Of a stretch of DNA of 22,581 bases, positions 1 to 22,581 are shown piece after piece. Positions within the stretch are counted from its first letter, which is position 1; every line of letters begins with the position of its first letter. Origin of the DNA: a virus; the IMG/VR virus record IMGVR_UViG_3300042868_004901, positions 1 through 22,581 of that record. One strand, 5' to 3'. The position numbers were made by a program, and so were the translations under genes. The notes beneath the pieces were generated by a model that worked only from the letters and a program-made list of their open reading frames with translations, was not told where the DNA came from and ran no database searches.

Positions 1-1
1 T

Positions 2-1498
2 CCCCTAAATGTGTACAACCTTGGGAAAGCTGCAGTAGGTTATGGCGCGACCGCTATGGGCCGTCCTGACCTTGCTCCTGAAGTTACCCCGAGCCCAAGC
101 ATGGTCTATAAGCTCGGCCAGCGCGCTGGGATAATTTCTCCTGAAGAGACTCAGGCGCAAATGACGCCTGGGCAGCGTTATTTAGATGTTGGGTTACAGG
201 GAGCAACAGGCGCGTTGATGGGTAAAGCTCCAGCCCCGGGTACTTTGGCTAGAACTATGGGGATTGGTGCGGCATCTGCCATTGGTGGGCAAGGCGTTGC
301 TGAAAAGACAGAATCCCCTTTGGCTGGCATGTTGTTTTCAACAATGGCAGCAAAAAACCTGACTACTGGCGCAAACAAGTTAGCGGAACGCCAAATGGCT
401 ACTCGTGGTCGTGAACTTGCCTCGCGTAACGAGATGAGCAGAACTTTGGAAGCGGCTCAAAATGAAGGCTATGCCATTCCAAGAGGTTACTACGAAGGAA
501 AGCAAACGCTAAAGGAAAGAGCTGCCGGCGGGATTGAAAAGGAAGTTGGCCTTATCAATCAGGTTAATGCCAATAAAGTTGCTCAGAAAGAGTTGAATCT
601 CCCAGAAAATGCGCCGTTGACCAAAGAAAGTATGCGTGACATTAGGCGTCAAGAATATGACGCAGGATACAAGCCTCTTGAAGACGTCGGCAGAGTTAGA
701 ACTGATACGGACTTTAAAAAGTCTATTGAGACTATAAAAAGCAAATATGCGTCTGTTTCTGAATCATTCCCTGCAGCGGCAAGAGATGAAGTAAAAAATT
801 TAATCAACGCTTATGATGTGCGGACATTCAACTCAAAAGATGCCATGCAACACATGAGATCTTTGAGAGAAGACGCTAGCAGCAATTTTGCAAAAGGTGA
901 GAATTCCCTTGCAAAAACACAATTAGCGTTGGCTGATTTGTTAAAGGATGAAATCTTTAAACAGATCAAAAGAGATCAGCGTCCTAATGCTGATGCAATG
1001 ATTCAGAGGTTTGAAGAAGCTAGGACAAGAATGGCAAAAAGCCATGCTATTGAAAATTCCATTGTTGAAGGAACCGGCTCAATTAATGCAAAAGAGTTGG
1101 CAAAACAACTTGATATGGGTCTTACTGGGGGCTTGCAAACAACTGCAAAACTTGCAAATGCTGCCCCGAAAGTTTTCCCTGAAAAAAGCAACATCGGCCC
1201 CATGCAACCCCCAAGGCAAGCAGGCATCCCCGGAGGGCAGGCCGCAAACTTTCTTGGTAGAGTTGGCGGTCTGGCAGGATTCGGTGGTTATGCTGGCGGG
1301 CCGTATGGAGCTGCAAGTGGGGCGGCCCTTGCTGTCACTCCTGAGATAATTTCTGCTGTGGCAAGGAATAGAGCTATTGCTGCATCTCGAACTGCTCCGT
1401 CAAATCTGAACGCGCTTAACATTCCGATGTTGGATCAGAATCTGATGAATCGGCTTATGATTGCTGCGCCAGTAGGCCAACAACCTTTTGAACGTTAA
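2..1498 (+). CDS. C-terminal part of a large phage virion protein (possible internal/ejection protein), 5' end outside window
   Basis: The reading frame is open to the left edge. A GTG at 11 has no ribosome binding site, so the gene very probably starts upstream. About 495 residues are visible. The N-terminal 130 are rich in Gly, Ala and Met. Residues about 130-390 are charged, probably helical and coiled. A Gly/Ala-rich, weakly hydrophobic stretch lies near residues 415-445, and the C-terminus is short and non-polar. No enzymatic motif is visible. The position just before the lysis cassette and the alternation of helical and Gly/Ala-rich segments fit a virion-internal or DNA-ejection protein, as in podoviruses. 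This is inference from composition and position, not from a recognised domain. Confidence 0.6.
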   Translation, partial: PLNVYNLGKAAVGYGATAMGRPDLAPEVTPSPSMVYKLGQRAGIISPEETQAQMTPGQRYLDVGLQGATGALMGKAPAPGTLARTMGIGAASAIGGQGVAEKTESPLAGMLFSTMAAKNLTTGANKLAERQMATRGRELASRNEMSRTLEAAQNEGYAIPRGYYEGKQTLKERAAGGIEKEVGLINQVNANKVAQKELNLPENAPLTKESMRDIRRQEYDAGYKPLEDVGRVRTDTDFKKSIETIKSKYASVSESFPAAARDEVKNLINAYDVRTFNSKDAMQHMRSLREDASSNFAKGENSLAKTQLALADLLKDEIFKQIKRDQRPNADAMIQRFEEARTRMAKSHAIENSIVEGTGSINAKELAKQLDMGLTGGLQTTAKLANAAPKVFPEKSNIGPMQPPRQAGIPGGQAANFLGRVGGLAGFGGYAGGPYGAASGAALAVTPEIISAVARNRAIAASRTAPSNLNALNIPMLDQNLMNRLMIAAPVGQQPFER

Positions 1499-1517
1499 CC
1501 AGTAAGCGACTCTACCA

Positions 1518-1742
1518 ATGGAATCTCAATTCATCTTCAACATTGCCGTCAGCGTAGCTGGCTTCTTCGGTGGTTGGATCTTGAGCCACATCTACCGGGC
1601 CATTGAGCGGCTGGACACTGACATTAGGAACATGCCTGCCCGGTATGTGAGGCGAGATGACTACAGAGATGATATGGGTGAAATAAAGGCGCTGCTGGGC
1701 AAGATCAGCGACAAATTGGATCACAAGGTAGATAAACCATAA
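1518..1742 (+). CDS. Small one-TM phage protein with charged coiled tail, lysis cassette
   Basis: The product is 74 aa. Residues 6-26 form a single membrane segment containing a GGW motif. It is followed by a charged amphipathic helix with IERLDTDIRNMP and a DDYRDDM block, ending in a Lys/Asp-rich helix. The stop codon overlaps the start of the holin gene by one base (TAATG at 1740-1744), so the two are probably translationally coupled. Similar short proteins recur next to phage holins in my memory of proteobacterial phages, usually unannotated. A membrane anchor followed by a coiled domain could serve as an antiholin or spanin-like protein, but no lipobox partner gene was found. The role is uncertain. 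Confidence 0.7.
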   Translation: MESQFIFNIAVSVAGFFGGWILSHIYRAIERLDTDIRNMPARYVRRDDYRDDMGEIKALLGKISDKLDHKVDKP

Positions 1743-2257
1743 TGCTTACGCTCATCAGCACCATCTGCTCATTCTTGGCTGGCGGCTTGCCAAAGTTCTT
1801 GGACTTCCTCCAGGATAGAAACGACAAGCGGCAGGAACTTGAGTTGACTAGGATGCAGATTGAGCGTGAGTTGCAGTTGCGCAAACTGGGCTTTGATGCC
1901 GAGGCCAAGTTGGAGGAGATACGAAATGTGCAACTTGAAATGGAAGCCGTCAATCAGCAGATCCAGGCCCGCATCGGCGCCCAAGTTGAGGAAACCAAGT
2001 CCATCTACGCACACGATGTGGCCTTGCAAGACGGCACCAGCGCGTGGGTCAGGAATCTACGCGCCAGTGTCAGGCCCGCGATAACCTACGGGTTCTTCCT
2101 GCTCTTGGTCTTGATTGACATTGGGCTATTCGTGCATGGTGTGAGGGTTGGGGCCTCGTTTGATGCCTTGGCCGTGCAGCTATGGGACGAAGGCACTCAG
2201 GCGCTGTTTGCCTCAATCATAGCGTTCCATTTCGGTGGGCGAGCCTTCGGGAAATGA
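1742..2257 (+). CDS. Holin, GTA_holin_3TM-like
   Basis: The product is 171 aa. Residues 1-20 are hydrophobic. Residues 25-85 are a long charged coiled coil (many Glu, Arg, Gln). WVRNLRASVRPAITYG near residues 100-115 leads into a strong membrane helix at about 114-130, and a further hydrophobic segment runs from about 155 to a conserved-looking FGGRAFGK end. The W...RP..TY block and the terminal FGGRAF are what I associate with the PF11351 (GTA_holin_3TM) family, which permeabilises the inner membrane to release endolysin. The gene lies between the one-TM protein and the endolysin, whose ATG overlaps this stop (ATGA at 2254-2257). Family assignment is from motif memory. Confidence 0.78.
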   Translation: MLTLISTICSFLAGGLPKFLDFLQDRNDKRQELELTRMQIERELQLRKLGFDAEAKLEEIRNVQLEMEAVNQQIQARIGAQVEETKSIYAHDVALQDGTSAWVRNLRASVRPAITYGFFLLLVLIDIGLFVHGVRVGASFDALAVQLWDEGTQALFASIIAFHFGGRAFGK

Positions 2258-2757
2258 AGACCTCCAAGGCAGGGGTTGACCTCATCAAACACTTTGAGGG
2301 CGTCAGGCTCAAGCCCTATAAGTGCCCGGCTTTGCTCTGGACTGTTGGCGTTGGGCACGTCCTGTACCATGATGAGCATTACCTCTCAATGGATGGGCGA
2401 CGGCATTTTCCGCTGAAGCCGGAGCATAAACGTAGTTTTACCGAGGCTGAAGTCAATGAACTTTTACGAGACGACCTTCATCGTTTTGAATCGGGCGTGG
2501 CAAGACTATGTGGAGCAAACCTGCCGCAACGTCAATTTGATGCTCTGGTTAGCTTTGCCTTCAACCTTGGATTGGGGGCGTTACAAAGATCAACCCTCAA
2601 AGCAAAACTGACCCGAGGCGACATTCAAGGCGCAGCGGATCAGTTTTTAAGATTCAGCAAAGCAGGCGGCAAAGTCTTGCCCGGTTTGCTTCGGCGAAGA
2701 GTAGCAGAACGGGCTTTGTTTTTGGGTTTACAAGTAGAGCCCAAAAAATATCACTAA
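2254..2757 (+). CDS. Endolysin, GH24 lysozyme (muramidase)
   Basis: The product is 167 aa and cleaves the glycan backbone of peptidoglycan. The GH24 catalytic triad pattern E-8aa-(D/C)-5aa-T is present as E15, C24 and T30, within HFEG, YKC and WTVGVGH. The central QFDALVSFAFNLGLGAL block and the C-terminal LPGLLRRRVAERALFL block match T4/P22-type lysozymes in order and length. The frame is open upstream to 2182, but ATG 2254 overlaps the holin stop as ATGA and gives the canonical N-terminus (KAGVDLIKHFEG). There is no signal peptide or SAR-type anchor, so export should depend on the preceding holin. The last 30 bases overlap the antisense 44-aa gene on the other strand. Confidence 0.95.
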   Translation: MKTSKAGVDLIKHFEGVRLKPYKCPALLWTVGVGHVLYHDEHYLSMDGRRHFPLKPEHKRSFTEAEVNELLRDDLHRFESGVARLCGANLPQRQFDALVSFAFNLGLGALQRSTLKAKLTRGDIQGAADQFLRFSKAGGKVLPGLLRRRVAERALFLGLQVEPKKYH

Positions 2758-2862
2758 GACAAACCCGACGATTGCAAGTCTTGCAATGGTTGATAACATG
2801 CGCACCTCGTAAGAATTGCAAGAACAGTCACGACCCTGACGACAATTACCATTGCAACTCAT
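2728..2862 (-). CDS. 44-aa Cys-rich, single-TM microprotein
   Basis: Reading the minus strand from ATG 2862 gives 44 codons, with an N-terminal Cys cluster (C3, C7, C13, C15; C-x3-C-x5-C-x-C, including CRQGRDCSC). A short polar linker and a membrane helix at about residues 24-44 (STIARLAIVGFVLVIFFG) follow. The ATG overlaps the stop of the upstream gene (ATGA, 2862-2859), and AGGGGA sits about 6 bases upstream, so translation is well supported. The 3' end runs 30 bases into the opposite-strand endolysin gene. Short phage proteins with a similar Cys cluster exist in my memory, but I know no function. The Cys pattern could bind a metal. It is the last gene of the leftward operon. Confidence 0.75.
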   Translation of the reverse strand: MSCNGNCRQGRDCSCNSYEVRMLSTIARLAIVGFVLVIFFGLYL

Positions 2863-3134
2863 ATTTCTTCCCCTTGCAATCGTTTAGCCACCAACTGAGC
2901 GTATCCCGCCACATCTACCCAGTTGTCGTCATAATTCTCGTCTCCATTTACGATCCTAGCAATCTTGTGGCAAATCATGTCTAAGGCTTCTTGCTGATCT
3001 GCTTGTAGCAGCTTGCCTCGGCGCTTCAGATGTATGTTAATTGTGAACTTAAGGTCTTGAGAGACTTCTGCGTGTTTTGCAAAGACTCCATACCGGCTGC
3101 CTCGTTCCTGCAATGTTCCGTCAATATCTGCCAT
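2859..3134 (-). CDS. DUF6378-like phage protein
   Basis: The product is 91 aa. ATG 3134 is preceded by AAAAGGA, and the open frame upstream of it belongs to the overlapping 55-aa gene. Features are LQERGSRYGVFAKHA near the N-terminus, a basic middle (HLKRRGK), a helix QADQQEALDMICHKIARIVNGD, and an aromatic end NWVDVAGYAQLVAKRL. The 'ERG.RYG.F..HA' plus 'DNW.DIAGYA.LV' layout is what I recall for the DUF6378 family found in many tailed phages and some prophages. The biochemical role is unknown. The gene overlaps both neighbours (14 and 4 bases), so it is an internal operon member. Confidence 0.8.
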   Translation of the reverse strand: MADIDGTLQERGSRYGVFAKHAEVSQDLKFTINIHLKRRGKLLQADQQEALDMICHKIARIVNGDENYDDNWVDVAGYAQLVAKRLQGEEI

Positions 3135-3288
3135 TAGTTTTCCTTTTAAATGATTCTGCCAACAGCCATCGGGCCCCGAGCATTCTGACTGCCTTGACCC
3201 ACTGGCGCTGGTTGTGCCGGTTCTGACTGCGCGGCACTGACTGTACATTCCACAACATCCGAACAAGTTTTAGAGCAGTTGTGTTCAT
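3121..3288 (-). CDS. 55-aa basic phage protein
   Basis: Starting at ATG 3288, 55 codons run to TGA 3121. The start overlaps the stop of the HTH gene (ATGA, 3288-3285) and the 3' end overlaps the start of the next gene by 14 bases, matching the packing of this operon. The product is strongly basic: SQNRHNQRQWVKAVRMLGARWLLAES forms an amphipathic Arg/Trp-rich helix pair. I recall short phage proteins with a similar (N/R)QW(V/L)..VR.LG.(R/K)WLLA core, all without assigned function. Nucleic acid binding is plausible from charge only. Confidence 0.72.
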   Translation of the reverse strand: MNTTALKLVRMLWNVQSVPRSQNRHNQRQWVKAVRMLGARWLLAESFKRKTNGRY

Positions 3289-3647
3289 AAATGCCTGTAT
3301 TTGATCGGTGTGCCAAGCTGGAAGACGCTGTTCACCATCTTTGCTCTTTTTGCTTTGTACCTACGCTGGTTCTCAGCCTTTGATGGGATTGGTGCAGGCT
3401 TGTCTTTTTTGTCACCAAGGGCATAAATTGGCCTCGGATACCGCCTAGTATTTTCTCCGTCTAACGTCCAGCCAAAGATGTAAACCCTCTTAGGCTTTGT
3501 CACGCTGGCCTTCATTAAACGGCCAAGGATGGCTCCGCTTTTCTTTTTGGTGGTTCCGATAGCCGTGCATATTTCCACGGTTGTCATCGGCCCAAGTTCT
3601 GCCAGCGCCTTGAGCATTTCTTCACCTCGGCCCCATTTTTTTTCCAT
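3285..3647 (-). CDS. Winged-helix DNA-binding phage regulator
   Basis: The product is 120 aa, with AGAGGG four bases ahead of ATG 3647. Residues 8-50 (GEEMLKALAELGPMTTVEICTAIG followed by KKSGAILGRLMKAS) look like a winged helix-turn-helix of the MarR/ROK-like kind. The recognition helix lies about residues 33-46 and is followed by a wing with VYIFGWTLDG. The C-terminal third is basic and low-complexity (KAENQRRYKAKRAK). It probably binds DNA as a phage transcriptional regulator, but its target is unknown. A folded intergenic element lies immediately upstream of its start and may control expression. It is coupled to the 55-aa gene by ATGA overlap. Confidence 0.7.
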   Translation of the reverse strand: MEKKWGRGEEMLKALAELGPMTTVEICTAIGTTKKKSGAILGRLMKASVTKPKRVYIFGWTLDGENTRRYPRPIYALGDKKDKPAPIPSKAENQRRYKAKRAKMVNSVFQLGTPIKYRHL

Positions 3648-3657
3648 TTTGCCCTCT

Positions 3658-3719
3658 AGTTTTTAAGTGGCGGGGGCGCTGGGCGAACCCAGCTTACCTC
3701 TACGAGACCCCCAAAAACT
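3658..3719 (-). other. Folded intergenic RNA element between two operon genes
   Basis: On the minus-strand transcript, bases 3719-3713 (AGTTTTT) pair with 3664-3658 (AAAAACT), and 3712-3708 (GGGGG) pair with 3676-3672 (CCCCC). Inside lies a perfect 6-bp hairpin with a UUCG tetraloop, GCTGGG-TTCG-CCCAGC (3693-3678), plus a small TCT/AGA hairpin. The element starts in the stop codon of the 81-aa gene and ends about 10 bases before the start of the HTH gene. There is no T-run after the stable hairpin, so it is not a standard terminator. It may be a processing or stability element, or a translational control structure. The function is inferred only from pairing. Confidence 0.45.
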
Positions 3720-3964
3720 TACAGCAACTTTTCAATCTTTGCTTCAAGGACACCATTCCGGTGGTCAATAAGGTACTTTCCGACTTGCTCGGCAGTCATC
3801 AGGCCCTTGTCAAACTGCTGGCAGGCCCAGAGCATTTCACCAGCGTCAAGCTCTGAATAGCACATATCAGACGCTGCCTTAGCCCAAGCTGCTTCGTAAC
3901 TTGCTTCTTGAGACTCTTGGCGCTTGAAGTAGTTGTTCAGGTCGTGGTCGTTGGAGCAAAACAT
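3719..3964 (-). CDS. Hypothetical acidic protein, 81 aa
   Basis: GGAAGGA lies about 7 bases ahead of ATG 3964. The product is mostly helical and acidic, with three Cys (MFCSND, MCYSEL, WACQQF) and a LTAEQ-like turn (GLMTAEQVGKYLIDHRNG). No domain is recognised. It follows the 167-aa gene after a 48-base gap and precedes the folded RNA element. The repeated Ala/Glu/Gln helix composition suggests a small soluble protein, and no function can be assigned. Confidence 0.65.
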   Translation of the reverse strand: MFCSNDHDLNNYFKRQESQEASYEAAWAKAASDMCYSELDAGEMLWACQQFDKGLMTAEQVGKYLIDHRNGVLEAKIEKLL

Positions 3965-4012
3965 TTGGAGTCCTTCCGGTCGTTTGGTTGCGATGTGTGT
4001 ATTGTGCAGGGA

Positions 4013-4516
4013 CTACATTGCATTGTCAATTACTTTATGAAACGGCTTTACAACAACGTCGTTTTCCCGCCCTATCCCAGCCAGCAAGTCGCGCATTCTC
4101 GCCTCCGTCTTGATGTGGCATTGCAACATTGTCCTAGCAGGCAGGGTGCGGATTGCCTCGGCGTAGTCTTCCAGCACAGCGCGGATAGCGGCAATGCCTT
4201 CACCGTTCAGCCTGAGAACTTTGTGCGTCTTGTACCGTTCTCCAGCCTCTGCTAACGCCTTCACAGCGTCTTCTAAAAGCCCGCTGGCGTCTGAGCAGGC
4301 TCCCATTTCGGCCAAGGTTTCCATCATGTTCACAGCATCTGAGCAAGCGATCCAGTCGTGGAAAGTTGGGTTCTCAGACTGTTCCAGCGACCTCAGCCCC
4401 TCATACATCTTGAGCAGTTGCCACTGTTGTTTTGCTGCTGGCATAGGATCGGTGCCGCTTGCCATCAGCACGTCCCAATGTGTGTAGGTTGCTCTTGCCT
4501 GCTTATGCTTTCTCAT
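4013..4516 (-). CDS. Hypothetical phage protein, 167 aa
   Basis: The frame is open further upstream, but ATG 4516 (MRKHKQARATYTHWDVLMASG) is the natural start. It overlaps the VRR-NUC 3' end by 14 bases, in keeping with the other junctions. The N-terminus is basic. The remainder is an all-helical, Glu/Ala-rich protein with LLKMYEGLRSLEQ, WIACSDAVNMMETLAEMG and a C-terminal helix ending in KPFHKVIDNAM. I recall similar 150-190 aa proteins beginning with Arg/Lys-rich residues in Burkholderiales phage recombination operons, without known function. It is not an enzyme by any motif I can see. Confidence 0.72.
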   Translation of the reverse strand: MRKHKQARATYTHWDVLMASGTDPMPAAKQQWQLLKMYEGLRSLEQSENPTFHDWIACSDAVNMMETLAEMGACSDASGLLEDAVKALAEAGERYKTHKVLRLNGEGIAAIRAVLEDYAEAIRTLPARTMLQCHIKTEARMRDLLAGIGRENDVVVKPFHKVIDNAM

Positions 4517-4853
4517 TTTTGAACCCCATGATCTGATTCTTTGCGTCCTCGGCGCCTTTGCTGACAATCACGAGGTGGCCCACTCCGCGAAGATAGGCGA
4601 TCCAGTCGGTCTGATCTGGGCTAACTACGCCACCCTTCTGCCGCTTCATCTCAACCCACATCAGCCAGGCTGGGATGAAAAGATCAGGCACTCCAGATGT
4701 CACGCCCTCCACCTTAAGCCTGGCGGCCGTGGTGATGCTCCTCGCGCCACCGTTGGGAATAGCAAAGATCCTAACCCCGTGGTAGGTTTGCCTGAACCAC
4801 TTCACAAATTCGCGTTGCTCAAAGTGCTCGCTGGGTGTTTCATTCTTCGCCAT
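4503..4853 (-). CDS. VRR-NUC family nuclease
   Basis: The product is 116 aa, a stand-alone VRR-NUC domain (PD-(D/E)XK fold). Motifs in order: an N-terminal Glu-rich helix (SEHFEQREFVKWF), IPNGG at 32-36, GVPDLFIP with catalytic D57, and the VEMKR E-x-K motif with E68 and K70. The length is typical of phage VRR-NUC proteins, which cut branched or flap DNA intermediates (FAN1 is a larger relative). The start overlaps the 55-aa coiled-coil gene by 14 bases. Being in the same operon as a helicase, an exonuclease and a recombinase suggests it resolves or trims recombination/replication intermediates; this is inference from context. Confidence 0.9.
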   Translation of the reverse strand: MAKNETPSEHFEQREFVKWFRQTYHGVRIFAIPNGGARSITTAARLKVEGVTSGVPDLFIPAWLMWVEMKRQKGGVVSPDQTDWIAYLRGVGHLVIVSKGAEDAKNQIMGFKNEKA

Positions 4854-5007
4854 TGATTGCTTTCTGTATGCGATCCATCTTCATCTGAAGATCTACCAGT
4901 TGGTATAACGCGGATCTGTAGCCATCCCAGGCTTGCTCGGCTCTTTGGCGCTCTGCCTCTAGCAGCTTGGACATACGCTCAAATTGCAATTGCTCTCTCT
5001 TGTTCAA
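4840..5007 (-). CDS. 55-aa coiled-coil protein, TTG start
   Basis: From TTG 5007 to TGA 4840 there are 55 codons. The TTG overlaps the upstream stop (TTGA, 5007-5004) and GAGGAG lies about 8 bases ahead, so TTG is preferred over the internal ATG 4974, which would give 44 aa. The sequence is one long charged helix (REQLQFERMSKLLEAERQ, then YRSALYQLVDLQMKMDRI), a likely coiled coil. The 3' end overlaps the VRR-NUC start by 14 bases. It may be a small partner or adaptor of the neighbouring nuclease or helicase. That is speculation from position. Confidence 0.6.
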   Translation of the reverse strand: MNKREQLQFERMSKLLEAERQRAEQAWDGYRSALYQLVDLQMKMDRIQKAINGEE

Positions 5008-5195
5008 AACGGAATCTCCTCAGACCATTCTGGGCATTCGTTGAATGAATGCGTAAATTCCGCAGGTGGCTGCAAGTCAAACAACGCACACCAGCCGTCA
5101 TCTCCATAGTTGTCGCAGGTGTGACAGCACCTCGGGACAGGCTCTTTTTTTCTTGCTCTGAACAAAATTACTGCTTGCGGTGCTGGCGGTTTCAT
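5004..5195 (-). CDS. 63-aa Cys-rich phage protein (possible metal binding)
   Basis: ATG 5195 overlaps the helicase stop (ATGA, 5195-5192), and AGGGAG lies 5 bases upstream. An alternative GTG at 5201 sits too close to that site. The product has a proline-rich start, then RCCHTCDNYGDDGWCALFDLQ and FNECPEW, giving C-x2-C ... C ... C spacing suited to one zinc or iron site. I recall short phage proteins with 'CxxC..YxxxGxC......P' patterns, usually unannotated. The role is unknown. It is coupled downstream of the helicase, whose own zinc finger may be unrelated. Confidence 0.7.
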   Translation of the reverse strand: MKPPAPQAVILFRARKKEPVPRCCHTCDNYGDDGWCALFDLQPPAEFTHSFNECPEWSEEIPF

Positions 5196-6772
5196 TTCCA
5201 CTCCCTTCGGATTACTCTGAAGAATTTGCCATCCTTTTTGTATTCAACCAAGGCGGGAGGACGTGAGCCCGCCATTGATTTCACTGCCTCATCTAGTCCT
5301 TGCGCATTCGTTTCGACCCCAGCTTGCCGGGCAATCGTCACAAAAGTCTGAGCGGCTTTTTGGCCCGCGTAACCATCATGCAGCACTGGCAGGTACTCAG
5401 TCACCGGCGGATCGCTCAAACCCCCGTAATACGTCACAGCAAGCATCTCTTTGCCACTTGTTCGGCCTAAATGCTTGCGCCAACTCCAGCTGGTGACCTC
5501 AAGTTCTAGCCCCTGGATGCCCATAATGTCATCCATGTGCAAGACCAGTTCCTTCTTTGATGGCGGCGGGAATTCGTGACCGCAGGCCGGGCACTTCAAT
5601 GCCGATATCGCACAAAGCTCATCGCAGTTCTCGCAAACTTTCACAGGTGCGTCACCCTCCCCTGAACCTGCCTTCTTCGGCGGCTGCACGTTTGTGATTG
5701 GGCCATGCGTACTTACCACACCTGCAAAGTCCAGCACTAGGCAATGATCGGTATGGCTCTTTGGGCGCATCCCTCGGCCGGCCATTTGAACGTAAAGGCT
5801 TGCCGACATGGTGGGGCGCAACATTGCAATCAGGTCAATGTCCGGATAGTCAAAGCCTGTCGTCAAAACATTGGCGTTGGTCAATGCCTTAATCTTGCCT
5901 GCTTTGTAGAGCGTCAAAATGCTTTCGCGCTCCGCTTTCGGCGTATCCCCTGTTACGCACTCCGCAACGATGCCATAGGCGTTCAGCGTATCGGCAACCG
6001 CCTGGGCGTGCTTAACCCCGGCGCAGAAAAACAGCCACGCCTTACGATCACCCGCCAAATTAACAACTTCTTTAACAGCAGAAATGTTGTTCAAGTCTGT
6101 ATTAACAGCGGCTTGAAGCTCTGCCTCAATGTACTCGCCACCCCTCTTGTGTACGCCTGTCGTATCAAGTTTTGCGTCTGTCACTTTGCTGCGGAGCTTT
6201 GACAGGTGCCCCTTGTGAACCAGCTCCTCAATGCTTACCGGCTCAATCAGGTCGTCAAAAATGGCGGGCTTGTCAGTGATTAGGCCGTGACCAAGGCGGT
6301 AGGGCGTGGCCGTCAAACCAATAACGCGCAGGTGCGGATTGATGGCCTTGAGTTCACCCAGCAATGACCTGTACCCGCCTTCGTCCTTGTGGTTGACTAG
6401 GTGGCATTCGTCAATCAGCACAATGTCAATGTGGCCCAGCTCCTTGGACTTAGTGCGTACTGACTGAATCCCAGCGAAAGTAATGGGCTCCCCGAGTTGC
6501 CTCCTGCCGATACTTGCGCTATAAATACCCATTGGTGCGCCGGGCCAATGGAGTCGCATTTTCTCCGCGTTTTGCTCAATCAGCTCCTTCACATGAGTGA
6601 GCATCAAAACCCGGGTCTCGGGCCACTTCTGCAAGGCGTCTTTGCACAGAGCGGCAACGATGTGGCTCTTGCCGGACCCGGTGGGCAGCACCAGGCAGGG
6701 ATTGCCTGCATGGCCTGCCTCAAACCACGCATAAAGCTGGTCGATGGTTCGCTGTTGGTAGTCACGCAGCAT
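5192..6772 (-). CDS. SF2 DEAD/DEAH-type helicase with zinc finger, RadD-like
   Basis: The product is 526 aa. ATG 6772 (MLRDYQQRTI) has AGGAGA 8 bases ahead; frame upstream of it belongs to the neighbour's shadow. Motifs: Q-motif LRDYQ, Walker A PTGSGKS (30-36), DECH (121-124), TATP (154-157), motif V NVLTTGFDYP (301-310) and motif VI QMAGRGMR (329-336). A four-Cys zinc finger follows (C380, C383, C394, C397), then a C-terminal domain of about 125 residues. This layout resembles RadD/YejH, an ATPase that acts with RecA and SSB in homologous recombination. In phage operons such proteins accompany recombinases and exonucleases. ATP-driven unwinding or branch migration during recombination-dependent replication is likely. 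Confidence 0.9.
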   Translation of the reverse strand: MLRDYQQRTIDQLYAWFEAGHAGNPCLVLPTGSGKSHIVAALCKDALQKWPETRVLMLTHVKELIEQNAEKMRLHWPGAPMGIYSASIGRRQLGEPITFAGIQSVRTKSKELGHIDIVLIDECHLVNHKDEGGYRSLLGELKAINPHLRVIGLTATPYRLGHGLITDKPAIFDDLIEPVSIEELVHKGHLSKLRSKVTDAKLDTTGVHKRGGEYIEAELQAAVNTDLNNISAVKEVVNLAGDRKAWLFFCAGVKHAQAVADTLNAYGIVAECVTGDTPKAERESILTLYKAGKIKALTNANVLTTGFDYPDIDLIAMLRPTMSASLYVQMAGRGMRPKSHTDHCLVLDFAGVVSTHGPITNVQPPKKAGSGEGDAPVKVCENCDELCAISALKCPACGHEFPPPSKKELVLHMDDIMGIQGLELEVTSWSWRKHLGRTSGKEMLAVTYYGGLSDPPVTEYLPVLHDGYAGQKAAQTFVTIARQAGVETNAQGLDEAVKSMAGSRPPALVEYKKDGKFFRVIRREWK

Positions 6773-7187
6773 CAGGCTTTTCTCCTGTGATGCCGTGGGC
6801 GGCTTCGATGGCGGCTCGCATACGCTTTTCAAATGGACGGCCTCCGACGACAGTTTCGGTCGCAAACCAAGCAGCAACCCCTGCATCAATCTGCTCATCC
6901 GTCAGCGGCTGGCGCTGTGCTGCGGGTGGGGCGGTGTAGAGGGGTGTCTTAGACCAAGGCATTCGTTTGTTGTTGGTGTGCGTAATGTCTCCGTGCTTGT
7001 TGATGTTGGCCCACGCCACCGGCTCCTGCTTCTCAGCCTGCTCGATTGCGGCGCGGAGGGTGGTGATGGTCTGATTGATGAAATGCTCTGGCCGACTCAT
7101 CACTTGTTCATGGGCGTACCTGTCGAAACAAGTCGATACAGACCTCTCCAGCGCCTCCAGCGCCTGCTTCATTGCTTCGATGCTCAT
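6762..7187 (-). CDS. Phage 'PVAW...RAIEAAHGI' family protein, 141 aa
   Basis: The start overlaps the exonuclease stop (ATGA, 7187-7184). Residues 1-50 are a helix rich in Glu/Ala beginning MKQALEALE. A short beta segment QEPVAWANINKHGDI leads to TPLYTAPP, then PLTDEQIDAG and a C-terminal helix FEKRMRAAIEAAHGITGEK. This modular pattern recurs in two further genes of this operon (9372-9701 and 9698-10108). Such proteins are very common in Betaproteobacteria phages and prophages by memory, but no biochemical role is known to me. The 3' end overlaps the helicase start by 11 bases. Confidence 0.82.
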   Translation of the reverse strand: MSIEAMKQALEALERSVSTCFDRYAHEQVMSRPEHFINQTITTLRAAIEQAEKQEPVAWANINKHGDITHTNNKRMPWSKTPLYTAPPAAQRQPLTDEQIDAGVAAWFATETVVGGRPFEKRMRAAIEAAHGITGEKPDAA

Positions 7188-8206
7188 CTCACAATCCTCG
7201 CGTCAAAAGTTGCGCGCAGCTTCTCCACATACTCATCCCCCAGGCTGCACATCTTGGGGTTCACGAGAATCTCGCGGCTGGTGTAGACGTGCGCATCTCC
7301 TTCACCGTTGGCCACATTACGGCCTTCAATGACGTAGACGGCTGTCCACTGGTCCAGGCCGTCCTTGCGCTCCCAAGGCACCAAATCCGGGTGCAGCACA
7401 TGCGATTCGCACCCTGCGTGTTGTGCTTCCACCGGGATCAGGTCATCCCATCGTGCACAGTGCCATGTTGAATCACTCAGCGCAGAGGAATGGGCGCAGG
7501 TGCGGCAGTTCACTTGCTTCGTCGTCTTGCTTCCAAAGCACTGGTCGTGGCCTGCGCAGTACTTGCATTCGTACCACGTCGGATCCGCGCTCAAAGGCTC
7601 AGGCATGCGGTCAGACAATGCAATCCTGCGGCCCTTGTCCACCAGCTTCTGAGCTGCCGACTTGTCCAAAGCAATACGCTCTGTGTGAATGCGGTCATCG
7701 TCTTTGCAAACCGCCACGTACAACGCCCACTCCAAGCCCATGCCCAACATGTACGCCTGCATCTGCGCCCAGTGCATGGGCTTGGCTTCTTTTACGCCTT
7801 TGGCCCTCAGATCATTGAATGACTTCAATGAATGCGTCTTGAACTCGGCGATGTGCGGCGTCTTCTCCGCCCCTGGCACACCCTTCTCAATCCGAGCATC
7901 AATAGACCCAGAAACATGACAGCCAAACTCAACCCGGCTCTGGCCCTCGCTCGGAGTCCGAACGTCAAGCCCAATAGACCTAAGATCATTGACAATCTGC
8001 TGCTCTTCATTGTGACCTCTGCGAAATAACCGCAACATGCGGCCTGAGAACTTCTCGACAACTGCCCAGCGAAAACTTAGCCACAGCCACCTATCGCATT
8101 TGTGGCCCAGCATCGAGGCGCCCAGGTGGGGCCGAGGTTGCCCTTGGCGCTCCTCGTGTACAACGTCAATCAAAGTTGGTATAGAATCTGTATCAATGTT
8201 TTGCAT
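7184..8206 (-). CDS. PD-(D/E)XK exonuclease, Cas4/RecB-like with probable Fe-S cluster
   Basis: The product is 340 aa, with CGGAGA about 8 bases upstream of ATG 8206. The nuclease core shows RRGHNEEQ (H65, E67), GSIDARIE (D103), AEFKTH (E121-x-K123) and WAQMQAYM (Q148, Y152), matching the H...D...ExK...QxxxY order of Cas4/AddB-type nucleases. One N-terminal Cys (C37 in LGHKCDRW) and three downstream (C214, C217, C223) match the split 4Fe-4S cluster of that group. A second Cys set (C234, C237, C250, C266) follows and may hold zinc. It probably degrades DNA ends to give 3' tails for the Sak4-like recombinase in this operon. The last 100 residues are unassigned. Confidence 0.88.
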   Translation of the reverse strand: MQNIDTDSIPTLIDVVHEERQGQPRPHLGASMLGHKCDRWLWLSFRWAVVEKFSGRMLRLFRRGHNEEQQIVNDLRSIGLDVRTPSEGQSRVEFGCHVSGSIDARIEKGVPGAEKTPHIAEFKTHSLKSFNDLRAKGVKEAKPMHWAQMQAYMLGMGLEWALYVAVCKDDDRIHTERIALDKSAAQKLVDKGRRIALSDRMPEPLSADPTWYECKYCAGHDQCFGSKTTKQVNCRTCAHSSALSDSTWHCARWDDLIPVEAQHAGCESHVLHPDLVPWERKDGLDQWTAVYVIEGRNVANGEGDAHVYTSREILVNPKMCSLGDEYVEKLRATFDARIVR

Positions 8207-8247
8207 GTGCGTGTCTCCGTTTCTGCCCCCCGAAGGCAGTTGCCTTA

Positions 8248-8273
8248 GCCCCTCCTGCGAGGGGCTTTTTTTT
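8248..8273 (+). terminator. Rho-independent terminator facing rightward, against the operon
   Basis: GCCCCTC (8248-8254), loop CTGC, GAGGGGC (8259-8265) and then eight T on the plus strand. A smaller hairpin, AAGGC-AGTT-GCCTT, sits just upstream at 8233-8246. On the minus strand the main hairpin is preceded by A8 but followed by TAAGG, so it would not act as a strong terminator for the leftward genes. No plus-strand gene lies upstream of it for more than 5 kb. It could stop antisense transcription within this operon. Confidence 0.8.
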
Positions 8274-8275
8274 GC

Positions 8276-8785
8276 TTACTTGTTAGCCCACGGAGGGGCA
8301 GCCTTCGGGGGAGCAGCCTGCATCACAGTTGCATTTTTTTCACCCATTGCTATGTGGGCCGATAACACTGAAGGCAAAGCCCCACCTGCCACTGCCTTGA
8401 ACCCCTTCACCTCGTTACGCTCGCCATACTTCTCATCTTCTTTAACGTCGAGCTTTATGACCAGACTGCCGCCAATCAGTTGATCGGTATCAGTAACGCG
8501 CGCAAGCCCAATCGCTCGCATGATGTCGCCTAGTTGTTGACGTCCAATCTCCTCGGCCTTGGGGTTGGGGTTCTTGATGTTGAGGTTGCCGAAGATCACC
8601 CGGCCTTGGTGCGTTGGGCCAGTGATGCTGTACTTGATAGCAATGTATTCGCCAGTCCCTGCCTTGGTCTCCTTGACTTCGGCGCCAGCGATAGTGGCCG
8701 AGTACCAGCCAGCAGGAAGGACACTGTAGTCTTTTGATGCTTGGGGGAGTTCAGAAACGTCAAATGATTGTGAGAGAAATGCCAT
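8276..8785 (-). CDS. DUF669 family phage protein (likely ssDNA-binding)
   Basis: The product is 169 aa, with AAGGA before ATG 8785. Hallmarks: FDVSELP near residue 8, PAGWYSATI, ETKAGTGEYIAIKYSITGPTH, QGRVIFGNLNI and NPNPKAEEIGRQQLGDIMRAIGL, then YGERNEVKGFKAV and a Pro/Ala-rich tail ending PPWANK. These are the motifs of DUF669 (PF05037), proteins encoded beside phage recombinases, for which a single-strand DNA binding role has been proposed. The short proline-rich, Trp-containing tail may dock partners as in SSB proteins. Position downstream of the Sak4-like gene supports an SSB-like job; this is inference. Confidence 0.88.
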   Translation of the reverse strand: MAFLSQSFDVSELPQASKDYSVLPAGWYSATIAGAEVKETKAGTGEYIAIKYSITGPTHQGRVIFGNLNIKNPNPKAEEIGRQQLGDIMRAIGLARVTDTDQLIGGSLVIKLDVKEDEKYGERNEVKGFKAVAGGALPSVLSAHIAMGEKNATVMQAAPPKAAPPWANK

Positions 8786-8787
8786 GA

Positions 8788-8970
8788 TTAATCCTTTTTG
8801 TTTAACAAAACGTCTAAAAATTCTTGCGGAAAAAAATGAATTGGCTTTACTTCTGCACCCAATCCCTTCGGTGGCTCCTTCAAAACAATACGACGAAGAG
8901 TTTGCTCTGAAACAAAATCGTATTGTTCAATCATCCAACCGACTGGAGTTACCGATAGTTCTTCATTCAT
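8788..8970 (-). CDS. Hypothetical small phage protein, 60 aa
   Basis: ATG 8970 lies four bases past the previous stop, with AAGGAAGGG about 10 bases upstream. The sequence contains GWMIEQYDFVSEQTLRRIVL, then a Pro/Gly turn and a hydrophobic C-terminal helix FPQEFLDVLLNKK. It is tightly packed between the DUF7173-like gene and DUF669. No family or function is recognised. Tight spacing on both sides supports that it is a real gene. Confidence 0.6.
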   Translation of the reverse strand: MNEELSVTPVGWMIEQYDFVSEQTLRRIVLKEPPKGLGAEVKPIHFFPQEFLDVLLNKKD

Positions 8971-8973
8971 TTT

Positions 8974-9375
8974 TTAACCCTTCCTTGTGATTGCAAAAGA
9001 TGGCCGTGAAGCCGTGGTGGTGATAGCCTCAAGCAAAGGCCCGGTGATTGATTCGTGCGCCGACTTCCATGCGGACATGTTGATTTCAGGCTTCCAGCGA
9101 AACAAAGAAGAGAGGTGTTCGGTCAGACCGGCTTCCCCTGCAAGAGCCTGTAGCTTATCAGCATTTACCTTGCGGTCAAGGCGCCCAGAGACCTTTATTT
9201 CATACATCCCGGCCGTCTCGGTCTTTGTGCCCTCCAAGTCTTTGGCAATGCCCAGGCACTCGGTGAGTTGATCCTCAATCCTGCGTCGGCGGTCTGTTGC
9301 CGCCTTCTCTTCTTGTTTAGCCACTTCCCACTGGGAGGCTAAGAATAGTGCGTCGGTTTTGATGAAGATGGTCAT
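8974..9375 (-). CDS. DUF7173-like phage protein, 133 aa
   Basis: The start overlaps the upstream stop (ATGA, 9375-9372). The N-terminal half is a charged helix (ASQWEVAKQEEKAATDRRRRIEDQL). It is followed by a beta-rich part (EGTKTETAGMYEIKVSGRLDRKV) and an end containing LTEHLSSLFRWKPEINMSAW and a C-terminal FAITRK strand. The helix-then-sheet layout and the LFRWKPE(I/L)N..AW block are what I recall for DUF7173-type proteins in phage recombination operons. No enzyme motif is seen. A link to exonuclease or recombinase function is suggested only by position. Confidence 0.75.
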   Translation of the reverse strand: MTIFIKTDALFLASQWEVAKQEEKAATDRRRRIEDQLTECLGIAKDLEGTKTETAGMYEIKVSGRLDRKVNADKLQALAGEAGLTEHLSSLFRWKPEINMSAWKSAHESITGPLLEAITTTASRPSFAITRKG

Positions 9376-9701
9376 TCCTTTTCTCCTATGCCGTGTGCGC
9401 GCTCAATGGCGCGGGCGTATGCTCGGTGTGCTGCGTAAATTGGCTTGTGATTGTTTGTTGCCCACTGCTGGTCAGTGATGCGGTCAATCTCTTCATCCGT
9501 CAGACGCTGGCGTGGTTTTTTACTCGATGTCAGATAGCCGGATACCAGATCCGCGAATGCTGTACGCTCGGCTTTTGCAACAAGGTCGGCAAAACGCTCA
9601 AGTTCCTCCTGCGTGATCGTCCAAAATTCGTTATGCCACGCGGGTTTCTTGTCGGGGTCGCAGGCTTGCTGCATTAGCTTGATGATGTCGTCTTTTGTCA
9701 T
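9372..9701 (-). CDS. Phage '(L/P)TDEEI...ARAIERAHGI' family protein, 109 aa
   Basis: The start overlaps the previous gene as ATGA (9701-9698) and the end overlaps the next as ATGA (9375-9372). The N-terminus (MTKDDIIKLMQQACDPDKKPAWHNEFWTITQ) differs from its neighbours. The C-terminal module RQRLTDEEIDRI...ARAIERAHGIGEKE is shared with the genes at 9698-10108 and 6762-7187. It lacks the PVAW/LYTAPP segment of those two. The function is unknown. The mosaic of a shared tail and different heads suggests module shuffling. Confidence 0.75.
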   Translation of the reverse strand: MTKDDIIKLMQQACDPDKKPAWHNEFWTITQEELERFADLVAKAERTAFADLVSGYLTSSKKPRQRLTDEEIDRITDQQWATNNHKPIYAAHRAYARAIERAHGIGEKE

Positions 9702-10108
9702 TTCTCCCCCCCTATGCCATGTGCGCGCTCAATGGCTCGGGCAAATAACAGATCGCCTCCATTCAACTTCAAGTCAACGCCAGCAGACTGCGACAATATC
9801 GCGGCAATCTCCTCATCAGTCAGCGGCTTGGACTGGGGTGGGGATGTGTAGAGGGGAACAAGGTCATAACCAGGAATGTTCGGCTTTTCCTCGCAATCAA
9901 TGATTCGACGAACATGGCGGTCCTTTGCTATTTCGTACCAAGTGAAAATCCACGCAACTGGTTTAAGAGATTGTTCAACATACGCACGAAGCTCTTCGAT
10001 CTCGTCGAGCAGCCGATCTGTAATCATCTGATTCGTGATGATGCCCGTTTGATGATCGGGGTGCGAGTTGCATCGCTCTGCATACGTCTTGATGTCTTCG
10101 TATTTCAT
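9698..10108 (-). CDS. Phage 'PVAW...LYTSPP...RAIERAHGI' family protein, 136 aa
   Basis: The start overlaps the Sak4-like stop (ATGA, 10108-10105), and the upstream GGGGGGGAGG provides a binding site. An N-terminal helical part (MKYEDIKTYAERC, LLDEIEELRAYVEQ) is followed by KPVAWIFTWYEIA, a middle ending VPLYTSPP, then KPLTDEEIAAIL and LLFARAIERAHGIGGEK. It carries all modules of the 141-aa paralogue at 6762-7187. No catalytic motif is visible. The family is common in Betaproteobacteria phages by memory and lacks a known role. Confidence 0.8.
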   Translation of the reverse strand: MKYEDIKTYAERCNSHPDHQTGIITNQMITDRLLDEIEELRAYVEQSLKPVAWIFTWYEIAKDRHVRRIIDCEEKPNIPGYDLVPLYTSPPQSKPLTDEEIAAILSQSAGVDLKLNGGDLLFARAIERAHGIGGEK

Positions 10109-10782
10109 ACCTCCCCCCCAATCTTCGCAATAACAGCCCCAAGGTCAGGACCCTCCCACGCGCCCAGCTTTCCCGAGCGATCCTTAGCCAACCACAGCCC
10201 GTCTGAGTCGCACATCAATGCCCGCTGTGTATTGCCTTCTGCATCGCGTTCAACGCGCAGGGCCAAAACTTCATCAAAAAAATAAGGGAGGGATTGACCT
10301 GTCTTGTTACCCGGCATGCTGGGTGAGTACAGAACCCGGCCCATTTCGTCTTGGGTCTTCTCAAGTTTCGCGGTCATCAGAACGTGGCGCCCGGGCAGGT
10401 CACGAAATGCTCTAATGACATCGGCCATCTGTTCCTGCATTGATCCGTAGGCGGCGCGTGGGTCTTTGTTGTGCTTCTTTTCGTAGTTAAGCACCACCTC
10501 GGCAATTTCGCTGATTGAGTCAATCGCCACTGACTGAAAAGCCTTGGCCTCCTCAGACTTCGTAAGCCATTCATAAGCCTCCCGAAGGGCGTCCATCGAG
10601 TTGATTTCAATGAATGGCACGTCGGCCCCAGCGATTGAAAGCAAGCCGCCTTCGGCCGATAGCACTACAGGGCTGTGTAGCGTAGGAATAAGCGAGGTCT
10701 TGCCTGCGCCACTTTGCCCATAACAAAGAATTTTTACGCCAGAGGCTGCGAGTGATTTGGTGGATTTAAGGTTGATTGCCAT
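10105..10782 (-). CDS. Sak4-like RecA-fold recombinase / AAA_24 ATPase
   Basis: The product is 225 aa. ATG 10782 is preferred over the in-frame TTG 10794; only a weak GAAAG precedes it. Walker A is GQSGAGKT (22-29), Walker B is FQSVAIDSI with D88, and VLMTAKLEK resembles the sensor region. The C-terminus carries SLPYFFDEVLALRVERD and ends DLGAVIAKIGG. This is the AAA_24 (PF13479) pattern of phage nucleotide-binding proteins that includes Sak4 single-strand annealing recombinases, short RecA-core proteins that work with a phage SSB. Here the SSB partner is probably the DUF669 protein. It sits right after a hairpin-rich leader that may attenuate its expression. Confidence 0.87.
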   Translation of the reverse strand: MAINLKSTKSLAASGVKILCYGQSGAGKTSLIPTLHSPVVLSAEGGLLSIAGADVPFIEINSMDALREAYEWLTKSEEAKAFQSVAIDSISEIAEVVLNYEKKHNKDPRAAYGSMQEQMADVIRAFRDLPGRHVLMTAKLEKTQDEMGRVLYSPSMPGNKTGQSLPYFFDEVLALRVERDAEGNTQRALMCDSDGLWLAKDRSGKLGAWEGPDLGAVIAKIGGEV

Positions 10783-10792
10783 ACGTACTTTC

Positions 10793-10888
10793 AAAAAGGC
10801 GCCGGAGGCGCGGGTGGTAGGGGTTCCTGGCGGAACGGGGTAGCGGGGGGCCTTGGCAAGGCCACTCCCTTGTAAGTTGGGAATGGCC
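10793..10888 (-). promoter_or_regulatory. Hairpin-rich leader with terminator-like end before the Sak4-like gene
   Basis: The minus-strand transcript can form, in order: a 10-bp stem with one G-U pair (10888-10879 with 10869-10860, 9-nt loop); a 6-bp stem GGCCTT/AAGGCC (10863-10849) that shares bases 10863-10860 with the first and so excludes it; GTTCC/GGAAC (10836-10823); and GCGCC-TCC-GGCGC (10811-10799), followed by one C and TTTTT (10797-10793). The last is a short intrinsic-terminator shape ending 11 bases before ATG 10782. It may act as an attenuator or partial terminator separating the first two leftward genes from the recombination genes. Function is inferred. Confidence 0.5.
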
Positions 10889-10894
10889 AGTTTT

Positions 10895-11098
10895 TCATTC
10901 AGTGCCCCATTCTTTAATCAGAAGCTTCACTTTTTCTTCAAGGCTTGCCTGACAAAACGCATCTTTGTCCATCAAATGTTCTACGGTCCAAGAACATTCA
11001 CCGTCTGGGGCCAAGTTGTGACACCACAAGCCCCAGTCATCTGCAATGTCCGAATAAGTGGCGTCTGCGTATAAGAAAGGGGAGTTCCAAGGCAACAT
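10895..11098 (-). CDS. Hypothetical phage protein, 67 aa
   Basis: ATG 11098 shares one base with the stop of the upstream gene (TGATG at 11100-11096). The product is acidic and aromatic: WNSPFLYADATYSDIADDWGLWCHN, then GECSWTVEHLMDKDAFC and a C-terminal charged helix. Three Cys are spread along it. No family is recognised. As one of the first two genes after the leftward promoter it would be made earliest, which in phages often means host-interaction or regulatory proteins; this is inference from position only. Confidence 0.6.
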   Translation of the reverse strand: MLPWNSPFLYADATYSDIADDWGLWCHNLAPDGECSWTVEHLMDKDAFCQASLEEKVKLLIKEWGTE

Positions 11099-11283
11099 CA
11101 GAATGCCACCTCGTTTATGAGACAGTCGGTGTAGTTAAATGCGAGGTCAAGGGCCTCGTCCATGTTCTCCACAGTACCGAGCAGGCTGTACTTGCTAGGG
11201 TAGTCTGACGACCAGACCGTAACATAAGCGCCAGTCTTAGAAGCCCAAACTTTGTAAAAGCCGTCTTGATGAATCAGTTCCAT
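11098..11283 (-). CDS. Hypothetical phage protein, 61 aa, first gene of the leftward operon
   Basis: ATG 11283 follows GGAGATAG by a short spacer. The longer open frame reaching 11337 runs into the promoter and is rejected. The product has an N-terminal strand-rich part (FYKVWASKTGAYVTVWSSDYP) and a C-terminal helix (NMDEALDLAFNYTDCLINEV). It looks like a small alpha/beta fold. No family recognised. Its 5' leader starts at the minus-strand promoter about 50 bases upstream, so it should be under the control of the shared operator at 11328-11368. Confidence 0.65.
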   Translation of the reverse strand: MELIHQDGFYKVWASKTGAYVTVWSSDYPSKYSLLGTVENMDEALDLAFNYTDCLINEVAF

Positions 11284-11330
11284 GTCTATCTCCGTTTGGC
11301 TGCTTCGTCGGGGAATCCGTTCAAGCAGTG

Positions 11331-11360
11331 TTGACACTATAGTTCAGTCGGACGTATGAT
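11331..11360 (+). promoter_or_regulatory. Rightward sigma70 promoter
   Basis: TTGACA (11331-11336), an 18-base spacer and TATGAT (11355-11360). It should start transcription near 11367, about 25 bases before the ATG of the HTH gene. The leader lacks a good ribosome binding site. Confidence 0.75.
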
Positions 11361-11365
11361 GTCAA
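11336..11365 (-). promoter_or_regulatory. Leftward sigma70 promoter, face to face with the rightward one
   Basis: On the minus strand TTGACA (11365-11360), an 18-base spacer and TATAGT (11341-11336). The -35 of each promoter touches the -10 of the other, so polymerase can occupy only one at a time. It drives the leftward operon beginning at 11283. Confidence 0.72.
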
Positions 11366-11391
11366 CACCCGAACGCAACTTTTTTAACAAA

Positions 11392-11580
11392 ATGCTTACA
11401 CTTGAATTGATCCGCGAACAGCTTCAGGACCGACGATTGACCGTCATTGCAGAGCGCACAGGCCTGCATCCGAACACTCTGAGGGACATTCGCAACAATG
11501 CTGATTGCAACCCGTCTCATAGAGTCCTGGCGGCGCTGAGTGTTTACTTGACAAATAGCGCAAAAGCAGTGCTTTCCTGA
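11392..11580 (+). CDS. Small HTH (Cro/CI-like) regulator, 62 aa
   Basis: ATG 11392 is chosen because the ORF's earlier ATG codons lie within the promoter -10 region, upstream of the expected transcript start. Residues 15-45 form a helix-turn-helix: RLTVIAERTGLHPNTLRDIRNN, with AERTGLHPNTL as the turn and recognition helix. PSHRVLAALSVYL then packs as the last helix. The size and fold match Cro-like phage regulators of the XRE type. There is no Shine-Dalgarno sequence, so expression may be low. It is placed to bind the inverted repeat at 11328-11368 and choose between leftward and rightward transcription; no target has been shown. Confidence 0.78.
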   Translation: MLTLELIREQLQDRRLTVIAERTGLHPNTLRDIRNNADCNPSHRVLAALSVYLTNSAKAVLS

Positions 11581-11615
11581 TTGCGTTGTCTCTCTTATCC
11601 TGTTAAGGTTTGCAT

Positions 11616-11720
11616 GCCAGACAGTCAAATCCAATAAACCCAGGAGAGAGGGCAGCCCCGTATTGGCGGGGTGTCTGGCGACGGCCCTCTCCCCTGGGTT
11701 TTCTTTCGAAAGCCAGACAT
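11616..11720 (+). ncRNA. C4/CI-like antisense RNA element
   Basis: A long stem pairs 11636-11644 with 11693-11701 and 11646-11653 with 11684-11691 (17 bp, one A/C mismatch). It encloses a CCCCG/CGGGG hairpin (11656-11671) and an exposed segment TGTCTGGC (11672-11679). That segment is complementary to GCCAGACA upstream at 11616-11623 and again at 11712-11719, where the second copy ends on the A of the next gene's ATG. Phage P1 C4 and P4 CI RNAs work in this way: a folded RNA within the transcript pairs with sites by a start codon and represses it. The stem is followed by TTTTCTTT, so it may also terminate. Assignment to the C4 class is inferred from architecture, not from a covariance-model match. 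Confidence 0.55.
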
Positions 11721-11928
11721 GTCCATATCAATCATCCCTGCGGCCCCAGGAATTTACGCCGTTACGCTTGACGAAAAAAATCGCGAACAATTTGAACTTG
11801 TCATTGCTTGGCAAATTGAAGTCGTAGACAAAAAAGACTCAGAATTCTTTGACGACATGACCGTTATCCCTATCGGTTGTGATGATCGAATTACTGGCGC
11901 CATCAGAATAGTTCACGGGAGCGAATGA
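11719..11928 (+). CDS. Hypothetical phage protein, 69 aa, probable target of the C4-like RNA
   Basis: The open frame begins at 11671, inside the RNA hairpin. ATG 11719 is preferred because it directly abuts the second GCCAGACA site, and the protein then starts MSISIIPAAPGIYAV. The product is beta-rich (ELVIAWQIEVVDKK) with DDMTVIPIGCDD and a C-terminal strand IRIVHG. I recall short phage proteins with a 'VVAW.I' strand followed by 'PV....', without function. The ribosome binding site is poor (GAAAG), so translation should be sensitive to RNA structure. The stop overlaps the primase/helicase start region (ATGATG at 11925-11930). Confidence 0.65.
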   Translation: MSISIIPAAPGIYAVTLDEKNREQFELVIAWQIEVVDKKDSEFFDDMTVIPIGCDDRITGAIRIVHGSE

Positions 11929-13985
11929 TGGCCGATCTCTCCAAAATCCTAGGCGGTCCATGGTCTCCCCCAGTGGAGCCAATCCCCCAACCCCTAGAAG
12001 TGCAGTTTGCTGATGCAATTCGCAAAGATGGAAGAATAGAAGTACCAGACAAAATCATAATTGATGGAAATATTCATCGTTTCAGGTCTGGCTCTACCGC
12101 AAAAAGACTTGATCGAGCTGGGTGGTACGTTGCCCATGCCGATGGCATTCCCTGCATTACTTTCGGCTGCTGGCGTGAAGACATCACTATCACGACCCGT
12201 GCCGACATGGGGGGAAGAAAGTGGTCCCCAGCAGAGGAAATGGCCCATATCGCCAGAATTGCTGCTGCAAAGAAAAAGCGGGATGCCGAAATAGAGCGGG
12301 ACAGAGGCATAGCCGCTAGTGACGTAGAGACAATTTGGAGCGGTGGCACACAGGCCACATCAGAGCACCCCTACCTCAAACGCAAAGGCATTGAGGCACA
12401 CGGCGCCCGGGTCACTGGTGACGGGCGCTTGATGGTGCCTTTGTTTTCTCCCGATGGTGAGTTGGCAAGCCTCCAGTACATAGACGACACTCACGGGCAG
12501 GGCGATAAAAAATATCATCCAGGTGGCCAGACTAGCGGCATGTTCTGGATGCTTGGCACTTTTGACCAACCCGGCACGTTATACATAGCAGAAGGCTTCG
12601 CCACAGCCGCGACGATCCACCAAGCAACAAATCGCCCCTGCATTGTTGCTTATAGCGCTAGCAGCTTGGTCCCAGTCACTGCAAGCCTACGAGAAATGTA
12701 TGGCAAGAATCAGGACATTGTTATCGTGGCAGATCATGATAAGCACGGTATAGGGCAGAAATACGCCGATCAAGCAAGCGCAAAGCACGGAGCAAGGGTG
12801 GTCACCCCGCCAATTGAGGGCATGGATGCAAACGATTACGTCAAAGCGGGCCATGATCTTCTGACGCTATTAGCGCAGCCAACCGGCTCGGCAGTCATTG
12901 ACAAACTAAAAGTAGTTTTCGGCGACGAGCTGGGCACAGAGTACGAAGCCCCCGACGAGCTGATAGAGGGCTTGCTCGTCATGGGTAGCCTGACCGTCAC
13001 CTACGGCGATAGCAACTCAGGCAAAACATTCTGGGCCTTGGCCATGGCAGCTCATATAGCAATGGGCCGGGACTTCTTTGGCCGAAAAGTAGATCCCGGC
13101 CTGGTGGTCTATCTGGCCAGCGAAGCCCCCGGCTCTATCCGCTCAAGAATGCAGGCCATGAAAAAGTTCTACGGTCACGACCTAGCCGACTTAGCCATGG
13201 TCCCGCTCCCGATGAATTTCTACGAAGGCGACGAAGACGCTAACGATGTAATTGCCTTGGTCCAGGCCATCTCAGAACTAAAAGGCAAGCCTGTTCGCCT
13301 GATCGTTGGCGACACCCTGGCCCGACTCAGCGCCGGAGCAAATGAGAACAGCGGCGAAGACATGGGCCCAGTAATGGCAAGGTTCGACCGAGTAGCCCAG
13401 GCCACAAAAGCAGCCCTGCACATCATCCACCACAATGGCAAGGACCAAGCCAAAGGGGCAAGAGGATGGTCAGGCATTCGCGCCCACATCGACACAGAGA
13501 TCGAGGTAGCAGAGAAAGACGGCATTCGTTCGGCTTCAGTCACTAAGCAACGCGAGCTGCCTGGCAAAGGTGAGGCAATCTACTTCCGCCTTGAGATAGT
13601 CGAAATGGGCACCACGAAATTCGGCCAAACCGCAACTACCTGCGTTGCAGTACATGACCAAGAAGCAACTGAAACAAAACCCCATAAGAAACCCACCAAA
13701 CACGACGAGAATATTCGGACTATTGAGAGGGCTTGGGATAAATCAGGTAGGGAGATAAGAGATGAAATGCCTTATATATCTAGGTCGGCATTAAGAGAAT
13801 TACTCATAAAGGATGGCGCATCAGAGCGGACCGCCAAGAACAAGACCGAATCCAGCCGGGCCGATGGGCTTATTTTGCCGATGATAAACGCAGGAACCCT
13901 AGAGCAATTTGAGCATGGGTGGCGAGTGATTGATGGAGTTTTGGCGAGTGGGATGCTGTTACAAATCGCCCCGAAACGCCCCTAG
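11928..13985 (+). CDS. Bifunctional DNA primase (TOPRIM) / RecA-like helicase
   Basis: The product is 685 aa. ATG 11928 lies 6 bases past GGGAG and is preferred to ATG 11925, which is only 3 past. The N-terminal 130 residues lack a clear motif. A TOPRIM domain follows, with E222 in YIAEGFATA and D269-H-D271 in IVADHDKHG, then MDANDY. A RecA-fold ATPase of the AAA_25/RepA type follows: Walker A GDSNSGKT (360-367), a middle LIVGDTLARLSAG that contains the Walker B aspartate, HIIHHNGKDQAKGARGWSG, and a C-terminal basic winged-helix-like segment (about 600-670). Fused primase-helicases prime and unwind at the phage replication fork. GGGGC repeats just downstream may belong to the origin. Confidence 0.93.
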   Translation: MADLSKILGGPWSPPVEPIPQPLEVQFADAIRKDGRIEVPDKIIIDGNIHRFRSGSTAKRLDRAGWYVAHADGIPCITFGCWREDITITTRADMGGRKWSPAEEMAHIARIAAAKKKRDAEIERDRGIAASDVETIWSGGTQATSEHPYLKRKGIEAHGARVTGDGRLMVPLFSPDGELASLQYIDDTHGQGDKKYHPGGQTSGMFWMLGTFDQPGTLYIAEGFATAATIHQATNRPCIVAYSASSLVPVTASLREMYGKNQDIVIVADHDKHGIGQKYADQASAKHGARVVTPPIEGMDANDYVKAGHDLLTLLAQPTGSAVIDKLKVVFGDELGTEYEAPDELIEGLLVMGSLTVTYGDSNSGKTFWALAMAAHIAMGRDFFGRKVDPGLVVYLASEAPGSIRSRMQAMKKFYGHDLADLAMVPLPMNFYEGDEDANDVIALVQAISELKGKPVRLIVGDTLARLSAGANENSGEDMGPVMARFDRVAQATKAALHIIHHNGKDQAKGARGWSGIRAHIDTEIEVAEKDGIRSASVTKQRELPGKGEAIYFRLEIVEMGTTKFGQTATTCVAVHDQEATETKPHKKPTKHDENIRTIERAWDKSGREIRDEMPYISRSALRELLIKDGASERTAKNKTESSRADGLILPMINAGTLEQFEHGWRVIDGVLASGMLLQIAPKRP

Positions 13986-14100
13986 GGGCAGTTTGGGGCA
14001 GTTAGGGGCATTGTGCGAAAATTCACAAAAAACGCCCCGCCCCGCCCCTACTCCCTTTAGGGTAGGGGCAGTAGGGGCGAAGTGAATCGTGTCGGGGTGG
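13985..14100. repeat. GGGGC repeat cluster, possible iteron/origin region
   Basis: GGGGCA occurs at 13985, 13995 and 14005, an exact 10-base spacing. Three tandem GCCCC units follow at 14034, 14039 and 14044, and GGGGC again at 14065 and 14074. GCCCCTAC (14044-14051) and GTAGGGGC (14062-14069) form an 8-bp stem. The cluster fills the 150-base gap after the primase/helicase gene, whose stop codon begins the first unit. One-turn spacing of short G-rich repeats next to a replication gene resembles an iteron array. It could also be a regulatory or terminator-like structure. Confidence 0.5.
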
Positions 14101-14134
14101 GTTGGGGTAATTAACTAAGTTAGGGAGTGCTAAC

Positions 14135-14614
14135 ATGGATGAGGAAGAATTTTCCACTCAAGAAATTCGTCGGCGTGGTGGCGGTGCTCAACCGGGTGCA
14201 GGTAGGCCTGCGTTGGTGCCGACCGAGGAGGAGCGGGCGTATGTTGAAAAGCTCTCGGGCATCGGGCTGGTGCAGGAGCAAATCGCGGCCTTGATCCGAG
14301 AGGGTATTCACGTCGACACGCTGCGGGATCATTTCGGGAAAGAATTATTGTCGGGTAAGGCAAGGGCAAATGCGGCGATAGGCGGCACCTTGTATCAGAA
14401 GGCAATCAATGGAGATACTGGCAGTCTTATATGGTGGACTAAAACTCAAATGCGCTGGGCAGAAACTCAAAAGCATGAAATAGTACACACGGGTATTAGT
14501 ATTAATGATGCGCTTGAGGCTGCCAAGGCTCGGCTGATTGCTGGCGACGTGATCGATGCGACGATCGTAGAGCCTCGCAAGCTCGAAGACGGGTCAGGGC
14601 AGGGGGAGACGTAA
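14135..14614 (+). CDS. HTH phage protein, candidate small terminase subunit
   Basis: The product is 159 aa, with GGGAG about 7 bases before ATG 14135. An N-terminal flexible basic/Gly segment (RRRGGGAQPGAGRP) is followed by PTEEERAYVEKLSGIGLVQEQIAALI and VDTLRDHFGKEL, a homeodomain-like HTH. Then comes ARANAAIGGTLYQKAINGDTGSLIWWTKTQMRW and an acidic C-terminus. The 'PT.EER..VE....GI.QEQIA.LI....TLR.HF..EL' core is common in phage proteins often found near terminase, some considered terminase small subunits. Here the large subunit is 2.3 kb away, beyond a divergent minus-strand operon. Function as TerS is therefore inference. Confidence 0.72.
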   Translation: MDEEEFSTQEIRRRGGGAQPGAGRPALVPTEEERAYVEKLSGIGLVQEQIAALIREGIHVDTLRDHFGKELLSGKARANAAIGGTLYQKAINGDTGSLIWWTKTQMRWAETQKHEIVHTGISINDALEAAKARLIAGDVIDATIVEPRKLEDGSGQGET

Positions 14615-14637
14615 AAAAAGGCCCCTGGGGGCCTTTT
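14613..14637. terminator. Bidirectional terminator between convergent genes
   Basis: A7 (14613-14619), GGCCC, loop CTGG, GGGCC and TTTT (14634-14637) can be read as a terminator on both strands. It lies between the stop of the small-terminase-like gene and the end of the leftward accessory operon at 14653, and so should close both transcripts. Confidence 0.8.
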
Positions 14638-14652
14638 GGTGAGTCTGGTGGG

Positions 14653-14835
14653 TCATTTTGAGTTGGCGCTGTATCTGTCGAGCAGCACCCAGGCCTTGAA
14701 GACCTTGTGTTGATCGACGTTCGGCATCGAGCCGATCTCGCGTGCCAGGGCGAGCAGAGCTGCCATCGCTTGGGTGTAGGTTGGCAGGTTGGCCTCGGCC
14801 AGCAGTCGATCGGCCTCGAGGATGGTGGGGTTCAT
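14653..14835 (-). CDS. Hypothetical helical phage protein, 60 aa
   Basis: ATG 14835 overlaps the stop of the zinc-ribbon gene (ATGA, 14835-14832) and follows a G-rich stretch. The product is all-helical: ILEADRLLAEANLPTYTQAMAALLALAREIG, then NVDQHKVFKAWVLLDRYS. No family or function is recognised. It is the last gene of the operon before the bidirectional terminator. Confidence 0.6.
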   Translation of the reverse strand: MNPTILEADRLLAEANLPTYTQAMAALLALAREIGSMPNVDQHKVFKAWVLLDRYSANSK

Positions 14836-14999
14836 TTGGCCCCCCCGATCTTTCCGAGGTAGTACGCGGTGTCGCCCAGGAGCGTCCAGCGATAGCCACA
14901 CCCTGTGCACCCTAGGCGGCGCCGTTTGGCGCCGTGGCGGGGGCTGTAGCGCGTTTCTAGCACCCTTGCGGGTGCCTGGCATTTGGGGCAGTAACTCAT
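14832..14999 (-). CDS. NrdR-like zinc-ribbon microprotein, 55 aa
   Basis: ATG 14999 overlaps the previous stop (TGATG). The product has C4-x2-C7, VLETRYS, then KRRRLGCTGCGYRWTLL with C31-x2-C34. This order (CxxC, 'VL(D/E)(T/S)R', RRR..C..C..R(F/W)T) matches the N-terminal zinc ribbon of NrdR, the repressor of ribonucleotide reductase genes. The ATP-cone domain of NrdR is absent and the protein ends about 20 residues later. It may be a phage-encoded DNA-binding or decoy module. The similarity is a pattern match by eye. Confidence 0.75.
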   Translation of the reverse strand: MSYCPKCQAPARVLETRYSPRHGAKRRRLGCTGCGYRWTLLGDTAYYLGKIGGAK

Positions 15000-15067
15000 C
15001 AGAAGTACATCCCAAAGACGAGGCCGCCGATGACACCTAAGGCTATGGCGAAGATGGCTTGCTTCAT
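14999..15067 (-). CDS. 22-aa single-TM peptide
   Basis: From ATG 15067 to TGA 14999: MKQAIFAIALGVIGGLVFGMYF. The start overlaps the stop of the 81-aa gene (ATGA, 15067-15064) and the stop overlaps the start of the zinc-ribbon gene (TGATG). Exact overlap on both sides in one operon argues for translation despite the very short length. The sequence is one Gly-containing membrane helix. Function is unknown. Confidence 0.55.
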   Translation of the reverse strand: MKQAIFAIALGVIGGLVFGMYF

Positions 15068-15309
15068 GCTTGGCCTCCATCAATGACCCGCGGGGCTGCA
15101 CCCCCACGATATAACCCTGGGTGGGAACAGGCTTCCCACAAAAGGCGCTTCACCTGCTCTTCGAGGAGAGCGCGGTATTCCCCCCGTGCCGACTCGGCGC
15201 GTTTGACAAGGGCATTCGCCCTGTCAATTAAAGCTAGGCTTTCAGCCTCGAATGAGGCCACAGACACTTCGAGGGTGTCGGAGTCGGCTGGGAAAATGAT
15301 GTTGAACAT
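15064..15309 (-). CDS. Hypothetical phage protein, 81 aa
   Basis: ATG 15309 is preceded by GAAGG and gives MFNIIFPADSDTLEV. The longer open frame upstream is a shadow of the 118-aa gene. The middle is a charged amphipathic helix (FEAESLALIDRANALVKRAESARGEYRALLEEQVKRLL), a likely coiled coil, followed by a Gly/Arg-rich tail. No family recognised. The stop is coupled to the 22-aa peptide. Confidence 0.62.
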   Translation of the reverse strand: MFNIIFPADSDTLEVSVASFEAESLALIDRANALVKRAESARGEYRALLEEQVKRLLWEACSHPGLYRGGAAPRVIDGGQA

Positions 15310-15331
15310 TGGGAGCCTTCGTTGAAAAGAG

Positions 15332-15688
15332 TTATGTAATGAAAACAACGGTGTCGTCGACACCACGGATCTGCGCAACGGCAAGCACACCGCACCGCTT
15401 AAGTAAACGCAAATAAACGGATGCTCGTGCATCATCCGATGCCTCGAATGCCAAAGGCTCAGAATCCGTGAGAGTGCGCAACGCCTTCCAGATCGCAGCC
15501 AATGCTGCGCGTGGTGCCGACCAATTAGCCATCTCAAACCAAGGGCTTTCGCCCTCTCGGTCACAGCTTACGAAGGCTGCGAGGGATTCTGCAAGGGCAA
15601 AATCAGCCCACCAAAACCCCTCCGAAAATGTCGCTTGAATGACGACCTTTCGACCTTCAATCAAGATGATCGTTTCTCGACTATCCAT
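15332..15688 (-). CDS. Hypothetical phage protein, 118 aa
   Basis: AGGAGATA precedes ATG 15688 at about 8 bases, in a leader nearly identical to that of the GP88-like gene. The product begins with strands (ETIILIEGRKVVIQATFSEGFWWADF), has an Ala-rich helical middle (APRAALAAIWKALRTL) and a C-terminal AVAQIRGVDDTVVFI. A compact alpha/beta domain is likely. No motif recognised. It is the second gene of the leftward accessory operon. Confidence 0.65.
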   Translation of the reverse strand: MDSRETIILIEGRKVVIQATFSEGFWWADFALAESLAAFVSCDREGESPWFEMANWSAPRAALAAIWKALRTLTDSEPLAFEASDDARASVYLRLLKRCGVLAVAQIRGVDDTVVFIT

Positions 15689-15694
15689 GCCGCT

Positions 15695-15734
15695 TATCTC
15701 CTGGTGGGTTGCTGCGCTGGGGCCGGAGCCCCAG
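15695..15734 (-). promoter_or_regulatory. Leader: GCGCAGCAACC / AGGAGATA element and 7-bp hairpin
   Basis: On the minus strand CTGGGGC-TCCG-GCCCCAG (15734-15717) is a perfect hairpin without a T-run. It is followed by GCGCAGCAACC-N4-AGGAGATA (15717-15695), which contains the ribosome binding site of the 118-aa gene. The same 11+8 block precedes the GP88-like gene at 16424-16402, suggesting a duplicated 5' leader. Confidence 0.5.
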
Positions 15735-15742
15735 GGGGTTGC

Positions 15743-16396
15743 TCAGTGGATGTCGTATGCAACGTTGCTCACGGTCTTATCCCAGCAGGCGCGGCATTCC
15801 AGGCATTTTGAGCCTTGGTGAGGGGCTGGGCATGTACCGCCCGAGGATGCCACTGTCGAGGTGTTTTCGAAGCCTGCAGGGGGCTTTCCATCGATCATGG
15901 CGGCACTCACCCGAACGCACAGATTGCCAGGGAACGCACCGAAGTTAGCAACGTATTTTTTGATGAGGCCGATCTCTCGGGTGGGGATCCAAAACTTCAC
16001 AGAAGGCAATGCCTCTGCGATCGCGACGATGTCCAACAGGTGTTGGAGGTTTTGAATGTCGCCGCTATCGTGCCACCTAAAATAATCGGTGCCAGACTTT
16101 GCAATCTTTTTGACCATTGCATCTTTCCAGCTGATCGAGGACAGCCCTGCGGCGCGCTTCTCATGCGCCTTTTGAACAGAAGGGTAAGAGTAATTCGCCT
16201 TGAGTGCGTAGCAGTTCGAACATGTGCTACCTGCGATTTTCGCGAGCTTTGCGCCCACCCTGCATAGCTTCGCGCTGATCCCGTAGGCAAGCCCGGGCAT
16301 CTTGCTGGGCTTGCCAAGCGACCCTGCGATGGCATCTGCCATGCCCATAGACATACGGGATTTGGGAACAGCGAAGAGCATTATTTGTGATTGCAT
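15743..16396 (-). CDS. GP88-family phage protein, 217 aa
   Basis: AGGAGATA lies about 5 bases before ATG 16396. The sequence has KMPGLAYGISAKLC, VGAKLAKIAGSTCSNCYALKANY, then a central TDYFRWHDSGDIQNLQHLL, KFWIPTREIGLIKKY and CVRVSAAMIDG, and a C-terminal CPAPHQGSKCLECRACW. These blocks are those I recall for 'gene product 88' (PF17338), widespread in actinobacterial and proteobacterial phages. Paired Cys motifs (CSNC, CLECRAC) could bind a metal or Fe-S cluster. The YFRWHDSGD block is the best-conserved feature. The reaction is unknown to me. It is the first gene of the leftward accessory operon. Confidence 0.85.
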   Translation of the reverse strand: MQSQIMLFAVPKSRMSMGMADAIAGSLGKPSKMPGLAYGISAKLCRVGAKLAKIAGSTCSNCYALKANYSYPSVQKAHEKRAAGLSSISWKDAMVKKIAKSGTDYFRWHDSGDIQNLQHLLDIVAIAEALPSVKFWIPTREIGLIKKYVANFGAFPGNLCVRVSAAMIDGKPPAGFENTSTVASSGGTCPAPHQGSKCLECRACWDKTVSNVAYDIH

Positions 16397-16454
16397 GTCT
16401 CTATCTCCTAATTGGTTGCTGCGCGGTTCGGGTGTCGTGTTGCGCAGTGATGTA

Positions 16455-16482
16455 AATGTAGCATGGTTCTAGTGTCTGTGCA
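16455..16482 (-). promoter_or_regulatory. Weak leftward promoter candidate for the GP88 operon
   Basis: On the minus strand TGCACA (16482-16477), 16 bases and TACATT (16460-16455), each 4/6 or so to consensus. The -35 hexamer overlaps the CTAGTG-N6-CACTAG palindrome, as expected for a regulated promoter. It is the best candidate in the interval but not strong. Confidence 0.35.
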
Positions 16483-16498
16483 CTAGGGAAAACACTAG
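16469..16498. promoter_or_regulatory. Operator candidate: three CACTAG half-sites at 12-base spacing
   Basis: CTAGTG (16469-16474), CACTAG (16481-16486) and CACTAG (16493-16498) repeat every 12 bases. The first two form a perfect inverted repeat with a 6-base centre. The cluster lies between the two divergent promoters and is probably a regulator binding site. The binding protein is unknown. Confidence 0.5.
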
Positions 16499-16510
16499 GC
16501 TATTAAATTA

Positions 16511-16539
16511 TTGACAATGCTCTGTTCGCTTGCTATAGT
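16511..16539 (+). promoter_or_regulatory. Rightward sigma70 promoter before the 46-aa gene and packaging operon
   Basis: TTGACA (16511-16516), 17-base spacer and TATAGT (16534-16539), close to consensus. It should drive the 46-aa gene and may also transcribe the packaging/head genes. Confidence 0.75.
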
Positions 16540-16594
16540 TCATTCATCGCATCAAACAGCAGTCGCTGACCGATGCAGACACCAGGAGATAGAG

Positions 16595-16735
16595 ATGATC
16601 AAGGTTACGTTTTACGTCTACTCAAAGATTCTGAACAAAGAGTTCATCAACGTTGAAATGCATCGCTCAATGGATGACGCAAGGCTGAGAGCAATGGCCT
16701 TGAATTGGCAGATACAGAAGGTAGAGCAGGCCTGA
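16595..16735 (+). CDS. Hypothetical phage protein, 46 aa
   Basis: AGGAGATAGAG precedes ATG 16595; the longer open frame starts inside the promoter. The product is MIKVTFYVYSKILNKEF then an amphipathic helix (HRSMDDARLRAMALNW), so a strand-strand-helix microprotein. The phage-like 'MIKVTFYVYS' start is familiar but without function. It is the only gene directly behind the strong rightward promoter and its ribosome site is near ideal, so it should be well expressed. Confidence 0.65.
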   Translation: MIKVTFYVYSKILNKEFINVEMHRSMDDARLRAMALNWQIQKVEQA

Positions 16736-16933
16736 TGCCCCCAGGGGGCTAGCCACCCCCCGCTCATCCATGCTCATTCAGCCATGTCATGCCCATCCAG
16801 CCATAGATCGACGCAAAATAAATCGAGGGGGGGTAGGGCCCTGCGCCGCCGGTCAAAGTAGAGGCAAGGTCCACACAAATTTTTATTTTTAATTTTTAGT
16901 TATCATTAACTAACTCACACTACATTCATCTCC
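16736..16933 (+). repeat. Non-coding region with 16-bp direct repeats before the terminase
   Basis: ATGCTCATTCAGCCAT (16770-16785) and ATGCCCATCCAGCCAT (16789-16804) match at 14 of 16 positions, 19 bases apart. GCCCC-CAG-GGGGC at 16735-16747 forms a short hairpin, a G7 run occurs near 16827, and the last 50 bases are A/T-rich. The repeats lie between the HTH and large terminase genes, where a packaging site could sit. No well-supported gene is seen here. Confidence 0.4.
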
Positions 16934-18490
16934 ATGCAAACCCCCATCTACAAGCCCAAAGAGGAGCAGGAGCTAATGTCACTTATCTGGAGCCCCCAGA
17001 TCAAGGACAACCCATTGGCTTTTGTGATGTATGTTTTTCCTTGGGGCGAGAAGGGAACGCCGCTGGAGCGTTTCAAGGGCCCGAGGAAGTGGCAGCGCGA
17101 GGTTCTCAGTGACTTGGCGGAGCACATCAAGGCTAATCATGAGTTGGGGAAGGATGCGTTGCCTGGTGAGGAGGTGGCGTACAAGGTGTTGAGGGAGGCG
17201 ATCAGCTCGGGCCGGGGTATTGGCAAGTCGGCGTTGGTGTCGTGGGTGGTGATATGGATGTTGTCGACGCGGATTGGGTCTACGACGATCATTTCGGCGA
17301 ACAGTGAGCCGCAACTACGGTCGGTAACGTGGGCTGAGATCACTAAGTGGTTGGCGATGGGGATCAACAGTCACTGGTTTGAGATCAGTGCGACGCGGGT
17401 TTTGCCTGCGAAGTGGTTAACGGAGTTGGTTGAGAAGGATTTGAGGAAGGGCACGAGGTATTGGGGTATTGAGGGTCGGCTGTGGAGTGCTGAGAACCCG
17501 GACGCGTATGCGGGGGTTCACAATTTTGACGGTGTGATGGTGATTTTTGATGAGGCGTCGGGTATTGACGATGCAATTTGGTCGGTTGCGACGGGTTTTT
17601 TCACTGAAAACACGCCAAATCGCTTTTGGTTGGCGTTTAGCAATCCGCGACGCAATGTGGGGTACTTTTTTGAGTGTTTTGGGGCGAAGAGGGACTTTTG
17701 GAAGACGAAGGTTATTGATGCGCGGTCGGTAGAGGGCACAGACAAGGCGGTGTATGAGCAGATCATTGCGGAGTATGGTGAGGACTCGATACAGGCGCGG
17801 GTGGAGGTGTACGGGGAGTTCCCGGCTGCGGGTGAGGATCAGTTTATTTCGCCTGTTGTCATTGATGAGGCGATGAGTCGGCAGAAGTGGAAGGATCAGA
17901 CGGCTCCGATAGTGATTGGAGTAGATCCGGCGCGTGGGGGGATGGATTCGACGGTGATTGTGGTGAGGCAGGGGCGGGATATTGTGGCGATCCGGCGGTA
18001 TAAGGGGGACGACACGATGACGACGGTTGGCAATGTGATTGAGGCGATTGAGGAGTTCCGGCCTGCGTTGACGGTTATTGACGAGGGCGGGCTGGGGTAC
18101 GGGATTCTTGACAGATTGACGGAACAGAGGTACAAGGTTCGAGGGGTAAACTTTGGCTGGAAGGCCAAGAATCCGATCATGTGGGGCAATAAGCGTGCGG
18201 AGATGTGGGGCACGATGAAGGAGTGGTTGAAGACTGCTTCAATACCGCAGGATCGGGCCTTGAAGTCGGATTTGCTGGGGCCGATGAAGAAGCCTGACTC
18301 GTCTGGGACGATATTTCTGGAGGGGAAGAAGGAGATGAAGGCTAGGGGTTTAGCTTCTCCTGATGCGGCGGATGCGTTGGCGGTAACTTTTGCGTACCCG
18401 GTAGCGAGCCGGGAGTACAATCCGAAAAACGAGCGTCGTGTGACTATGCAGGGCGGCGGCGGTGTGGTTAATTCTTGGATGGGGTCTTAA
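16934..18490 (+). CDS. Large terminase subunit (TerL)
   Basis: The product is 518 aa. It packages DNA into the prohead by ATP hydrolysis and cuts concatemers. Walker A is SGRGIGKS (92-99), Walker B VMVIFDE (201-207), a coupling-like motif is FSNP (235-238). The RNase H-like nuclease has D331 (IGVDPARG), D383 (VIDEGG) and D480 (DAADA). ATG 16934 lacks a ribosome binding site, whereas ATG 16976 (MSLIWSP) follows GAGGAG, so the shorter start remains possible. The stop shares bases with the next gene (TAATG). No visible small subunit lies immediately upstream. Confidence 0.96.
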
Positions 18491-18639
18491 TGCCACTAGT
18501 CAAATCCACCAGCAAAGAAGCCTTCCGCAAAAACGTAAAGGCTGAGGTTAATGCTGGCAAGCCTGTGAAGCAGGCTGTTGCCATTGCCTACTCTGTCAAG
18601 CGTGAAGCATCTAAACCATCTACATCAAAAAAGAAATGA
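18490..18639 (+). CDS. 49-aa Lys-rich phage protein
   Basis: ATG 18490 overlaps the terminase stop by one base (TAATG) and the stop overlaps the GroES-like start (ATGA, 18636-18639). The product begins [20 protein letters not shown], then [20 protein letters not shown] and a Lys/Ser tail. Short phage proteins of this 'MPL.KS.SK.AF..N...E...[15 protein letters not shown]' type are common, often annotated DUF6496. They are probably nucleic acid binding by charge. Position between terminase and portal is typical. Confidence 0.82.
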
Positions 18640-18911
18640 ATCTGACACCTTTAAGCAATTGCGTACTGATTGAGCAAGATGTTGAGAAATCTAGCGGGCT
18701 GATTGTTTTGCCTGAGAGCAAGATGGCTAGTGGTGTGGTGGTTGCTGCGGGCCCGGGTTTGCGCAAGGAAGATGGTACGTTGGTGCCGATGGATTTGGTG
18801 GTTGGTGACCATGTGCTGTTCGGGGAGTATTCCGGGCAAAAGGTTAAGCATGACGGCAAAGAGTATCTTATGATGCGTGAGCCTGACGTGATTGGGGTTT
18901 TGAATGGCTGA
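18636..18911 (+). CDS. Phage GroES-like co-chaperonin
   Basis: The product is 91 aa (bacterial GroES 97). Features: [12 protein letters not shown] near the start; a mobile-loop-like [47 protein letters not shown]; and [20 protein letters not shown], which parallels the GroES C-terminal strands. Such proteins replace or modify the host GroES on GroEL to fold phage capsid proteins, as gp31 of T4 does. The start is coupled to the 49-aa gene by ATGA, and the 3' end overlaps the portal start by 8 bases. It is expressed with the head genes, in keeping with a role in capsid folding. Confidence 0.9.
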
Positions 18912-21075
18912 TTTGAGTTCGGCGGCATCGGTGGCCAATGGTGGCAAGCGTGGCGGCAAGTCAGAGTCTGACGTGTTGGCTACGGCGCGAGCCCGGCTTA
19001 ACATGGCGATTTCCGCTTACTCAGAGAGCCGCGAAGATGAGATTGACGATCTTCGCTTCTTTGCCGGGTCACCGGACAACCACTGGCAGTGGCCTCCTGA
19101 TGTTTTGGCGACTCGTGGGGCTGTGCAGGGTCAGACGATCAATGCTCGTCCTTGCTTGACGATTAATAAGCTCCCGCAGCATGTGCGTCAAGTCACGAAC
19201 GACCAGCGCCAGAACCGTCCGGCCATCAAGATTATCCCTGTGGATGACAAGGCGGATACCGAGGTTGCCGACATTTATGACGGCCTGATGCGTCATATTG
19301 AGTACATTTCTGACGCTGATGTGGCATACGACACGGCCTGTGAGAATCAGGTGGCGTACGGTGAGGGTTACATTCGCCTTCTGACAGAGTATTGCAATTC
19401 AGACTCGTTTGACCAAGACATCAAGATTGGCCGGGTGCGTAATTCTTTCTCGGTGTACATGGACCCGACGATCCAAGACCCATGCGGGTCGGATGCAAAG
19501 TGGTGTTTCATCACTGAGGACATCCTTAAAGAGGATTACGAGCGGATGTTCCCGGACGCCAACCCAATTTCCACGTTGCAGACGTTGGGCGTTGGGGATC
19601 AGTCGCTGTCGCAGTGGATCAACGAGGACACGGTTCGGATTGCCGAGTATTTCTACGTTGAGCACGAGAAAAAGACTCTGAATCTGTACCCTGGCAATGT
19701 TTCTTTGTTTGCAGGTTCTGCCGAGGACAGGAACATGATGGCGATGGGCATGAAGCCTGTTCGCACCCGGCAAGCGGATGTTCAAAAGGTTAAATGGTGC
19801 AAGATCAACGGCTATGAAATCCTTGAAGAGCAAGACTGGGCTGGAAAATATATCCCTGTTGTTCGGGTTGTTGGTAACGAGTTTGAAGTTGATGGTCGTA
19901 TCTATGTTTCTGGCTTGGTGCGTAATGCCAAGGATGCCCAGCGCATGTACAACTACTGGGTCAGCCAAGAGGCTGAGATGCTTGCGCTTGCACCAAAGGC
20001 GCCGTTTATTGGGTACGGCGGTCAGTTCGAAGGGTATGAGCAGCAATGGAAGACGGCCAACACGCAGAACTGGCCTTATCTTGAGGTCAACCCGGACGTT
20101 ACGGATGGACAGGGAGCAGTGCTGCCCTTGCCTCAACGTGCCTTGCCTCCAATGGCCCAGACAGGCCTTATTCAAGCCAAGATGGGCGCTTCGGACGACA
20201 TCAAAAGCACGACGGGCCAATATGATTCGAGTCTTGGCGCAACCAGCAATGAGCGGTCTGGCCGGGCTATTCTCGCGCGTGAGAAGCAAGGCGATACGGG
20301 AACGTATCACTATGTAGACAATCTTGCTCGAGCTGTTCGCCACATTGGCCGTCAGATCATTGATATGGCCCCGAAGATCTATGACACGCAACGGATTGCG
20401 CGGATTATTGGCATAGATGGCGAGACGAAGATGGCGAAGATTGATCCTACGCAGCAAGAGCCTGTGCGTAAGATTGAGGATCAAAACGGCATTGTGCTTG
20501 AGAAGATCTACAACTTGGGCGTGGGAAAGTATGACGTTTGCGTCACGACAGGCCCGAGTTACATGACCAAGCGCCAAGAGTCTTTGGACGCGATGAGCCA
20601 GTTGTTGCAAGGCAACCCAGAGCTGTGGGCTGTGGCTGGTGACTTGTTCATTAAAAACATGGATTGGCCTGGTGCTGAGGAGATGGCAAAGCGGTTCTCC
20701 AAGACCATTGATCCTAAGTTGCTGTCTGACGATGACAAGTCGCCAGAGCTGCAAGCTGCTGAACAGCAGATCCAGGCGATGGGGCAGGAGATGGAGCAGA
20801 TGCACCAGATGCTCCAGAACGTGTCTAAGTCTATGGAAGCTCAAGAGCAGCGCAGGCAGGATTTTGAGGCTCAGATCAAGGCATTTGATGCCGAGACCAA
20901 GCGTATTAGCGCTGTGCAGGCTGGCATGACGCCTGACCAGATCCAGGATATCGTGATGGGTACGATTTCCGCTGCATTGGACACGGGCGATTTGATTGGG
21001 CAGATGCCTAGCCGTGAGTCAATGAGCAATGAGATGCAAATGCCACAACAAGGGATGCAAAATGAAGGCATGTGA
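18904..21075 (+). CDS. P22-like portal protein
   Basis: The product is 723 aa. The portal forms the ring at the capsid vertex through which DNA passes. Recognisable P22-type portal parts are WQWPPDVLATR, INARPCLTINKLPQHVRQVTNDQRQNRPAIK, VADIYDGLMRHIEY, ACENQVAYGEGYIRL, a later KSTTGQYDSSLGATSNERSGRAI, and GKYDVCVTTGPSYMTKRQESLDAM. A C-terminal coiled coil (about 615-670) and a Met/Gln-rich tail follow. The family is PF16510 (P22 portal). The long antisense open frame in this gene is a shadow. The portal overlaps the GroES gene by 8 bases. Confidence 0.95.
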   Translation: MADLSSAASVANGGKRGGKSESDVLATARARLNMAISAYSESREDEIDDLRFFAGSPDNHWQWPPDVLATRGAVQGQTINARPCLTINKLPQHVRQVTNDQRQNRPAIKIIPVDDKADTEVADIYDGLMRHIEYISDADVAYDTACENQVAYGEGYIRLLTEYCNSDSFDQDIKIGRVRNSFSVYMDPTIQDPCGSDAKWCFITEDILKEDYERMFPDANPISTLQTLGVGDQSLSQWINEDTVRIAEYFYVEHEKKTLNLYPGNVSLFAGSAEDRNMMAMGMKPVRTRQADVQKVKWCKINGYEILEEQDWAGKYIPVVRVVGNEFEVDGRIYVSGLVRNAKDAQRMYNYWVSQEAEMLALAPKAPFIGYGGQFEGYEQQWKTANTQNWPYLEVNPDVTDGQGAVLPLPQRALPPMAQTGLIQAKMGASDDIKSTTGQYDSSLGATSNERSGRAILAREKQGDTGTYHYVDNLARAVRHIGRQIIDMAPKIYDTQRIARIIGIDGETKMAKIDPTQQEPVRKIEDQNGIVLEKIYNLGVGKYDVCVTTGPSYMTKRQESLDAMSQLLQGNPELWAVAGDLFIKNMDWPGAEEMAKRFSKTIDPKLLSDDDKSPELQAAEQQIQAMGQEMEQMHQMLQNVSKSMEAQEQRRQDFEAQIKAFDAETKRISAVQAGMTPDQIQDIVMGTISAALDTGDLIGQMPSRESMSNEMQMPQQGMQNEGM

Positions 21076-21424
21076 TTTTGTTGGGATGCTGTTCTTGGCC
21101 CGTGATGTTGCGCACTCGGTGCATCTGAATACTCGTAGCTTTGCCAAACACATGGCTTTGCAGGGCTTTTACGAGGAGGTCGTTGGGCTGGCGGATAGCT
21201 TTGCTGAAGCCTACCAAGGCAAGCATGGCCTTATGGGGCCTATCTCTTTGATGTCCGCCAAGAAGACCGGCAACATTGTTGAGTTCTTGCAAGATCAAAT
21301 GGACGAAATCGAAGCGGAACGCTTCAAAATTGTGGATAAAGACTGCACGCCGTTGCACAATATCATTGATGAGATTGTTGCTCTGTATCTCTCGACTCTT
21401 TACAAACTACGCTTCTTGGCGTGA
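21062..21424 (+). CDS. Phage protein, DUF5856-like, 120 aa
   Basis: ATG 21062 follows AAGGG by 7 bases and overlaps the portal 3' end by 14. The longer open frame from 21029 is rejected. The product is a helical bundle: DFVGMLFLARDVAHSVHLNTRSFAKHMALQGFYEEVVGLADSFAEAYQGK, then GNIVEFLQDQMDEIEAERF and LHNIIDEIVALYLSTLYKLR. This ferritin-like 'ARD.AH..HL.T.S.A.H.AL..FYE...'. layout resembles DUF5856 proteins of several phages. Role unknown; a structural or head-associated function is suggested by position. Confidence 0.75.
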   Translation: MKACDFVGMLFLARDVAHSVHLNTRSFAKHMALQGFYEEVVGLADSFAEAYQGKHGLMGPISLMSAKKTGNIVEFLQDQMDEIEAERFKIVDKDCTPLHNIIDEIVALYLSTLYKLRFLA

Positions 21425-21432
21425 GGTAAAAA

Positions 21433-21753
21433 ATGGAACTTCTTAGACCTTGCATGGATGCGTCGTATGGCGCCAAGAGCGTAGCGTATACGGGAGCTGC
21501 TGGCACAACTCTGACGTGGCCGCCTGGGCCACAAGGTGTACTAGTCTGGTGTACGACTGACGCATATATATCCGTAGGTGAAGGAGTGACGGCTACGACG
21601 GCTGATACGCCAATTCCTGCTGGCACTCCAATTCCGTTTAACGTGCCTAATCCATCCACTGGGGCAACGGGGACTGGCGGCCCTTGGGTTGTCAGCGCTG
21701 TGCAGATCGCCGCTGGCGGCACTTTGTACGCCAAACCAATTAACATCCGATGA
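21433..21753 (+). CDS. Hypothetical virion-type protein, 106 aa
   Basis: GAGG precedes ATG 21433. The product is Gly/Thr/Pro-rich and beta-type: GAAGTTLTWPPGPQGVLVWC, DAYISVGEGVTATTADTPIPAGTPIPF, GPWVVSAVQIAAGGTLYAKPI. This looks like a small beta-barrel structural protein of a phage head or tail, of a kind I recall beside P22-like portal genes. No function can be assigned. The stop overlaps the next start (ATGA, 21750-21753). Confidence 0.68.
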   Translation: MELLRPCMDASYGAKSVAYTGAAGTTLTWPPGPQGVLVWCTTDAYISVGEGVTATTADTPIPAGTPIPFNVPNPSTGATGTGGPWVVSAVQIAAGGTLYAKPINIR

Positions 21754-21914
21754 GCTGGGGCGTAGCACTTCGGAATGCAGTTGGACTGGGGTTGGGGGGA
21801 ATTCCATCTTTAAAAAGTGCCCCGTCCTCTTACGAACCACCTGTTCCTCCTGAACCTGTGCCAGGACTGGCACACACGCTACTACAGATCGGTTTGACTG
21901 TACAAACAACGTAA
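21750..21914 (+). CDS. 54-aa hydrophobic/proline-rich phage protein
   Basis: ATG 21750 overlaps the previous stop (ATGA). The product starts MSWGVALRNAVGLGLGGIPSL, a Gly-rich amphipathic/hydrophobic segment, then a Pro-rich linker (YEPPVPPEPVPG) and a C-terminal helix. I recall phage proteins with an 'MSWG.A.RN..GLGLGGI.SL' start near portal genes, without function. It is too short for many annotation cut-offs. Confidence 0.68.
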   Translation: MSWGVALRNAVGLGLGGIPSLKSAPSSYEPPVPPEPVPGLAHTLLQIGLTVQTT

Positions 21915-21923
21915 GGAAATAGC

Positions 21924-22581
21924 ATGGCAGATAACATTCAAGTAAGTCAGGGCTCTGGCACGACGATGGCGACGGACGATATTTCCGGAGTCCAGTACCC
22001 GCGGGTGAAAGTGTCTTGGGGGATTGATGGATCGGCGGTAGATGCGTCTGCTACTAACCCGTTTCCTGTGGTTGCTACACAGTCTGGTGCATGGGACATC
22101 ACCAACGTGACAACAGCTTGTCTACCGTATTTGCTTCAGATCAAGGCCCTATTTCTGTATCCGCTACGCAGTCCGGCACTTGGAACATTGGCAATATCAC
22201 TGGAACGATCAGTTTGCCGACTGGGGCGGCAGCCGACAGCACCGTTTTCGCAATGTCCGGAAAACTGCCAGCCACGCTGGGCCAGAAATTCATGGCAAAC
22301 AGTATGGCTGTGGTGGTGGCGTCGGATCAATCCACCATCCCCGTATCGCTGGCATCGGTTCCGTCGCATGCAGTCACAAACGCGGGAACTTTTGCTGTTC
22401 AAGCATCTCAAGCAGGCACCTGGAACATTGGAGATGTCACAGGAACAGTTAGCTTGCCGACCGGGGCAGCGACTGATAGCACCATATCAACGATGTCAGG
22501 GAAACTTCCTGCCACGCTGGGCCAGAAAACAATGGCAAACAGCTTGGCCGTGGTGGTGGCGTCGGATCAAGGCGCGGTACC
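21924..22581 (+). pseudogene. Repeat-containing virion protein, apparent frameshift near 22111, 3' end outside window
   Basis: AAGGA precedes ATG 21924 (MADNIQVSQGSGTTMATDD). The frame reads well to WDITNVT near 22112. After that the original frame gives an unlike, Arg/Trp-rich sequence, while frame 2 reads a clear phage repeat protein: SLSTVFASDQGPISVSATQ, WNIGNITGTISLPTGAA and MSGKLPATLGQKFMANSMAVVVASDQ, followed by a second copy. A single missing A in GTGACAACAGCTTG would restore one frame (VTNSLSTVF). So this is either a sequencing or assembly indel or a real frameshift. Both frames stay open to the window end. Such repeats occur in phage tail or head decoration proteins. Confidence 0.7.
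22181..22581 (+). repeat. Tandem repeat of about 240 bp (80 codons) in the virion gene
   Basis: TGGAACATTG occurs at 22181 and 22421 and GCCACGCTGGGCCAGAAA at 22271 and 22511, both 240 bases apart. Units encode WNIG(N/D)(I/V)TGT(I/V)SLPTGAA and GKLPATLGQK(F/T)MANS(M/L)AVVVASDQ. The second copy runs to the window edge, so the copy number is not known. Confidence 0.85.

Follow-up and report, generated by a model that had tools for sequence, protein, structure and literature searches.

Genes and features of the locus

The window, that is, the whole stretch of DNA analyzed here (positions 1 to 22,581 of IMG/VR record IMGVR_UViG_3300042868_004901), is a 22.6-kb viral record whose genes include a P22-type portal, a terminase, a lysozyme, a Cas4-type exonuclease, and Sak4. 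A phage-encoded GroES-type co-chaperonin (Cpn10, E 1e-22) is found between the terminase and portal genes, at 18636-18911. The locus of interest consists of a regulator gene, a hairpin element, a small ORF, and a primase/helicase gene, the coordinates of which are collected in Table 1. The predicted structure of the 69-aa protein, with a pLDDT of 51, is uninformative, and phrog_8785, considered as a relative of this protein, was set aside due to a similarity too weak for use. A palindrome at 11329-11368 (TGTTGACA..TGTCAACA) lies across divergent promoters and is retained in relatives; it is probably the operator of the HTH protein.

Table 1. Features between the regulator gene and the primase/helicase gene of the window, with the evidence for each.
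Feature	Position	Strand	Evidence and remarks
HTH regulator gene (Cro-like)	11356..11580	+	phrog_18104, E 4.5e-9; upstream neighbor of the RNA element
Promoter-like TTGCGT - 17 nt - TAAGGT (extended -10, TGT before)	11581..11609	+	Position of the -10-like hexamer common to members
Site A, GCCAGACA	11616..11623	+	Exact loop complement; own-site specificity 1/120 permutations
Stem P1, 5' arm	11636..11653	+	Fold, complementarity, covariation
Hairpin P2, CCCCG-UAUUGG-CGGGG	11656..11671	+	Present too in L142 and L144, found without using P2
Antisense loop, UGUCUGGCGACG	11672..11683	+	Octamer 11672-11679; core YUGGCG
Stem P1, 3' arm	11684..11701	+	Fold, complementarity
Terminator-like U-tract TTTTCTTT, end of P1	11699..11706	+	Sequence; GAAAG shortly after
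Site C, GCCAGACA, overlapping the start codon	11712..11719	+	Exact loop complement; own-site specificity 2/120 permutations
69-aa small ORF, motif IPAxPGxY..VIAW	11719..11928	+	99% in L081; distant relatives in L142 and L144
Toprim + AAA_25 primase/helicase	11925..13985	+	Pfam; its start and the stop of the small ORF overlap

The 17-bp stem with an inner hairpin described in the initial annotation was confirmed. The two arms of the outer stem, P1, are 18 nt each and 94% complementary, with one mismatch, and P1 is the strongest hairpin of the window (17 pairs versus 13 for the runner-up). The element has a folding z of -4.7, and none of 200 shuffles was equally stable. The copies of GCCAGACA placed by that annotation upstream and at the start codon of the 69-aa gene are likewise both exact complements of the loop octamer TGTCTGGC, the last base of site C being the A of the ATG. 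The octamer had also been described as exposed, which in the predicted fold is true of its TGGC, which is open, and less so of its TGTC, which is partly within a weak 3-bp stem. Opening the octamer is calculated to cost about 4.3 kcal/mol versus -13.0 kcal/mol for the 8-bp duplex, and by these estimates pairing of loop and site is energetically favorable.

With the hairpin held fixed, an 8-mer complementary to both flanks arose in 1 of 20,000 flank shuffles. When the hairpin is not required, such triplets occur at about 3e-4 of sampled positions, with three more elsewhere in the window, and the octamer complementarity alone is therefore weak evidence; the decisive support for the window observation comes from the distant members presented below. 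The promoter-like sequence of the window was missed by a consensus scan and thus appears weak in itself, and site A is predicted to lie at or adjoining the 5' end of the transcript. The segment 11588-11612 is complementary to the 5' arm of P1 (-24.3 kcal/mol, with 7 of 1000 shuffles as good), and is a possible antiterminator for transcription arriving from the HTH promoter.

Occurrence in close relatives

About 110 relatives of the window were gathered via the primase, and only one of them, L081, carries the element, as a near-identical copy. In the nearest relatives (L001 and L009) the hairpin, the GCCAGACA pair, and the 69-aa gene are all absent, and the HTH gene abuts the primase gene. The HTH gene of L081 differs from that of the window at about 19% of positions, whereas the region corresponding to 11572-11965 shows five or six differences, of which three adjoin site A and none falls inside it. 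The comparison across 11340-11965 thus contains a sharp recombination boundary, with the 394 bp that follow the HTH gene nearly identical. The hairpin and the 69-aa gene, by this pattern of divergence, travel as a cassette. Searches of phages, plasmids, and genome contigs for direct homologues of either the hairpin or the 69-aa gene retrieved only L081. In L019, L022, L024, and L025, other genes, PAPS reductase-like by eye, are inserted at the same HTH-primase junction. Because the close relatives lack the element, covariation could not be tested within the close family.

Distant members of the family

A first DNA pattern was built from the motif of the 69-aa protein, and in its matches L142 and L144 a long stem of other sequence lies upstream of the gene, with an inner CCCCGTA..CGGGG hairpin and with the complement of the loop found upstream of the stem and again at the start codon. 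A second pattern consisted of P2 and YTGGCG only, with P1 and the sites not included, and returned 63 stretches. The stem scores of these stretches were bimodal: L178, L198, L200, and the known members scored 15.5-21.5 and the rest at most 7.6. Since their stems and sites were outside the pattern, L178, L198, and L200 provide independent confirmation. We would like to note that the members amount to only about four independent lineages, L142, L198, and L200 being related and the window and L081 near-identical. BLASTN searches with the L200 and L178 elements against phages and plasmids yielded no match.

No evident RNA element accompanies the IPAxPG proteins of L146, L148, and L150, and the RNA is therefore not tied to this protein. 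Upstream of position 4066 in L152, an IPAxPG-family gene follows a long stem with an inner hairpin, a TTTTTATTTTT tail, and a different loop; this could be either a simple terminator or a further variant. A tripartite GCCAGACA pattern was tried as well, and its matches in L083 and L085-L087 (viral) and in L131-L138 (bacterial) were rejected, the fold being absent and the repeats mostly unrelated. In L083 (3047-3230), and also in L085, L086, and L087, dense palindromic (G)GCCAGACA arrays lie directly downstream of a primase-helicase gene, resembling replication-origin iterons.

The window was left out of a covariance model trained on the other five members. It was the best new match of this model (28.5 bits, E 0.023 in 770 kb and 0.0017 in 59 kb), scoring above all decoys and antisense strands, though well below the 67-79 bits of the training members. 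A search of 90 relatives with the window-free model gave L081 as the sole match. Given this match, along with the common P2, sites, promoter position, and gene order, we take the window element to be a divergent member.

Shared structure and loop-site complementarity

From 5' to 3', the members are laid out as a -10-like box, site A, P1, P2, the antisense loop, a U-rich tail, and site C. The -10-like hexamers (TAAGGT in the window, and TATACT, TAAAGT, TACAGT, and TACACT) are found 6-7 nt before site A, which begins GCCA.. and is joined to P1 by a linker of 7-15 nt in all members. P1 spans 18-25 positions throughout, the loop is always 12-17 nt long with the core YUGGCG, and site C ends within a few nt of the ATG in every member. 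The U-rich tails of the other members are akin to TTTTCTTT, with a weak U-tract in L144. P2 is conserved as CCCCGUA..CGGGG, together with the loop core, independently in the window, L142, and L144 and by construction in L178, L198, and L200.

A MAFFT alignment of all members misplaced the stems, and a staged covariance model was used instead. In the resulting alignment, which is fitted to the structure and in which L198 and L200 are nearly the same, both sides have changed in 8 of 12 P1 pairs (17 double-change cells), and the covariation score for P1 is 0.478, versus 0.137 +/- 0.040 for shuffled alignments (0 of 500 reach 0.478) and 0.04-0.12 for slid controls. The compensatory changes for which the initial annotation proposed to search related phages are thus present, in distant phages.

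The site A sequences are GCCAGACA, GCCAACCTT, GCCAACCG, GCCAAACAC, and GCCAGCCTC, each of which pairs with its own loop; the last of these has one G-U, and the site A pairing of L198 and L200 includes one G-U pair. The site C sequences are GCCAGACA, GAAAGCGCCA, CAGCGCCA, GTCGCCA, and TTGAAAGCGCCAA. The complementary runs are 8-9 nt for site A and 7-13 nt for site C. When each loop is paired with its own site, the energies sum to -83.3 kcal/mol for site A, versus a permutation mean of -58.4, and to -84.4 kcal/mol for site C, versus -67.2; 1 and 2 of 120 permutations, respectively, are as good, the observed one included. One octamer serves both sites in the window, whereas the other members use the loop's other half for site C. 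Conservation of both GCCAGACA sites, as looked for by the initial annotation, proved too strict an expectation, as the letters change between members while the complementarity is kept.

These results bear on two other accounts of the locus. A long GC-rich stem followed by TTTTCTTT could be no more than an intrinsic terminator or attenuator separating the HTH gene from a moron gene, with the complementarity due to chance, and the insertion of other genes here in some relatives would fit; we consider this quite improbable, as each lineage repeats the complementarity in letters of its own, at least 7 nt of it in both flanks is seen in 0 of 57 decoys (the other pattern matches), and both P2 and the loop core are conserved. 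Even harder to credit is that the GCCAGACA repeats act as DNA, with the primase or the HTH protein using them as iterons or operators of a replication origin. The P4 origin does carry 8-bp repeats, and GCCAGACA arrays follow the primase-helicase gene in L083 and L085-L087, but the letters of the octamer differ across members with the loop always inverse to both sites, the stem covariation and the conserved, strand-specific loop indicate RNA, and relatives with homologous primases are without the sites.

Operon context and proposed mechanism

The gene order is HTH regulator (in the window, L142, and L200, and in L178 by sequence similarity), RNA, small ORF, and primase-helicase, with a further gene between the regulator and the RNA in some members. 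The small ORF and primase-helicase are found downstream wherever the contig continues, the L198 stretch ending at the start codon. The primase-helicases are of three kinds: AAA_25 (as Toprim+AAA_25 in the window and PriCT_2+AAA_25 in L178), VapE+AEP (L144), and D5 (L142 and L200). The small ORFs encode IPAxPG proteins in the window, L142, and L144 and unrelated proteins of 104 aa in L178 and 106 aa in L200. Since the small ORFs vary and the association with a primase-helicase is constant, the RNA follows the replication operon and not the small ORF. The target proposed in the initial annotation, the 69-aa gene together with the primase/helicase, therefore stands as regards primase operons, and the small gene is not a constant target. 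The family thus combines a conserved, covarying structure with loop-site complementarity that also covaries and with a constant position before a small ORF and a primase-helicase.

Our main reading, to which we give a probability of roughly 0.6, is that the window element belongs, as a divergent member, to an undescribed family of phage RNAs with a proposed antisense mechanism on the replication operon. We infer a dedicated promoter, termination, action in trans, and repression, which would work together as follows. RNA polymerase would start at the dedicated promoter, with site A as the 5' end of the transcript, transcribe the P1/P2 hairpin, and frequently stop at the U-tract just past P1. 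Termination would release an RNA of about 90 nt with the antisense sequence in its loop, and this RNA would pair in trans with read-through transcripts at sites A and C. At site C, the RNA would mask the first ORF's start codon and ribosome-binding region. With the sites paired, the small ORF and the primase-helicase coupled to it would be translated less and reached by less read-through, such that the replication operon would be auto-limited, as by the CI RNA in P4.

A cis-acting switch was considered as well, in which the loop would pair within its own transcript, leaving the start codon free when bound to site A (ON) and blocking it when bound to site C (OFF). Every member shows overlap between the two pairings, which are mutually exclusive, since both use the TGGC core, the sites flank the hairpin on one RNA, and the pairing of 11588-11612 with the P1 5' arm would permit alternative leader folds. 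We nevertheless find such a switch rather unlikely: next to stems that span 18-25 positions, the linkers are short (7 nt from site A to P1 in L178, and about 5-7 nt from P1 to site C in L142 and L200), so that pairing in cis would be sterically strained, though possible, and the known systems so arranged, P4 CI and P1 C4, act in trans.

Returning to the trans-acting antisense RNA, we see roughly even odds for the broader proposal that such a family, in diverse phages without detectable integrase, limits replication through the 5' end and start codon of its own message, whatever the primase-helicase and small ORF. The window and 18 relatives of 29-41 kb contain no recognizable tyrosine or serine integrase, and the member records no recognizable tyrosine integrase; the records may be fragments. 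A role in prophage immunity is accordingly doubtful, and control of replication timing or of superinfection is as plausible. The new RNA may set the timing of replication or exclude related phages, and the loop-site code makes its specificity directly testable.

Comparison with known systems

The arrangement that the initial annotation likened to the P4 CI and P1 C4 RNAs is present at the locus, with a folded leader whose loop is complementary to an upstream site and a start-codon site, before a primase/helicase gene. Membership in the C4 family itself did not hold up. The Rfam C4 model (RF01695) gave no match in the window at the gathering threshold or at E<=10, none in 18 records, and none at E<=5 in L142, L144, or L178, while P4, used as a control, scored 74.9 bits. 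A second antisense segment is absent, there being one octamer only; the full third hairpin is absent, the second inner hairpin reaching no more than 3 bp in the window and missing from the model of the other members; and GGW is absent from the 5' base of P1 in every member. No credible Rfam match was obtained for any member tested, at gathering or relaxed thresholds. Thus, of the earlier suggestion of an undescribed C4 member or a new class, the separate family is what remains: the structured-RNA family is real and, as compared with the Rfam families, apparently undescribed. A 'c4-2' motif with a C4-like structure has reportedly been published, and the new RNA may be identical to a motif of this type outside the Rfam comparison.

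The new RNA is most likely an antisense RNA that acts on the replication operon in the manner of P4 CI and P1 C4. In P4, the CI RNA (seqB) is likewise a leader hairpin RNA, its replication operon has a primase-helicase among its genes, and its pairing with the flanking seqA and seqC terminates transcription of the replication genes (PMC4825925). In both cases, the antisense sequence has matching sites both before and after the hairpin. Our complementarity search recovers two segments in P4, each with an upstream and a downstream match, and cmscan finds C4, isrK, and c4-a1b1 there. CI differs from the new RNA in its third hairpin and in its two antisense segments, which target GTGAGAA and TTCACAGG, where the new RNA has one loop with overlapping halves, and in spacing its elements by about 150 nt and not by tens of nt. 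The two show no match by sequence or covariance model, and only the new RNA has the conserved CCCCGUA hairpin, the U-tract directly after the stem, and site A at the predicted 5' end. The isrK and c4-a1b1 RNAs (RF01394 and RF03163), both of which P4 contains, are prophage leader RNAs from circuits of the same kind; the window and the members gave no match to either.

The target of the P1/P7 C4 RNA (icd/ant) is an antirepressor operon and not a primase. C4 and the new RNA share an outer stem of about 17 bp and a small hairpin followed by the antisense loop, as well as a target near the ribosome-binding site and a variable loop that carries the specificity (PMC5320573). The published description of C4 has a' and b' loops and RNase P processing at GGW (PMC5320573), and this RNase P site and the Rfam C4 match also set C4 apart from the new RNA. 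Known phage examples of antisense control by a leader hairpin come mainly from P4, where a replication operon is the target, and from P1, where it is an antirepressor. A second family on three kinds of primase-helicase, with no sequence relation to the first, would suggest repeated evolution or exchange of the circuit.
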